Assembly: GCF_022879575.1 (NCBI RefSeq)
Contig: NZ_CP084260.1
Location: forward strand, 868,001-932,000
Source: Caballeronia sp. SL2Y3
GTDB taxonomy: Bacteria > Pseudomonadota > Gammaproteobacteria > Burkholderiales > Burkholderiaceae
Reading direction: 5' to 3'
Length of the DNA stretch: 64,000 bases
Under the pieces are notes generated by a model. That model had not been told where the DNA came from and ran no database searches. It saw nothing but the letters and a program-made list of their open reading frames with translations. How positions within the stretch are numbered: the stretch's first letter is position 1; every line of letters begins with the position of its first letter. Both the position numbers and the translations under genes were made by a program. Positions 1 to 64,000 of this stretch are shown here, piece after piece.

Positions 1-3000
1 GATGACATCTACCGACGGCCGCTGCGTGGCGAGGATCAGGTGGATGCCGGCGGCGCGCGCCTTCTGCGCGAGCCGCGCGATCAACTGCTCGATCTGCTTG
101 CCCGCAACCATCATCAGATCCGCGAGTTCGTCGATCACGACGACGATCAGCGGCAGCGTCGAAAGCGGCTCGGGCGCGTCGGGCGTCAACGAGAACGGGT
201 TCGTGAGCTTCTTGCCCGCGGCTTCGGTGTTGCGCACCTTCTGGTTGAAGCCTTGCAGGTTGCGCACGCCCACGGCCGACATCAGCCGATAACGCTTCTC
301 CATTTCGCCGACGCACCAGTTGAGCGCGTTCGACGCGAGCTTCATGTCCGTCACGACCGGCGCGAGCAGATGCGGAATGCCCTCGTAGACGGACAATTCG
401 AGCATCTTCGGGTCGATCATGATGAGGCGCACGTCCTCGGGCTTCGCCTTGAAGAGCAGCGAAAGGATCATCGCGTTGATGGCGACGGACTTGCCCGAGC
501 CGGTCGTGCCCGCGACGAGCATGTGCGGCGCTTTCGCGAGATCGGTCACGACCGGATTGCCGACGATGTCCTTGCCCATCGCGATGGTCAGGTTCGACTT
601 CGACGCGCGATACACGTCGTCTTCGAGAATCTCGGAGAGGCGGATCATCTGCCGCCGGGCGTTCGGCAATTCCAGGCCCATGCAGGTCTTGCCGGGAATC
701 GTTTCGACGACGCGAATCGACGTGAGCCCGAGCCCGCGCGACAGATCCTTCATCAGCCCGACGATCTGGCTGCCGCGCACGCCGAGCGCCGGTTCCACTT
801 CGAAGCGCGTGATGACCGGACCCGCCGACGCGCCGACGACCGTCACCGGCACCTTGAACTCCTGCAGGCGCTGTTCGATCAGTTGGCCCGTATCGGCGAG
901 GCGTTCCTCGGACACGGGCTCGACTTCGTCGGAGGCGGGTTCGAGCAGATCGAGCGTCGGCAACTCGACGGCCGACGCCTGCGGCGCGTGGAATTCGAAC
1001 TCGGTCGGCGCGAAGCCGCGCAGCGGCTGACGCGGCTCGGGAGCGGCGGCGGGGCGCGTTTCGTCGATGCTTGCGCGCGTGGATGGGGCGTCGAATGCGG
1101 GCGGCGCGGACAACACGCGCAACGTCTGCGGCTCCTGATCGAGCCAGGGCGGTGCTTCGTCGAACGACGGCTGCGGCTCGCCAGGCCCGGACAGCGCGCG
1201 GGGCAGCGGCGGCGGCAGAATGGGCGCCGAATCGAACGGATAGTCCGGTCGGTCCGGCACAGTGTCCGGTTCGATGGGCGATGCTTCGCGCTTTTCTAGC
1301 CGTGGCGTGTTCGCAGGCGTGGGCCGGTCGTCTCGCGAGACGTCGATGCTGGGAGAGGGCGCGAGATCCTGTGGGCTTGCGTGTCGCACGGCGGCCGAGT
1401 CCATGCCCAAACGCGTCGGCTCGTCCGCCAGCGGTTCGCGCATCATCCATGAGGGCGCGTGCGGCTCGCGTTCGGCATCGGAGCGTGCTTCAAGCGTGGC
1501 CGGTGCGTCAGCGACGATGTGCGCCGGCAATGATGCCGCCGGTTCCATGCTTGGCGCGTCGGCGGACGGTTCTGCGCCACGCCCGACCGTGGTCGCCGTG
1601 GACGCTTTCCATGACGGCGCATGCGGCTCACGTTCGGCATCGGAGCTTGCTTGGAGGGTCGCCGGTGCGTCAGGGACGATGTGCGCCGGCGATGTTGCCG
1701 CCGGTTCCATGCCTGGCGCGTCGGCGGGTGGTTCTGCGCGATGCCCGACCGCGGTCGCCGTGGACACTCTCCATGACGGCGCGTGCGGCTCACGTTCGGC
1801 ATCGGAGCTTGTTTGGAGAGTGGCCGGTGCGTCGGGGACGATGTGCGCCGGCGATGTTGCCGCCGGTTCCGTGCTTGGCGCGTCGGCGGGTGGTTCTGCG
1901 CCATGCCCGACCGCGGTCGCCGTGGACGCTTTCCATGACGGCGCGTGCGGCTCACGTTCGGCATCGGAGCGTGCTTCGAGCGTGGCCGGTGCATCAGGGA
2001 CGATGTGCGCCGCCGATGTTGCCGCCGGTTCCATGCTTGGCGCGTCGGCGGGTAGTGCTGCACCACGCCCGACCGCGGTCGCCGTGAACACTTCCGCGAG
2101 AGGCGTCGGCGACGGCGATGCCGTCAAAGTCGCCGGCTCGGTCGACGCGCCTTGCGCTTCCACAGCGCTCGCAAACGCGTGGACGACTTGGTGCGATACG
2201 GGCGCGTGCGCCAACGCCGTAGCGGCAGTCGCTGGCTGTAGCGCAACAGCCGGAGCCTCGTCAACCCGCGATGCTTTGCCGTCAGTCAGGCGTCGGCTAG
2301 TCTCGGCTGTCTCCGAAGCGGCGCGCGCGTCGACTGCTGATTGCGGAACGGATGCGGGCGTTTCCGCGATGCCGGGCGTTTCTTCGCCAACGTCCGAGGT
2401 TGCCATCGGCGCTTCATGCGTGCCGATGGGTTCGCTCGACGGCTCATCGGGGATCGGCGACGGCATCGAAGGCGTCGTTGCGCTCAGTTCGCGCTGGACG
2501 CGTGCACCGGCGTCCAGCATTGCCGGCGACACTTCGACCTCGCTCGCGGGCTCGCGCTGCGGCGTTCGGAATGCGGTTGATTGCAATTCATCGGCTTGTG
2601 GCGCAACGGGCGCTTCCGCACTCGCTTTACCTTGAACGGACAAGCTGGACAAGGCGGCTTCTCCGATCGGTGCAGCCGTGGCGCGCGTGTCAGACGAAGA
2701 ATCCGGCGAAGCGCGCAGCCCGAACGGCGCACGATCGCCCGAAACGCCGTCCCCCAACGCGTTCGCGGCCACCGCGCGCTCCGGAACCAGCGACGCAGCA
2801 TCGGTCGGCGGCGACGCCTGCGCCTCGTGATGACGCGCGAGACTCGCTCCTGCGAGCGACGTCCAGAGCGCCGCTTTTTCCTCGATGGAACGCAGCGTCG
2901 CCTGAATGGCGTCGGGCGCGGGCGGCGGCACAGGCGGCGAAGGCGGACGCGAGAACGCGGGCGGCGCGAAAGCCGACGAGCGTCCATCGCCTGTCATCTC

Positions 3001-4155
3001 CGTCGGCAGGGGGCGCCTTACCGGGCCACGCGATACCTGAGTCGATGTCGCCGCGGACGCCGGAACCGGGTTGCGCGCCGGCACGCCGTTCCTCGGCGCG
3101 GGAGCCGGGCCGCTCGCAAGCCCGGCGGCGCGTGCCGGCGTCGTCTGCGTGGGCTGCGTGGACATCGGCCGCTGCGGCGCCCTGGCCGACGCAGAAGAAG
3201 AACCCGTGGAAAAAGCTGCGGAACGCGTCGAAGCCGCCGCGCCGGTCTCGTTGTTGCGGCCAGGCGAGCCCGACGGCAAATTGGCGCGCGAAGCCGTCGA
3301 GCCGAGCGCCGCCGCTGCCGTCGACAGGGAATTGAGCCATCCGTCAGGCGCGACCGGCTCGACGAACGTGGACACCGGCGTGCCGGCGCGCTCGAACGCG
3401 GGGCGGCGCGAATACGCCTCCGCCGTCGCCGCGATGCTCGCCGCCGATGTCTCCGCGCCCTTCACGACGCGCCCGGCCGTCGCTGGCGGACGCCACGGCG
3501 TCGGCCGCTGATAACGTCCGCTGCGTTGCCCGGTGGGCATGCCGAGCGTCGGCTCGTCGGGCGAAGTGCGAGAGGCCATGGCATCGAAACGCTCGCCGCC
3601 GATGCCTCGCAACGGCGCATCCGCAGTCGTCGTCTCACGCGTGCGGCGCTCGCGCCAACGCATGCCGGTGGGCTGCTCGCTTGCCGGCGCGCTACGCTTC
3701 GACCTCGACTTGGCACGCTCGGGCTCGCGAGCGCGCGACTCGCGGTCGGACGGCTCGCGCGGCGTCAGCCAGCTTTGCGGAAGGCCGAAGCCGAATGCTT
3801 CGTCGGCCCAGGCGAGCACCGAACGCCAGCTGAATTCGAGGAGCCACGGCAAACTGATTGCAAGCACCGCAGCCGCGATGGCGATGGCCCCCGGCGCATG
3901 CGCGAGGCCGGCGAGCGCCCCCGCGAGCGCGCGGCCAGCGCGATTGACGTTCTGCTGTGCTTCGAGTGCGCCGGCGAGCGCGCCTTCCAGCGCTGCGCTC
4001 GACAGCAGAACGGTGAAAAAGCCGAGCCACAGGCGGATCGTGCCGGGACCGCGCAGCCCCGCGCCGCCCGGAAGCACCGATTTGACGACGCGCCAGAAGA
4101 GAGCGAGAAACCAGACGACTGATGCACCGAACCAGCCGAGAACTACCGTGTGCAT
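1..4155 (-). CDS. ftsK: DNA translocase FtsK (C-terminus beyond window edge)
   Basis: Membrane-anchored, septum-located DNA pump that moves the chromosome terminus during division. The 1385 codons visible form one open frame that leaves the window at base 1. The N-terminus has hydrophobic segments near residues 5-24, 44-62 and 90-110. A very long Pro/Ala-rich linker (about 150-1050) follows, then the RecA-like motor: Walker A GTTGSGKS at about 1216-1223 and Walker [11 protein letters not shown] at about 1338-1347. The linker carries four 54-residue tandem repeats. The start is the ATG at 4155; its ribosome site is weak and the frame stays open upstream, so a longer N-terminus is possible. Burkholderiales often carry two FtsK paralogues; this resembles the longer one. 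The gamma domain that reads KOPS would lie outside the window. Confidence 0.93.
1448..2095 (-). repeat. Four tandem 162-bp repeats in the ftsK linker
   Basis: Near-identical units begin at about 1448, 1610, 1772 and 1934, each 162 bp (54 codons), so the frame is kept. In the FtsK frame the unit is Pro/Ala/Glu-rich, with phrases such as [21 protein letters not shown] and MEPAA. Differences between copies are mostly single substitutions, which suggests recent or homogenised duplication. The linker tethers the motor to the membrane part, so copy number would change tether length. Confidence 0.95.
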
Positions 4156-4364
4156 GCTAAGGATCGAACCAAGGTTGGATGAGACGGATGGGAGACGGCT
4201 GCCCGGTCGCGTAGTCGGCGCAATGTGCGTGTGTCGCGCACGGGCCGGGCGTATCGACTGTGCAGTTTAACGGTTGCGGGCTAAACCGGACGCGCATGGC
4301 GCAAGCGCGCAACAGTCAGCAACACTTAGCCTGTCATGTGCCGCGCGCGCGAAGCGGCGGCGAG

Positions 4365-4925
4365 TCATTCAACGCGCTGCGCGAACGTCAGCACGCCGCC
4401 GTTGTCGAGCGTCAACTGAAGCGACTGCGGCGGATTCATCTGCACGCCGCTCTTTGCGACATGCGAGAGCGCGTCCAGATAAGGTTGCTCCGCCGCGCCG
4501 CCGACGCTCGTTGGACACGCCATGCGCGTGCCGGCGAGCGCGCCGAAACTCAGCTTGCCGTCCTTGAGGACGTACGGGCCGGTGTAGCGATTGCAGCCCG
4601 AAAAGCCGCTCGCCCGGCGACGGCCGCTCTCCGTGGAAAGATCGAGCGTGATCGGCTGACCGCCCGCGGCGCGAGTCGGCACGGCGCGCGGCTGGCCGTT
4701 CGCCTCGGTCCAGCTCGTGAGTTCCCAATGCGTGTCGTCGAGCAATTGTGTCGCGGCGGGGTTATAAGGATCGGTGGGCGGCGCGCTCGCGTCCGAGTGC
4801 TTCGGCATGGCGCAGCCGCTCACGAGGCTTGCCATTAAAACAGCGACGCCAGCGCACGGCGCAAGGATTGCCAGCGGACGCGGCATCGAGCGTGGAGATA
4901 AAGCGCGGCGAAAATGCGAAGACAT
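4365..4925 (-). CDS. META/HslJ-domain lipoprotein
   Basis: Secreted lipoprotein of unknown role with one META domain, the fold found in E. coli HslJ (heat-inducible, novobiocin-related). From the chosen ATG at 4925 there is a basic start, a hydrophobic stretch and a VSGC lipobox, so the mature protein should be lipid-anchored. The META core is recognisable from the DDTHWELTSW start, the SGCNRYTGPY motif and the ending LTLDNGGVLTF. The open frame extends up to 5093, but that part has no signal-peptide character. A shorter start at 4886 would also keep the lipobox. It lies just upstream of ftsK on the same strand, with about 210 bp between them. Confidence 0.8.
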   Translation of the reverse strand: MSSHFRRALSPRSMPRPLAILAPCAGVAVLMASLVSGCAMPKHSDASAPPTDPYNPAATQLLDDTHWELTSWTEANGQPRAVPTRAAGGQPITLDLSTESGRRRASGFSGCNRYTGPYVLKDGKLSFGALAGTRMACPTSVGGAAEQPYLDALSHVAKSGVQMNPPQSLQLTLDNGGVLTFAQRVE

Positions 4926-5207
4926 CGAAAATCCCAGGACTGGCGAAAGCCGTAAGGGTACCGCACGCGTCGTATCGTTTGTCCAGCATTCAGATGCAAC
5001 AAATGGATTTGTCGCGCAGCGGACCATCGACGCGCGCGGGAATTCCCGGCGCGGACGCGAGTCCATATGCGTTGTCAATAGGCCGAATGGCATAGCAGTC
5101 GGCGGCTGCGCTGCGTGTTAACATCGCCGCCGAATCGTGACAATCGGCGTTCGAGTTATCGAAGAGACTCATTGCCGACGCACAACCGAAACGCTTCCGG
5201 AGCACGC

Positions 5208-6455
5208 ATGCAGACCGACTCAGCCGACAAGAACGCACCGCACGATATCGCCATGCGCATCGGCACGCCGCTTTCTCCGAGCGCCACGCGCGTCATGCTT
5301 CTCGGCGCGGGCGAACTGGGCAAGGAAGTGATCATCGCGCTACAGCGCCTCGGCGTCGAAGTCATCGCGGTCGATCGTTATGCGAACGCGCCGGGGCATC
5401 AGGTCGCGCACCGCGCGCATGTCATCGACATGACCGATCCCGCCGCGCTGCGCGCGCTCGTGGAACGCGAGAAGCCGCATCTGATCGTGCCCGAGATCGA
5501 GGCGATCGCCACGGACGCGCTCGCGGACATCGAGGCGTCGGGCAGCGCGACCGTCATTCCGACCGCGCGGGCCACGCAGCTCACGATGAACCGCGAAGGC
5601 ATTCGCCGGCTGGCCGCCGAAACGCTCGGCTTGCCGACTTCGCCGTATGCGTTCGCGCAATCGCTCGACGAGATGAAAGCCGCGATCGCGACCATCGGCT
5701 TTCCGTGCGTCGTGAAGCCGGTCATGTCGTCGTCGGGCAAAGGGCAGTCGGTGCTGCGCAGCGAGGCCGACGTGGAGCCGGCGTGGCAGTACGCAATGGC
5801 CGGCGGGCGCGTCAATCACGGCCGCGTGATCGTGGAGGGCTTCATCGACTTCGAATACGAGATCACGCAGCTCACCGTGCGCGCGGCGGACCCGGCGAGC
5901 GGCGAAACGCGGACTTACTTCTGCGAGCCGATCGGGCACGTTCAGGTGGCGGGCGATTACGTGGAATCCTGGCAGCCGCAGCCGATGAGCGCGGCGGCGC
6001 TGAACAAAGCCCGCGAGGTCGCCGAAAAGGTGACGACGGCGCTCGGCGGGCGCGGCCTCTTTGGCGTGGAACTGTTCGTGCGCGGTGACGACGTGTGGTT
6101 CTCCGAGGTGAGCCCACGTCCGCACGACACCGGGCTCGTCACGCTCGCGACGCAGCGTTTCTCCGAATTCGAGCTGCATGCTCGCGCGATTCTCGGGCTT
6201 CCCGTAGACCCGTCGTTGAGCACGCCGGGCGCGTCGGCGGTCATTTACGGCGGTCTGGACGAAGCGGGCATCGCCTTCGAAGGCGTGCGCGACGCGCTCT
6301 CCGTGCCGGGCGCGGACTTGCGGCTCTTCGGCAAGCCGGAGAGTTTCGTGAAGCGGCGCATGGGCGTCGCGGTGGCAACCGGCGTCGATACGGACGAGGC
6401 GCGCGAGCGCGCAAAGCTCGCGGCATCGAAGGTGCGTCCGGTTTCCACCAAGTGA
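5208..6455 (+). CDS. purT: Formate-dependent phosphoribosylglycinamide formyltransferase PurT
   Basis: Cytosolic ATP-grasp enzyme of purine synthesis that converts GAR, formate and ATP to formyl-GAR, in parallel with folate-dependent PurN. The 415-aa protein has an N-terminal Rossmann-like part ([13 protein letters not shown]), the ATP-grasp centre ([16 protein letters not shown]) and the typical C-terminal phrases [13 protein letters not shown] and [12 protein letters not shown]. Length is close to the usual 390-405. The ATG at 5208 is chosen because GGAG lies just upstream; the open frame to 5115 has no family similarity. It is divergent from the META lipoprotein. A small lipoprotein follows 31 bp after its stop. 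Confidence 0.96.
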
Positions 6456-6486
6456 CGGCAGCCGTGCGACAGACAGGAGCATTCCA

Positions 6487-6657
6487 GTGAAACGCTTTTT
6501 TCTCGCCGCGCTCGTCGCGGCATGCGTCGGGCTGTCGGGCTGCGGCCTTGCCGCCGCTCCGTGCCGGATCGCATCCGCAGGCCTGAAGATCGTGCCGGTC
6601 GTCGGTCACGTCGCGGCCGCGCCCACCGATGCGTGCGCCGACGTGATCGATCCCTGA
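6487..6657 (+). CDS. Small lipoprotein, 56 aa
   Basis: Short secreted lipoprotein starting with GTG, preceded by AGGAG at 6474-6478. It has a basic start (KRFFLAALVAA), a hydrophobic core and a lipobox ending LSGC at about residues 18-21. The mature part contains two further cysteines (APCRI, DACAD) that could form a disulfide. I recall a family of such 50-60-residue lipoproteins in Burkholderia (I believe DUF6726), function unknown. It sits between purT and the MliC-like gene and could be co-transcribed with either. Confidence 0.75.
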   Translation: MKRFFLAALVAACVGLSGCGLAAAPCRIASAGLKIVPVVGHVAAAPTDACADVIDP

Positions 6658-6694
6658 CCGGCGTGCGGTCTTCTCAACACCGAAAAACAGGACG

Positions 6695-7060
6695 ATGAAC
6701 AAGTTCCTCGCACTCTCGATCGCCTTGCCGACGGCGCTGGCCGTGCAATCGGCGCAGGCCATGCCGCTGACGGTTCCGCAGATCCAGACGGCATCGACGC
6801 AATCCACGCATTACGACTGCCGCGACGGCAAGAGCGTCACCGTGCAGTACACGACCACGCGCAATCGCCAGAGCTTCGCGGCGTTGACCGTCGACGGGCG
6901 CAAGCTCCTGTTCGTGAACGTGGTCGCCGGTTCGGGCGCGAAATACGCCGCCGATCAATATGTCTGGTGGACCAAGGGCCCGCAGGCCAACCTGTACGAC
7001 GAGATGGCCGCCAAGGATTCCCCGCCGCTGCTTGCGGACTGTCAGGCGCGCACGAAGTAG
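6695..7060 (+). CDS. MliC-family lysozyme inhibitor-like periplasmic protein
   Basis: Probable periplasmic inhibitor of C-type lysozyme. The 121-aa product has a clear signal peptide (LALSIALPTALAVQSAQA, cleavage after about residue 22) and no lipobox cysteine, so it is soluble rather than lipid-anchored. The mature part fits the MliC/PliC barrel: it opens with YDCRDGKSVTVQY, carries a central VDGRKLLF strand, has YVWWTKGPQA before the end, and closes with LADCQ, giving two cysteines for one disulfide. The ATG at 6695 lies 37 bp after the small lipoprotein gene. The family call is by motif order only. Confidence 0.8.
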   Translation: MNKFLALSIALPTALAVQSAQAMPLTVPQIQTASTQSTHYDCRDGKSVTVQYTTTRNRQSFAALTVDGRKLLFVNVVAGSGAKYAADQYVWWTKGPQANLYDEMAAKDSPPLLADCQARTK

Positions 7061-7497
7061 CCGGATGCGAGCGCGCGGCCCCGGCCGCGTGCGTCCGAAC
7101 GCTTCGAGAGGCGGTGCTACAATGTGCGGCTTTCCCGCAGTAAGAGGGCGGCGGTCGCCAGCGGACCTTCCCAGCGCCCGAGCAACCGCTGCGCAGCGGG
7201 CCGTACGCGCGGCATCAGCGCCCGGTGTCGCTAAAGCGTCATCGAAGCCGTGTTCCATTCGGGTGTGCGTCGAAGGAAGGTGCGAAACAAGTCTCGCCGC
7301 CGATGCCCGATGTCCGGCAGCCTGTCCAGTCGCGCGCCAAGGCACGCAACATGCGCACGACAAGCGTGCACCCCTAACAGATGCGTCGCGGGTCGTTCCG
7401 CGCCATCGAAACTTACGCGTGAAACGTCGAGTCGGATTCAACGATCGTTCACGCGCGCCGCATACGCGGTTTTATAGCGAAAGCCACCATAGTCACC
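7061..7497 (+). promoter_or_regulatory. Long leader upstream of the RNA helicase gene
   Basis: These 437 bp hold no convincing gene. A -10-like TACAAT lies at 7118-7123, about 375 bp before the helicase ATG; the -35 match is poor. The stretch after it is rich in self-complementary GC segments, such as the perfect dyad CCGCTGCGCAGCGG near 7187-7200. If the -10 is real, the helicase mRNA has a structured leader of more than 350 nt. Cold-shock and self-regulated helicases are known to use such leaders, so this is plausible but inferred. Confidence 0.4.
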
Positions 7498-8979
7498 ATG
7501 TCTGATTCCGTCGCCCCGAACACGTCCACCGAAGAAGCCACGGCCGCACCGACGTTCGACCAGTTCGGCTTGTCCCCCGAGATCCTCAAGGCGGTGCGCG
7601 AGTCGGGCTACACGACGCCCACGCCGATCCAGGCGCAAGCCATTCCCGTCGTGCTCTCGGGCCGCGACGTGATGGGCGCGGCTCAAACCGGCACCGGCAA
7701 GACGGCGAGCTTCTCTCTGCCGATCATCCAGCGCCTGCTGCCGAACGCCAACACCAGCGCGTCGCCTGCGCGGCATCCGGTGCGCGCGCTCATGCTCACG
7801 CCGACGCGCGAACTCGCTGATCAGGTCGCGGCGAACGTGCAGACGTATTCGAAGCACACGCCGCTGCGCAGCACGGTCGTCTTCGGCGGCGTCGACATGA
7901 ACCCGCAGTCGGAGGCACTGCGCCGCGGCGTCGAGATTCTCATCGCGACGCCGGGCCGCCTGCTCGACCACGTGCAGCAAAAGACGCTCAACCTGGGCCA
8001 GGTGCAGATGCTCGTGCTGGACGAAGCCGACCGCATGCTGGACATGGGCTTTCTGCCCGACCTGCAACGCATCCTGAATCTGCTGCCGAAGGAACGTCAG
8101 ACGCTGCTTTTTTCGGCCACGTTTTCGCCGGAAATCAAGAAGCTGGCGGCGACGTACCTGCGTAATCCGCAGACCATCGAAGTCGCGCGCAGCAATTCGA
8201 CGGCGACCAACGTGCGCCAGATCGTCTACGAGGTCCACGAGAGCGACAAGTCGGGCGCGGTCGCCCAGATCATTCGCGAGCGCGGACTGAAGCAGGTGAT
8301 CGTGTTCTGCAACAGCAAGATCGGCGCGAGCCGGCTCGCGCGCGTGCTGGAGCGCGACGGCATCGTGGCGACCGCGATTCACGGCGACCGTTCGCAGAGC
8401 GAGCGCATGCAGGCGCTCGACGCGTTCAAGCGCGGCGAGATCGAGGCGCTCGTGGCCACGGACGTCGCGGCGCGCGGTCTCGACATTGCCGAACTGCCGG
8501 CGGTCATCAACTTCGACCTGCCGTTCAACGCGGAAGATTACGTGCACCGCATCGGCCGGACGGGGCGCGCGGGCGCTTCGGGCGACGCGCTGTCGCTGTG
8601 CAGCCCGAACGAGCGCAAGCAGTTGGCCGACATCGAAAAGCTGATCAAGCGCCCGCTGGAAGTCGAGACGCTGCAGGTTGCCACGCCCATGCGGCGCGAC
8701 GCATCCCGCCGCGACGAGCGGCCGGCGCGCGGCGAGCGCACCGAGCATCGGCATGGCGCGCGGGAAGAGTCGGGTTCGCGCCGCCGCACGTCGAGCGCAT
8801 ACGACCGGCCGCGCGGGCGTCAGCAGCCGGTGGACGAATTCTTCCTGAAGCCGTATGAACCGTCGCCCTCGGCGATGAAGCGTCAAGAGGAAAGCGTTGA
8901 GCCCGAGCGCAAGAGCGTCTCGAAGCAGCCGCTGGCGGCGCTCCTGGGCGGACTCGGCATGCCGCGCAAGACGTCCTGA
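7498..8979 (+). CDS. rhlE: DEAD-box ATP-dependent RNA helicase, RhlE type
   Basis: Cytosolic RNA helicase acting in ribosome assembly and RNA turnover. The 493-aa protein has the Q motif (TPTPIQAQAIP, about 41-50), Walker A AAQTGTGKT (61-69), PTRELADQ, the DEAD box VLDEADRMLDMGF, SATFS, and the C-terminal HRIGRTGRAG. After the two RecA domains, a basic, Arg-rich tail (about 395-490) probably binds RNA. The RhlE assignment rests on the DRMLDMGF phrasing and the tail. Several paralogues exist in this group, so the exact subfamily is less certain. No strong ribosome site precedes the ATG. A strong terminator follows. Confidence 0.93.
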   Translation: MSDSVAPNTSTEEATAAPTFDQFGLSPEILKAVRESGYTTPTPIQAQAIPVVLSGRDVMGAAQTGTGKTASFSLPIIQRLLPNANTSASPARHPVRALMLTPTRELADQVAANVQTYSKHTPLRSTVVFGGVDMNPQSEALRRGVEILIATPGRLLDHVQQKTLNLGQVQMLVLDEADRMLDMGFLPDLQRILNLLPKERQTLLFSATFSPEIKKLAATYLRNPQTIEVARSNSTATNVRQIVYEVHESDKSGAVAQIIRERGLKQVIVFCNSKIGASRLARVLERDGIVATAIHGDRSQSERMQALDAFKRGEIEALVATDVAARGLDIAELPAVINFDLPFNAEDYVHRIGRTGRAGASGDALSLCSPNERKQLADIEKLIKRPLEVETLQVATPMRRDASRRDERPARGERTEHRHGAREESGSRRRTSSAYDRPRGRQQPVDEFFLKPYEPSPSAMKRQEESVEPERKSVSKQPLAALLGGLGMPRKTS

Positions 8980-9001
8980 GTTTTGCACGCGTCCATCGGA
9001 A

Positions 9002-9028
9002 CGGCAGCCCTTCGCGGCTGCCGTTTTT
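9002..9028 (+). terminator. Intrinsic terminator of the helicase gene
   Basis: Perfect 8-bp stem (CGGCAGCC at 9002-9009, GGCTGCCG at 9016-9023) with a 6-nt loop, followed by TTTTT and more T-rich sequence. It lies 23 bp after the helicase stop and just before the convergent gluQ end. Confidence 0.92.
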
Positions 9029-9032
9029 CGTT

Positions 9033-9905
9033 TTACGGCACGAATCGCTTCGCCCAGTCGGCGATGGCCCGAGCGTAGAACGCATCCAGCGAGCACGCCG
9101 CCGAGGCATCGATTCCGAGATGCCGCGCTGCCTGTGTGAGCGCGTCGAGCGGAGCGGTGGTGTCGAGCGGCGTCGCGCCGGTCTGCTTGCTGAGTTTCTC
9201 GCCGATGTCATTGTTGACGACCGGCACGTGCAGATAGGCAGGCGTCGGCATGCCGAGACAGCGCTGGAGATAGATTTGCCGGGCGGTCGAATCGAGCAGA
9301 TCCGCGCCGCGCACGATGTGCGTGATGCCCGCGTCGGCGTCATCGACGACGACTGCCAGTTGATAAGCCCACAAGCCGTCCGCGCGCTTCAGGGCGAAAT
9401 CGCCGACTTCGGTGGCGAGATCTTGCGACTGCGGCCCTTGCCAGCGATCAACGAATGTGACGCGCGCCGCGTCGCCGTCCGGCACGCGCAGCCGCCACGC
9501 GCGCGCCGGGCGGCCGTTCAGCCCGCTGCGGCACGTGCCGGGATACGCGAGCGTCGCGTGACGCGCGTGCGCATGCACGAGGGAATCGGCGATCTCGCGC
9601 CGCGTGCATCCGCAAGGATAGACGAGGCCGTCGCCTTGCAGCTGAGCGAAGGCGCGAGAGTACGCGTCGTCGCGCCGGCTCTGCCAGACGGGCGGCTCGT
9701 CGGAATGCATGCCGAAGCGGGCGAGCGTCGCAAGGATGTCGTCGGCGGCGCCGGGGACCGTGCGCGGCGAATCGACGTCCTCGATGCGCACGATCCACGT
9801 TCCGCCGTGCGCGCGGGCATCCAGAAAACTCGCGAGCGCGCTGACGAGCGATCCCGCGTGCAGCGGGCCTGTCGGCGAAGGCGCGAAGCGGCCGCGATAG
9901 ATCAT
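9033..9905 (-). CDS. gluQ: Glutamyl-Q tRNA(Asp) synthetase
   Basis: A truncated glutamyl-tRNA synthetase paralogue that attaches glutamate to queuosine at position 34 of tRNA(Asp). The 290 residues cover only the catalytic half, without an anticodon-binding domain, as expected for GluQ (YadB). Motifs: [14 protein letters not shown] (HIGH-like), a zinc site formed by CGCTRRE and the later [25 protein letters not shown], and GEKLSKQTG (KMSKS-like). The start is the ATG at 9905. Its stop nearly abuts the helicase terminator, and trhO lies just upstream on the same strand, so the two tRNA-modification genes may be co-transcribed. Confidence 0.95.
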
Positions 9906-9915
9906 GTACCGAGGC

Positions 9916-10779
9916 TTAAGCCGCCTGGCCGACTTTCGCGTCCGGGTGACACGCGGGGCACGTCTCGCCCGGCTTGTAATACGGCGATTTCTGGTCTTCG
10001 ACGCTCACCACCGCGCGGCAGCCGAAGCACTGCGCGGTCGCCGTCGGCTGGAGGTTCGGATCGAGCGCGGTGCGGTAGTCGAACACGAAGCAGTCGCCGG
10101 TGTAATGCGCGCCGCCCACTTGCTCGAAGTATTTCAGAATGCCGCCTTCGAGCTGATAAACATGCTCGATGCCGACTTCCTTCATGTGAATCGCAGCTTT
10201 CTCGCAGCGAATCCCGCCGGTGCAGAACGACACCACGGTCTTGCCTTCGAGGTCCGCGCGGTTCTGCTCGATCACCTCGGGGAACTCGCTGAACTTCGTG
10301 ATGCGATAGTCGAGCGCGTTCTCGAACGTGCCGACGTCCACTTCGAACGCATTGCGCGTGTCGAGCATCACGACGGGGCGGCCGGCGTCGTCGTGACCGC
10401 GGTCGAGCCAGGCCTTGAGCGTGGGCGCATCCACGGACGGCGCGCGGCCCAGTTCCGGCTTGATCGCGGGCTTTTTCATCGTGATGATTTCGCGCTTGAG
10501 CCTCACCAGCATGCGGCGAAACGGCTGCGTCTCCGAGAAGCTCTCCTTGAACTGCAGATCGGCGAAACGGCCGCCGAAGAGGGCGTCCGTCCGAATGTAG
10601 TCGATGAACTCGCGCACTCGCGCGACCGGCCCCGCGATAAACAGATTGATGCCCTCCGGCGCAAGCAGGATCGTGCCCTTGAGGCCGAGCGCATTGCAGC
10701 GTTCGGTGACGAGCGGCCGCCACGCGGCGCCGTCCTCGATGGTGACGAATTTGTAGGCGGAGAGATTCAGTATGCTCAT
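9916..10779 (-). CDS. trhO: tRNA uridine-34 hydroxylase TrhO (rhodanese domain)
   Basis: Oxygen-dependent enzyme that makes 5-hydroxyuridine at the wobble position of some tRNAs (E. coli YceA). The N-terminal acylphosphatase-like half ([19 protein letters not shown]) is followed by a rhodanese domain with the catalytic Cys in [12 protein letters not shown] and the upstream [15 protein letters not shown]-terminal pair of CxxC motifs (CFGC and CPAC) probably binds a metal. The ATG at 10779 is preferred ([11 protein letters not shown]); an ATG seven codons upstream is also possible. It is divergent from dnaE and 10 bp upstream of gluQ. Confidence 0.92.
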
Positions 10780-11004
10780 GATCGGATACGGGTGAAACAT
10801 GTCGAAACGGGACCAGGCGCGGCACGCGTGCGTCGCGCGAAACCGCTATTATCCCGCAAACGGCGGGCGCGTCCGGCGCGGCGCGCGGCCCCGCTCGGCG
10901 ATTCGCGGCGCGTGCCCGATTTCGAGAGCGGCGGGCGCCTTATCCGTTCGGCCAACGCGGCCCTCCCGGGCAATTTCGCGACAGCCCGCATGTACAATAT
11001 CGGC

Positions 11005-14000
11005 ATGTCAGATCCCCGCTTCGTTCATCTCCGCGTCCACTCCGAATTCTCGATTGCCGACGGCATCGTGCGGCTGGACGACGTTGTCAAATCGGCCGCC
11101 GAAGACGGTCAGGGCGCGCTCGCGCTGACCGATCTCGCCAATGCTTTCGGCCTCGTGCGCTTCTACAAGGAAGCGCGCGGCAAGGGCGTGAAACCCATTG
11201 CGGGCTGCGACGTCTGGATCACGAATCCCGCCGATCGCGACAAGCCTTCGCGCCTGTTGCTGCTCGTGCGCGACAAGACCGGCTATCTGAATCTGTGCGA
11301 ACTGCTGAGCCGCGCGTGGCTCACGAATCAGTATCGCGGCCGCGCGGAGGTGATGGTCGAATGGCTCGAAGAAGGGCTCGCTAAAGGGCTGCTGGCGCTC
11401 TCGGGCGCGCAGACCGGCGACATCGGCATGGCGTTCGCGGCGGGCAACACCGCGAGCGCGGAGCGCCACGCCGAGCGCTGGGCGAAGCTCTTTCCGAACG
11501 CGTTTTACATCGAACTGCAGCGCGCCGGTCAGCCGGGCGAGCAGGCGTACATTCTGGAGGCCGTCGCGCTCGCCGCGAAGCTGCGCCTGCCGGTGGTCGC
11601 CACGCATCCGCTGCAGTTCATGACCCCGGACGACTACACCGCGCACGAAGCGCGCGTGTGCATTTCCGAGGGCGACATTCTCGCCAATCCGCGCCGCCAG
11701 AAGCGTTTCACGACCGAGCAGTACTTCCGCACGCAGGACGAGATGTGCGCGCTTTTCGCGGACATTCCGTCGGCGCTCGCGAATACGGTCGAAATCGCCA
11801 AGCGCTGCAATCTCACGCTCGAACTCGGCAAGCCGAAGCTGCCGCTTTTCCCGACACCCGACGGCATGTCGCTCGACGACTACCTCGTGCAGTTGTCGAA
11901 GGAAGGCCTCGAAGTGCGGCTCGCGCAGCTTTACCCGGACGAGGCCGAGCGCGACGCGCAACGCGACACGTACTACAAGCGGCTCGACTTCGAGTGCGGG
12001 ACCATCATCAAGATGGGCTTTCCAGGCTACTTCCTGATCGTCGCCGACTTCATCATGTGGGCGAAGAACAATGGCGTGCCGGTCGGCCCGGGGCGCGGCT
12101 CGGGCGCGGGTTCGCTCGTCGCGTATGCGCTCGGCATCACGGATCTCGATCCGCTGCGCTACAACCTGCTCTTCGAACGCTTCCTGAATCCGGAACGCGT
12201 GTCGATGCCCGACTTCGACATCGACTTCTGTCAGGAAGGGCGCGACCGCGTCATCCAGTACGTGAAGGGCAAGTACGGCGCGGACGCCGTCTCGCAGATC
12301 GCCACCTTCGGCACCATGGCGGCGAAGGCGGCGGTGCGCGACATCGGCCGCGTGCTCGATCTCGGCTACATGTTCACGGACGGCATCGCGAAGCTCATTC
12401 CGTTCAAGCCGGGCAAGCACGTGACCATCGCAGACGCGATGAAGGAAGAGCCGGCGCTTCAGGAGCGTTTCGACTCCGAAGACGAAGTGCATCAGTTGCT
12501 GGAGCTCGCGCAGCGCGTCGAGGGCTTGACGCGAAATGTGGGCATGCACGCGGGCGGCGTGCTGATCGCGCCCGGCAAGCTCACCGATTTTTGCCCGCTC
12601 TATACGCAGGGTGAAGACGGCGGCGTCGTCAGCCAGTACGACAAGGACGACGTGGAAGCCGTTGGCCTCGTGAAGTTCGACTTCCTGGGCCTGACCACGC
12701 TCACGATTCTCGACTGGGCCGAACGGTATATCCGCCGGCTCGATCCGAGCAAGCGCGACTGGAGCCTCGCGCAAGTGCCGCTGGACGATCCGGCTTCGTT
12801 CACCATCCTCAAGAAGGCGAACACCGTCGCCGTGTTCCAGCTGGAAAGCCGCGGCATGCAGGGCATGCTGAAGGACGCGCAGCCGGACCGCTTCGAGGAC
12901 ATCATCGCGCTGGTGGCGCTGTATCGCCCCGGCCCGATGGACCTGATTCCGAGCTTCTGCGCGCGCAAGCACGGGCGCGAAATCGTCGAGTATCCGGACC
13001 CGCGCGTCGAACCTGTCCTGAAAGAGACCTACGGCATCATGGTCTATCAGGAGCAGGTGATGCAGATGGCGCAGATCATCGGCGGCTACTCGCTCGGCGG
13101 CGCGGACTTGCTGCGTCGCGCGATGGGCAAGAAAAAGCCCGAGGAAATGGCGAAGCACCGCGAGATTTTCGCGGAAGGCGCGGCCAAGAACGGCCTCACG
13201 CGCGAGAAGTCCGACGAGATTTTCGACTTGATGGAGAAGTTCGCGGGCTACGGCTTCAACAAGTCGCACGCGGCGGCGTATGCGCTGCTCGCGTACTACA
13301 CGGCGTGGCTCAAGGCGCATCATCCGGCGGAATTCATGGCGGCCAACATGTCGCTCGCCATGGACGACACCGACAAGGTGAAGATCCTCTTCGAGGATTG
13401 CATCGCCAACGGCATGACGGTGCTGCCGCCGGACATCAATCAGTCGGCGTATCGCTTCGAACCGGTCGCGGAGGCGGACGGCAAGCGTTCGAAGACCATT
13501 CGCTACGGACTGGGCGCGGTGAAGGGTAGCGGCCAGAACGCCATCGAAGAGGTCCTGCGGGCGCGCGAAGACGGCGCATTCACCGACCTCTTCGATTTCT
13601 GCGAGCGCATCGACCGGCGCGTCGTGAACCGGCGCACGGTCGAGGCGCTGATTCGTGCCGGCGCGTTCGACGCGGTGCACGCGAATCGCGCGCAACTGCT
13701 CGCTTCGGTGCCGCTCGCGATGGAGGCCGCCGAACAGGCCGCCGCGAACGCCATGCAGGCGGGCCTCTTCGACATGGGCGACGCGCCGCTGCAGAAGCAC
13801 GAACTCGTCGACGAGCCCGCGTGGTCGGACAAGAAGCGTCTGCAGGAAGAAAAGACGGCGCTCGGCTTCTATCTGTCGGGGCATCTTTTCGACGCCTACA
13901 AGGGCGAAGTGCGCCGCTTCGTGCGCCAGAAGATCGGCGAGCTGAAGGAAGGCCGCGACAAGCTCGTCGCGGGCGTGATTTCGTCGATGCGCACACAGAT

Positions 14001-14520
14001 GACCCAGCGCGGCAAGATGCTGATCGTCAATCTGGACGACGGCACCGGCCAGTGCGAAGTGACCGTGTTCAACGAGCAGTTCGAAGCGAACAAGGCGCTT
14101 TTCAAGGAAGACGAACTGCTGGTGGTGCAGGGGCAGGCGCGCAACGACGCATTCACGGGCGGCATCCGCTTCACCGTCGATACGGCGATGGATCTCGAAC
14201 GCGCGCGTAGCCGCTACGCGCAAGCCGTGAAGGTCGAGATGAACGGGAACGCCGACGCATTGCGGCTGCGTCGCGTGCTCGAAGCGCATGCGGCAGGCGA
14301 ACAGGCCGCGCCGCCGCCGATGCCGGTCAGAGACAATGGCCGTCAGCGTCAGAGCGCCGCGCCGATTCCCAATGGACTCAACGTCAGCATCGTCTATCGC
14401 AGCGAGCACGCCGAAGGCGAAGTGCGTTTAGGCGACGCGTGGCGCGTCAAGCCGACCGACGATCTCATCAGCGCGCTGCGCGGGGAGTTCGCGGGGAGTG
14501 AGATCGAGATTGTTTATTGA
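11005..14520 (+). CDS. dnaE: DNA polymerase III subunit alpha
   Basis: Replicative polymerase catalytic subunit. The 1171-aa protein starts with a PHP domain (FVHLRVHSEFSIADG), then the palm with the catalytic aspartates in PDFDIDF (about 402-408), the fingers and beta-binding region, a helix-hairpin-helix part, and a C-terminal OB domain (GKMLIVNLDDGTGQCEVTVF). Length matches the family (about 1160-1180). The frame is open back to 9904, but that part is antisense to trhO and unlike DnaE. The ATG at 11005 has no ribosome site, and a TACAAT box ends 6 bp before it. It overlaps the next gene by one base. Confidence 0.97.
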   Translation: MSDPRFVHLRVHSEFSIADGIVRLDDVVKSAAEDGQGALALTDLANAFGLVRFYKEARGKGVKPIAGCDVWITNPADRDKPSRLLLLVRDKTGYLNLCELLSRAWLTNQYRGRAEVMVEWLEEGLAKGLLALSGAQTGDIGMAFAAGNTASAERHAERWAKLFPNAFYIELQRAGQPGEQAYILEAVALAAKLRLPVVATHPLQFMTPDDYTAHEARVCISEGDILANPRRQKRFTTEQYFRTQDEMCALFADIPSALANTVEIAKRCNLTLELGKPKLPLFPTPDGMSLDDYLVQLSKEGLEVRLAQLYPDEAERDAQRDTYYKRLDFECGTIIKMGFPGYFLIVADFIMWAKNNGVPVGPGRGSGAGSLVAYALGITDLDPLRYNLLFERFLNPERVSMPDFDIDFCQEGRDRVIQYVKGKYGADAVSQIATFGTMAAKAAVRDIGRVLDLGYMFTDGIAKLIPFKPGKHVTIADAMKEEPALQERFDSEDEVHQLLELAQRVEGLTRNVGMHAGGVLIAPGKLTDFCPLYTQGEDGGVVSQYDKDDVEAVGLVKFDFLGLTTLTILDWAERYIRRLDPSKRDWSLAQVPLDDPASFTILKKANTVAVFQLESRGMQGMLKDAQPDRFEDIIALVALYRPGPMDLIPSFCARKHGREIVEYPDPRVEPVLKETYGIMVYQEQVMQMAQIIGGYSLGGADLLRRAMGKKKPEEMAKHREIFAEGAAKNGLTREKSDEIFDLMEKFAGYGFNKSHAAAYALLAYYTAWLKAHHPAEFMAANMSLAMDDTDKVKILFEDCIANGMTVLPPDINQSAYRFEPVAEADGKRSKTIRYGLGAVKGSGQNAIEEVLRAREDGAFTDLFDFCERIDRRVVNRRTVEALIRAGAFDAVHANRAQLLASVPLAMEAAEQAAANAMQAGLFDMGDAPLQKHELVDEPAWSDKKRLQEEKTALGFYLSGHLFDAYKGEVRRFVRQKIGELKEGRDKLVAGVISSMRTQMTQRGKMLIVNLDDGTGQCEVTVFNEQFEANKALFKEDELLVVQGQARNDAFTGGIRFTVDTAMDLERARSRYAQAVKVEMNGNADALRLRRVLEAHAAGEQAAPPPMPVRDNGRQRQSAAPIPNGLNVSIVYRSEHAEGEVRLGDAWRVKPTDDLISALRGEFAGSEIEIVY

Positions 14521-15575
14521 TGCGCATCGGCATATCGGCGAATGCGCTGAAGCATTCCGGCGGCCTTGAACGTTACGCGATGGACCTCGTGCGCGGCTTC
14601 GCGCAAGCGGGTTTCGTCGCGCCGAACAAGCCCGTATTCTTCGCGCGCAAGATCGATTCTTCGCTGCCCGAATACGCGATGGTGGAGGCGCATCGCATCA
14701 ACGTGTCCTTTTTGCCGGGCAAGTGGCGCGATGGGTTTTTCTCCAGGGCGTTGCAGCGCGAGCGCAGGCGCGCCAACGTCGATGTGCTGATTGGGTGCAA
14801 TCGCGTGAGAGGTTCGGAGATTGCGATCTGCGGGGGCACGCATATCGGCTTTCTGCGCGCGACGGGACGGCGCGAGAAGCGTTCGGACAGGCGGCAAACT
14901 GCGCTGGAACGGAACCAGTACGCGACGGCTTCAGTGATCGTCGCGCATTCGGAGATGATGCGCGAGGAGCTCCGCACGCTCTACGACATTGCCGACGACA
15001 AGATTCGCGTGCTGTACCCGCCCGTGGATGGCGCGCGTTTCTCGCCCGTCGATGCCACCGAGCGCGAGCGTCTGCGCGAGCAGTTCGGGTTTGCGCGCGA
15101 CGAAACCGTGCTGCTGTTTCCGTCGAGCAGTCACGAGCGCAAGGGTCTGCCGCTCATCGAAATGGCGCTCGCAGGCATGAATGTAACGGTCGCCGTGGCG
15201 GGACGCGCGCCGCAAGCCGCGGCGTCGAACGTGCGCTATCTCGGCTACGTGAAGAACATCGAGGACGCGTATCGCGCGGCGGACTTTACCATTCTTGCGT
15301 CCAGCTACGAACCGTTCGGCCTTGTCGGCATCGAATCGGTGATGTGCGGCACGCCGGTGATCTTTCCCGCGAGCATCGGCTGTGTGGATGCCATCGAAGA
15401 GAGCGCCAAACATGTATTTCTGCCGGGCGACGCCGACGATCTGCGTCGTGTGGCGAGCGCGGCCATTGCATCACGGCGCGAGCGCGTGTCCGGGACGGCC
15501 GTGCGGTACGACGCGAGCGTTGCGGCGCACGTCGATGCGCTGCTCGCGCTTGCGCAGGGCATTCGCGCTACCTAG
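14520..15575 (+). CDS. Glycosyltransferase family 4 (LPS core)
   Basis: Probable LPS-core sugar transferase of the GT-B fold, cytosolic face of the inner membrane. The 351-aa protein opens with RIGISANALKHSGGLERYAMD, has a central IADDKIRVLYPPVDGARFSP and the donor-site helix FTILASSYEPFGLVGIESVMCGTPV, with the EPFGLVGIE acid pair typical of GT4 enzymes. The ATG at 14520 shares its A with the dnaE TGA, so translation is probably coupled. The order dnaE, GT4, GT2, GT2, ligase, msbA, waaC marks an LPS-core locus. Acceptor and sugar cannot be read from the sequence. Its end overlaps the convergent GT2 gene by 8 bp. Confidence 0.87.
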   Translation: MRIGISANALKHSGGLERYAMDLVRGFAQAGFVAPNKPVFFARKIDSSLPEYAMVEAHRINVSFLPGKWRDGFFSRALQRERRRANVDVLIGCNRVRGSEIAICGGTHIGFLRATGRREKRSDRRQTALERNQYATASVIVAHSEMMREELRTLYDIADDKIRVLYPPVDGARFSPVDATERERLREQFGFARDETVLLFPSSSHERKGLPLIEMALAGMNVTVAVAGRAPQAAASNVRYLGYVKNIEDAYRAADFTILASSYEPFGLVGIESVMCGTPVIFPASIGCVDAIEESAKHVFLPGDADDLRRVASAAIASRRERVSGTAVRYDASVAAHVDALLALAQGIRAT

Positions 15576-16323
15576 TCTTGTTGAGGTGCGCGAGCTTGAG
15601 AAAGCGGTAATAGACGGTCTGCGCGTTGAACAGCGCGATCATGAAGCCGGTCTTGCCGTCGAGAAAGCCCCGCCTTAACACGTAAGTGCGAAGGAACGCC
15701 CATGCGCCGCGCGACACCGCCACGCCGAAACTGCCGCGCTTGCCTGCCGCATGGCGCTGCTGCGCGCCGGCGGTCGAATAAGCGTCCAGCTTGCGCAATA
15801 CCGCTTCGAAGTCCTCGTACGAGTAATGCATGAGCTTGCCGCTCAGACGCGTGACGGGTGTGTCCGTCGACAGGATAAGGCGCTCGTGTACCAGATCCCC
15901 TGAAAACCGCGCCGTGCCGCGCCTGAACAAACGCGGAATCCAGTCCGGATACCAGCCGCTGTGATGCACCCACACGCCGCAGAAACTCGACAAGCGGTCG
16001 ATTGCGTACACATCGGCGTGCGGAGCGCCAATCGCCGACTGGATGGACGCCGCGAGTTCCGGCGAAACGATTTCATCCGCGTCGATCGACATGATCCAGT
16101 CCGTGGTCAGGGCATCGACGGCGCGGTTCTTCTGTGGACCGAAGCCCGGCCAGTCGTGCGCCTCGATCACGCGCGCGCCGTTCGCCCGCGCGATGTCCAC
16201 CGTGGCGTCCGTGCTGCCGCCGTCGACGATGACGATCTGATCCGCGAATGACACGGATTGCAGGCACTGCGCGAGCCGCGCGGCGGCGTTGTAGGTGATG
16301 ATGGCGATGCCGAGGGTAGGCAC
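15568..16323 (-). CDS. Glycosyltransferase family 2, WaaE/KdtX-like
   Basis: Probable LPS inner-core glucosyltransferase. It has the GT-A fold: IAIITYNAAARLAQCL at the start, VDGGSTDAT for nucleotide sugar, the phrase DWPGFGPQKNRA typical of the WaaE/KdtX group, and the metal-binding SIDADE. A C-terminal hydrophobic/basic region may sit at the membrane. I chose the GTG at 16323 because AAGGAA stands 9 bp before it and the conserved region begins at once; an in-frame ATG at 16374 would add 17 residues but has an SD too close to it. It follows another GT2 gene on the same strand (stop at 16379), probably as an operon. Confidence 0.85.
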   Translation of the reverse strand: MPTLGIAIITYNAAARLAQCLQSVSFADQIVIVDGGSTDATVDIARANGARVIEAHDWPGFGPQKNRAVDALTTDWIMSIDADEIVSPELAASIQSAIGAPHADVYAIDRLSSFCGVWVHHSGWYPDWIPRLFRRGTARFSGDLVHERLILSTDTPVTRLSGKLMHYSYEDFEAVLRKLDAYSTAGAQQRHAAGKRGSFGVAVSRGAWAFLRTYVLRRGFLDGKTGFMIALFNAQTVYYRFLKLAHLNKTR

Positions 16324-16378
16324 GTTCAACGTTTCCTTCGAATCGACGAAAAGAGCCGGGCGGCCATGACGCATCCTG

Positions 16379-17374
16379 TCAACGGCGCAGATGCCATTTC
16401 ACGAAGAAGAACGGCGCGAGCAACCACGGCCAGGTCGCATACACGAACATGCGAATGCGAAAGCCGGGGCTCACGTCCTTCGATCTTGACATCAACGAGA
16501 GGCGGCGCATGGCCGAAGGTTCGTCGAACAGGGCGCTGACGTACCGCTCACGGGCAGATTTGCCGGCAAGCAGCGCGCGCATTCGTTCGCCGACGCCGAC
16601 TTTATCGGCATCACGTTGCAGTTGGCGCGTTTCGCCGGAGCCATTCAGATTGGCCAGCTTGATGCGCGCAACGTAATCGGAGGGCGTGCGCCATGTGCGC
16701 TTGCTCGATAGCCCTCCGCGCCGATAGAGCACCAGCGGTTCGTGCAGCGTATATGCGCCACGGCTCATGATGGCGCGGAACGCCATGATCTGATCTTCGC
16801 CGTAAATGCCGGGCGCAATCGGCCCAAAGGCTTCGAACAGTCGCCGCGTCCATGCATGCGCCGCTCCCACCAGATGAGGGCGATTGGCCGACCACGCTTC
16901 GAAGCTGCGGTAAGCGTCCAGATCGGTCACGCGCAGCACGCCGTGCGCCTCGCCGTTCGCGTCGAGGTCCTGCAGATCGGTGGCGATCAGGTCCCAGCGC
17001 TTGCCGCTGTCGAGCCATACTCGCATCACGCGCTCGACGCGCTCGGGCTTCGATATGTCGTCGCCGGCGGCGATGAACAGCATCTCACCGGACGCGCGCG
17101 CGGCAAGCGCGCTCAGATGCGCGCTGATGCCGAGATTTACCTCATTCCGAAAGAGCCGTACAGTGTGCGGACCTCGATAAGCGTTCACGCAGCGCTGCGC
17201 AATCGCAAATGTGGCGTCCGGAGAGGCATCGTCCGAGATCAGGATTTCGAGCGGCGACCATGTTTGTTCCAGGGCGCCTCGTATTGCATCGGCGACAGTG
17301 TCTTCTTGGCGGAATGTGATGAGCAGCAGGCTCGCGAGCGGCGCGGTCGGCGTAGATTGGGATGTTGCAGACAT
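16379..17374 (-). CDS. Glycosyltransferase family 2
   Basis: Probable sugar transferase for LPS core or outer core. The 331-aa protein has the GT2 start SLLLITFRQEDTVADAIRGA, the nucleotide-binding ISDDASPDAT, the metal motif AAGDDISKPERVERV, and GEDQIMAFRA, where the acid pair fits the catalytic base. Its C-terminus (FVYATWPWLLAPFFFVKWHLRR) is an aromatic, hydrophobic helix with a basic end, suggesting membrane attachment. It is divergent from the ligase gene and upstream of the WaaE-like gene. Donor and acceptor are unknown. Confidence 0.87.
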   Translation of the reverse strand: MSATSQSTPTAPLASLLLITFRQEDTVADAIRGALEQTWSPLEILISDDASPDATFAIAQRCVNAYRGPHTVRLFRNEVNLGISAHLSALAARASGEMLFIAAGDDISKPERVERVMRVWLDSGKRWDLIATDLQDLDANGEAHGVLRVTDLDAYRSFEAWSANRPHLVGAAHAWTRRLFEAFGPIAPGIYGEDQIMAFRAIMSRGAYTLHEPLVLYRRGGLSSKRTWRTPSDYVARIKLANLNGSGETRQLQRDADKVGVGERMRALLAGKSARERYVSALFDEPSAMRRLSLMSRSKDVSPGFRIRMFVYATWPWLLAPFFFVKWHLRR

Positions 17375-17438
17375 TTATCGATCAAGACACATCGGCCGTT
17401 CTAAGGAGCCTTGCTGATGCAGGTCTCTCTCGCCTTCG

Positions 17439-17470
17439 TTGACGAGTACGCCATGGGGCAGCCGTATAAT
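17439..17470 (+). promoter_or_regulatory. Promoter of the O-antigen ligase gene
   Basis: A perfect TATAAT lies at 17465-17470. A TTGACG is at 17439-17444, but the 20-bp spacing is longer than ideal, so the true -35 may differ. Transcription would begin near 17477, upstream of the chosen TTG start at 17529. Confidence 0.6.
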
Positions 17471-17528
17471 ACCGGAGTTCTGGGACACGCGGCCGGACCG
17501 GCCTGCCGCACCCCTTCAGGTTCGAAGA

Positions 17529-18818
17529 TTGGAAAAGACAATTCGCTATCTTATTGCCAGCATGGTCCTGCTGGCGCCCGCAAGCACGTTGGTCGTGAGA
17601 GGCGGAACGGGGTACTGTTTCTTTGTCCTGGTCGCGATCGCAGTCTTCGCCGGTTTGTCCAAGCCGTTCAGGCTCAGCCCCGGTTTGCTGATTTCAGCTT
17701 ACCCGTTGTATACCGCGGGCATGCTGTGCTTCATGGTCTATTTGCCCCTGCAGCAGGCACTCGAAGGATATTATCTGCCGCGCGAGTTCGACGGTCTATC
17801 GCGCTTTGCGCTGTCATTGCCGATCTTTCTTCTGCTCGTCAACGTGCCGATCGGATATCTGAAGGCGCTTGGTTGGGGTTGCACGCTAGGCGCGTTCGGT
17901 GCGGGCGTCTGGGCAGCCGATAGCGCGATCCACATGACGGTGACTGAACTCAACCGTCTCGGCAACGATTTCACGAATCCTATCCCGTATGGCAACACGG
18001 CCTTGCTTCTCGGCTTCCTGTCAGTGATGACGATTCGCTGGGACGACTACCGCAATGCCTGGATGCGGCGCCTCGGCATCGGGCTCAAACTGTTAGGATT
18101 CGCGGCGGGACTCTATGCGTCGTACCTTTCGGGCACGCGCGGCGGGTGGCTCGCCATCCCGCTTTTCTTGGTTCTTTGTTCGTTCAACTTCGGGTGGGTG
18201 AAACGGTGGCAAGACGGGTTGGCGGCGGCCGGTGCCGTCGTCCTGGCGATGGCGCTTCTTCTTGCATCGCCCATCGGACGCGAGCGCGTCATGGCGACGG
18301 AGTCGGATCTTGCGCAACTGACCCACGATGCCGCGCCGAGTACATCGCTCGGTGCTCGCTTGCAGCTATGGCGGGCGTCAATCCAAATGTTCGAAGAGCA
18401 TCCGTTGCTGGGCGTGGGAAAGGGTCACTTGAAAAGCCATCTGCAGAGCATGGCGGACGCCGGCGTAATATCGCCGCTCGTCGTCAACCAGCGTGCGCAC
18501 AGTGAATTTTTCTCGACGGTTGCCGAACTCGGCGCCGTCGGAGTCGTCTGTCTTGCGTTGCTGTATTTGGGGCCGCTCGTGTACTTCTTGCGATACCGTC
18601 GTTCGCCGCACCGCGATGTTTCGACTGCCGCGTATTGCGGAATCGCGGTGTCGGGGTCGGTTATCATCTTCGGCTTGAGCATCGACGTGCTTACGGTGGT
18701 GATGAGTACCGCCCTTATCGCGCTTATGTGGGCTGTGCTGCTTGCGGTTATAGCGCGTGACACTTGTCTGCGGCAAAGCTCGACCATCGAGTCGAGAGCC
18801 GATAGCCGAAATCGCTGA
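17529..18818 (+). CDS. waaL: O-antigen ligase (WaaL family)
   Basis: Polytopic inner-membrane enzyme that transfers undecaprenyl-linked O-antigen to lipid A-core on the periplasmic side. About ten or more hydrophobic segments are visible, with a large periplasmic loop containing RLQLWRASIQMFEEHPLLGVGKG and the H(S)EFF pattern in NQRAHSEFFSTVAELG, both typical of the Wzy_C/WaaL domain. SGTRGGWLAIP matches the conserved Arg region. The start is inferred: the frame is open to 17439, but a promoter occupies that part. The TTG at 17529 has AGG eight bases upstream; the next ATG (17562) lies inside the first membrane helix. O-antigen polymerases share this domain, but the LPS-core context favours ligase. 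Confidence 0.85.
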   Translation: MEKTIRYLIASMVLLAPASTLVVRGGTGYCFFVLVAIAVFAGLSKPFRLSPGLLISAYPLYTAGMLCFMVYLPLQQALEGYYLPREFDGLSRFALSLPIFLLLVNVPIGYLKALGWGCTLGAFGAGVWAADSAIHMTVTELNRLGNDFTNPIPYGNTALLLGFLSVMTIRWDDYRNAWMRRLGIGLKLLGFAAGLYASYLSGTRGGWLAIPLFLVLCSFNFGWVKRWQDGLAAAGAVVLAMALLLASPIGRERVMATESDLAQLTHDAAPSTSLGARLQLWRASIQMFEEHPLLGVGKGHLKSHLQSMADAGVISPLVVNQRAHSEFFSTVAELGAVGVVCLALLYLGPLVYFLRYRRSPHRDVSTAAYCGIAVSGSVIIFGLSIDVLTVVMSTALIALMWAVLLAVIARDTCLRQSSTIESRADSRNR

Positions 18819-18914
18819 TTGCCCGCATCAGGCTCGAGCGATTCACCTAGACGTAATATTAGAGATTGGGTCACGCGACAGCGGACCGGCGCGGGGCGAA
18901 GTGGAGAAACTTTC

Positions 18915-20696
18915 TTGAACAAACCGGCATCACTCCGCAAGCCCATCGGCGGCACGGAAGCTTCATCGCCGATGGCCGTCATGAAGCGGCTCTGGCCGTA
19001 CATTCGCCCGCTGATGGGCATGGTCATTCTCGGCATCGCGACGATGGGCATCGTCGCCGCGACCGAGGCCGGCATTCCGATGCTGCTCAAGCCGCTGCTC
19101 GACCACGGCTTCGGTACAAAGGGCAGCGATCACGCGAAGTGGCTCGTGCCTGCAGCCGTCATCGGTCTCGCGCTCGTGCGCGGGGCGGCGCAGTACGCAT
19201 CCGGCTATTTCCTGTCGTACGTGTCGAACAAAATCTTGCTGCAACTGCGGCTCGAGATGTTCCAGCGCATGATCCACACGAGTGCAGGCTTCTTCCAGCG
19301 CGAGACGGCGAGCACGGTCATCAACGCGATCGTCTTCGAGGTCAATCAGATTCTATCGGTGCTGTCGAGCGTGGTCGTGACGCTCGTGCGCGATTCGCTC
19401 ACGGTTGTGTTCCTGCTTGGCTATCTGTTCATCCTCAACTGGCGCCTCACCTTGATCGTCGCGGTCATCCTTCCGCTGATCGGCTGGCTCGTGAGCAAGA
19501 TCAATCGCCGGCTGCGGCGGCTGAACCGCGAGCATCAGGCGCTCACGAACGAACTGTCGTATGTCGTCGAGGAAACCGTGGGCGGCTATAAGGTCGTGAA
19601 AGTGCACAACGGCGAGCGCTACGAGATCGACCGCTTCACGGAAATGAGCCACCGGCTGCGCGGCTATTCCATGCGCATGCAGGTATCCGGCGGCCTCGCG
19701 CAGCCGCTCACGCAGTTTCTCGCGTCGATCGCGCTTGCAGTCGTGCTCACCATCGCGGTCGTGCAATCGGCCAACGATCAGACCACGGTCGGCGGTTTCG
19801 TGGCGTTCGTCACGTCGATGCTGCTGGTCATTTCGCCGCTCAAGCATCTGATCGACATCAATCAGCCGATGCAGCGCGGCATGACCGCGGCCGAACTGAT
19901 CTTCGGCCTGATCGACGAACCTCCGGAGCCAAGCGGCGGCGGGCGTCGTCTGGAACGCGCGCGCGGCGAAGTGGAGTTCCGCGACGTTTCCTTCGCCTAT
20001 TCCCCCGACCGGTCGACGCTCGATCATGTGTCGTTCAAGGTCGCGCCCGGCGAGATGGTTGCGCTGGCAGGGCCGTCAGGAAGCGGCAAGACCACGCTCG
20101 TCAATCTGCTGCCGAGATTCTTCGATCCGGCGAGCGGCGACGTGCTAGTGGACGGCGTTCCGCTGCGCGAATATGCGCTCTCAGACCTGCGCGCGCAAAT
20201 GGCGATGGTGAGCCAGGATGTCGTGCTCTTCAACGACTCGATCGCCGCCAACGTCGCCTATGGCACGACGCCGGACCGGGAACGCGTGCTTCGCGCGCTC
20301 ACTGCGGCGAACCTGGCGGACATGGTCGCGTCGATGCCTGATGGCATCGATACGCTGATTGGTGGTAACGGCATGCGTCTGTCAGGTGGCCAGCGGCAGC
20401 GGCTCGCGATTGCGCGGGCCATCTACAAGGACGCGCCGATCCTGATTCTCGACGAGGCGACATCTGCGCTCGATTCCGAATCGGAGCGGCATGTGCAATC
20501 CGCGCTAGAGGCGCTCATGAAGGGTCGAACGACGCTCGTGATTGCGCACCGGCTATCGACTATCGAACGCGCGGACCGCATCCTGGTCATGGAACGTGGC
20601 CGCATCGCCGAGCAGGGCAGTCACGCGGAATTACTGCGGCAGAACGGACTTTATGCCCATCTGCATCGCATGCAGTATCAACAAGAGGCGGCGTAG
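18915..20696 (+). CDS. msbA: Lipid A export ATP-binding/permease protein MsbA
   Basis: Homodimeric ABC exporter that flips lipid A-core across the inner membrane. The product (593 aa) has six membrane helices, then the ATPase: Walker [12 protein letters not shown]-loop MVSQDVVLF, signature LSGGQRQR, Walker [13 protein letters not shown] and the H-loop IAHRLST. The start is the TTG at 18915, with GGAG eight bases before it; the 32 codons upstream in frame look non-coding. The ligase gene ends 96 bp upstream and waaC follows 64 bp after, so ligation, flipping and heptose addition are probably transcribed together. Confidence 0.94.
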
Positions 20697-20760
20697 CTCT
20701 CATGTCGACTAGAAGTCTCCTCATGATCCCGACGGTTGGCGTCGGAAAGATACCTGGACG

Positions 20761-21822
20761 ATGAAGCGAATCCTGGTCGTGAAAGTCACGTCGTTGGGCG
20801 ACGTGATTCAGGCGCAGGCGGTGGTCGGCGATCTGCATCGCGCGTTTCCCGGCGTGATTGTCGACTGGGCCGTCGACGAGGCCTTTGCCGACATTCCACG
20901 CTGGAATCCGGGTGTCGAGCGTGTGCTCTGCGCGCCGCTGCGACGCTTCAAGAAGATGCGCAATCTTCGTGATCTGTCGGCCATCTGGTCTTCCATATCC
21001 GATCTTCGACGCGAGAAGTACGATCTGGTGGTGGACCTGCACGGCGTTTACAAGAGCGCCATCATCTCCTTTCTAACGCGCTCGAAGCGCCGCTTCGGCT
21101 ACTCGCGGGCGAATCTGGGCGAGGCCGGTGCGGCCTTCGCGTACACGCACCGCTTCGCGCCGCGCAGAGACGACAACGCATGGGAAGGCATGCGTCGCAC
21201 GCTGTCGGAAACTTTCGGATATTCAATCGAGCCGTTCCCGCCGGCTGTCCTCGCCATTCCGAAGCCGAAGGTGGCGCCCCAGGCGGCATCGGACATGCCT
21301 TTTGCGTTGCTATTTCACGCGACGTCGAAAGCGGAAAAAAAGTGGCCCGCCGCCAACTGGATCGCTGTGGGAAAGGCGCTTGTCGAGCGCGGGCTCACGC
21401 CGCTATTGCCGTGGGGAACGGATGCAGAGCGGATCGAAGCCGAAGCGATTGCCCGCGAGGTGCCGAATTCGCGCGTGCTGCCGAGGCTCACGATCGAGGA
21501 GATCGCGCAACACGTCGATCTTGCCGCACTTGTCGTCGGAACCGACACGGGTCTGGTTCACCTCGCGTCCGCACTGCGCAAGCCCACCGTGATGATCTTC
21601 AGCGCGACGTCGCGGCCGCATTTCGGGGTCAACATTCCCGGAGTTTGCTTGTCGGTCGGGGACGAAGGGAGGCCGCCTTCAGTGGAAGAAGTCCTGGCGG
21701 CCATTCGCGCAGTCGAGCCCGAGAAACAGGAAGCGGCGGGGCAGGCGCCTACATCAACACAATGTCATACTGCTCCTGACTCAAATTCGACTCCACCTGC
21801 AACGAAACCGGCTTCCCGATGA
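20761..21822 (+). CDS. waaC: LPS heptosyltransferase I
   Basis: Adds the first L-glycero-D-manno-heptose to Kdo2-lipid A (GT9 family, cytosolic face). It starts with KRILVVKVTSLGDVIQAQAV, close to WaaC wording (SxGD base region), has VDWAVDEAFADIP, and the ADP-heptose site LLFHATSKAEKKWPAANW and VVGTDTGLVHLASALRKPT. The conserved fold ends near residue 320. The last 30 or so residues are low-complexity and overlap the 3' end of rng on the other strand by 74 bp, so this tail may be dispensable. It is convergent with rng, and no terminator is visible between them. Confidence 0.93.
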   Translation: MKRILVVKVTSLGDVIQAQAVVGDLHRAFPGVIVDWAVDEAFADIPRWNPGVERVLCAPLRRFKKMRNLRDLSAIWSSISDLRREKYDLVVDLHGVYKSAIISFLTRSKRRFGYSRANLGEAGAAFAYTHRFAPRRDDNAWEGMRRTLSETFGYSIEPFPPAVLAIPKPKVAPQAASDMPFALLFHATSKAEKKWPAANWIAVGKALVERGLTPLLPWGTDAERIEAEAIAREVPNSRVLPRLTIEEIAQHVDLAALVVGTDTGLVHLASALRKPTVMIFSATSRPHFGVNIPGVCLSVGDEGRPPSVEEVLAAIRAVEPEKQEAAGQAPTSTQCHTAPDSNSTPPATKPASR

Positions 21823-23218
21823 AATCCATCAGCATCGCGAGATGCTGTGACTCTTCCTCGAGAAAAAGGTCGATGACCTGCTGCGACGCCACCACGCGAA
21901 ACTCGCGCGGATTGAACTGCCGCGATTCGCGCATGATTTCGCGCAGCACGTCGTAGCAGACGGTCCGCGGCGTCTTGACCTGCCCCTTGCCCTGACACGT
22001 CGGGCAAGGCTCGCACAACACATGCGCGAGCGATTCACGCGTGCGCTTGCGCGTCATCTCGACAAGCCCCAGTTGCGAGAAGCCATTCACCGTCACGCGT
22101 GTGCGATCCCGCGACAGCGCTTTCTTGAGTTCGCCCAGCACCTGATCGCGATGCTCGACGTTCTCCATGTCGATGAAGTCGATGATGATGATCCCGCCCA
22201 GGTTCCTCAAACGCAGTTGCCGCGCGATGGTATGCGCCGCTTCGAGGTTCGTCTTGAAGATGGTGTCGTCGAAATTGCGCGCGCCCACATAACCGCCCGT
22301 GTTCACGTCGATGGTCGTCATCGCCTCGGTCTGGTCGATCATCAGATAGCCGCCCGACTTCAGATCGACGCGCCGCGACAGCGCCCGCTGAATCTCCGCT
22401 TCGATGTTGTACAGGTCGAACAGCGGCCGCTCGCCGGTGTAGTGATGCACGCGCGACGCCACCGCGGGCGTGAACTCGGCCGCAAAGTCCGCGAGCATCT
22501 GGTACGTCTCGCGCGAATCGACCTGAATGCGCGTGGTCTCGTCGTTCACGAAATCGCGCAACACGCGCTGCGCGAGGTTCAGATCCTGATAGAGCAGCGT
22601 GGTCGGCGGCACGCGCTGCGCCTGCGTCACGATGGTCGCCCACGTCTTGCGCAAATAGGCGACATCGGCGGCCAGCTCCTCGCTCGACGAATCTTCCGCG
22701 ATGGTGCGCACGATATAGCCGCCTTTCTCGTCGGCGGGCAGCACGGCGGTCAGGCGAGCGCGAACGGCCTCGCGTTCCGCCTCGCTCTCGATCTTCTGCG
22801 AGATGCCGATATGCGGCTCCTGCGGCAGATACACGAGGGTGCGTCCCGCGATGCTCACCTGCGTCGACAGCCGCGCGCCCTTCGTGCCGATGGGGTCCTT
22901 CACGACCTGCACCATCAGCGCCTGGCCTTCGAACACGATCTTCTCGATCGGAACATGCGCGGCGGACCCATGCGCCTCGCCCGCGATGCGCGGATGCCAG
23001 ATATCGGCCACGTGAAGGAACGCGGCGCGCTCCAGACCGATATCGATGAACGCGGACTGCATGCCCGGCAACACGCGCACGACCTTGCCGAGATACACAT
23101 TGCCGACGCGCCCGCGCGAAAGCGTGCGCTCGACGTGAAGCTCCTGAACGGCGCCTTGCTGAACCAGTGCGACGCGGGTTTCCTGCGGTGTGACGTTGAT
23201 CAGGATTTCTTCGTTCAT
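21749..23218 (-). CDS. rng: Ribonuclease G
   Basis: Endoribonuclease of the RNase E/G family that matures the 5' end of 16S rRNA and cleaves some mRNAs. The 489 residues match the E. coli length. An S1-like region (RGRVGNVYLGKVVRVLPGMQ) precedes the DNase I-like catalytic part, where the metal-binding aspartates lie in TTIDVNTGGYVGARNFDDT and IIIDFIDM. The zinc-link CPTC (CEPCPTCQGKG) follows. The ATG at 23218 begins MNEEILINVT as in the family; an open frame up to 23482 lies inside maf antiparallel space and is spurious. It is the last gene of the hemF-nadD-rsfS-rlmH-maf-rng run. Confidence 0.96.
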   Translation of the reverse strand: MNEEILINVTPQETRVALVQQGAVQELHVERTLSRGRVGNVYLGKVVRVLPGMQSAFIDIGLERAAFLHVADIWHPRIAGEAHGSAAHVPIEKIVFEGQALMVQVVKDPIGTKGARLSTQVSIAGRTLVYLPQEPHIGISQKIESEAEREAVRARLTAVLPADEKGGYIVRTIAEDSSSEELAADVAYLRKTWATIVTQAQRVPPTTLLYQDLNLAQRVLRDFVNDETTRIQVDSRETYQMLADFAAEFTPAVASRVHHYTGERPLFDLYNIEAEIQRALSRRVDLKSGGYLMIDQTEAMTTIDVNTGGYVGARNFDDTIFKTNLEAAHTIARQLRLRNLGGIIIIDFIDMENVEHRDQVLGELKKALSRDRTRVTVNGFSQLGLVEMTRKRTRESLAHVLCEPCPTCQGKGQVKTPRTVCYDVLREIMRESRQFNPREFRVVASQQVIDLFLEEESQHLAMLMDFIGKPVSLQVESNLSQEQYDIVLM

Positions 23219-23225
23219 GGCCTGT

Positions 23226-23852
23226 TTAGAATGCGACGCGCGCCACGCGCAAGAGTGCTGCGGTTTCGAAAAGGGGCAGACCCATGATACCCGAATAGGA
23301 CCCCTCGATTCGCTCGATGAACGCCGCCGCGCGGCCTTGAATGCCGTACGCGCCCGCCTTGCCGAGCGGCTCGCCGGTCGCGGCATAGCGTTGCAGCGCA
23401 GCACGCTCGACAGCGGCGAAGCGCACCGTCGAACGCGACAGCGCCACTTCGAGCAGCGTGCCTTCGGCATCCACGACCGCAAGCGCGGTCAGCACTTCGT
23501 GCTCGCGGCCGGCGAGGCGTTCGAGCATCGCGACCGCATCGGCTTCATGCAAAGGCTTGCCGAGAATCAGGCCGTCGATGGTCACGGTTGTATCGGCGAC
23601 AAGAATCGGCGCGAGTGCATGTCCGCCGGCAAGCAAACGCGCGCGGGCTGCTTTCGCCTTCAGCGCGCAGACGCGCACGACATAGGCGTCCGCGGCCTCG
23701 CCCGGAAGCTCGGCTTCGAGGGCTTCGGCGTCTTCATCGGGGCGCGGCAGCAGCAGTTCGTATGGGACGCCCAGTTGCCGAAGCAACTCCTGACGGCGCG
23801 GGCTTTGCGAGGCGAGATAGACGAAGGAGTAAGCGGAGGAGTGAGCGGACAT
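23226..23852 (-). CDS. Maf-family nucleotide pyrophosphatase
   Basis: House-cleaning enzyme hydrolysing dTTP/UTP or modified nucleotides to the monophosphates. The 208-aa protein starts with the signature [13 protein letters not shown], has the catalytic Asp region [11 protein letters not shown] and GKPLHEADA, and ends with [31 protein letters not shown], the phrase of the YhdE (dTTP/UTP) subgroup. It sits 7 bp before rng and about 90 bp after rlmH, an arrangement common in proteobacteria. Exact substrate within the Maf family is inferred from the motif only. Confidence 0.93.
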
Positions 23853-23942
23853 CGGCGAAAAGGTCTCGAAGAAGTGCGCGCGTGGTCGGACCGCACAGCA
23901 AGCCTGAACGAAGACCTGAGCGCAAAGCCCAGCGGCCCGGAC

Positions 23943-24413
23943 TCACGCGCGATGGTAGGGATGATTCTGCGTGATGCTCCACGCGCGGTAAAGCTGTTCG
24001 GCCAGCAGCACGCGAACCATGCCGTGAGGCAGCGTGAGGCTGGAGACGCGCAACATCAGTTCGGCGCGCGCCTTCACTTCGGGCGCGAGGCCGTCCGCGC
24101 CGCCAATCACGAACGCGACATCGCGCCCGTCCTGCTGCCAGCCGGGCAGGGCGTTCGCGAGTTGCATCGTGGTCCAGTCGCGGCCGCGTTCGTCGAGCGC
24201 GACCACGCGCGTGTTCTTCGGCAAGGCGGCTTCAATTCGCTGCCGCTCGGCAGTCATCACGCTCTCGGCATTGCGTCCGGACGAGCGTTGCTCGGGCTTG
24301 ATTTCCTTGAGTTCGATGCGCAGCTCGGGCGGCATGCGCTTCGCGTACTCGTCGAACCCGCTTTCGATCCAGTCGGGCATCTTGTGTCCGACGGCCAGGA
24401 TATAGAGCTTCAT
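23943..24413 (-). CDS. rlmH: 23S rRNA (pseudouridine-1915-N3)-methyltransferase RlmH
   Basis: SPOUT-class methyltransferase acting on pseudouridine 1915 of helix 69 in assembled 70S ribosomes. The 156-aa length is exact for the family. It opens with [20 protein letters not shown], has the SAM-binding knot [11 protein letters not shown] and the conserved ending [20 protein letters not shown]. The ATG at 24413 lies 14 bp after the rsfS stop, so the two are co-transcribed. The longer frame upstream is antisense-like to rsfS. Confidence 0.97.
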
Positions 24414-24427
24414 GAAGGCGCGAGCCT

Positions 24428-24880
24428 TCAGGCCTGCTTGCGCGCGGTCTTGCGCGCCGGGCGTTTCACCGCGGGCGCGTCTTCTTCGTCTTCGTCCTCG
24501 TCGTCGGTCACGCTCGCGCCGCCGAACATGTTCGGCTTTTGCAGCTTCACGCGCACGGGCTTGTCGCCCCAGACTTCCTCGAGGTTGTAGTACTGGCGCA
24601 GCGCCGGTTGCAGGATATGAACGACCGCGTCGCCGCAGTCGACCAGCACCCATTCGCCGATCTCTTCGCCTTCCGTGCTGATGATGTCGCCACCCGCTTC
24701 CTTGACCTTTTCGCGCACGCTGTTCGCAAGCGCCTTGGTCTGCCGGTTCGACGTCCCGCTCGCCACGACCACGCGGTCGAACAGCGACGTCAGGTGGCTC
24801 GTGTTGAACACCTTGATGTCTTGCGCCTTGACGTCTTCCAGACCGTCGATGATCGCGCGTTGCAGCTTTTGAAGTTCCAT
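24428..24880 (-). CDS. rsfS: Ribosomal silencing factor RsfS
   Basis: Binds ribosomal protein uL14 and blocks subunit joining when nutrients are scarce. The 150-aa product has the DUF143 core: [53 protein letters not shown] and the ending [12 protein letters not shown]-terminal tail of about 30 residues is first acidic (DDEDEDEED) and then Lys/Arg/Ala-rich, beyond the usual family length of about 105-120. The ATG at 24880 begins MELQKLQ; 15 extra codons upstream are unlike the family. nadD ends 13 bp before it. Confidence 0.96.
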
Positions 24881-24893
24881 GGTTGCTGTGTCT

Positions 24894-25592
24894 TTACCGT
24901 GTCCGGTACAGGTGATGTTGAACAATATAGTCCCATACGGCGGAAGGGACCTGAGCGCGCAGTTCGCGCGTGCCGTCTTGCGCGCGAGCGTGCTCGCGGA
25001 TCGCCGTGGCGGAGACGTCGATGGACAGTGATTCGTCGATCAGCACATGACCGCACGGACTCGCGCAGAGCACGTCCGCCGACGCGCGGCGCGCGGCCAC
25101 TTCCTTCGCGACTTCTTCGGGCAGCACGCGCATATCGAAGCCCGGCCGCGCCTCGACGCAAATGTGCGCGTAGTCGAAGAGCCGCTTCCAGTCGTGCCAT
25201 GAATCGAGCTTCACCAGCTGATCGGCGCCGATCAGAAGCGAAAGCGACGCCCCCGCGCCTTCGCGCTCGCGCCACTGAGCGAGCGTGTCGACGGTGTAAG
25301 TGGGGCCGTCGCGCTCGATTTCATCGGTCGCGACGGTAATTTTCGTGCCGCCGAAATCGAGCGATTGCGCCGCCGCGCGCGTCATCGCCAGCCGATGATG
25401 CGGCGCCGAGACGCCCGCCTTCTGCCACGGCTGGCCGGCCGGCAGCAGCACGAGTTCGGTCAGTTGCAAAAGTGCGGCGAAGCGCCGGGCGAGCGCGAGA
25501 TGTCCGTTGTGAATCGGATCGAACGTGCCGCCGAGCAGGCCGACGCGCTTCTCGCACGGCGCGCCCGGAGTGGCGGCGGAGATCACAGCCAT
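24894..25592 (-). CDS. nadD: Nicotinate-nucleotide adenylyltransferase
   Basis: Makes deamido-NAD from nicotinate mononucleotide and ATP in NAD synthesis. The 232-aa protein carries the nucleotidyltransferase signature [14 protein letters not shown], the substrate region [29 protein letters not shown], and [11 protein letters not shown] (the SxTxxR motif). The start is the ATG at 25592, inside the last codons of hemF (10-bp overlap), implying coupled translation. It forms one transcription unit with rsfS and rlmH. Confidence 0.96.
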
Positions 25593-26542
25593 TCGCGGCG
25601 CACCAGAAAGTCCCGGTACAGCCGCGCTTCCGGCGTGCCGGGCTCCGGTTGCCAGTCGTAGCGCCAGTTCGCGACCGGCGGCATCGACATGAGAATGGAC
25701 TCGGTGCGGCCGCCGCTCTGCAGACCGAAATGCGTGCCGCGATCGAAGACGAGATTGAATTCGACGTAGCGCCCGCGCCGGTAGGCCTGAAAATCGCGCT
25801 CGCGCTCGGTGTACGGCGTGTCGCGCCGCCGCTCGATGATCGGCAGATACGCGTCCAGAAACGCATCGCCGACGCTTTGCATCATCGCGAAGGAACGCTC
25901 GAAGCCGGGCTCGGAGAAATCATCGAAAAAGATCCCGCCGATGCCGCGCTGTTCGTTCCGATGCTTCAGGGTGAAGTACTCGTCGCACCACGTCTTGAAG
26001 CGCGGGTACAAGTCCGCGCCGAAGGGTTGCAGCGCTTCCCGGCATACGCGATGAAAATGCACCGCGTCTTCCTCGTAACCGTAGATGGGCGTGAGGTCCA
26101 TGCCGCCGCCGAACCAGAAGATCGGCGCTTCGCCGGGCGCAACGGCCGTCAGCATGCGCACGTTCATGTGCACGGTCGGGCAGTGCGGATTGCGCGGATG
26201 CATGACGAGCGAGACGCCGAGCGCCTCGAAGCCGCGGCCTGCCAGCTGCGGACGCGCCGCGCTGGCCGAAGGCGGCAGGGCGTCGCCCGCGACGTCCGAG
26301 AAACCGATGCCGGCCCGCTCGAAAAACCCGCCGCCTTCGAGAATGCGCGTCACGCCGCCGCCGCGCAGATGCGCGCCCGGCTCGCGGGTCCAGGCGTCGG
26401 TGGCGAAGGGCGTGCCGTCGAACGCGCCGAGCGTGTCGGCGATGCGCGTTTGCAGGCCCGTCAGATAGTCGCGCACCGCCGCGATATCGTGCGATGCGTC
26501 TCTTTGTGCCTCGCGGTCCGCGCTGCGTTTCGGTTCACTCAT
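25583..26542 (-). CDS. hemF: Oxygen-dependent coproporphyrinogen III oxidase
   Basis: Converts coproporphyrinogen III to protoporphyrinogen IX with O2 in haem synthesis. The protein (319 aa from the ATG at 26542) carries the family phrases [14 protein letters not shown] region, [52 protein letters not shown] and [32 protein letters not shown] second ATG four codons upstream is possible. It heads the run hemF-nadD-rsfS-rlmH-maf-rng and is separated from purD by a terminator. Confidence 0.96.
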
Positions 26543-26591
26543 CGATGGATGCACTGCGCCAGCCGGCTGGCGCGAAAGTCGTGGTTCTCTT

Positions 26592-26626
26592 CAAAACGCG
26601 CTGCCGAACACTAGGTCCGGCAGCGC
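26592..26626 (-). terminator. Intrinsic terminator after purD
   Basis: Perfect 9-bp stem (GCGCTGCCG at 26598-26606 with CGGCAGCGC at 26618-26626), followed on the minus strand by GTTTTGAAG. It separates purD from the downstream hemF operon. Confidence 0.75.
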
Positions 26627-26653
26627 GGGTTCGGCGAAGCGGAAAACTCCGCG

Positions 26654-27943
26654 TCAGCCGTGGCGGTCGGCCTGTTTGCGGCTCACCGCCCGGTAACCGA
26701 TGTCCCGGCGATACTGCATGCCGTCGAACGAGATCTGATTGACTGTATCGTAGACCACGGATTGCGCGCCGCGAACCGAATCCGCCAGCCCGACGACGCA
26801 CAGCACGCGTCCGCCCGAGGTCGTCAGCTTGCCGTCAGCCAGCGTCGTGCCCGCGTGGAACGTCACGGCGTTGTCCGTTTCGGCCGGAATGCCGTTGATG
26901 CGGTCGCCCTTGCGCGGCGCGTCCGGGTAATTGTGCGCGGCCAGCACCACGCCGAGCGCCGTGCGGCGATCCCACTCCAGTTCCGCGCCGTCGAGCTTGC
27001 CGTCAATGGCCATTTCCACGACCTTCGAGAAGTCGCCCTTCAGGCGCGCCATGATCGGCTGCGTTTCCGGGTCGCCCATTCGGCAGTTGAATTCGAGCGT
27101 CTTCGGATTGCCGTTCGCGTCGATCATCAGGCCCGCATACAGAAAGCCGGTATAGCGGATGCCTTCGTTTTCCATGCCGCGCACCGTCGGCAGGATGATT
27201 TCGCGCATCACGCGGGCATGCAGTTGCGGCGTGACGATAGGCGCGGGCGAATACGCGCCCATGCCGCCGGTGTTCGGGCCCTTGTCGCCGTCGAGCAGGC
27301 GCTTGTGGTCCTGGCTGGAGGCGAGCGGCAGCACGTGCTTGCCGTCCACCATCACGATGAAGCTGGCTTCCTCGCCGGTCAGGAACTCTTCGATGACCAC
27401 GCGCGCGCCCGCATCGCCGAACTGGTTGTCGGCGAGCATCGAATCGACGGCGGCGTGCGCTTCTTCGGCGCTCATCGCGACGACCACGCCCTTGCCGGCG
27501 GCGAGTCCGTCCGCTTTCACGACGATCGGCGCGCCTTTCGCGTCGATGTAGGCGTGCGCGGCGGCGGCGTCCGTGAAGGTCTCGTACTCGGCCGTCGGAA
27601 TGTTGTGGCGCTTCATGAACGCCTTCGCGAAGTCTTTCGAGCTTTCGAGCTGCGCGGCTTCCCTGGTCGGCCCGAAGATCTTCAGCCCGCGCGAGCGGAA
27701 CAGATTCACGATGCCCGCGGCCAGCGGCGTTTCCGGACCCACGACGGTCAGCGAAACGTGCTCCTTCTCGACGAAATCGGCGAGCGCGGCCGGGTCCGTT
27801 ATATCGACGTTGCGCAGGCGCTCGTCCTGCGCGGTGCCGCCGTTGCCGGGCGCCACATAGACGATCTGCACGCGCGGCGACTGCGCGAGCTTCCATGCCA
27901 GTGCATGTTCCCGACCGCCCGAACCGACGACGAGTAACTTCAT
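26654..27943 (-). CDS. purD: Phosphoribosylamine-glycine ligase
   Basis: GAR synthetase, second step of purine synthesis, ATP-grasp fold. The 429-aa protein starts MKLLVVGSGGREHALAWKL, has VVGPETPLAAGIV, the ATP-grasp loop VVKADGLAAGKGVVVA, EFLTGEEASFIVMVDG, and the signature FNCRMGDPETQPIM. Length is normal. The ATG at 27943 starts the conserved Rossmann-like region; the frame upstream is spurious. Its product GAR is the substrate of PurT encoded about 21 kb away. It lies between yebC and its own terminator. Confidence 0.97.
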   Translation of the reverse strand: MKLLVVGSGGREHALAWKLAQSPRVQIVYVAPGNGGTAQDERLRNVDITDPAALADFVEKEHVSLTVVGPETPLAAGIVNLFRSRGLKIFGPTREAAQLESSKDFAKAFMKRHNIPTAEYETFTDAAAAHAYIDAKGAPIVVKADGLAAGKGVVVAMSAEEAHAAVDSMLADNQFGDAGARVVIEEFLTGEEASFIVMVDGKHVLPLASSQDHKRLLDGDKGPNTGGMGAYSPAPIVTPQLHARVMREIILPTVRGMENEGIRYTGFLYAGLMIDANGNPKTLEFNCRMGDPETQPIMARLKGDFSKVVEMAIDGKLDGAELEWDRRTALGVVLAAHNYPDAPRKGDRINGIPAETDNAVTFHAGTTLADGKLTTSGGRVLCVVGLADSVRGAQSVVYDTVNQISFDGMQYRRDIGYRAVSRKQADRHG

Positions 27944-28141
27944 TTGAATCCCCGAAAAGCTTGAATGAAAACTGTGGCCGCGCACGCGTACGCGCCTGGT
28001 TGCGGCGCGGTCAGAGCGGTCGAAAGGCGGCTCGCGCGGACATCGGCTGCGTCACGCGCCTTTCAATCGTCGAAGCCAAGCGAAAGCCGTTCCAGTCGCG
28101 GCGCGGCGAAACCACCCGGCGCGGCGGCTGCCTGCTCCTCG

Positions 28142-28870
28142 TTACTCGTCGTTGATTGCGGCGTTCGTATAGACTTCCTGCACGTCGTCGAGATTTTCCA
28201 GCGCGTCGAGCAGCTTTTGCATTTTCACTGCGTCGTCGCCGCTGAATTCGACTTCCGTCTGCGGCTTCATGGTGACTTCGGCGAGTTCGGCCTTGAAGCC
28301 CGCGGCTTCCAGCGCGTCCTTCACCTTCTGGAAGTCGTTCGGCGGGCAGAGCACTTCGATACTGCCGTCCTCGTTCGTCACGACGTCGTCGGCGCCTGCT
28401 TCGAGGGCCGCGTCCATCAGCTTGTCTTCGGGCGTGCCCGGCGCGAACAGGAACTGGCCGACGTGGTCGAACATGAACGACACCGAGCCGTCCGTGCCCA
28501 TGTTGCCGCCGAACTTCGAGAATGCGTGGCGCACTTCCGCGACCGTGCGCGTGCGGTTGTCCGTCATCGTGTCGACGATGATCGCCGCGCCGCCGATGCC
28601 GTAGCCTTCGTAGCGGATTTCTTCGTAGTTCGCGCCATCGACGCCGCCGACACCGCGCTGGATCGCGCGATTGACGTTGTCCTTCGGCATGTTCGCGTCG
28701 TAGGCCTTGTCGACGGCGAGCCGCAGGCGCGGATTCGAGTCAATGTCGCCGCCGCCCATGCGGGCCGCGACCTGGATTTCCTTGATGAGGCGCGTCCAGA
28801 TCTTGCCTTTCTTCGCGTCGGCCGCTGCTTTCTTATGCTTGATGTTGGCCCATTTCGAATGACCCGCCAT
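28142..28870 (-). CDS. YebC/PmpR-family transcriptional regulator
   Basis: Three-domain YebC/TACO1 protein. Members bind DNA as regulators, and some are reported to help ribosomes on difficult sequences. The 242-aa product begins with the invariant [22 protein letters not shown] and continues with [49 protein letters not shown] and [12 protein letters not shown]. Length is exact for the family. It lies upstream of purD on the same strand with about 200 bp between them. About 225 bp upstream of it hold no gene before the upp terminator. Confidence 0.95.
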
Positions 28871-29095
28871 TACCTTTCTCCGTCGCGCGCCGCGTGAATT
28901 CGTGCGCCTAGTGTGCTGTGATGCGTGATTATCGACCGGCCTGCGCGCTGCCTCGTTGAGTGCTTGCGAGCGGCTGCCGGGTCCGTCCGGCGACGCGGCG
29001 CAATGCTGGTACGCGCGTCGATTCCGGATCGGAAACAGACCAAAATTTTAGCATGGCGCAACGCCCGGACAGCGGCGTGCGCGCCGGCCGGCCGC

Positions 29096-29126
29096 TAAAA
29101 CGAAACCGCCGCGCGGTGCGCGGCGG
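29096..29126 (-). terminator. Intrinsic terminator after upp
   Basis: Stem CCGCCGCGC (29106-29114) with GCGCGGCGG (29118-29126) and a 3-nt loop. On the minus strand it is followed by TTTCGTTTTAG. It lies about 45 bp after the upp stop. Confidence 0.82.
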
Positions 29127-29170
29127 TCGGGCGGCGGTCAGGCGGCGGTCAGGGCAAAACGGACGAGCGG

Positions 29171-29824
29171 TCAGTTCTTCGTGCCGAAGAGGCGGTCGCC
29201 GGCATCGCCGAGACCGGGGACGATATACGCATGCTCGTTCAGATGCGAATCGAGCGACGCCACATAGAGCTTCACGTTCGGATGCGCGTCCTGGAACACC
29301 TTTACGCCCTCGGGCGCGGCGACCAGCGCCACGAAAATGATGTTCTCGTCCTGCACGTTGCGCCGCTTCATCACGTCGACGGCGTGCACGGCGGAGTAAC
29401 CGGTCGCGACCATCGGATCGCAGAGAATGAACACGCGCTCCTCCAGATCGGGCGGCAGGCGCACGAGATACTCCACCGGCCGATGATCGTCCGCGCGATA
29501 CACGCCGATATGCCCGACCCGCGCCGACGGCACCAGGTCGAGCAGGCCGTCCGACATGCCGATGCCCGCGCGCAGCACCGGCACGATCGCGAGCTTCTTG
29601 CCGGCGATCACGGGCGCGTCGATTTCCACGAGCGGCGTTTCCACGCGCTTGGTCGTCAACGGCAGGTTGCGCGTGATTTCATAGCCCATCAGCAGCGTGA
29701 TTTCCCGCAGCAACTCGCGGAACGTGCGCGTCGACGTGTCCTTGTCCCGCATGTGCGTGAGCTTGTGCTGGATCAGCGGGTGATTGAGGATGAAGAGATT
29801 GGGAAAGCGGCTGTCTTGTTTCAT
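29171..29824 (-). CDS. upp: Uracil phosphoribosyltransferase
   Basis: Pyrimidine salvage enzyme making UMP from uracil and PRPP. The 217-aa protein has [18 protein letters not shown] near the start, the [17 protein letters not shown] region, the PRPP-binding [19 protein letters not shown], and the uracil-binding end [18 protein letters not shown]. Length matches E. coli Upp (208) with a short N-terminal extension. The ATG at 29824 is chosen because the frame upstream lacks family similarity. It is divergent from the SDR operon; about 280 bp between them must hold both promoters. Confidence 0.97.
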
Positions 29825-30103
29825 GGGTCTCGCGCAATGCGCGTCCTGCTCGGGTGATGGTCCTGCCGTGGGCGGTCGCGCGCGGCGCGCTTTTCGGAGA
29901 GCGCCGGGCCGACAGTGGCGACAGTTTACCGAAAAGGCCGCCATGACCTAAGAATAATCGCCCTCGATGCGGCCATGCGAGCGCCGACGTTGCCGCCCCG
30001 ATTCTTCTAGAATGCGCGAGAGGGTTTCGACGCGTGCAACGATGCCACGCTGCCACGCTTGGAACCGATTCGAACACTAAACGACGGTCATGGAGGACGG
30101 ACG

Positions 30104-30883
30104 ATGGATATGGGAATCGCAGGGCGCACCGCGCTCGTGTGCGCGGCAAGCAAAGGACTCGGGCGCGGCTGCGCGGAGGCGCTGGCCGCCGAGGGCGTGA
30201 ATCTCGTCATCACGGCGCGCACGGCCGAGACGCTCGAAGCGACGGCGGCGAGCATCCGCGCGCAATACGGCGTGAACGTGCAGGCCGTCGCGTGCGACAT
30301 CACGACGCCCGAAGGCCACAACGCCGCGCTCGCGGCCTGTCCGCAGCCGGACATTCTCGTGAACAACGCGGGCGGCCCGCCGCCGGGCGACTTCCGCAAC
30401 TTCACGCATGACATGTGGATCAAGGCGCTCGAAGCGAACATGCTGACGCCGATCGAACTCATCAAGCGGACGATCGACGGCATGATCGATCGCGGTTTCG
30501 GGCGCATCGTCAATATCACGAGTTCGTCGGTGAAGGCGCCTATCGACGTGCTCGGGCTGTCGAACGGCGCGCGTTCGGGGCTCACGGGCTTCGTCGCGGG
30601 CGTGGCGCGCAAGGTCGCGGCCACCGGCGTCACCATCAACAATCTGCTGCCGGGCACGTTCGACACCGACCGCGTCGCCGTCACCTTCGAGGCGCAGGCG
30701 AAGGCGCAGAACATCTCCATCGAAGAGGCGCGCGCGCGCCGCGCGCAGAGTCTTCCGGCCGGGCGCTTCGGCAATCCGGACGAGTTCGGGCGGACCTGCG
30801 CGTTTCTTTGCAGCGTCCATGCCGGCTATATCATCGGCCAGAACATATTGATCGACGGCGGCGCTTATCCTGGCACCTACTGA
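30104..30883 (+). CDS. Atypical short-chain dehydrogenase (BKR-like, catalytic Tyr/Lys replaced)
   Basis: SDR-fold protein of 259 aa, substrate unknown. The fold is clear: LVCAASKGLGRGCAEALAAE in place of TGxxxGxG, the NNAGG strand, NITSSSVKAP, and the C-terminal GQNILIDGGAYPGTY. At the catalytic site, the usual YxxxK is replaced by SNGAR within VLGLSNGARSGL, so both Tyr and Lys are missing. A subgroup of ketoacyl-reductase-like SDRs with these features is known; whether it is active is uncertain. GGAGG at 30092-30096 supports the ATG at 30104. It leads a plus-strand run with mgsA (33 bp gap), qor and a response regulator. Confidence 0.9.
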   Translation: MDMGIAGRTALVCAASKGLGRGCAEALAAEGVNLVITARTAETLEATAASIRAQYGVNVQAVACDITTPEGHNAALAACPQPDILVNNAGGPPPGDFRNFTHDMWIKALEANMLTPIELIKRTIDGMIDRGFGRIVNITSSSVKAPIDVLGLSNGARSGLTGFVAGVARKVAATGVTINNLLPGTFDTDRVAVTFEAQAKAQNISIEEARARRAQSLPAGRFGNPDEFGRTCAFLCSVHAGYIIGQNILIDGGAYPGTY

Positions 30884-30916
30884 CCGGCGACACGACAAGA
30901 GGGGAGAAGGCAGCAG

Positions 30917-31306
30917 ATGAGCACACGCGTCGCGCTGATTGCGCACGACATGAAAAAGGACGACATCGTCGCGCTCGCGGGCGAGTACGTCGACACATTG
31001 GCGCAATGCCAGTTGGTCGCGACCGGCACCACGGGCGCGCGCATCGCAGCGGCGCACGGGCTGGACGTCGAACGCAAGCTGTCCGGCCCGCATGGCGGCG
31101 ACTTGCAGATCGGCGGCGAACTGGCGGAAGGGCGCGTCGACGTGGTGATCTTTCTGCGCGATCCGATGACGCCGCAGCCGCACGAGCCCGACATCAACGC
31201 GCTGGTGCGCGCCTGCGACGTGCATAACGTGCCGTGCGCGACCAACGTGTCGACCGCGCGCATGATCCTCGACGAGTTGCGCGCCCGGCTCACGCGGGCG
31301 CGCTGA
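30917..31306 (+). CDS. mgsA: Methylglyoxal synthase
   Basis: Converts dihydroxyacetone phosphate to methylglyoxal and phosphate, a bypass of lower glycolysis when phosphate is low. The 129-aa protein has [17 protein letters not shown], the phosphate loop [12 protein letters not shown], the catalytic region [17 protein letters not shown] and [18 protein letters not shown], all standard for MgsA. GGGGAGAAGG precedes the ATG. Being next to a zeta-crystallin-like oxidoreductase gene could point to aldehyde or quinone detoxification, but that is only contextual. Confidence 0.95.
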
Positions 31307-31338
31307 AGCATCCACGAAACGAAGGAGACGTTCGAGCG

Positions 31339-32313
31339 ATGACCAAGGCAATCCGATTCGACAAACCCGGCGGCCCCGAAGTCATGAAATGGGTCGATGT
31401 GAACGTGGGCGAGCCGGGCAAGGGCGAGATCCGCGTGAAGCATCATGCGGTGGGGCTCAACTTCATCGACGTGTATTTTCGCACCGGCCTCTATCCGATG
31501 CCGCTGCCCGGCGGCCTCGGCATGGAAGGCGCGGGCGAAGTCACGGCGGTAGGCGAAGGCGTCACGCAATTCAAGCCGGGCGATCGCGTGGCGTATGCGT
31601 CGCGTCCGCCGGGCGCCTACGCGGAAGAACGCGTGATGGCGGCGGATTACGTCGTCAAGCTGCCGGATGCGATCGGCTACGAAGATGCCGCGTCCATCAT
31701 GCTGCAAGGGCTGACGGCGCAATATCTTCTGCGCCGCACGTACCCCGTGAAAGCGGGCGACACCGTGCTGATCCATGCGGCGGCGGGCGGCGTCGGCATG
31801 CTCGCGTGCCAGTGGGCGAAGGCGCTCGGCGCGACGGTCATCGGCACGGTCGGATCGGACGAAAAGGCGGCGCTGGCGAAAGAGCACGGCTGCGATCATC
31901 CGATCGTCTACACCCGCGAGAATTTCACGCAACGCGTGCGCGAGATCACGAACGGCGCGGGCGTGCCGGTGGTCTACGATTCGATCGGCAAGGACACCTA
32001 TGTGGGCTCGCTCGATTGCCTCGCGCCGCTCGGTCTTTTCGTGAGCTTCGGCAATTCGTCGGGGCCGCTGCCGCCGATCGATTCGTCCGAACTCGCCGGG
32101 CGCGGCTCGCTCTTCTTCACGCGTCCGACGCTCTTCAGCTATATCGCGAAGCGCAGCGATCTCGACACGATGGCCGCCGACCTGTTCGATATGGTGTCGT
32201 CGGGCAAGGTCAAGACCAACGTGCGGCAGCGCCATCCGCTCGCGGACGCGGCGCGCGCCCACGAAGAACTCGAAGCGCGCAAGACGACCGGCTCGACCAT
32301 ACTTTTGCCCTGA
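31339..32313 (+). CDS. NADPH:quinone oxidoreductase (zeta-crystallin type)
   Basis: Zinc-independent MDR-family reductase of 324 aa. Features: GLNFIDVYFRTGLYP, LGMEGAGEVTAVGEGV, GYEDAASIMLQGLTAQYLL, the NADPH loop VLIHAAAGGVGMLACQWAKALGA and the late phrase HEELEARKTTGSTILLP. The zinc-binding cysteine cluster of alcohol dehydrogenases is absent, as in QorA. AAGGAG upstream supports the ATG at 31339; a longer frame from 31234 overlaps mgsA and is spurious. It is 32 bp after mgsA and 49 bp before the response regulator. Confidence 0.93.
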   Translation: MTKAIRFDKPGGPEVMKWVDVNVGEPGKGEIRVKHHAVGLNFIDVYFRTGLYPMPLPGGLGMEGAGEVTAVGEGVTQFKPGDRVAYASRPPGAYAEERVMAADYVVKLPDAIGYEDAASIMLQGLTAQYLLRRTYPVKAGDTVLIHAAAGGVGMLACQWAKALGATVIGTVGSDEKAALAKEHGCDHPIVYTRENFTQRVREITNGAGVPVVYDSIGKDTYVGSLDCLAPLGLFVSFGNSSGPLPPIDSSELAGRGSLFFTRPTLFSYIAKRSDLDTMAADLFDMVSSGKVKTNVRQRHPLADAARAHEELEARKTTGSTILLP

Positions 32314-32362
32314 GCGCGAGGATGCCGCGCAGCCGGCTCGACTCCATAACCCATAACAAACG

Positions 32363-33061
32363 ATGAGCGAGCCGTCCTTTACCGTCGTCCTGATCGAAGA
32401 CGAAAAGCAGATCCGGCGCTTCGTGCGCGTGTCGCTCGAAGCGCAGCAGATGACCGTGTTCGAAGCCGAAACCGGCCAGCAAGGGCTGATCGCGGCGGCC
32501 ACGCGCAAGCCCGATCTCGTGATCGTGGATCTCGGCTTGCCCGATACCGATGGCATCGACGTGATCCGCGAATTGCGTAGCTGGACCGAAGTGCCGGTGA
32601 TCGTGCTCTCGGCGCGCACGCAGGAAGAGGAGAAAGTCGCCGCGCTCGATGCCGGCGCGGACGATTATCTGACCAAGCCCTTCGGCGTCTCGGAACTGAT
32701 GGCGCGTATCCGCGCGCATCTGCGGCGGCGCAATCAGACTGCGGCGAGCGAAACGCCCGTGGTCAGCTTCGGCGATGTCACGGTCGATCTGGCGCTACGG
32801 CGCGTCACGCGAAACGGCGAGAGCGTGCATCTGACGCCGATCGAATACCGCCTGCTCGCGACGCTCGTGCGCGACGCGGGGCGCGTGCTGACGCACAGGC
32901 ATTTGCTGCGCGAAGTGTGGGGGCCGTCGCATGTCGAGAGTCCGCATTACCTGCGCATCTACATGGCGCATCTGCGGCAGAAGCTCGAACGGGACGCCGC
33001 GCAGCCGGAGCATATCGTCACGGAAACGGGCGTCGGCTACCGGCTCGCCGGCGCAAACTGA
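32363..33061 (+). CDS. KdpE-like OmpR-family response regulator
   Basis: Two-component regulator of 232 aa. The receiver domain (1-120) has the acidic pair in LIEDEKQIRRFVR, phosphorylated Asp in LVIVDLGLPDTDG, and the switch Lys in DYLTKPFG. The winged-helix domain (about 135-230) reads TPIEYRLLATLVRDAGRVLT and MAHLRQKLERD, closest to KdpE, which controls the high-affinity potassium pump. No kdpD sensor or kdpFABC genes lie beside it; instead it ends the SDR-mgsA-qor run. It could be a KdpE paralogue with another sensor. It is convergent with the next gene, 6 bp away. Confidence 0.88.
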   Translation: MSEPSFTVVLIEDEKQIRRFVRVSLEAQQMTVFEAETGQQGLIAAATRKPDLVIVDLGLPDTDGIDVIRELRSWTEVPVIVLSARTQEEEKVAALDAGADDYLTKPFGVSELMARIRAHLRRRNQTAASETPVVSFGDVTVDLALRRVTRNGESVHLTPIEYRLLATLVRDAGRVLTHRHLLREVWGPSHVESPHYLRIYMAHLRQKLERDAAQPEHIVTETGVGYRLAGAN

Positions 33062-33067
33062 AGGCGC

Positions 33068-33727
33068 TTACGCGGTAGCGGCAGCGGGCGCATCGAGCGC
33101 ATCGTCGATAGGCACGTCGCCGCCGACGAAGCCGATCGTGCGATTCGTCACGCCGAGCAGCAGGCAGCGCATCGCCACTTCCGCGACGTCTTCGCGCGAC
33201 ACCGCCGGCATCTGTTCGACGCGTTCGTCGGCGAGCGCGATCGTCCCGCGCCCCGGCGCATCCGAAAGCGGCCCCGGCCGCAGGATCGCGTACGGCACGC
33301 CGCGGCGGGCGACGTAATCGTCGGCTTCGCGCTTCATGCGTGAGTAGTGGCGCAGCGCGAGCGGACTGCGCTGCGGCTGATACGCCGACAACGCGCTCAC
33401 CACAACCAGTTGCCGCACGCGGCGGCGCTTCGCGTAATCGGCGGTGCGCATCACGGCGTCGCGGTCGATGTCGCGTTCCTCGCTCACGCCTTCCGATTCC
33501 GCCGAACCCGCCGCATAGACGACGTGCGTGATGTCGTCCAGCGCATGCGAGAAGTCGTGTGTCAGATCGCCGAGCACGATCTCCGCGCCGAGCGCGGCGA
33601 ACTCGCTCTTGTGCGCGGACTTGCGCAACAGCGCGCGAAAGGGAATGCCTTCTTCATGCAAACGCCGCGCGAGATGGCGGCCCGTGCGGCCGTGCGCGCC
33701 GATCAGCAGGACTTTCATCGCCTTCAT
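33068..33727 (-). CDS. NAD(P)-binding atypical SDR (NmrA/YwnB-like)
   Basis: Rossmann-fold protein of 219 aa, substrate unknown. It has KVLLIGAHGRTGRHLARRL for the dinucleotide, EIVLGDLTHDFSHALDDI, VVYAAGSAE, and RGVPYAILRPGPLSDAPG, the usual phrases of atypical SDRs related to flavin/biliverdin reductase-like proteins. AAGGAG 8 bp upstream supports the ATG at 33727; another ATG three codons later is possible. It is downstream of the RND efflux operon on the same strand, 68 bp after mdtC starts its end, and may be read from it. Confidence 0.87.
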   Translation of the reverse strand: MKAMKVLLIGAHGRTGRHLARRLHEEGIPFRALLRKSAHKSEFAALGAEIVLGDLTHDFSHALDDITHVVYAAGSAESEGVSEERDIDRDAVMRTADYAKRRRVRQLVVVSALSAYQPQRSPLALRHYSRMKREADDYVARRGVPYAILRPGPLSDAPGRGTIALADERVEQMPAVSREDVAEVAMRCLLLGVTNRTIGFVGGDVPIDDALDAPAAATA

Positions 33728-33795
33728 TCGAGACGCTCCTTGCGTGGACGGTCAGAACACCGTAGGCCATTTTCGCGGCCCATGCCAGCGTAACT

Positions 33796-36700
33796 TCATT
33801 CGACCGCGCTTGCAGGACTCGCGCCGCCCTTGCGACGCGCCCGCCGCGCTTCCCCGCGCAAGCGGATGCGGTCCATGTACAGATAGACGACAGGCGTGGT
33901 GTAGAGCGTCAGCATCTGACTCACGATCAGGCCGCCGACAATCGCGATGCCGAGCGGCGCGCGCATCTCCGAGCCTTCGCCCGTGCCGAACGCGAGCGGC
34001 AGCGCGCCGAGCAGGGCGGCGGCGGTCGTCATCATGATCGGGCGAAAGCGCAGCAGGCACGCTTCCTCGATCGCATCGCGCGAGCTCTTCGCGCCTTGGC
34101 GCGTCGCTTCGATCGCGAAGTCCACCATCATGATCGCGTTCTTCTTCACGATGCCGATCAGCAGAATGACCGCGATCAGCGCGATGATGCTGAACTCCGT
34201 GTGAAAGAGCAGCAGCGCGAGCAGCGCACCGATGCCGGCGGACGGCAGCGTCGAAAGAATGGTGATCGGGTGGATGTAGCTCTCGTACAGGATGCCGAGC
34301 ACGATATACACCGCCGCGAGCGCCGCGAGAATGAGCAGCGGCTGGTCGTTGAGCGATTGCTGGAATGCCTGCGCCGTGCCCTGAAAGCTGCCGTGAATGG
34401 TCGGCGGCACGCCCAGCTCGGCCATCGTTTCGTAGATCGCGGCGGTGGCTTCCGAGAGCGACTTGCCCGGCGGCAAGTTGAACGAAATGGTCGAGGCGAC
34501 GAACTGGCTCTGATGATTTACCGAAAGCGGCGTGTTGCCCGGCCCGAACTTCGCGATGGACGATAGCGGGACCATCGTTTCCTTCGACGTGGACACCGCC
34601 GCGCCCGACGACGATCCCGACTTGCCGCTCGCCGCAATGGCGTTGGTCGCGGAATTGCGCACGGATTCGAGCGCGAGCGCGGCGGTGGTGTCGGCCGTGC
34701 TGGTCGACGATCCGCCCGCGCCGGTCGAACCCGTCGCGGATGTGGATGCCGTGCTCGTCGCGCTGGATGTGCTCGTGGAATTGGTCGATGCCGCGCCGCT
34801 CGCCGTGCCGCCCGACGTGCTGATGTAGATCTGCTTCAGCATTTCCGGGTCTTGCCAGTACTTCGGCGCGACTTCCATGACGACGTGATACTGCGACAGC
34901 GGGTTGTAGATGGTCGAGACCTGCCGCTGGCCGAACGCGTCGTAGAGCGTGTTGTCGATCTGCGCGGGCTTGATGTTCAGACGTGCAGCGGTCGCGCGGT
35001 CGAACGTCACCATCGCTTCGAGGCCGCCTTGCTGCTGATCCGAATTCACGTCGGTCAACTCGGGGCGGTGTTGCAGCGCCTCGGTGATCTTCGGCGCCCA
35101 TGTGTACAGGTCCGAGGTCGTGTCCGAGAGCAACGTGAACTGATACTGCGCGTTCGACTGCCGGCCGCCCACGCGAATGTCCTGCACCGCCTGAAGGAAC
35201 GTGCGCGCCCCCGCGACACTGGCGAGCGGGCGGCGCAGGCGGTTGATAACCTGGTCCGCCGAAACCTTGCGCTCGCTCTTCGGCTTGAGCGAAATGAACA
35301 TGAAGCCCGAATTGGTCGAACGTCCGCCCGTGAAACCCGCGACGCTATCCACGGCGGGATCGGCTTCGACGATCCGCATCATCTCCGAGAACTTGACCTT
35401 CATCGCCTGAAACGACGTGCTCTGGTCCGCCTGAATGCCGCCGATGATGCGCCCCGTGTCCTGCTGCGGGAAGAAACCCTTCGGCACGATCACGTACAGA
35501 TAAAAGTTGAGGCCGATGGTCGCGAGCAAAATCAGCAGGATAGTGCGCGGATGCCCGAGCGCCCAGCCGAGCGTGCGCGCGTAACCGCGCTGCATGCGCT
35601 CGAATTGCCGTTCGAGCCAGCGCGCGACGCGTCCTTCCTCGCGCTTTTCGTGCGTTTCTTCGAGCAGGCGCGAGCACATCATCGGCGTGACGGTGAGCGA
35701 CACGACGAGCGACACCGCGATGGCGAGCGAGAGCGTCAGCGCAAATTCGCGGAACAGCCGCCCGACGATGCCGCCCATCAGCAGGATCGGCAGGAACACG
35801 GCCACGAGCGACACGCTGATGGACAGCACCGTGAAGCCGACTTCCCGCGCGCCGATGATCGCGGCCTGCATGCGCGGCACGCCTTTTTCGACATGCCGCG
35901 CGATGTTTTCGAGGACGACGATGGCGTCGTCGACCACGAAGCCCGTCGCGATGGTGAGCGCCATCAGCGAGAGATTGTCGAGCGAGAAGCCGAGCAGGTA
36001 CATCGCCGCGAACGTGCCGATGATCGAGATCGGCACCGCGACGCTCGGTATCAGCGTCGCGCGCCAGTTGCGCAGGAACAGGAACACGACCATCACGACG
36101 AGCGCGACCGCTATCACGAGCGTGAGCTCGGTGTCGTGCAGCGACGAGCGGATGGTGGTCGAGCGGTCGGCGGTCGGCGTGATCTCGACGTCGGCGGGCA
36201 GGGCGGCCTGCAGTTGCGGCACCATCGCCTTCACGCGATCGATCGTCTCGATGATGTTCGCGCCCGGCTGCCGGTACAGAATGACGAGCACCGCGTGCTT
36301 GTTGTTGATGAGGCCGAGATTGCGCAGGTCCTCGACCGAATCGACCACTTCGCCGACGTCCGAGAGCTTCACCGCCGAGCCGTTGCGATACGCGATCACG
36401 AGGTCCTTGTATTGCGCGGCCTTGCTCGCCTGATCGTTGGTGTAGAGCTGGACGTGCGTGCCCTGAAACTCGATCGCGCCTTTCGGGCTGTTCGCGTTCG
36501 CCGACGCGAGCGCCGCCCGCACGTCCTCCAGCCCGATGCCGTAGTGAAAGAGCGCGCCCGGCTCCAGTTCCACGCGCACCGCCGGATTCGCCGAGCCGCT
36601 CACGTCGACTTCGCCGACGCCCGGCACCGTCGAAAGCGTCTGTTGCAAGACGGTTGCGGCGGAATCGTAGAGCGAGCCCGCCGTGCGCGTGGGCGACGAC

Positions 36701-37131
36701 AGCGCGAGCACGAGAATCGGCGCGTCGGCGGGATTGACCTTGTGGTACGTCGGATTGCTGCGCAGCGACGTCGGCAGATCGGCGCGGGCGGCGTTGATCG
36801 CGGCTTGCACGTCGCGCGCGGCGCCGTCGATATCGCGGTTCAGGCCGAATTGCAGCGTGATGCGCGTGCTGCCGACCGAACTCATCGACGTCATTTCGCT
36901 CACGTCCGCGATGCTGCCCAGATGCCGCTCCAGCGGACTCGCGACGCTCGTCGCCACGGTCTCCGGGCTCGCGCCCGGCAGCGACGCCTGCACCGAGATG
37001 GTCGGGAAATCGACCTGCGGCAGCGGCGCGACCGGCAGCTTCACGAACGCGAACATGCCGGCGAGCGCGATGCCGACGGCCAGCAGCGTCGTCGCCACAG
37101 GCCGGTCGATGAAAAGGCGCGACAGGTTCAT
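33796..37131 (-). CDS. mdtC: RND efflux transporter, MdtC/MuxC subunit
   Basis: Inner-membrane proton-driven drug exporter, one of two different RND subunits that form a mixed trimer. The 1111-aa protein has 12 membrane helices in the 1+5 / 1+5 pattern, starts [20 protein letters not shown], and keeps the proton-relay acids in [15 protein letters not shown]. Usual length is 1025-1040. The extra length is largely a Ser/Thr/Ala-rich insertion at about residues 770-853, between QIYISTSGG and VPLSSIAKF. mdtB ends 3 bp upstream. No outer-membrane factor gene follows. Confidence 0.94.
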
Positions 37132-37134
37132 GCG

Positions 37135-40100
37135 TTACTCCACGTCGCCGGCCGCACGCGCCGCGCTCATGCCGTCGCCGCCGAAGCGCGCGCGCAGCTT
37201 GCGGCCGAGCGAATCGAAGCCGAGGTAGATCACGGGCGTCGTGAAAAGCGTGAGCAGTTGCGACACGATCAACCCGCCGACGATCGCGATGCCGAGCGGA
37301 TGTCGCAACTCGGAGCCCGCGCCCCAGCCGAGCATCAGCGGCAGCGCGCCGAGCAGCGCGGCCATGGTCGTCATGAGAATCGGCCGGAAGCGCAACAGAC
37401 ACGCCTGAAAGATGGCCTCGCGCGGCGGCTTGCCTTGTTCGCGTTCGGCTTCGAGCGCGAAGTCGATCATCATGATCGCGTTCTTCTTCACGATACCGAT
37501 CAGAAGCACGATGCCGATGATCCCGATGATGTCCAGGTCGTGACCGGTAATCATCAGCGAGAGCAGCGCGCCGACGCCGGCCGAGGGCAGCGTCGAGAGA
37601 ATGGTGATCGGATGGATGAAGCTCTCGTACAACACGCCGAGCACGATATACATCGTGACGATGGCCGCGAGAATCAGGAACAGTTCGTTGGACAGCGACG
37701 CCTGGAATGCGAGCGCCGCGCCCTGATAGCGAATCTGGAACGAGGCCGGCAAGCCGATCTCGTTCTTCGCCTCTTCGATCGCCTTCACCGCCGCGCCGAG
37801 CGACGCGCCCTTCGCGAGGTTGAACGAGACTGTGGTCGCCGGGAACTGCCCGAGGTGCGTCACGAGCAAGGGCGCGGCGCGTTCGTGGAACTTGGCGATG
37901 GCCGAGAGCGGCACCTGTCCGTTGGTCGCGGTGGAAGAGGGCAGATAGATGCCGTTGAGCGTCTCGCTGTAGTGCGCGTCGGTCGGCTCGCTTTCCAGAA
38001 TCACGCGGTACTGGTTCGACTGCGTGAAGATCGTCGAAATGATGCGCTGGCCGAACGCGTCGTAGAGCGCGTTGTCCACCGTCGCGGGCGTGATGCCGAA
38101 GCGCGCCGCCGTTTCGCGGTCGATTTCCACGTACACCGATTGGCCGTTCTGCTGAAGATCGGTCGCGACATCCGTGAGAATCGACGTGTGTTGCAGCCGG
38201 TCGACGAGCTTCGGCACCCATTGCGCGAACTCGGCCGGATTCGGGTCCGTCAGCATGAACTGATACTGCGTCGGGCTGACCGTGGAGTCGATTGTCAAGT
38301 CCTGCACCGGCTGCATGTAGAGCTTGATGCTCGGAATGTCCGCCACGTCGTCCTGAATGGAGCGGATGATCTCGCTCGACGTGTTGCTGCGGTCGTCGCG
38401 CGGCTTCAGGTTGATGAGCATGCGGCCGCTGTTGAGCGTGATGTTCGTGCCGTCCACGCCGATGAACGAGGTGAGACTCTCGACGTCCGGGTTCTGCAGA
38501 ATCTTCGCCGCGAGCGCCTGCTGCTGCTGCGCGACCGCCTGATACGACGCCGCCTGAGGCGCTTGCGTGATCGCCTGAATCACGCCCGTGTCCTGCGTCG
38601 GGAAGAAGCCCTTCGGAATGGACACGTAGAGCACGCCGGTCAGCACGAGCGTAAGGAGCGCGACCACGAGCGTCGCGCGCTGCCGGTCGAGCACCCATTC
38701 GAGCGCCACCGCATAGCGGCCGATGACGTAGTCGATGAACCGATGCGCCCGCGCCTCGAACCGCTTGCTGTCCTTCGGCGGCGTATGGCGCAGCAGTTTC
38801 GCGCACATCATCGGCACGAGCGTGAGCGACACGATCGCCGAGATGACGATGGTCACCGCGAGCGTGATCGCGAATTCATGGAAGAGCCGCCCGACGACGT
38901 CGCCCATGAAGAGCAGCGGAATCAGCACCGCGATGAGCGACACCGTGAGCGAAATGATCGTGAAGCCGATCTGCCGCGAGCCTTTCAGTGCCGCTTCGAG
39001 CGGCGCTTCGCCTTCCTCCACGTAACGCGCGATGTTCTCGATCATCACGATGGCGTCGTCCACGACGAAGCCTGTCGCAATGGTGAGCGCCATCAGCGAA
39101 AGGTTGTCGAGCGAGAAGCCGCACAGGTACATGACCGCGAGCGTGCCGACGAGCGAGAGCGGCACCGACAAGCTCGGAATGATGGTCGCGTAGACGTTGG
39201 CGAGGAAGAGATAAATGACGAGCACGACGAGCACGACGGACAGCGCCAGCTCGAACTGCACGTCGCGCACCGAGGCGCGAATGGTCGTGGTGCGGTCCGT
39301 GACCACGCGCACGTCGAGCGCGGCCGGCAGCGACTGCTGCAACTGCGGCAGCAGCTTCTTGATGCCATCCACCACCTGAATCACGTTCGCGCCGGGCTGA
39401 CGCTGCACGTTCAGAATGATGGCGGGCGTCGAATCGACCCACGCGCCGAGCTTCGTGTTCTCCGGTCCCTGCACGATGGTCGCGACGTCCGTCAGCATCA
39501 CCGGCCGCCCGTTGCGGTACGCGACGACCGCGCTCTTGTACGCGTTGGCGTCGGTGAGCTGATCGTTCGCGTTGATGGTGTAGGCGCGCGTCGGGCCGTC
39601 GAAATTGCCCTTCGGCGTGTTGACGTTGAGGTTCGAGATCGTGGTGCGCAGATCGTCGATATTCAGCCCGTACGAGGCAAGCGCCCGCGTATTGGCCTGA
39701 ATGCGCACGGCCGGCCGGTTGCCGCCGCTCACCGACACGAGGCCCACGCCCGCGACCTGCGAAATCTTCTGCCCGAGCCGCGTGTCCGCCAGATCCTGAA
39801 CCTGCGTAAGCGGCAGCGTCTTCGAACTGATCGCGAGCGTCATGATCGGCGCGTCGGCGGGGTTCACTTTCGCGTAGATCGGCGGGGCGGGGAGGTCGGA
39901 CGGCAGCAGATTGCCCGCTGCATTGATGGCGGCCTGCACTTCCTGTTCCGCGATATCGAGCGGCAAGTCGAGGCTGAACTGCAATGTGATGACCGATGCC
40001 CCCGCCGAGCTCTGCGACGACATCTGGTTCAGGCTCGCCATCTGCCCGAACTGCTTTTCGAGCGGCGCGGTGACGCTGGAGGTCATCACGTCCGGCGACG

Positions 40101-40260
40101 CGCCGGGGTAGAAGGTCTGCACCTGAATAGTCGGATAGTCGACGGCGGGCAGCGCGGACAGCGGCAGAAAGCGCAGCGCGACGAGGCCGACGAGCATGAT
40201 CGCCGCCATCAGCAGCGCCGTGCCGACCGGTCGCAGAATAAATATGCGGGAGGGATTCAT
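37135..40260 (-). CDS. mdtB: RND efflux transporter, MdtB/MuxB subunit
   Basis: Partner RND subunit of 1041 aa, normal length. It begins [20 protein letters not shown], has the large porter loops ([13 protein letters not shown]), the conserved [19 protein letters not shown] with the proton-relay aspartates, and the second half repeat ending in [21 protein letters not shown]. In E. coli MdtABC, two MdtB and one MdtC form the trimer and pump bile salts and novobiocin; the same arrangement is likely. It is 16 bp after mdtA and 3 bp before mdtC. Confidence 0.95.
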
Positions 40261-40276
40261 GCGCGAGGCTTAAGGT

Positions 40277-41647
40277 TCACTGCTGCTGTTGCTGACGGCG
40301 ATGATGCCCGCCGTGCTGCGCGCCCGATGCGCCCGAATCCGCCGCCGCGCCCGATGCCCCCGACGCACCCGACGCAGCCTTCGCGCGTTCGGCGGGAATC
40401 GTGATCTTCGCGCCTTCCTTCAGGCGGTCGGAGCCGTCGATCACCACGCGCTCGCCCACTTGCAGGCCGGACTTGATGCTCGTGCGCTCGCCATCGACCG
40501 GGCCGGTTTTCACGTTGCGCACGGTCACCGTGTTGTCCGGCTTCACGACGTACACGAACGAACCGGACGAGCCGTTGAGCACCGCCGAGGTCGGCACGAT
40601 GATCGCGTCCTTGATCACGTCGACGAGCAGCTTCGTGTTCACGAACTGATTCGGGAAGAGCCGGTTTTCCTTGTTGTCGAAGGTGGCGCGCAGCTTCACG
40701 GTGCCCGTGGCCGTGTCGATCTGATTGTCGACCGTTTCGAGATAGCCGGATTCGAGCGCCGTAGTGTTCGCGCGGTCATAGGCCGTTGCCGACATCTTCA
40801 CGCCCGCGCGCAGCGGCTTCATGATCGCGGCGAGGTTGTCCTCGGAGGTCGTGAAGATCACGCTGATCGGCTGCAACTGCGTGATGACGACGACGCCGTT
40901 GGTGTCGCCCGTCGTCACGTAGTTGCCCGGATCGACCTGACGCAAGCCCACGCGCCCGGAAACCGGCGCCGTAATGCGCGCGTAGGCGAGGTCGAGCTTG
41001 TACGTATCGACGTTGGCCTGGTCGGACGTTACCGCGCCTTCGTACTGCTTGACGAGCGAGGCCTGCGTGTCCACCTGCTGCTTGGCGATGGAATCCTGCG
41101 AGAGCAGCGTCTGATACCGCTGCAAGTCGAGCCGCGCGGTTTGCAGCAGCGCCTGATCGCGGGCGAGCGTGCCTTGCGCGTTGCGCAGCGAAATCTCGTA
41201 GGGGCGCGGGTCGATTTGCGCGAGCAGATCGCCCTTCTTGACCATCTGGCCTTCGCGGAACGCCACTTCCATGAGCGTGCCGTTGAGCTGCGTCTTGACC
41301 GTGACGTTCGCGAGCGGCGTGACCGTGCCGAGCGCATTGATGACGACGGGCATCTCGCCTTGCGACACGGTCGCCACGTGCACCGGCTGCGGCTGGTTCA
41401 TCGCGTTCGCGCCGCCGCGCCGTCCGCCCTGACTCGCATGCTGCGGCGAGCCCGCCGTTCCGCCACGATTCCACGGATGCCACCACGCGACGGCTCCCGC
41501 GACGATCAGTACGGCCACGACAAGCGGCACGACACGGCGGCGGCGCGGCGGCACGGCGGGCTTTGCGGGCGGGGCAGTCGGAGTGGGATCGGCGGGGCGC
41601 GCGGGCGTCGCGCGCGGCTCGGCGGCGGGATTCTTTCGGTCGTCCAT
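40277..41647 (-). CDS. mdtA: RND efflux periplasmic adaptor, MdtA type
   Basis: Membrane-fusion protein linking the MdtBC pump to an outer-membrane channel. The 456-aa protein has a Pro-rich cytosolic start, one membrane anchor (VVPLVVAVLIVAGAVAWW, about 41-58), the lipoyl half-motifs (VTVKTQLNGTLMEVAF and YARITAPVSGRVGLRQVDPG) flanking a helical hairpin, and the beta-barrel. The C-terminus is Ala/Gly/Ser-rich and ends in a His/Arg/Gln run (HHRRQQQQQ), not needed for the fold. The ATG at 41647 is chosen; the frame upstream to 41818 is Pro/Arg-rich and unlike the family. Confidence 0.94.
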   Translation of the reverse strand: MDDRKNPAAEPRATPARPADPTPTAPPAKPAVPPRRRRVVPLVVAVLIVAGAVAWWHPWNRGGTAGSPQHASQGGRRGGANAMNQPQPVHVATVSQGEMPVVINALGTVTPLANVTVKTQLNGTLMEVAFREGQMVKKGDLLAQIDPRPYEISLRNAQGTLARDQALLQTARLDLQRYQTLLSQDSIAKQQVDTQASLVKQYEGAVTSDQANVDTYKLDLAYARITAPVSGRVGLRQVDPGNYVTTGDTNGVVVITQLQPISVIFTTSEDNLAAIMKPLRAGVKMSATAYDRANTTALESGYLETVDNQIDTATGTVKLRATFDNKENRLFPNQFVNTKLLVDVIKDAIIVPTSAVLNGSSGSFVYVVKPDNTVTVRNVKTGPVDGERTSIKSGLQVGERVVIDGSDRLKEGAKITIPAERAKAASGASGASGAAADSGASGAQHGGHHRRQQQQQ

Positions 41648-41926
41648 CGTGTGGTGGCTGGGTCTTTCCAAGTCTGTCGTACGGGGGCGCGGATGGGCGG
41701 CATCTCGCGATGCGGTCGGGGAAAAGCCGGGGAAAGGCGGCGGGCGGGGCCCGCGCGTTCTAGGCTGGACAGAGCCTGAGCGAGAGGTCCCGGCGCGGCC
41801 CCGGTGCGCGCGAAGCATGATGCTACGTCGCGCGCCGATGCCCGTCCACCGGGCTTTCTTTCGGATGATTACGAGCGTTACACGCGATAAGGAAGGCCCC
41901 CGACGCGTGCGGCAAAGCGCGTAAGT

Positions 41927-42766
41927 TTAATTGCTTCCGGCAGACGGCGCGGCGCCCGCCGTGCCGCCGATCTCGCGCGCGATCCGGGCGACGCAATCGA
42001 GCAGGGCGGGCACCACCGTCGTGATCAGCGTCTCGTGCGGACACTGATGCGCCGCACCGCCGCAGTTGACCGAATAGCGCTCCTCCGATGGCCCGACGAA
42101 GCCCGCGGCCACCGCGTTGAGGCCGTGATGCCATTCCCCGAGCGAAATCGCGAAACCACGGCGGCGCGCGTCGTCGAGACCGCGCTGCAAGCCGCCGGAG
42201 ATACTCGGCCAGTCGTCGCCGGATGCGGTCTGGAGGCTGCCGATCAGCGCCTGCTGGTCGGCGTCCGACAGAACGGAGAGATACGCGCGCCCGACGGCCG
42301 TGCGGCTCAGATCCATTCGGCCGCCTACTTCGAGCCGCGAGACGAGCACGGCAGAGCGCGGCCGGATGGCGTCGATGACGACCATTTCGAGCCGGTCGCG
42401 CACGGCCAGATGCACGCTGAGTCCTGTGCGTTCGGCGAGCGCGATCAGGAACGGCCGCGCTCGCGCGCGGATGTCGAAGTTGCGCAGGAAGCCGTTGCTG
42501 AGTTCCAGCACCGACGCGGTCAGGACGAAGCGCTCGCTGTCGGGCAGACGCAGCAGCAATCCCGCGCCGACGAGCGTGGCCGTGATCCGCGACACAGTAG
42601 GTTTAGGAATGCCGGTCCATTCGGTCAGTTCGCGATTGCTGACCGGGGCGTCCGCAGCGGCAATGCGGCGCAACACATCGAGACCGCGCGCGAGGGCGGT
42701 GACTTCGTCGCTATCCCTGTCTTTCGTTTTTATGCGGTTCGCGGACCGGTCGCTCATCGTGGGCAT
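41927..42766 (-). CDS. IclR-family transcriptional regulator
   Basis: DNA-binding regulator of 279 aa. The N-terminal winged helix (ALARGLDVLRRIAAADAPVSNRELTEW, KPTVSRITATL, about 23-80) is followed by the effector-binding GAF-like domain (VHLAVRDRLEMVVIDAIRP, RTAVGRAYLSVL, RGFAISLGEW, GAAHQCPHE). IclR proteins usually sense small aromatic or organic acids. It lies about 280 bp upstream of mdtA on the same strand and might control the pump or a gene elsewhere. A second ATG three codons later is possible; no clear ribosome site is seen for either. Confidence 0.9.
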   Translation of the reverse strand: MPTMSDRSANRIKTKDRDSDEVTALARGLDVLRRIAAADAPVSNRELTEWTGIPKPTVSRITATLVGAGLLLRLPDSERFVLTASVLELSNGFLRNFDIRARARPFLIALAERTGLSVHLAVRDRLEMVVIDAIRPRSAVLVSRLEVGGRMDLSRTAVGRAYLSVLSDADQQALIGSLQTASGDDWPSISGGLQRGLDDARRRGFAISLGEWHHGLNAVAAGFVGPSEERYSVNCGGAAHQCPHETLITTVVPALLDCVARIAREIGGTAGAAPSAGSN

Positions 42767-42938
42767 CTATTTTTGTGAAACATCGTTTCGAACGCTGAGT
42801 GGAACATTCCATTCAGACGACGCCTGAAGCTTGCAAGCGATGCAAGGCACGATGATAAGCTGCACGCGCTAAAACGATGTGCTCGGAACCGATTCCGGGC
42901 GACACCGTTGGGCAGATGCCCGGACGCTGAAATTTTGC

Positions 42939-42967
42939 TTGACTTGAGCAGTGATCCCGGAAAAAAT
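42939..42967 (+). promoter_or_regulatory. Candidate sRNA promoter
   Basis: TTGACT at 42939-42944 (5/6 to the consensus) and AAAAAT at 42962-42967 (4/6), with a 17-bp spacer. It would start transcription near 42974, leading to a strong terminator about 135 bp on. A second, weaker pair (TTGCAA at 42831-42836, GATAAG at 42854-42859, also 17 bp apart) lies further upstream. Confidence 0.45.
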
Positions 42968-42973
42968 GGAATC

Positions 42974-43108
42974 CGATTTCGAAAGGACTGGGCGACGTGC
43001 GCGACCGCTTTCCGCTCCAGGCTTCGAATACAGTCTCTCAGGTTCTAGCACGGCCCTCGGAATGGCTAGAACTTTTAAGGCGCTACGGAAACGTGGCGCC
43101 TTTTTTTT
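42974..43108 (+). ncRNA. Candidate small RNA with GNRA-loop terminator
   Basis: The gap between the IclR gene and the next small gene, both on the minus strand, contains a plus-strand intrinsic terminator with no plus-strand gene in front of it. The inferred transcript of about 135 nt ends with two hairpins. One is a stem GTTCTAGC/GCTAGAAC (43042-43049 with 43065-43072); the other is the terminator. Promoter position, length and existence are inference; no RNA family was recognised. The ORF here that starts near 42951 has no ribosome site and odd composition. Confidence 0.5.
43077..43108 (+). terminator. Strong intrinsic terminator with GAAA tetraloop
   Basis: Stem AAGGCGCTACG (43077-43087) pairs with CGTGGCGCCTT (43092-43102) through 11 pairs including one T-G wobble. 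The loop is GAAA, and eight T follow at 43101-43108. On the minus strand the trailing sequence is not T-rich, so it acts on plus-strand transcripts. Confidence 0.9.
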
Positions 43109-43233
43109 CGCCGGTTGCTTTTCGTTGATTGCTTTGGGCCAGTTTGGCCCGAATATGCGCCGAAAAGGTATGCAGTGTTTATTGAATTCGCGCCACGGGC
43201 GAGCGCGGCGTAAGAACGCGCCGCGCGGAGAGA

Positions 43234-43542
43234 TCAATGCAGTTCGGTGAAGACGCGGCGTTGCCGGAGCAACAGCTTGCCGCGCACGATCCAGTACAGG
43301 CTCGCTGCGAGCAGCGCCGAGGCGACGCCCATCACGAGAAGCGGCGATACGCGTTCCGGCGCGGGCTGGCTCGTCGCGACGACCAGCGCGGCGAAAAAGG
43401 CGCCGCCCGCCTGATAGTACGAGCGTTTCGCGAGAATGCGGCGCATGCGATGCGTGGTGAAACGGGAGACGGGAGCGCGGGTGAAAGGTTCGAAGAGCAT
43501 CAACCCGGCGACGAGGGCGATGGCGAGGTTCATGTAAATCAT
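43234..43542 (-). CDS. Small membrane protein of unknown function
   Basis: About 102 residues with two or three hydrophobic segments: MIYMNLAIALVAGLMLF near the start, YYQAGGAFFAALVVA in the middle and VSPLLVMGVASALLAASLYWI before a basic end. I do not recognise a family. Start choice is uncertain: ATG codons at 43542 and 43533 are both possible and neither has a good ribosome site; the frame continues to 43599. It stands alone between the candidate sRNA and the plus-strand lipoprotein gene. Confidence 0.55.
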   Translation of the reverse strand: MIYMNLAIALVAGLMLFEPFTRAPVSRFTTHRMRRILAKRSYYQAGGAFFAALVVATSQPAPERVSPLLVMGVASALLAASLYWIVRGKLLLRQRRVFTELH

Positions 43543-43780
43543 GGCGGGGTTTCGGTGGGAGGGGCGAGACTGCGGCGAATATAGACCCGACCGAACCATG
43601 CCGAAAGAAGAAGTGTCCTAAATGTAGAAGAAACATTCTAGTGAGCGCGTTGGCCGCCGCGCCCAGGTCGCCGCAGTTCGCTTGCAATGCAAGGTTTCGC
43701 GAGTTGCGGAACTCGAGGCGTATGATGAGCCCGCGCTTCGGGATGCGCCCGAATCTCGGCATGAAGCAGGAGGCAGCACC

Positions 43781-44248
43781 ATGAAGACTTACTTGATGAC
43801 TCCAATCGCGCGCATTGCATTCGCGCTCGCCGTGCTCGGCGTGCTTGCCGCATGCGAGAAGCACGACGCCGCCGCCGGCCAGGCCGCGAATGCCTACAAC
43901 AATCTGGCCAGTCAGACGACGCAGAAGCTGGATCAGGCGGCGAGCTATGTCGGCCAGAAGGTCGACGCGGCGAAGCAGTCGGCACAACAGAGTTTCGATC
44001 ACGCCGGCTCGGCGCCGGACTTGTCCGCGAGCAGCGTGGCCGCGTCGGCGCGCGCGAATCTGCAGAACGCGGCGAGCGCCACGAACGCCGCCATCGCCGA
44101 TGCCGCGAGCGCAACCGGCGCGGGACTGCAAACGGCGGGCCGCAAGCTGCAGGAGTGGTCGGCGAAGGACGGCGGTGCGTCGGGCACGCAGGCGTCCGGT
44201 TCCGACTCGGCGAGCGATGCCGGCACGCGCACGGACATGGACAAGTAA
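43781..44248 (+). CDS. Ala-rich lipoprotein with LEA-like helical repeats
   Basis: 155-aa predicted lipoprotein: a signal peptide with the lipobox LAAC (LAVLGVLAACEK), then a helical, Ala/Gln/Ser-rich region with repeated phrases such as TTQKLDQAASYVGQKVDAAKQS, reminiscent of LEA-type or apolipoprotein-like amphipathic helices. The end is disordered (GASGTQASGSDSASD). AGGAGG at 43768-43773 gives a strong start at 43781. Function unknown; a role in envelope stress is only a guess from the fold. The channel gene follows 105 bp downstream. Confidence 0.8.
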   Translation: MKTYLMTPIARIAFALAVLGVLAACEKHDAAAGQAANAYNNLASQTTQKLDQAASYVGQKVDAAKQSAQQSFDHAGSAPDLSASSVAASARANLQNAASATNAAIADAASATGAGLQTAGRKLQEWSAKDGGASGTQASGSDSASDAGTRTDMDK

Positions 44249-44353
44249 GCGGCCAGTCGAGCAGGCGCGCGCTTAACATTCGGTTACCTCGACAGTGCGC
44301 GGCGCGCGCGGGTCAGCCGCTAAACTGGCGGTCTTTCGGAAATCGAGACCGTT

Positions 44354-46993
44354 ATGAAACTACGCAAGCTCGCGGATCGCGGCGCGCTGGCGTTTGTCGC
44401 GATATCCCGGATCTCCGCTCTCGCGCTGCGGCGCGGCGTACAGCAGGCGGGCATCCCCGGAATCCGTGCGATATCGTTCCTGACGACGCTCATCTTCACC
44501 GCGCTTTTCCTGCTGACGATCCCCGCCGCAGAAGCCGCCCCGGCGCTCGATCTGCCATCGCTCCAGGAACTGATCGCGCCGCCCGCGCCGGCAGCGGCGC
44601 CGGCGGACGCGGCGTCGGGTGCATCCGCGTCCATTCCCTCCGATGCCGAGATGGTGCGCTCGCTCGACACCGTCATTTCGACGCTCGACAGCGACCGCCA
44701 GCGCAGCGCGCTCGTGTCGCAACTGAAGAAGCTGCGCGATGCCAAGCGCGCGGCGGAAGCCGCCGCGATCGCGCCGCCGACCGCAGCCGCCGGACAGCCG
44801 GCATCGACGCAGCCGACCACGCCGCCGACCGCCACGCCCACCGCCGCGTCATCGGTGGTGGCCGCGATCGCGCAGAACGCCGGTTTGCTCGGCGCAATTG
44901 CGTCGGCGCTGACGAGCATCGAAGCGGACGTGAAGCGTGGCAAGACGCCGGTCGCGTACTGGAGCGGGCGTTTCAACGCGGCAGGCAACGAGCTCTTCAC
45001 CATCGTCACGAGCCAGAGCCGCGAGCCATTTGGCCGCACGCTCTTCAATTACGTCGCCACGCTCGCGGGCTGGGGCGCGTGCGCGTTCCTGCTCGTGAGC
45101 CTGCAGCGCCGCGTGCACAGGCGCTATGGCATCGAAGCCGGGCTGCATTCGAATCCGACCACGCGCGAACTGCTTCTCTTCACGATGCGGCGCGTCGCGC
45201 CCTACGTCTTCGCGTTCGTCGCGGCGCTGACGTTCGTGCACCTGATGCCGCAGTCGCTCGGCCGCACACTCGCGATGGTCACCGCTTACGCGATCGTCGC
45301 GGGCGCGGTGTTCTCGGCGATCTGTCTCATCATGTTCTCGCTCTTCGGGTCGGCGCACCGGCGTGTCGCGGTGAACGTGCTGATCGTTCACGCGCGGCGG
45401 CTCTTGTTCGCCATCGGCACGTTCGGCGCGCTCGGCGATGCCGCCGCCAACTACGACGTCGCCCAGCAGCTCGGCACCAATCTGTCGGCGCTCATTTCGA
45501 CCTTCGCGAACATGCTCGCGGCCGGACTCACGGCGTACTTCGCGCTGGCGTTCCAGCGGCCCGTCGCGCATCTGATCCGCAGCCGCACCTACGAGCAGCG
45601 CAACACGCGCAAGGCCGCGACCGAAACGTTCGAGGTGGTCGCGTCGCTGTGGCAATTCCCGCTCTTGCTGCTCGCGTGCGCGTCGGTGGTCGCGACGCTC
45701 GCGGGTATCGGCACGTCCGAGAACGTGCTGCAAATGGCGATCGCCACGGCCGGCTCGCTCGTCGTCGCGTTCTTCCTCTCGGCCATCGTCATCCGCATCT
45801 CACGGCCCAGATCGCGCAGGCCGCGCCGCCAGTCGGCGTATGTGCGGCGGCTCGTGAAGTTCGTCGGCACGATGATCGTCGTCGGCATATGGCTCGCGTT
45901 CCTCGAAGTCTCGTCGCGCTTCTGGGGCTTCTCGCTCGCGCAGATGGCCGAGCGCAGCGTGGCGGCGCGCGGCATCACGCACGCGGTCGGCATGATCGTG
46001 CTGACGTTCTTCGTCGTATGGCTCGTGTGGATTCTGATCGACACGGGCATCCAGGAGGCGCTCAAGCCCGATTCGGCGCGGCGCAGCGGACGCGGGCCGA
46101 GCATGCGGGCGCGCACCATGCTGCCGCTGTTGCGCAACGTCGTGTTCGTCGTGCTCTTCTTAGTCGCGGCGATCGTGACGGCGGCCAATCTCGGGCTGAA
46201 CGTGACGCCGCTGCTCGCCGGCGCGGGCGTGATCGGTCTCGCGGTGGGCTTCGGCGCGCAATCGCTGGTGGCGGATCTCATCACGGGGCTTTTCATCATC
46301 ATCGAAGACACCATTTCGGTCGGCGACTCGATCGAAGTGGAAGGCGGTCACGCGGGCATCGTCGAGAGCCTGACCATACGCACCGTGCGGCTGCGCGACG
46401 GGCAGGGCGCGATCCACGCCATTCCGTTCTCGCAGATCAAGACGGTGAAGAACCTGTCGCGCGACTTCGCCTACGCGGTGTTCGAAGTGCGCGTGCCGTT
46501 CTCGGCGGACGTGGACGAAGTGACGGAGATGATCCGCGAGGTCGGCGCCGAGTTGATGGACGATCTGCGCTACCGGCGCGAGATGCTGGGGCCGGTCGAG
46601 GTGTGGGGACTGGACCGGTTCGATCCGAACTGGATGGTCGTGAAAGGCCAGATCAAGACGCGGCCGCTTCTGCAATGGAGCGTCGCGCGCGCGTTCAACT
46701 TGCGCATCAAGCGGAAAATGGACGCAGCGGGCATGGAGATTCCCGTGCCGCAGATGCAGGTGCAGATGGCGCAGAACGGCGGGCACAGCGCGGGCGATGC
46801 GGCGCACGCCGCGAAGGCCAAGCGCATCTGGCTGGACGACGAGCCACCGCTCGCCGACGCGGAGTCCGGCCCGGCGGCGACCGTCAAGGCAGTCGACGTA
46901 TCCCACGAGCCGCGGCCCGCGCCGCCCGCCACGGATCTCTCGGTGCCGATTCCGCCGCAAATCACGACCGCGCCCGAGCCCGGCAAGGGCTGA
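44354..46993 (+). CDS. Large MscS-family mechanosensitive channel
   Basis: Inner-membrane channel of 879 aa that opens under membrane tension. A signal-like start is followed by an Ala/Pro-rich periplasmic stretch (about 60-180) with a short coiled part, several membrane helices, and the MscS core: pore helix GAGVIGLAVGFGAQSLVADLITG (about 620-640), the beta domain DTISVGDSIEVEGGHAGIVESLTIRTVRLRDGQG, and the mixed C-terminal domain. A Pro-rich disordered tail ends the protein. The length and extra helices resemble YbiO/YjeP-type paralogues more than MscS (286 aa). The ATG at 44354 has only a weak ribosome site. It is convergent with the dioxygenase gene. Confidence 0.9.
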   Translation: MKLRKLADRGALAFVAISRISALALRRGVQQAGIPGIRAISFLTTLIFTALFLLTIPAAEAAPALDLPSLQELIAPPAPAAAPADAASGASASIPSDAEMVRSLDTVISTLDSDRQRSALVSQLKKLRDAKRAAEAAAIAPPTAAAGQPASTQPTTPPTATPTAASSVVAAIAQNAGLLGAIASALTSIEADVKRGKTPVAYWSGRFNAAGNELFTIVTSQSREPFGRTLFNYVATLAGWGACAFLLVSLQRRVHRRYGIEAGLHSNPTTRELLLFTMRRVAPYVFAFVAALTFVHLMPQSLGRTLAMVTAYAIVAGAVFSAICLIMFSLFGSAHRRVAVNVLIVHARRLLFAIGTFGALGDAAANYDVAQQLGTNLSALISTFANMLAAGLTAYFALAFQRPVAHLIRSRTYEQRNTRKAATETFEVVASLWQFPLLLLACASVVATLAGIGTSENVLQMAIATAGSLVVAFFLSAIVIRISRPRSRRPRRQSAYVRRLVKFVGTMIVVGIWLAFLEVSSRFWGFSLAQMAERSVAARGITHAVGMIVLTFFVVWLVWILIDTGIQEALKPDSARRSGRGPSMRARTMLPLLRNVVFVVLFLVAAIVTAANLGLNVTPLLAGAGVIGLAVGFGAQSLVADLITGLFIIIEDTISVGDSIEVEGGHAGIVESLTIRTVRLRDGQGAIHAIPFSQIKTVKNLSRDFAYAVFEVRVPFSADVDEVTEMIREVGAELMDDLRYRREMLGPVEVWGLDRFDPNWMVVKGQIKTRPLLQWSVARAFNLRIKRKMDAAGMEIPVPQMQVQMAQNGGHSAGDAAHAAKAKRIWLDDEPPLADAESGPAATVKAVDVSHEPRPAPPATDLSVPIPPQITTAPEPGKG

Positions 46994-47007
46994 GTCGACC
47001 GGGCCGC

Positions 47008-47577
47008 TCAGGCGGCGAGAAGATCGTTGACGTGCGTGGCGATATGCTCGCCGGCCACGCCGTAGATGTGGATCGATACGGCGCGCGTCGTCGCATCGGC
47101 GGGATTGCAGAGCTGATGAATCGCGCCGCGTCCCGCGTCCGCGTACGACACGGCGCCCGCTTCGCGCGGATGACGGCGCATCTCGATGGCACGATGCGCG
47201 TTCGCGTCCCAGCGATACTGGGTCTCGGCGAGCGCGCCGTCGATGACCGCATAACCGCACCATGTCCGATGCGCATGCACGGGGCTCGACTGCCCCGGCT
47301 CCCAGACGAGCGCGGCGATCGCGTAACGGCCGAGCGGATCGGCGGCGAGCAGATGACGCTGGTAGCCCTGCGGACTGCCGGCGCGCTGATCGGCACGCAG
47401 AAGCGTCGGGTCTTCGATCGCCCGGGAAAGCGCCGCATGCACGCGCACGCCGAACGACACGCCGGCATCGAGCGAGGCATCGAGCGCGGCGTCGATTTCG
47501 TGACAGAGGCGGCTGACGGCAGCATTCCGGTCAGCCGGGAAATGCGCGCTGTATTGAGTGGCCAGTTCGAGTTTCAT
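47008..47577 (-). CDS. Thiol dioxygenase (cysteine dioxygenase family)
   Basis: Iron-dependent cupin enzyme of 189 aa oxidising cysteine or a similar thiol, such as 3-mercaptopropionate, to the sulfinate. The metal site is visible: two His in SSPVHAHRTWCGYAVIDG and a third in AIHQLCN, with the cupin strands around ALAETQY and VSIHIYGV. The Cys-Tyr crosslink of mammalian enzymes cannot be judged. It is divergent from an Lrp/DecR-type gene (118 bp between starts), a pairing that suggests cysteine-responsive control. Cysteine versus 3-mercaptopropionate specificity is not decided by these motifs. Confidence 0.87.
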   Translation of the reverse strand: MKLELATQYSAHFPADRNAAVSRLCHEIDAALDASLDAGVSFGVRVHAALSRAIEDPTLLRADQRAGSPQGYQRHLLAADPLGRYAIAALVWEPGQSSPVHAHRTWCGYAVIDGALAETQYRWDANAHRAIEMRRHPREAGAVSYADAGRGAIHQLCNPADATTRAVSIHIYGVAGEHIATHVNDLLAA

Positions 47578-47619
47578 GATGACGCGTGCCGGTGATGTCG
47601 ATCACGAATTTATACCGGC

Positions 47620-47681
47620 TTGCATCCGGAAACGGTTTCCATATAATTCCGCCCGGAGAAGCAAAAATAGAAAATTTTCCT
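47620..47681. promoter_or_regulatory. Divergent control region with two dyads
   Basis: A plus-strand TATAAT lies at 47642-47647 with TTGCAT at 47620-47625 (16-bp spacer). Between them is a perfect dyad GGAAAC-G-GTTTCC (47628-47640). A second perfect 10-bp palindrome GAAAATTTTC is at 47670-47679, downstream of the expected start site. Both are good candidates for the Lrp-family operator controlling its own gene and the dioxygenase. Confidence 0.6.
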
Positions 47682-47695
47682 ATCGGGGGTGCAGT

Positions 47696-48169
47696 ATGGG
47701 AATGGACCTCATCGACCGCAAGCTGCTGGAACTGCTGCAAACCGACGTGACCATGCCTATCGCGGAACTGGCGTCGCGGGTGAATCTGTCGCAGACGCCA
47801 TGCTGGAAGCGGGTACAGCGTCTTAAGGAGACCGGCGTGATTCGCGCGCAGGTGGCGCTGTGCGATCCGAAGAAACTCGGCGTCGGCACGACGGTGTTCG
47901 TCGCGGTGCGCACGAATCAGCACACGCAAAGCTGGGCCGACGAATTCACGCGCGCCGTAAGAGACATTCCGGAAGTGGTCGAGGTGTACCGGATGAGCGG
48001 CGAGACGGATTACTTGCTGCGCGTGGTGGTCTCCGACATCGACGATTACGACCGCGTCTATAAACAGCTTATTCGCGCGGTGCCGCTCTACGATGTCAGT
48101 TCGAGCTTCGCGATGGAACAGATCAAGTACTCGACGGCGCTGCCGGTGCGGCCCGTTGCCGACGCCTGA
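47696..48169 (+). CDS. Lrp/AsnC-family regulator, DecR-like
   Basis: Amino-acid-sensing regulator of 157 aa. The N-terminal helix-turn-helix (ELASRVNLSQTPCWKRVQRL, about 22-42) and the RAM ligand domain (VGTTVFVAVRT, FTRAVRDIPEVVEVYRMSGETDYLLRVV) are complete. The wording is close to DecR/YbaO, which responds to cysteine, in line with the divergent thiol dioxygenase gene. GGGG just before the ATG at 47696 sets the start; the frame back to 47558 overlaps the control region. It probably autoregulates through the dyads in front of it. Confidence 0.92.
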   Translation: MGMDLIDRKLLELLQTDVTMPIAELASRVNLSQTPCWKRVQRLKETGVIRAQVALCDPKKLGVGTTVFVAVRTNQHTQSWADEFTRAVRDIPEVVEVYRMSGETDYLLRVVVSDIDDYDRVYKQLIRAVPLYDVSSSFAMEQIKYSTALPVRPVADA

Positions 48170-48197
48170 CCGCGTCGCATAAGAACGCAGCGCGCAA

Positions 48198-48222
48198 GAA
48201 AAAGCCGCCCGGGGAGGGCGGC
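48198..48222 (-). terminator. Minus-strand intrinsic terminator
   Basis: Perfect 7-bp stem GCCGCCC (48204-48210) with GGGCGGC (48216-48222), followed on the minus strand by TTTTT (48203-48199). The nearest minus-strand gene upstream of it is the FUSC gene 480 bp away, with a plus-strand gene in between. The rest of 48170-48472 holds no gene I can support. Confidence 0.75.
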
Positions 48223-48472
48223 GCAACACGTCCGGTCACTAGGTATTCCGGTCTTGCCCCTTCAAGCCCTCGCCGGAATCGGACGCGCATGGAATCGCGT
48301 TGAGTATGGCGAATCAGGCGCACTCGCTTCAAGGCGAGCGATGCAGCAGTGAATTTCACGCGCGCTGTTCGGTGGGCGAAATGTCGACGACCGGTTCGCA
48401 ATCCAACTGAAAAGCTGTCCGGGTACGATGCTGGCTTTATCTCGAAATCCGCAACGAGCCGCTCCGCCCGCC

Positions 48473-48691
48473 ATGACCGACGACCCTCGCCAGAATCGCC
48501 CCGACCTCCCGCGCAAGAAGAATCCGACTCTGGGCATTACGGTGTTCATCGTGGTCGTCGTGTTGCTCGTGATCTTCACGCTGCTCTTCAACGCGATCCG
48601 CGACAAGCGGGAGTTCGACGAGCACAACGCGCCACCCGCCGCCGCGAGCGATGCGCGTCGGGCACTGCCGGCCACCGGCGCCTCGCAGTAA
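48473..48691 (+). CDS. Small single-pass membrane protein
   Basis: 72-aa protein with a basic, Pro-rich N-terminus, one strong membrane helix (LGITVFIVVVVLLVIFTLLF, about 20-39) and a charged C-terminal tail. Small inner-membrane proteins of this design are common in Burkholderia; I do not know a function. The ATG at 48473 begins MTDDPRQNRPD; an in-frame ATG 15 codons upstream is less likely. No strong ribosome site is visible. It is convergent with the FUSC gene, 10 bp from its stop. Confidence 0.65.
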   Translation: MTDDPRQNRPDLPRKKNPTLGITVFIVVVVLLVIFTLLFNAIRDKREFDEHNAPPAAASDARRALPATGASQ

Positions 48692-48701
48692 GGCGTTCGC
48701 T

Positions 48702-51221
48702 TCACGCGGGCAGGTGAATTTGCGTCGCGTCCTTGCGGATGAGCGCGGACGCCGTGAGCATCTGCTTGCATTGATGCGCGAGCAGTTTCAGATCCTGAAT
48801 GGCATCGGCGGGCAGACTCTGCGCGCGTTCCGCTGCGGCGACCATGGAATCCAGATCGCGGCGCAGCGTCTTGATCGCATCGGGCGATGCAGCGCCGTCT
48901 TCCTGGGAGACGACCGCCTGCGCTTCCGACAAGTTGTCGCGCACGACGGCGAACGCGCGCTGCACTGGTTCGAATGACTGGCCGTCGGCACCGTTGAGCG
49001 ACTGCAAGAGCGGCGCGGCCGCCGTGATCTGCGACGCGAGCACGTGGCTTTGCACGAGCAGATCGTTGAGTTCGGCGACATACCGTTGCTGTGCCTTCGG
49101 CTCCAGCATCATGCGCTGGAAAGCCTGCGCGAGGTTGGCGAAGGCGACGTGCACGTTCTTGCGCGCGAGCCGATAGCCGTAGTCGTGATCGAGCGCGGAG
49201 GCGACGACCGTGGCGGCGGCCGATGCACCTTTGCTCGCGGTCGCAGCCGTGCTCTCGCCGATGCCCGCCGACGACAGCCGCTCCGCCGTTGCGCTCGCGG
49301 CCTTGATCGCGCTCGCCGCGACGGCTTCGGCTTCTGCCGTCGTGGTGGCTTCCAAAGGCTCGCTGGCGGCTTCGGCGGAGACGGAGACCGGCTGCATCGA
49401 CGAGGCGAACGCGGCGCGCGTCTGACCGTCGGCAAAGACGGCGCTCGGCGCGCTGGTTGCCGCTGCGGTTGCAGTGGCCGCCGCGCGCCCCGCGCCCGCT
49501 GCCGCCTTCGCCTTCCAGCCCCAGCTGGCTTCGAGGTAATTGCGCGTCGCGGCCAGCAGGTCCTTCACGAGCTTGCCCATCAGCCGATATTCCCAGTACG
49601 GGAACAGGTGGCTCGCCGCAATGGCAATCGCGCAGCCGACGACGGTGTCGATGGCCCGCTCGCCGATCAGCCGCAAGCTGCCCGGCGCGAGCAGATGGAA
49701 CATCAGCAACACGTAGCTGGACGTGAACACGACGCTGCCCGCGTAGTTGAAAAGCAGCAGGCTGTAGCTCATCACCATCGACGCGAACATGGCGACGAGC
49801 AGAATGTGCGGGTCCTTCACGAGCAGAATGAGCGCGATGGTGACCGCGCAGCCGATCGCCGTGCCGATGATCCGCTGCGTGTTGCGCTGCTTGGTGAGCG
49901 AATAGCCGGGCTTCAGGATGATGACCGTGGTCATCACGATCCAGTACGCGTTGGTGAGCGGCAAGAGCCTGCCGAGCCAGAAGCCGACGCCCACCGCGAT
50001 GGTCACGCGCAGCGCATGGCGAAAGCTCGGCGACGCCATGGTCAGGTTCGAGAAGATCTGCCTGAACGGCACGCGCCGGCTGGAGATGAATCGCGAGAGC
50101 GCGTGGTCGATCTGCAATTCGGTTTCGGTCGGGCTCGCGTCGTCGCGCGTGCGGCGGCGCATCTTGTCGATGAGACGCGTCGCGCTCCAGAGCCGCCGGA
50201 ACACCGCTGCCGCCGCGGCATACGCTTCCGGATTCTTCTCCGGCAGCGCGTGCTTGCGCATGAGTTCGAGTTCGTATTCGATCGCGCGCAGTTCGGCCTT
50301 CGTGCTGATCTGCTTCGGCGCCGGACGGTTCTGCAGCACCGCGAGCCCGATATCCTGCAAGTCTTCGCCCGCCTTGCGCATCAGGTCGCGATAGAACACG
50401 AGCACGTCCGAGCCCGCGAACGTCTTGCGCACGAGCGGATAGTCCGTGTGCGCGCCGACGAAAAACTCATGCAGATCCACGATGTTGATGAACAGATTGA
50501 ATAGCCGCGCGCGCCGCGCATCCAGCTTGCCGCTTTTCACTTTCGGCAGATTGCGCAGCACGATGTCTCGCGCGCCTTCCTGCTGCTCGACCGCCGCGAT
50601 CTGCTTTTCGATCAGCTTTCTGTAGCACTCGTCGAGATCGGCGTCGTTGTCATAGAACTCGGCGCGCGCCTGAAGGTATTCCGCGCAACTGAAGATGCTT
50701 TGCGCGAGCGCCTGCCGCTCGATCCGATAGACGAGCAGATGCGAGACGAGCGTGGCCCAGTACGTGTACCAGAGCCCGCCCAGCAGAATCCACGACGCGT
50801 TGATGAGCGCCTGCATCGGCGTGAAATGCTCTTCCAGCGTCACGATCATCATGAAGAGCGTGGCGAAGCTGATCTGCGGCCAGCGGTTGCCGTAGACCAC
50901 GATCAGCGAGAGCACGAACGTGAGCGGCACCACGGTCAGCCAGAGCGTGAGCGGATGCGCCGTCGCCATGCCGGTGGCAAGCGCCGAGATGAAGCCGATA
51001 AACGTGCACGCCAGCATCTCGTTGTGCTTGTGCTTGAGCGGGCCTGGCATGTCGACGACGCATGCGCCGAGCGCGCCCGTCGCGATGGTGAAGCCGAGCT
51101 CGCGGTTGTGAAACACCGTGAGCATCAGCACCGCGGGCAGCGAGATGCCGAGCGCGCAGCGCAAGCCGCCAAAGAAGTACTGGCTGTAAATGAACTTCCT
51201 GATTTCGAACGAGTAACGCAT
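48702..51221 (-). CDS. FUSC-family inner-membrane transporter (YccS/AaeB-like)
   Basis: Large inner-membrane protein of 839 aa with two blocks of about six membrane helices (about 20-165 and 415-545), each followed by a cytosolic helical region: the FUSC/YccS arrangement. Relatives include aromatic-acid exporters (AaeB). The second block carries VGVGFWLGRLLPLTNAYWIVMTT and QRIIGTAIGCAV, typical of the family. An Ala/Thr/Ser-rich segment at about 567-675 interrupts the final domain. AGGAAG precedes the ATG at 51221; the frame upstream to 51254 lacks it. Substrate unknown; no adaptor gene is adjacent. Confidence 0.85.
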   Translation of the reverse strand: MRYSFEIRKFIYSQYFFGGLRCALGISLPAVLMLTVFHNRELGFTIATGALGACVVDMPGPLKHKHNEMLACTFIGFISALATGMATAHPLTLWLTVVPLTFVLSLIVVYGNRWPQISFATLFMMIVTLEEHFTPMQALINASWILLGGLWYTYWATLVSHLLVYRIERQALAQSIFSCAEYLQARAEFYDNDADLDECYRKLIEKQIAAVEQQEGARDIVLRNLPKVKSGKLDARRARLFNLFINIVDLHEFFVGAHTDYPLVRKTFAGSDVLVFYRDLMRKAGEDLQDIGLAVLQNRPAPKQISTKAELRAIEYELELMRKHALPEKNPEAYAAAAAVFRRLWSATRLIDKMRRRTRDDASPTETELQIDHALSRFISSRRVPFRQIFSNLTMASPSFRHALRVTIAVGVGFWLGRLLPLTNAYWIVMTTVIILKPGYSLTKQRNTQRIIGTAIGCAVTIALILLVKDPHILLVAMFASMVMSYSLLLFNYAGSVVFTSSYVLLMFHLLAPGSLRLIGERAIDTVVGCAIAIAASHLFPYWEYRLMGKLVKDLLAATRNYLEASWGWKAKAAAGAGRAAATATAAATSAPSAVFADGQTRAAFASSMQPVSVSAEAASEPLEATTTAEAEAVAASAIKAASATAERLSSAGIGESTAATASKGASAAATVVASALDHDYGYRLARKNVHVAFANLAQAFQRMMLEPKAQQRYVAELNDLLVQSHVLASQITAAAPLLQSLNGADGQSFEPVQRAFAVVRDNLSEAQAVVSQEDGAASPDAIKTLRRDLDSMVAAAERAQSLPADAIQDLKLLAHQCKQMLTASALIRKDATQIHLPA

Positions 51222-51405
51222 CGACTTCCTGTGAGGACGCTCGCGGGCGGGCAAGGGCGATGTCGAGTCTAACCCAACTCACCGGGCCTTCGGACCTCGG
51301 CCGAATGGCCGAGTTCTCGGCACGTGCGACCCTTTGTTATGCTGGCGCTTGATTTGACAAAGCTTTGCCTTTCGCGGCTTTCACAGCGCATCCCGACCGC
51401 CTTTC

Positions 51406-54400
51406 ATGCTCGAACTCTTCTACTCGAATCGCCACGAAACGCTTGCTGCCGCGCTCTTCGAAGACCTCGACGCCTTCGCCATGCGCGAGAGCGATCCCTT
51501 CGCGAGCGAGGCCGTGATCGTGCCGAGCGCAGCCGTGCGCCGCCGGCTGGAACTCGACATGGCCGAGCGTTTCGGCATCTGCGCGAACGTGCAGTTCTGC
51601 TATCTCGCGCAGTGGCTGTGGGCGCAGATCGGCCGCGTGCTGCCGGTGCCCGCGCATTCACCGTTCGCGCCGGACCGGCTCGCGTGGCGCTGCTATCGCT
51701 CGTTCGACGAACCCGCGTTCCGAGAGGCGCCGCGCCTGTCGACGTATCTGAACGCCGCCGATGATTGCATGCGCTACGAACTTGCGCGCCGCATCGCGAC
51801 GGTGTTCGATCACTATCTGACTTATCGCCCGGAATGGCTCACGCACTGGCAGGCGGGCGGCTCGATTCTCGCGGGCGGCGGCGCGCAGATCGACGCGCGC
51901 GGGCCGCGTCTTGCCGGCGCGAGCGACATCCAGCGCCAGGACGAAATCTGGCAGGCGGCGCTGTGGCGTGCGTTGCTGGAAGACCTCGCAGCGCCGGATC
52001 GCGAGCACGACCCGACGCCGCCCGCTTACCGCTTTCTTGCCGAAGCGCCGCGCTTCGATCTGGATACCGCGATGCGCGCCGAGTGGCCGCGCCGCATCAG
52101 CGTCTTCGCGCTGCCGACCATGCCGCCGCTGCATATCGCGCTCTTGCGCGAGTTGTCGCGCTGGATCGACGTGCGCATCTACGCGCTCAATCCGTGCCGC
52201 GAGTTCTGGTTCGATATCGTGAGCGAGGCGCGCGTCGAGCAACTGCAACTGAAGGGCGAGGCGGATTTTCAGGAAGTCGGTCATCCGCTGCTGGCGGAGT
52301 GGGGCCGGCAGACGCAAGCGCAACTGCATATGCTCAACGAACTGACGGAGAGCGCCGCGTCGAGCGAGCGCGAACTGTTCGAAGAGAACCCCGCGCCGAC
52401 ATGGCTCGCGCGCGTGCAGAACGGCATCCTCACGCTCGATGAAGACAACGCCTCGCCGCTGCCGGAAGAGATCGTCGATACGGGCGTCGAAGTCCACGTT
52501 TGCCATAGCCTCTCGCGGCAACTGGAAGTGCTGCATGACCGTCTGCTCGACTGGTTCGACTCGATAGAAGGCTTGGAGCCGTCCGACGTGCTCGTCGCGT
52601 TTCCGGATCTCGCGGTGGCGGGCCCGCTGATCGACGGAATTTTCGGCACCGCGCCCGCCGGGGCCAGCAACGAGCGGCGGCGTATTCCGTATCGCATCAC
52701 GGGCTTGCCGCCGTCGCAGGCGAACCCCGTCGCGCGCGCGATGCTCGACTGGCTCGCGCTTGCCGAGCGCGGCGTCGGCGCGCCGGAGTTGATCGAGTGG
52801 CTGCGCGTCGATGCGATCGCCACGCGCTACGGCATCGACGCCCCATCGCTCGAAACGGCGCAGGAATGGCTCGCGCAGGCGGGCGCGCGACGCGGATTGC
52901 GGCCCGACGAGGTCACGAGCGAGCATGTGCCCGCCGCGCGCCACACGTTCGCCGACGCGCTCACGCGGCTCTACCTCGGCTACGCGCTGCCCGGCGGCGG
53001 CGCGCCGGTCGCGGACTGGCTGCCGGTGGAAGGCCCGCAAGGCTCGGAGGCGGAACTGCTCGGGCGTCTCACGCGCTTCATCGACGACATCGACGCCTTC
53101 GCGAAAGAGATCGCAACGCCGCGCACTGCGCGCGCGTGGGGCGATTTGCTGCTCGATGCGCTCGAGCGTTTCTTCGATGCAGGCGTCGCGTTCAACGACA
53201 CCATCGGCGACGTGCGCCACGCCATCGACGCGCTGATCGCCGCCATCGACGAAGGCGCGCGCGACACGCACGTGCCGGCCGCCGTGATCCGCACCGCGCT
53301 CACCGATACGCTCGACGATCCGGCGCGCGGCGGCGTGCCGTGGGGCGGCGTCACGTTTTCGTCGCTCACGAGCTTGCGCGGCTTGCCGTATCGCGTCGTG
53401 TGCCTGCTCGGCATGGACGACGGCATGCTGCCGAGCCTCACGCGCGCCGACGAGTTCGATCTGATGGCGCGCTTCGGGAAGCTCGGCGACCGCCAGCGGC
53501 GCGACGACGAGCGCAATCTCTTTCTCGACCTGATGCTGGCCGCGCGCGACCGGCTGTTGATCGCGTACACGGGGCGCAGCATTCGCGACAACGCCGTGCT
53601 GCCGCCCGCCGCGCTGATCGACGAATTGCTCGACTATCTGGCGCAGGCGGTCGCGGGCAAGCATGCGGCGCCGGAAGCCCTGCGCGAGGCGCGCGCCTTG
53701 TTCGTCCACGAGCATCCGCTTCAGCCGTTCGCGCCCGAGTACTTCGAGCCGGGCGGCCGCCTTTTCACGTACGAGCCCGAGCGGGCGGAACTGGCGCGCG
53801 CGCTCGCCGCAGGCCGCACGCAGAACAGCCCGCCGTTCTTCGATGCGCCGCTGCCGCCGGAAGAAGACGAAGACATCGTTGCGTTCGACGACTTCGTGCG
53901 CTTCTGGCGGCACCCGGCGCGGGCGCTGCTGCGCGATCGCTTGGGCATTGCGCTCGTCGATGCCGATGCGGAGCTCGACATCACCGAGCCGTTCGAACTG
54001 GGCTTCGCGGGCCGCGATGCGCTCGCGGCCCGCGTGCTGCCGTCGCTGCTCGATGCGACGGACGATGCCGCCGCGCGCGCCCGCGAACGCGCCCGCCACG
54101 TCGCGCGCACGAGCCCCGAAATGCCGGGCGGCGCGACGGGCGCGGTCTGGCAGGCGCGCGAGATGCACGCGCTCGCGCATCTGGCGGACCGCATTCGCGT
54201 GTCGGTGGCGGAAGGCGTGACGCGGCTGCCGTTCGTGCTGGATATCGCGCCGCGCTGGCCCGATACCGCCGGCGTGCCGCTCTTCGAGAAGTACGACGAC
54301 GCGCTCATCGACGAGCGGCCGTTCACGCTCGCCGGCACGCTCAATCGCCTGACGCCGCAAGGGCAGGTGATCTACCGCTACGATCAGCCGCGCGCCCGCG

Positions 54401-54798
54401 ATTATCTGTCGGCGTGGCTCGCGCATCTGGCCTATTGCGCGGCGCTGCCGGACGGTCCGCGCCGCACCATCTGGCATGGGCGCGGCGCGCAGTCGGCGGA
54501 TTTCGAACTCGCGCCCGTCGCCGATCCGCTCGCGCATCTCGGCACGCTCGCGGCGCTGTATCGCGCGGGACGGCGCATGCCGCTGCGTTTCTATCCGAAG
54601 AGCGCATGGCTCAAGCTGACCGAAGGCGATGTCAAAGCGCAGGCCGCGTGGGAGTCCGATCGCACGCGCGCCGAGTCCGACGATCCGGCGTATCGCATCG
54701 CGTTTCGCGGTGAATCATTAAAGCTCGACGAACGCTTCGCCGCGCTGGCGCGCGTCGTGTTCGAACCGCTTCGAGAGCATCTGCGGAGCGGCGCATGA
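51406..54798 (+). CDS. recC: Exodeoxyribonuclease V subunit gamma (RecC)
   Basis: Subunit of RecBCD that splits the duplex and reads Chi. The 1130-aa protein has the degenerate helicase fold of RecC: MLELFYSNRHETLAAALFEDL at the start, VPSAAVRRRLELDMAERFGICANVQF, EVHVCHSLSRQLEVLHDRLLDWF, FSSLTSLRGLPYRVVCLLGMDDG and PLPPEEDEDIVAFDDFVRFWRHPARALLRDRLGI, all matching conserved RecC blocks. Length is normal. Its last codon overlaps the recB start (ATGA), so the pair is coupled. Confidence 0.95.
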   Translation: MLELFYSNRHETLAAALFEDLDAFAMRESDPFASEAVIVPSAAVRRRLELDMAERFGICANVQFCYLAQWLWAQIGRVLPVPAHSPFAPDRLAWRCYRSFDEPAFREAPRLSTYLNAADDCMRYELARRIATVFDHYLTYRPEWLTHWQAGGSILAGGGAQIDARGPRLAGASDIQRQDEIWQAALWRALLEDLAAPDREHDPTPPAYRFLAEAPRFDLDTAMRAEWPRRISVFALPTMPPLHIALLRELSRWIDVRIYALNPCREFWFDIVSEARVEQLQLKGEADFQEVGHPLLAEWGRQTQAQLHMLNELTESAASSERELFEENPAPTWLARVQNGILTLDEDNASPLPEEIVDTGVEVHVCHSLSRQLEVLHDRLLDWFDSIEGLEPSDVLVAFPDLAVAGPLIDGIFGTAPAGASNERRRIPYRITGLPPSQANPVARAMLDWLALAERGVGAPELIEWLRVDAIATRYGIDAPSLETAQEWLAQAGARRGLRPDEVTSEHVPAARHTFADALTRLYLGYALPGGGAPVADWLPVEGPQGSEAELLGRLTRFIDDIDAFAKEIATPRTARAWGDLLLDALERFFDAGVAFNDTIGDVRHAIDALIAAIDEGARDTHVPAAVIRTALTDTLDDPARGGVPWGGVTFSSLTSLRGLPYRVVCLLGMDDGMLPSLTRADEFDLMARFGKLGDRQRRDDERNLFLDLMLAARDRLLIAYTGRSIRDNAVLPPAALIDELLDYLAQAVAGKHAAPEALREARALFVHEHPLQPFAPEYFEPGGRLFTYEPERAELARALAAGRTQNSPPFFDAPLPPEEDEDIVAFDDFVRFWRHPARALLRDRLGIALVDADAELDITEPFELGFAGRDALAARVLPSLLDATDDAAARARERARHVARTSPEMPGGATGAVWQAREMHALAHLADRIRVSVAEGVTRLPFVLDIAPRWPDTAGVPLFEKYDDALIDERPFTLAGTLNRLTPQGQVIYRYDQPRARDYLSAWLAHLAYCAALPDGPRRTIWHGRGAQSADFELAPVADPLAHLGTLAALYRAGRRMPLRFYPKSAWLKLTEGDVKAQAAWESDRTRAESDDPAYRIAFRGESLKLDERFAALARVVFEPLREHLRSGA

Positions 54799-57700
54799 CC
54801 ACCATGACTGACGTTGTGAATCACGAAACCGTGCAGGAACTCGACGTCTTCGCGTGCCCGCTCGATGGCGTCAACCAGATTGAGGCGTCCGCCGGAACGG
54901 GTAAGACCTGGAACATCTGCGCGCTGTACGTGCGCCTGCTGCTGGAGAAGCAGTTGAGCGTCGAGCGCATTCTCGTCGTCACCTTCACGAAGGCCGCGAC
55001 CGCGGAGCTGCACGAGCGCATCCGCACGCGGCTCGCGGGTGTCGCGCATGCGATCGAAAACGGCGACGCGGCGGGCGATCCGTTCATCGAGCGGCTCTTC
55101 GAAACCACGCTCGAACAGATGGACCCGGACGAGGCGCTGCAACGCATCCGCATCGCGCTGCATAGCTTCGATCAGGCCGCGATCCACACGATCCACGGGT
55201 TCTGCCAGCGCGCGCTGCAGGAAGCGCCGTTCGCCGCTGCGATGCCGTTCGCGTTCGACATGGAAGCCGACGACAGCACGCTGCGCTTCGAACTCGCCGC
55301 CGATTTCTGGCGCGAGCGCGTCGAGCCGGCGGCGGCGCGCGTGCCTTCGTTTGCATCGTGGCTGGTCGCGAAAGGCGCTGGCCCGGCATCGCTCGATGCG
55401 CAGCTCGCGCGCCGCCTGAAGAAACCGCTCGCGACGCTGCGCTGGGGTAGTTTCGCCGAAGTACAAGCCGCAGAAGCCGCCGACGCCAAAGCGCTTTTCG
55501 ATGAAGCCTGCGCGCTATGGCACGCCGAGCGCGACGCGATCGCGGAGCTGCTCTTCGACGCCGAGGCCATGCTGAAGCAGACCTCGCACAAGCGGTCGAT
55601 GATCGAAGCGGCCATCGACGCGTGGGCCGAGTATTTCGCCGATGCCGACTGTCACGCGCCGCCGCCGAAAGACGCGCTGAAGATCACCGCGTCGGCGCTC
55701 GCGAAGGGCACGAAGGTCAAGCACACGCCGCCCGCGCATCCGTTTTTCGAGCACGCGGAGACGCTTGCCGCGGCGGCCGCTGCTGCGGAAGCGTCGCAGC
55801 GCGCGCTGTGGCTCGATATCGTGCGGGAGTGGCTCGACTACGCGCCGGCCGAGTTGTCGGCGAGAAAGCGCGCGCGCCGCGTCGTCTCGTTCGACGACCT
55901 GCTCTCGAACCTGCATCACGCGCTCGTCAAACATGCGTGGCTTGCCGAGGCGCTGCGCGAGCGTTATCCGGCGGCGCTCATCGACGAGTTTCAGGACACG
56001 GACCCGCTGCAATACGCCATCTTCAATCGCGTGTTCGCGCCGCACGGGCCGCTTTTTCTCGTCGGCGATCCGAAGCAGGCCATCTACAGCTTTCGCGCCG
56101 CCGATCTGCACACGTATCTCGCGGCGCGCGAGGGCGCGAGCGCGCGCTACACGCTCGCGGTGAACCAGCGGTCGACTGCGCGCATCATCGAGGCGTGCAA
56201 TCGCGTGTTCGGCGCGAATCCGTCGGCGTTCATCCTCGAAGGGCTCGACTATCAGCCGGTGCGCGCCGGCACGCGCTCGCGTGGGCCGTTCGTCGATGCA
56301 ACGCCCGCCGCCGCGTATTCCGACCTCGCTGATTTTTGCGTGTGGATGCTGCCGCACGGCGATTCGGCGCTCTCGAAGGGCAACGCGCAGCGCGATGCGG
56401 CCGAAGCCTGCGCCGCCGAAATTGCGCGGCTCTTGCGCGGCGCGCAACGCGGCGAAGTGCGCATCGGCGACGAGCCGCTTCGCGCGGGGGATATTGCGGT
56501 GCTCGTGCAGACGCACCGGCAGGGCAGCATGGTGAAGCGCGTGCTCGCGGCGTGGGGCGTCGGCAGCGTGGAACTGGCGCAGGCGTCGGTGTTCGGCTCG
56601 CTCGACGCCGAGCAGATCGAGCGCGTGCTCGCCGCCATCGACACGCCGGGCGATTTGCGGCGGCTGCGCGCCGCGCTCGCGACCGACTGGTTCGGGCTCG
56701 ATGCTGGCGCGCTTTGGCGTCTGGAACATGCGGTGTCCGCAGCGGATTCGAACGACGGACCGAACGACTCCACGAGCTGGGTCGAGCGTTTTTCGCGCTA
56801 CCGCACCATTTGGCACGAGCGCGGCTTCGCGGTGATGTGGCGCACGCTGACGCGCGAACTGTCGATCGCCGCGCGCCTCGTCACGCGGCCGGACGGCGAG
56901 CGCAGGCTCACGAACATCACCCATCTCGCGGAACTGTTGCAGGCGCGTTCGGCCGAGCAGCCCGGCATCGCGCCGACGCTGCGCTGGCTCGCCGCGCAGC
57001 GCGCGCAGCAAGGCGGCGGCGAGGACGCGCAGTTGCGGCTGGAATCGGACCGCAATCTCGTGCAGATTGTGACGATTCACAAGTCGAAAGGGCTGGAGTA
57101 CGCGGTCGTGTTCTGCCCGTTCCTCAACGACGGCGCATCGCGCGACGCGCCGAAGTCCGGCTTGCCCGACGCCAGCGAGTATCACGACGAAGCGGGCGAG
57201 GCGGTGCTGCACTACGGCATCGACGAGGACGAATCGAAGGAGGTGAGCGCCGCCATCGCCCGCGAGCAGGCGGCGGAACGCGCGCGCCTCGTCTACGTGG
57301 CGCTGACGCGGGCGGTGTATCGCTGCTACGTCGTCGCGGGCGTGTATATGTCGAATGTCTCGAACAAGTCGACGAAGGAGTCGCGGCGAAGCGTGCTCAA
57401 CTGGCTCGTCGCGGGCGCGGGGCAGGACTTCGACGCGTTCTGCGAAGAGCCGCCCGACGAAGCGGGCATCGTCGCGGCGTGGCACGCGCTGGAAGCACAA
57501 GCGGATGGCGCGATCGGCGTGGCGCCGTTGCCGGTGATCGGCGCGCGGGAGCCGCTCGCCGCCGAGGCCGCGGGGCCGCACGCGATGACCGCGCGCACCA
57601 ATCAGCGCCTGTTGCGCGATCGCTGGCGCATGGCGAGCTTCAGTTCGCTGATCGCGGCGGGCGCCCGCGACGAGGCGAATCAGCCGCAGCCGGTCGACGC

Positions 57701-58526
57701 GCGGCCCGATCACGACGAACTGGCGGACCTCGATGTGCCGGTTCTACAGCAAGCCGCCCCGCGCGACGAGACGGCGCTCGCCGACGACGACATCCTCGCG
57801 TTTCCGCGCGGCGCGGCGGCGGGGGAATGTCTGCATCGCATGTACGAACTGGCGGACTTCACGCAGCCCGCGACCTGGCCCGATGCGATCGACCGTGCGC
57901 TGCGCGAGCATCCGACGCCCGCGCCCGAGCCGCTCGCCCGGCGTCTTCGGCCGATGATGCAGCGCCTGCTCGCCGATACGCTTTCGACCGAGATCGCGCC
58001 GGGTCTTCGGCTGTCGCGGATTCCGCCCGCGCGTCGCATGAACGAACTGGAGTTTCTGTTTCCCGCGCCGTCGCTGGACTTCGCGGCGCTGCGGCGGATT
58101 CTCGCCGCGCACGGCTATCCCGACGTCGCGCTGGAAGCGGGCGCGTTGCGGGGCTTTATCAAGGGGTTCATCGACATGATCGTGGAGCACGACGGGCGCT
58201 ACTGGATCATCGACTGGAAGTCGAATTATCTCGGCGAGCGCGCCGCGGATTACAGCGCCGCGCCGCTCGCCGAAGCGATGGCGCATCACGCGTACCACCT
58301 TCAGGCGCTCGTGTATGTGGTGGCGCTGCACCGGTATCTGCGCGCGCGGCTCGCTGCGTACGACTATGAGACGCACGTCGGCGGCTATCTGTATTTGTTC
58401 GTGCGTGGCGTGCGGCCCGATTGGCGCGACGGCGACAGCGGCGCGCCGAGCGGCGTGCATCGCGGACGGCCGCCGCTCGCGCTCGTCGAGGCGCTCGACC
58501 GGCTGATGTTTGGAGGCGTGGCATGA
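54795..58526 (+). CDS. recB: Exodeoxyribonuclease V subunit beta (RecB)
   Basis: 3'-5' helicase and nuclease subunit of RecBCD. The 1243-aa protein has Walker A IEASAGTGKTWNICALY (about 29-45), LVVTFTKAATAELHERIR, the DEFQDTDPLQYAIF motif (Walker B), VTIHKSKGLEYAVVFCP, and VYVALTRA. The C-terminal nuclease domain shows HRMYEL, YWIIDWKSNYLG (catalytic Asp and Lys) and HHAYHLQALVY. Its ATG at 54795 overlaps recC. The last residues ALDRLMFGGVA and the stop are the unit repeated several times downstream. Confidence 0.96.
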   Translation: MTTMTDVVNHETVQELDVFACPLDGVNQIEASAGTGKTWNICALYVRLLLEKQLSVERILVVTFTKAATAELHERIRTRLAGVAHAIENGDAAGDPFIERLFETTLEQMDPDEALQRIRIALHSFDQAAIHTIHGFCQRALQEAPFAAAMPFAFDMEADDSTLRFELAADFWRERVEPAAARVPSFASWLVAKGAGPASLDAQLARRLKKPLATLRWGSFAEVQAAEAADAKALFDEACALWHAERDAIAELLFDAEAMLKQTSHKRSMIEAAIDAWAEYFADADCHAPPPKDALKITASALAKGTKVKHTPPAHPFFEHAETLAAAAAAAEASQRALWLDIVREWLDYAPAELSARKRARRVVSFDDLLSNLHHALVKHAWLAEALRERYPAALIDEFQDTDPLQYAIFNRVFAPHGPLFLVGDPKQAIYSFRAADLHTYLAAREGASARYTLAVNQRSTARIIEACNRVFGANPSAFILEGLDYQPVRAGTRSRGPFVDATPAAAYSDLADFCVWMLPHGDSALSKGNAQRDAAEACAAEIARLLRGAQRGEVRIGDEPLRAGDIAVLVQTHRQGSMVKRVLAAWGVGSVELAQASVFGSLDAEQIERVLAAIDTPGDLRRLRAALATDWFGLDAGALWRLEHAVSAADSNDGPNDSTSWVERFSRYRTIWHERGFAVMWRTLTRELSIAARLVTRPDGERRLTNITHLAELLQARSAEQPGIAPTLRWLAAQRAQQGGGEDAQLRLESDRNLVQIVTIHKSKGLEYAVVFCPFLNDGASRDAPKSGLPDASEYHDEAGEAVLHYGIDEDESKEVSAAIAREQAAERARLVYVALTRAVYRCYVVAGVYMSNVSNKSTKESRRSVLNWLVAGAGQDFDAFCEEPPDEAGIVAAWHALEAQADGAIGVAPLPVIGAREPLAAEAAGPHAMTARTNQRLLRDRWRMASFSSLIAAGARDEANQPQPVDARPDHDELADLDVPVLQQAAPRDETALADDDILAFPRGAAAGECLHRMYELADFTQPATWPDAIDRALREHPTPAPEPLARRLRPMMQRLLADTLSTEIAPGLRLSRIPPARRMNELEFLFPAPSLDFAALRRILAAHGYPDVALEAGALRGFIKGFIDMIVEHDGRYWIIDWKSNYLGERAADYSAAPLAEAMAHHAYHLQALVYVVALHRYLRARLAAYDYETHVGGYLYLFVRGVRPDWRDGDSGAPSGVHRGRPPLALVEALDRLMFGGVA

Positions 58527-58977
58527 GCAAGGTCCAGTTGTACGCGCTGGCGTCGCGCTTCGCGGATGAAGGCGGCGCGCTCGACGGGCTCATTTGCGGA
58601 GGTGTGGCATGAGCACGATTCGGTTGAACGCGCCGACATCGCGCTTTGCCGACGAAAGCGCCGCTCTCCGGCGGCTGATGTGCGGAGGCGTGGCATGAGC
58701 ACGATGGACCGGAACGCGCCGACATCGCGCTCCGCGGTTAAAAGCGCCGCGCTCGACCGGCCGATGTGCGGAGGCGTGGCATGGGCACGATGAAACCGGA
58801 ACGCGCGGACATCGCGCTTCTCGGACGAAGGCGCTGCGCTCGACCGGCTGATGTGCGGAGGCACGGCATGAGCACGATGGACGTCAATGCGCCGGTATGG
58901 CGTATAGCGGAGAAAAGCGCGGAGAAAAGCGCGGCGTTCGCCAAGGCGCTGGACCGGCCGATGTGCGGAGGCGTGAC
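58505..58977 (+). repeat. Tandem copies of the recB-recD gene junction
   Basis: Five units lead into recD. Their ATG codons are at 58523, 58609, 58695, 58781 and 58868, and recD follows at 58978. Unit lengths are 86, 86, 86, 87 and 110 bp. Each unit starts like RecD (MSTMDLNAPASRFADES) and ends like RecB (ALDRLMCGGVA) with GGAGG a few bases before the next ATG. Small ORFs therefore chain without a gap: 58523-58612 (29 aa), 58609-58698 (29 aa), 58695-58793 (32 aa), 58781-58996 (71 aa), then recD. The first two end in ATGA overlaps. Unit 4 also holds a short internal duplication. Whether the peptides are made is unknown. Confidence 0.93.
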
Positions 58978-61689
58978 ATGCGCACGATGGACCTGAACGC
59001 GCCGGCATCGCGCTTCGCGGACGAAAGCGCTGCGCTCGCCGAAGGCTTTGCGCGGCGCATGGCCGAACTGTCGCGGCGCTCGGGTGCGAGCGCGGATGCC
59101 GTCGCATGGGCCGAACGCGCGGCGCTCGCGATCAGCAGTGCGACCGCGCTCGGGCACGTCTGCATGCCGCTCGCGGCGCTCGCGCGCCGTCACGGCGGGC
59201 GACCGCGCGAGGTCCGCGAGGCGCTGCTCGCGAGCGGCGTCGCGAGCCTCGCGCGCACGCAGTCGCCCATGCACGCGGCGGATTTGCGGCCGCTCGTCAT
59301 CGACGAGGACGGCCGGCTCTATCTCGCGCGTTACTTCGACTACGAGCGGCGGCTCGCGCTTGCGCTCGTCGAGCGGGCGCAGGCCGCGCGGGTGACGGTG
59401 TCCGGGCGCGAGCTGGCGGCGCACGCCGAGCGCATCGCGCGCTATTTCGGGCCGAGCGCGGGCGATGACATCGACTGGCAACGGGTCGCGGCGCTCGTGG
59501 CGCTGGCGGGACGGCTGACCATCGTGAGCGGCGGTCCGGGCACGGGCAAGACGACGACGGTGGTCGGCGTGCTGGCCTGTCTGCTCGACGCCGATCCCAA
59601 CCTGCGCATCGCGCTTGCCGCGCCGACCGGCAAGGCCGCGCAGCGCATGCAGGAGGCGCTGATCGAGCGCGCGGACAAGCTCCCGCCCGAACTCGCGCAA
59701 CGCTTGCCGCGCACGTCGTTCACGCTGCAGCGACTGCTGGGCGTGCTGCCGGACGGCGGCTTCCGGCACCATCGGGACAATCCGCTGCCGTACGACGTTA
59801 TCGTCGTCGATGAAGCGTCGATGATCGATGTCGCGCTCGCGGCGCATCTGCTAGAAGCGGTCGCGCCGACGAGCCGGCTCGTGATGCTCGGCGACAAAGA
59901 CCAGCTTTCCGCGGTCGAAGCGGGCGCGGTCTTCGCGGAACTGAGCGCGCAGCCATCGTTCAGCCAGGGCGGCGCGCGTCGCATTGCCGAGGCGCTCGGC
60001 GTGGACTATGCGCGGTTGCGGGCGGCGTTGCCGTCGGGTTCGCCTTGGGTTTCGTCGTCAGACGACGATTCGGACAGCGAAGCGATCGGCGCGGGGCTTG
60101 TGGCGACCCAGAGCGCAGACGACGGAGACTTGTTCGCGCCGCGAGACGCGCGACGCGATGAGCAAAGTCCCGTTGCGCCGGCCGGTAGGGCTGCGGCGTT
60201 GTCGTCGGGCTCGGCTTCGGTTTCGTCATCAGCGGACGATTTGGACGGCGAAGCGATCGCGGCGGGGCGTGCGGCGACCCAGAGCGCAGACGATGGAGAC
60301 TTGTTCGCGCCGCGAGACGCGCGACGCGATGAGCAAGCTCCCGTTGCGCCGGCCGGTAAGGCTGCGGCGTTGCGCGCGGGATCGGCGTCGCGCACGCAAG
60401 CCGTTTTCGATGACGAAGGCTACGCCGACCTTTTCGCCACCATCGATACCGAGACGTATCCGGAAGACGAAGGTAGCGACGGTGCGCGGCGGAACGTGGA
60501 CGACGAGCGAATTCAGCAAAAGGCGCCGAACAAGCGCAATGAGCGGGACGAAAACGCGGGGCGCGAACGGCGGAACGAGCTTAACGAGCTTAACGAGCAA
60601 CGCGAGGGCGATCAGTCCGAGAAGCGCGACCGTCGAGTTGAGCGTGACAGGCGCGGCGAGCAAAACGCCGACAGCGAGCGTGACCGACGCAGTGAACAGG
60701 ACCGGCCCCAAGAGCACTACCGCCACAACGAGCGCAACGGCAGAAACCTGCACCACGGCCACAACAAGCATGACGAGCAAAGGAGGCGCACCGGGCCCGA
60801 CGATGCAGACCACACCGACGCCCCGCTCACCGACTGCGTCGTCTGGCTCGCGCGCAACTACCGCTTCGGGCTGGATTCGGCGATCGGCCGCTTGTCGATC
60901 GCCATCCGCGACGGCGATGCGCAAGCTGCCCTCGCCGCGCTCGATATCCGGCAATCGCCCGCGACGAGTGACGACGCAGCCGCCGTGCTTTTCGACGACG
61001 CGCACACCACGCTCTCCGAGCGCACGCTCGCGCATCTGGCAACAGGATTTGCGCCGTACGCCGACGCGCTCTCGTCCGTACTCGAGGCGCGGCGCTCGAA
61101 TTCAGTCGGCGCACAAAACGACGAAGCCCGGCTCTTTGACGCGCTGAACCGCTTTCGCCTGCTATGCGCGACGCGCAAAGGCCCGCGCGGCGTCGACGAA
61201 GTGAACGCCCGCATCGCGGCGAAAGTGCGGGAGCAGGCGGGCATTGCGCTTGCGCTCGGCGCACAATGGTTCGCCGGGCGGCCGGTGATCGTCACGCGCA
61301 ACGACTACGCGCTCGGGCTTTTCAACGGCGATATCGGCATCGCGCTGCCGGGCGCGGACGGCGCGCTGCGGGTGGCATTCCGCATGGCCGACGGCTCCTT
61401 GCGCTACGTCTCGCCCGCCGCGCTTCCGCCGCACGATACGGCGTTCGCGCTCACGGTCCACAAGTCGCAGGGATCGGAGTTCGACGAGGCGGCGCTCGTC
61501 CTGCCGGGGAGCTTTGTGCGCGTGCTGTCGCGCGAACTCGTCTACACGGCCATCACGCGGGCCAAGCGCCGGGTCGAGGTGATCGGCTCGGCGGATATCT
61601 TCGCGCAGGCGGTCGATGCGCCGACGCGCCGCGATTCCGGCCTCGCGGCGAGAATGCGGCGGTTGATGAGCGCGAGCGCCGGGGCTTGA
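58978..61689 (+). CDS. recD: Exodeoxyribonuclease V subunit alpha (RecD) with disordered insertion
   Basis: 5'-3' helicase subunit of RecBCD. Walker A GGPGTGKTTTV is at about 183-193, Walker B VVDEASMIDVAL near 275-290, then GDKDQLSAVEAG. The C-terminal motifs LTVHKSQGSEFDEAALVLP and VYTAITRAKRRVEVIG are intact. At 903 aa it is far longer than usual (about 600-700). A charged, low-complexity insertion of about 260 residues (about 350-615) lies between DYARLRAALPSG and TDCVVWLARNYRFGLDSAIG, sites that are close together in E. coli RecD. Two 57-residue repeats sit inside it. The start at 58978 (MRTMDLNAP) has GGAGG upstream; 58987 is an alternative. Confidence 0.93.
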   Translation: MRTMDLNAPASRFADESAALAEGFARRMAELSRRSGASADAVAWAERAALAISSATALGHVCMPLAALARRHGGRPREVREALLASGVASLARTQSPMHAADLRPLVIDEDGRLYLARYFDYERRLALALVERAQAARVTVSGRELAAHAERIARYFGPSAGDDIDWQRVAALVALAGRLTIVSGGPGTGKTTTVVGVLACLLDADPNLRIALAAPTGKAAQRMQEALIERADKLPPELAQRLPRTSFTLQRLLGVLPDGGFRHHRDNPLPYDVIVVDEASMIDVALAAHLLEAVAPTSRLVMLGDKDQLSAVEAGAVFAELSAQPSFSQGGARRIAEALGVDYARLRAALPSGSPWVSSSDDDSDSEAIGAGLVATQSADDGDLFAPRDARRDEQSPVAPAGRAAALSSGSASVSSSADDLDGEAIAAGRAATQSADDGDLFAPRDARRDEQAPVAPAGKAAALRAGSASRTQAVFDDEGYADLFATIDTETYPEDEGSDGARRNVDDERIQQKAPNKRNERDENAGRERRNELNELNEQREGDQSEKRDRRVERDRRGEQNADSERDRRSEQDRPQEHYRHNERNGRNLHHGHNKHDEQRRRTGPDDADHTDAPLTDCVVWLARNYRFGLDSAIGRLSIAIRDGDAQAALAALDIRQSPATSDDAAAVLFDDAHTTLSERTLAHLATGFAPYADALSSVLEARRSNSVGAQNDEARLFDALNRFRLLCATRKGPRGVDEVNARIAAKVREQAGIALALGAQWFAGRPVIVTRNDYALGLFNGDIGIALPGADGALRVAFRMADGSLRYVSPAALPPHDTAFALTVHKSQGSEFDEAALVLPGSFVRVLSRELVYTAITRAKRRVEVIGSADIFAQAVDAPTRRDSGLAARMRRLMSASAGA
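60028..60390 (+). repeat. Two 171-bp tandem repeats inside recD
   Basis: Copies start at 60028 and 60199, 171 bp (57 codons) apart; a partial third starts at 60370. The repeated peptide includes ATQSADDGDLFAPRDARRDEQ and PVAPAG. After it comes a charged stretch rich in Asn, Glu, Arg and His, with NELNELNEQ and repeated RDRR-like groups. All of it lies in the RecD insertion and stays in frame. Confidence 0.93.
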
Positions 61690-61719
61690 GGCGCGTGCCT
61701 ATTCGAAGGAGTCAAACTC

Positions 61720-62127
61720 ATGACCGATAGCTTCGCGCTCGCGCCGGGCGAGATCGAGTTGACCGCCGTGCGCGCGCAGGGAGCGGGCGGCCAGAACGTC
61801 AACAAGGTGTCGAGCGCCATTCATTTGCGCTTCGACATTCGCGCGTCGTCGCTGCCGGAGCACATCAAGGCGCGTCTGCTCGCGCTCGCCGATAGCCGCG
61901 TAACGCGCGACGGCGTCATCGTGATCAAGGCGCAGGAGCATCGCACGCAGGACATGAATCGCGCCGCAGCGCTCGCGCGGCTGGACGAACTCATTCGCAG
62001 CGTGAGCGTCACGCGCCGCAAACGCATCGCGACGAAGCCCACGCGCGCGTCGCAGGTTCGCCGTGTCGAAGGGAAAGTGAAACGCGGCGCGGTGAAAGCG
62101 GGGCGCGGACGCGTGCGGGACGAGTAA
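61720..62127 (+). CDS. arfB: Alternative ribosome-rescue factor ArfB
   Basis: Peptidyl-tRNA hydrolase of the class-I release factor type that frees ribosomes stalled on truncated mRNA. The 135-aa protein has the catalytic GGQ (residues 23-25) in AVRAQGAGGQNVNKVSSAIHLRF and a basic C-terminal tail (TRRKRIATKPTRASQVRR) that enters the empty mRNA channel. AAGGAG before the ATG supports the start. It lies 31 bp after recD and could be co-transcribed. The sequence of its last codons (GTGCGGGACGAG) recurs 108 bp downstream in a decayed repeat. Confidence 0.95.
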   Translation: MTDSFALAPGEIELTAVRAQGAGGQNVNKVSSAIHLRFDIRASSLPEHIKARLLALADSRVTRDGVIVIKAQEHRTQDMNRAAALARLDELIRSVSVTRRKRIATKPTRASQVRRVEGKVKRGAVKAGRGRVRDE

Positions 62128-62967
62128 AGCGAGGCGGAGCGCCAAAAGGCAAGCTCGATGACGGCCGCCGCCCGTGTCGTTCGAGAGAGCATCGCGAGCG
62201 GGAAGTGCTTGTTGCTTCGCGTGCGCGACGAGTAGAGCGGGAAGATGCGCCAAGCGCTCCATGACGTCCGCCGCCAGTGTCGTTTGCGCGCGCATCGTGA
62301 GCGGGACGTGCTCGTGGCTTCTAATGCGCCGGGAGAGCCGAGCGCGGATGCCGAGCCGGCATCCGCTCGACAGTTCCGGTGGCCAGCGCCGTGCCCGCGA
62401 GCATAACTCCGCATCACTTCAAGCTCACGAGCAACACGTGATCATCGGGAATGGCGGCGGCCTGCCCTGCGCCGCGAAAGCGGAGAGCGAACCCGCGCGA
62501 CTCGTTCAAACGGGCGGAAGGAACTGCGCGACACCGCCTGTCGCCGCGTTGGACCGCATCCGCTCGACGACAGGCGTCGCGGGAGCGGAGCGCGGCCTGC
62601 GCTGCGCCGCGAAAGTGAAGCGCAAACCCCCGCGACTTCATTCGAGCGGGCGGAAAGATGAGCGGGAAAACGCCTGTCGCGCGCTCGACGGCATCCGCTC
62701 AACAACGGGCGTCGCGGGAGCCGGGCGCGGATGCCGAGCCGGCATACACTCGACAACTCCACGGGGTCCTCTCGGGCGATCGCGTGGGCGTATTCGACAT
62801 TGCGACGCTCGACGCGAGCGGCGACACCGCGCAGGGAGGGCGGCCAGCGCCGTCCCCGCGCATCCTTCATCACGAGCGACACGCGTTTATCGAGAGAAGG
62901 TTAGGCCCGCACTGCGCCGCCGAAGCGAAGCGCGATGCCCCGCGACGCAGCGCAATGAGCCCGAAAA
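62113..62967. repeat. Decayed repeats related to the arfB and EamA gene ends
   Basis: About 840 bp without a supportable gene. It is built of degraded copies of nearby sequence. At 62113 and 62221 two copies, 108 bp apart, start with the arfB stop region. At about 62358-62452 a copy matches the EamA 3' end at 62998-63095 at roughly three quarters of positions, including GCCAGCGCCGTGCCCGCGAG. Related fragments appear near 62558, 62688 and 62838. A 135-bp unit starting CTGCGCCGCGAAAG is at 62467 and 62602, with a further relic at 62912. Long open frames here are accidental. Confidence 0.8.
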
Positions 62968-63906
62968 CTACCGGGCCAGCGACTTCCTCGCCCCAAACGG
63001 CATCCGCTTAACCACCCCCGTCGCCAGCGCCGTGCCCGCGAGCACGACCGCGCATCCTTCCATCATCACGAGCGACACGTGCTCGTCGAGGAAAAGCGCG
63101 CCCCACAAGATGCCGAAAAGCGGAATGACGAACGTGACCGTCATCGCGCGCGCCGGGCCGGCCGACGCCACCAGCCCGAAGTACAGGAAATACGCGATGC
63201 CCGTGCAGCACACGCCGAGCGCGATCACCGCCTCCCACGCATGCGCGGAGATCGGCGTCGCGGGCCACGTCATCGCGGCGAGCGGCGCAAGTGCGAGGGT
63301 CGCGCCGATCATGCTGCCGGCCGCGTTGGTGGTCGCGTCGACGTCCATCAGGTACTTCTTCGCGAAGTTGCCCGCCACGCCGTAGAGCGCCGATGCCGCC
63401 AGCGCCGCCGCGGCCGCCAGCAGCCCGCGCACTGGCAGCCCGGCCGCGCCCGCGTCGTGCGCGCCCGGCGTCGCGATCTGGTTCCACACGAGCAGCAGCA
63501 CGCCCGCGAAGCCGATCGCCATGCCCATGGTGCGCATCGTCGTCAGCCGGTCCTTCAGCCACACGTAGGCGACGAGCGCGCCCCAGAGCGGCGTCGTCGC
63601 GTTGATGACGGAGGTCGCGCCCGCCGACAGCGTCAGTTCCGCGAACGCGAAGAGACAGAAGGGCGCGGCCGAATTGAGAATGCCGACGACGAAAAGCGGC
63701 ACGGCGCGCTTGCGCATCGTCGAGAGCGTGTGGGCAAACGGGCGCCGCGCGAGCAGCATCGCGATGAGAAACAACGCGCCGATGCCGACGCGCACGGCCA
63801 TCAGCGGCGCGACGCCGAACTCGGCGACACCCACGCGGATGAAAAGAAACGACGCGCCCCACATGGCGGCCAGGACGACTAATTGAAACAAATTGACGAT
63901 GGACAT
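62968..63906 (-). CDS. EamA/DMT-family exporter
   Basis: Inner-membrane drug/metabolite transporter of 312 aa with ten hydrophobic segments in two EamA repeats. The first runs from VVLAAMWGASFLFIRVGV to AYVWLKDRL, the second from ALYGVAGNFAKKY to WGALFLDEHVS; both carry the usual end-of-repeat phrase. Relatives export amino acids or metabolites; the substrate here cannot be told. The ATG at 63906 begins MSIVNLFQLV. Its 3' end is the source of the decayed copies found downstream of it. The last 94 bp of the window, upstream of this gene, hold only its promoter region. Confidence 0.9.
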   Translation of the reverse strand: MSIVNLFQLVVLAAMWGASFLFIRVGVAEFGVAPLMAVRVGIGALFLIAMLLARRPFAHTLSTMRKRAVPLFVVGILNSAAPFCLFAFAELTLSAGATSVINATTPLWGALVAYVWLKDRLTTMRTMGMAIGFAGVLLLVWNQIATPGAHDAGAAGLPVRGLLAAAAALAASALYGVAGNFAKKYLMDVDATTNAAGSMIGATLALAPLAAMTWPATPISAHAWEAVIALGVCCTGIAYFLYFGLVASAGPARAMTVTFVIPLFGILWGALFLDEHVSLVMMEGCAVVLAGTALATGVVKRMPFGARKSLAR

Positions 63907-64000
63907 GACGTTGCGGACTTCTTGCCTGCTGATAAAAGTCCGCGCATGTTACACCGCGCCGCGCGCCGCGAAGCGTTTGCCGAAAGAGACCGCAAGAAGC

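Follow-up and report, generated by a model that had tools for sequence, protein, structure and literature searches.

Among described systems, the gene pairs coupled by termination-reinitiation (TeRe) come closest to the junction reported here. In the sections of the two papers cited, coupling was found in 13 of the 14 overlapping pairs tested (PMC6728339), and in three E. coli pairs reinitiation was reduced by 80–100% at a distance of 38 nt and by variable amounts at shorter distances, while one pair reinitiates across 15 nt (PMC10666635). The recB–recD pair shares with the pairs described in those sections (PMC6728339, PMC10666635) an overlap of stop and start codons (ATGA/TGATG in those pairs), a Shine-Dalgarno sequence placed inside the upstream frame, and products that are subunits of one complex encoded in one operon. 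Unlike those pairs, the two genes studied here do not meet directly but have one to four tiny ORFs as a bridge between them, an arrangement known here from sequence.

Two broader categories also invite comparison. VNTR-like arrays are likewise built of head-to-tail copies whose units vary between relatives, but the present unit holds the stop/start junction, so that every copy makes a mini-ORF bounded at both ends. Leader or upstream ORFs are likewise short frames ahead of a gene, whereas this relay lies within an operon and separates the genes of two subunits, and neither a conserved peptide nor an attenuator structure was found in it. Among the matches listed in the open-licence PMC literature, none described this junction, such relays or the excess of tandem arrays reported below; in the cited part of a paper from 2025 that deals with E. 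coli RecB, the regulation of RecBCD expression is described as less known (PMC12342828).

A tandem array of recB–recD junctions

The window analysed here, a stretch of 64,000 nucleotides (G000:C1:868001-932000), comes from the 5.5-Mb genome of Caballeronia sp. SL2Y3 (genus g1) and contains recC, recB and recD adjoining one another, all above the cut-offs of their NCBIfam models (TIGR01450, TIGR00609 and TIGR01447). RecB (exodeoxyribonuclease V beta, 1243 aa) is encoded at 54795..58526 on the + strand (TIGR00609, 868 bits against a cut-off of 696), and RecD (exodeoxyribonuclease V alpha, 903 aa), the subunit that helps to decide whether the outcome of RecBCD action is DNA degradation or recombination, at 58978..61689 on the same strand (TIGR01447, 473 bits against 310). 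RecD carries a long linker insertion and measures 832–903 aa in the four genomes of the clade to which SL2Y3 belongs (the others being Caballeronia sp. M1242, Caballeronia sp. LZ062 and Burkholderia sp. 8Y), against 651–765 aa in the other loci measured; a 171-bp repeat (2.1 copies) lies within the insertion at 60022-60373.

Between the two genes, at 58491-58996, the recB–recD junction is copied head-to-tail. The array of 86-bp recD-head/recB-tail units (58491..58878, + strand) was detected by TRF (period 86, 4.5 copies, 80% match, score 452) and is also apparent as direct repeats (D1/D2) and in the unit alignment. Start codons at 58523, 58609, 58695, 58781, 58868 and 58978 are spaced by 86, 86, 86, 87 and 110 nt, and the direct-repeat copies in register by 86, 86, 87 and 110, which bears out the five tandem copies that an earlier note had read from the sequence. 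The unit alignment shows that each copy joins the first ~19 codons of recD in frame to the last ~10 codons of recB, which form the tail half of every unit, and that the join is identical in all three array species aligned. It also traces the 87-bp unit to a +1 insertion and the 110-bp unit (58868..58977, + strand) to a 24-bp in-frame insertion. As the note had also claimed, GGAGG and ATG are present in the window sequence at all six junction copies, the last being those of recD itself (58967..58980, + strand, with the start ATG at 58978 in the ORF list).

Close inspection of the sequence and the ORF list reveals four relay ORFs on the + strand, exactly at the coordinates first proposed for them. 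ORF 1 (29 aa, 58523..58612) overlaps the recB stop by ATGA and has GGAGG upstream, ORF 2 (29 aa, 58609..58698) and ORF 3 (32 aa, 58695..58793) each begin in a further ATGA overlap, and ORF 4 (71 aa, 58781..58996), which the unit alignment shows to cover the 87-bp and 110-bp units, runs 19 nt into recD. Stop and start codons had been said to overlap all the way from recB to recD. The chain of overlapping mini-ORFs stands, but only three of the five hand-overs are of the ATGA type (recB to ORF 1, 1 to 2 and 2 to 3): the ATGA is mutated to ATGG in the next unit, so that ORF 3 stops 13 nt into ORF 4, and ORF 4 overlaps by 19 nt a recD that starts with ATGC. Nor does every unit add a relay step, since the ATG at 58868 (the start of the 110-bp unit) is an internal in-frame Met of ORF 4. 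Measured against the overlap lengths used for TeRe pairs (4 or 1 nt), hand-overs at -4 account for 3/5 in the window and for 3/3 in both M1242 and LZ062. The Shine-Dalgarno sequence of TeRe pairs has its counterpart in the GGAGG of all six copies in the window, and in LZ062 in three of five, the missing ones belonging to two internal in-frame ATGs.

Searches of plasmid records gave no match. As a candidate for duplication-end microhomology we considered the 8-bp match GGCGCTCG, which the unduplicated junction of sp. 8Y has at a distance of 104; its 7-bp core occurs in locus L011 at a distance of 98, it does not figure among the matches listed for G039 or L012, and the candidate was not relied on.

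Distribution of the array and phasing of its chains

Searched with the RecB tail, 56 of 58 Caballeronia genomes gave a match, in several cases only to a distant RecB of ~37% identity, and the same search yielded 80 loci in named genomes. In all, 109 loci were tested (L007-L115), of which four lacked recD and 105, nearly all from Burkholderiaceae, with some species present twice and the window's own locus outside the set, carry recB and recD on the same strand. In 99 of these 105 the two genes are joined by one in-frame NTGA overlap (97 ATGA, 2 GTGA); the statement that recB and recD overlap once by ATGA in most proteobacteria holds for this set, with NTGA in place of ATGA and a scope of almost only Burkholderiaceae. 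When hand-overs of -12 to +3 nt were accepted, the 105 junctions divided into 99 direct, four relay and two gap loci; the gaps belong to spirochaete MAGs, and the relays to the array species M1242 and LZ062 and to two Trinickia species.

The arrays of the two relatives differ from that of SL2Y3. In M1242 the recB–recD gap is 601, and the chain runs from recB through ORFs of 144 and 58 aa to recD, with a 431-bp duplication that contains 64 RecB residues and one unit without its ATG; in LZ062 the gap is 337, the units measure 84, 86, 84 and 86 bp, and the chain passes through two ORFs of 57 aa. Both chains are closed by -4 hand-overs via two ORFs each. The number of intervals therefore varies between species, as had been suspected: five in SL2Y3, four in LZ062, units plus the 431-bp duplication in M1242, and none in sp. 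8Y, which lies inside the clade, is equally close and has a single junction with no array. The array's presence and phasing in close relatives, which the earlier note had named as its test, thus gave closed chains in M1242 and LZ062 and no array in sp. 8Y. Since sp. 8Y pairs with LZ062 in the recB DNA tree (support 92/93; the protein tree does not resolve the pairing), the array must have been lost there or gained twice. With an array protein from a further strain as query, three of the 58 Caballeronia genomes matched, namely SL2Y3, M1242 and LZ062, and mini-ORF proteins with unit sequence also occur in Caballeronia sp. BCC1704 and GAFFF1. The M1242 hypothetical protein JYK05_04360 (87 aa; L007:2595-2858), which joins the head of RecD to a duplicated tail of RecB, is an annotation by-product of the array.

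The path from recB to recD is closed in all three array species when a restart is accepted from 25 nt upstream to 10 nt downstream of a stop; at 3/3 and at 10/10 it is closed in M1242 and LZ062 and open in SL2Y3. Free shuffling of the substitutions at 25/10 left the chain closed in 18% (SL2Y3), 28% (M1242) and 24% (LZ062) of cases, a product of 0.012 (0.012–0.024 over the three species at wider settings), and shuffling with the ATGA columns protected in 48%, 51% and 44%, a product of 0.11. At 3/3, M1242 and LZ062 closed in 16% of shuffles each, and in 43% and 41% with ATGA protected. These products overstate the signal because the units have a common ancestry. Single indels placed in a consensus array were largely harmless (closed after +1 in 98%, after -2 in 99%, and after +2 and -1 in 73%), since the unit has one other open frame, which runs in frame into the next ATG. 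Closed phasing thus follows for the most part from the length of the unit (86 = 2 mod 3) and from a second stop-free frame, and the single-indel test and the ATGA-protected shuffles rule out chain closure as proof of selection.

Nor do the units show a clear coding constraint. Mean pairwise variation at the three codon positions was 0.208, 0.194 and 0.267 among 14 units, a slight third-position excess compared with the three- to four-fold excess in the coding controls, where it was 0.042, 0.042 and 0.175 at the recB end (4 of 10 pairs, the other 6 having been left out because their lengths differed) and 0.081, 0.094 and 0.317 in recD (6 pairs). With closure nearly automatic and the peptides unconserved, the intact phasing is a weak argument for a purpose. 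The ATG stretch (rank 11 of 84 for low variation) and the GGAGG stretch (8 of 82) are conserved, though not exceptionally so.

Tandem duplications in the clade and relays in other genera

To place the array in its genomic context, TRF arrays with a period of at least 40 were counted in 20-kb slices (clade slices L116-L195), excluding the recBCD slice. Per 380 kb, SL2Y3 has six, M1242 five, sp. 8Y six and LZ062 seven, whereas five other Caballeronia gave none in 380 kb (G035), 280 kb (G039) and 80 kb (G007), two in 180 kb (G017) and one in 180 kb (G034). The four clade genomes thus hold 24 arrays in 1520 kb against three in 1100 kb (ratio 5.8, p=5e-4); 78 named recBCD loci (958 kb, one from sp. 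8Y) contain five, and adding them gives 24 against eight in 2058 kb (ratio 4.1, p=2e-4). The clade therefore has an excess of 40–500 bp tandem duplications, about six times the level in the five other Caballeronia sampled, which makes the recB–recD array one case of a clade-wide process and accounts for its origin by slippage, a source the earlier note had suggested and which, as an origin, is well supported. Of the 24 arrays in the clade, at least six extend over a gene's 3' end, and five that were inspected repeat the gene end plus a spacer (two of them concern the same gene in two species).

The gene-3'-end arrays lie at L123:9108-10045, L162:3924-4583, L126:6682-7189, L141:6492-6864, L167:2525-3305 and L147:10993-11752 and affect an MFS transporter (in two species), a glycerate kinase, a pseudouridine synthase, a pyridine nucleotide-disulphide oxidoreductase and a LysR regulator, with a gene-end overlap of 107–111 bp in five of the six. 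Two tandem arrays also lie downstream of recD in the window, at 62153-62351 (period 103) and 62457-62730 (period 135), the second of which is common to SL2Y3 (2.0 copies) and M1242 (3.9 copies).

Bridged junctions are not confined to the clade. In the two Trinickia species of the 105-locus set, a 10-codon ORF with ATGA at both ends separates recB from recD. We then surveyed 60 genomes of the family, hand-picked (starting with the best Trinickia-like matches and going on to a range of genera) from the 94 that matched among 150. In g24, the genus of both Trinickia species (which are two of the genomes counted), nine junctions are relays and one is direct, an eleventh genome with only a distant RecB (G156) lying outside the survey; in g7, six of eight are relays and two are unbridged gaps; and g6, g8, g9, g10, g12, g14, g15, g16, g17 and g19 together have 39 direct junctions and three in which the recD frame was not found. 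Six Trinickia relays are exactly 10 aa long, although 8–81% of their 26 inner bases differ between pairs, and the remaining ones are 19, 28 and 27 aa, the last overlapping recD by 8 nt. The g7 relays begin 8 nt before the end of recB; four of them are 19 aa long and the other two 20 and 13 aa, and for the four of 19 aa the script called a GTG start of recD at -11, with a same-frame ATG at -8. The relay peptides differ between genera and mostly also within Trinickia. The two unbridged g7 genomes (L292 and L293) are reduced, at 1.2 Mb, and their junctions are possibly decaying; two of the six bridged g7 genomes are equally small.

Random spacers of these lengths would be closed in 17–29% of cases, and counting eight spacer lineages, six of them closed, gives a binomial p of 0.004–0.009, the number of independent events being our own judgement. 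As a control from the same operon, recC–recB is direct at 76 of 80 loci and bridged by a relay at none, in a set to which the three array species belong but which has just two Trinickia loci and none of g7 (the other four are unclassified 'gap' rows with ATGA visible, and two further loci lacked one gene). The third-base A of the last recB codon, invariant in nine Trinickia, was dropped as strong evidence, as three of 12 four-fold sites are invariant there too.

Possible roles of the relay

Overall, we lean towards the reading that tandem duplication made the array and that its geometry would let the coupling of RecD to RecB survive, with the coupling itself possibly kept by selection. The ancestral junction would have been a single ATGA overlap, duplicated in a clade prone to 40–500 bp duplications. 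As at other pairs of the ATGA type, a ribosome that finishes RecB would restart there on RecD. Because the 86-bp unit (2 mod 3) joins the first codons of recD in frame to the last codons of recB, each extra copy forms a mini-ORF with ATGA at both ends, and the ribosome could be passed unit by unit along the array to recD. Each additional hand-over may reduce RecD somewhat, and as recD retains its own GGAGG, some of the RecD may be made by direct initiation. Given the loss of 80–100% of reinitiation at 38 nt in the cited sections of PMC10666635, 86 nt inserted with no bridge can be expected to break the link between RecD and RecB translation, while an in-phase copy need not. We infer that spacers at recB–recD may be tolerated mainly when RecD translation remains coupled to that of RecB.

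The case for a role comes from beyond the window, from the relays at the same junction in Trinickia and g7. These raise the possibility that retention of coupling is selected, and they hint, short of proof, that the hand-over matters. Several observations count against this preferred reading: the last two hand-overs in SL2Y3 (-13 and -19) are of an uncommon kind and its chain is open at 10/10, two of the eight g7 genomes are unbridged, and sp. 8Y has no array. The near-automatic closure within the array, the small share of relay genera in the recC–recB control, and the reinitiation across 15 nt and variable losses at short distances in PMC10666635 weigh on the same side.

The strongest competitor, which we regard as a real though rather unlikely possibility, is neutral slippage, whereby the array is a junk spacer, the GGAGG of recD serves to start it and nothing follows from the chain being closed. 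The clade-wide excess of arrays, several of them on gene 3' ends, fits it, as do the weak codon-position signal of the units beside real coding sequence, the closure expected anyway from the shuffles and single indels, and the GGAGG retained at recD. Against it stand the closed relays of Trinickia and g7, where random spacers would close in a minority of cases, the absence of relays from the 80 recC–recB junctions and, less forcefully given the common ancestry of the units, the low product of the free shuffles.

A bolder version of the preferred reading is that recB–recD minicistron relays are a recurrent selected device in Burkholderiaceae, the number or quality of hand-overs setting the amount of RecD and hence of nuclease-active RecBCD; we put this forward only tentatively and think it unlikely. 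The same doubt attaches to its component claim that spacers, whatever their source (in Caballeronia a tandem duplication, in Trinickia an ORF of 10 codons and in a third genus one of ~19 codons), would be retained in a form able to carry ribosomes from RecB to RecD. Less probable still is the selected tuner proposed in the earlier note, in which unit number would set the RecD:RecB ratio and so the choice between nuclease-active RecBCD and recombination-active RecBC. Units do differ between species, and relays occur at recB–recD and not at recC–recB; yet other clade arrays also vary in copy number, the 135-bp array among them, sp. 8Y is a clade member without an array, and most internal sites of the unit look unconstrained.

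An assembly artefact or an RNA element is very improbable. Tandem repeats are prone to misassembly, but different arrays were found in other assemblies of few contigs (four for M1242, three for LZ062); a hidden RNA element, promoter or terminator was rejected, as an Rfam search at E 0.1 gave no match, a promoter and terminator search gave no hit, and six junctions folded into structures no more stable than those of their shuffles. Functional small proteins are hardly credible. Some mini-ORFs are annotated as hypothetical proteins in M1242, LZ062, BCC1704 and GAFFF1, but a peptide function was rejected on the codon-position variation, which shows no clear constraint; the relay peptides also vary from genus to genus and, for the most part, among the Trinickia, and those of the array are recD-head and recB-tail sequence.

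Nature thus offers recB–recD junctions in which the number of bridging ORFs is zero, one, two or four, a ready series with which to gauge how much coupling survives each hand-over, and the clade provides a natural system for the study of a genome prone to tandem duplication. At the other end of the window, a 162-bp repeat is present in four copies at 1446-2093, within or across putative ORFs.
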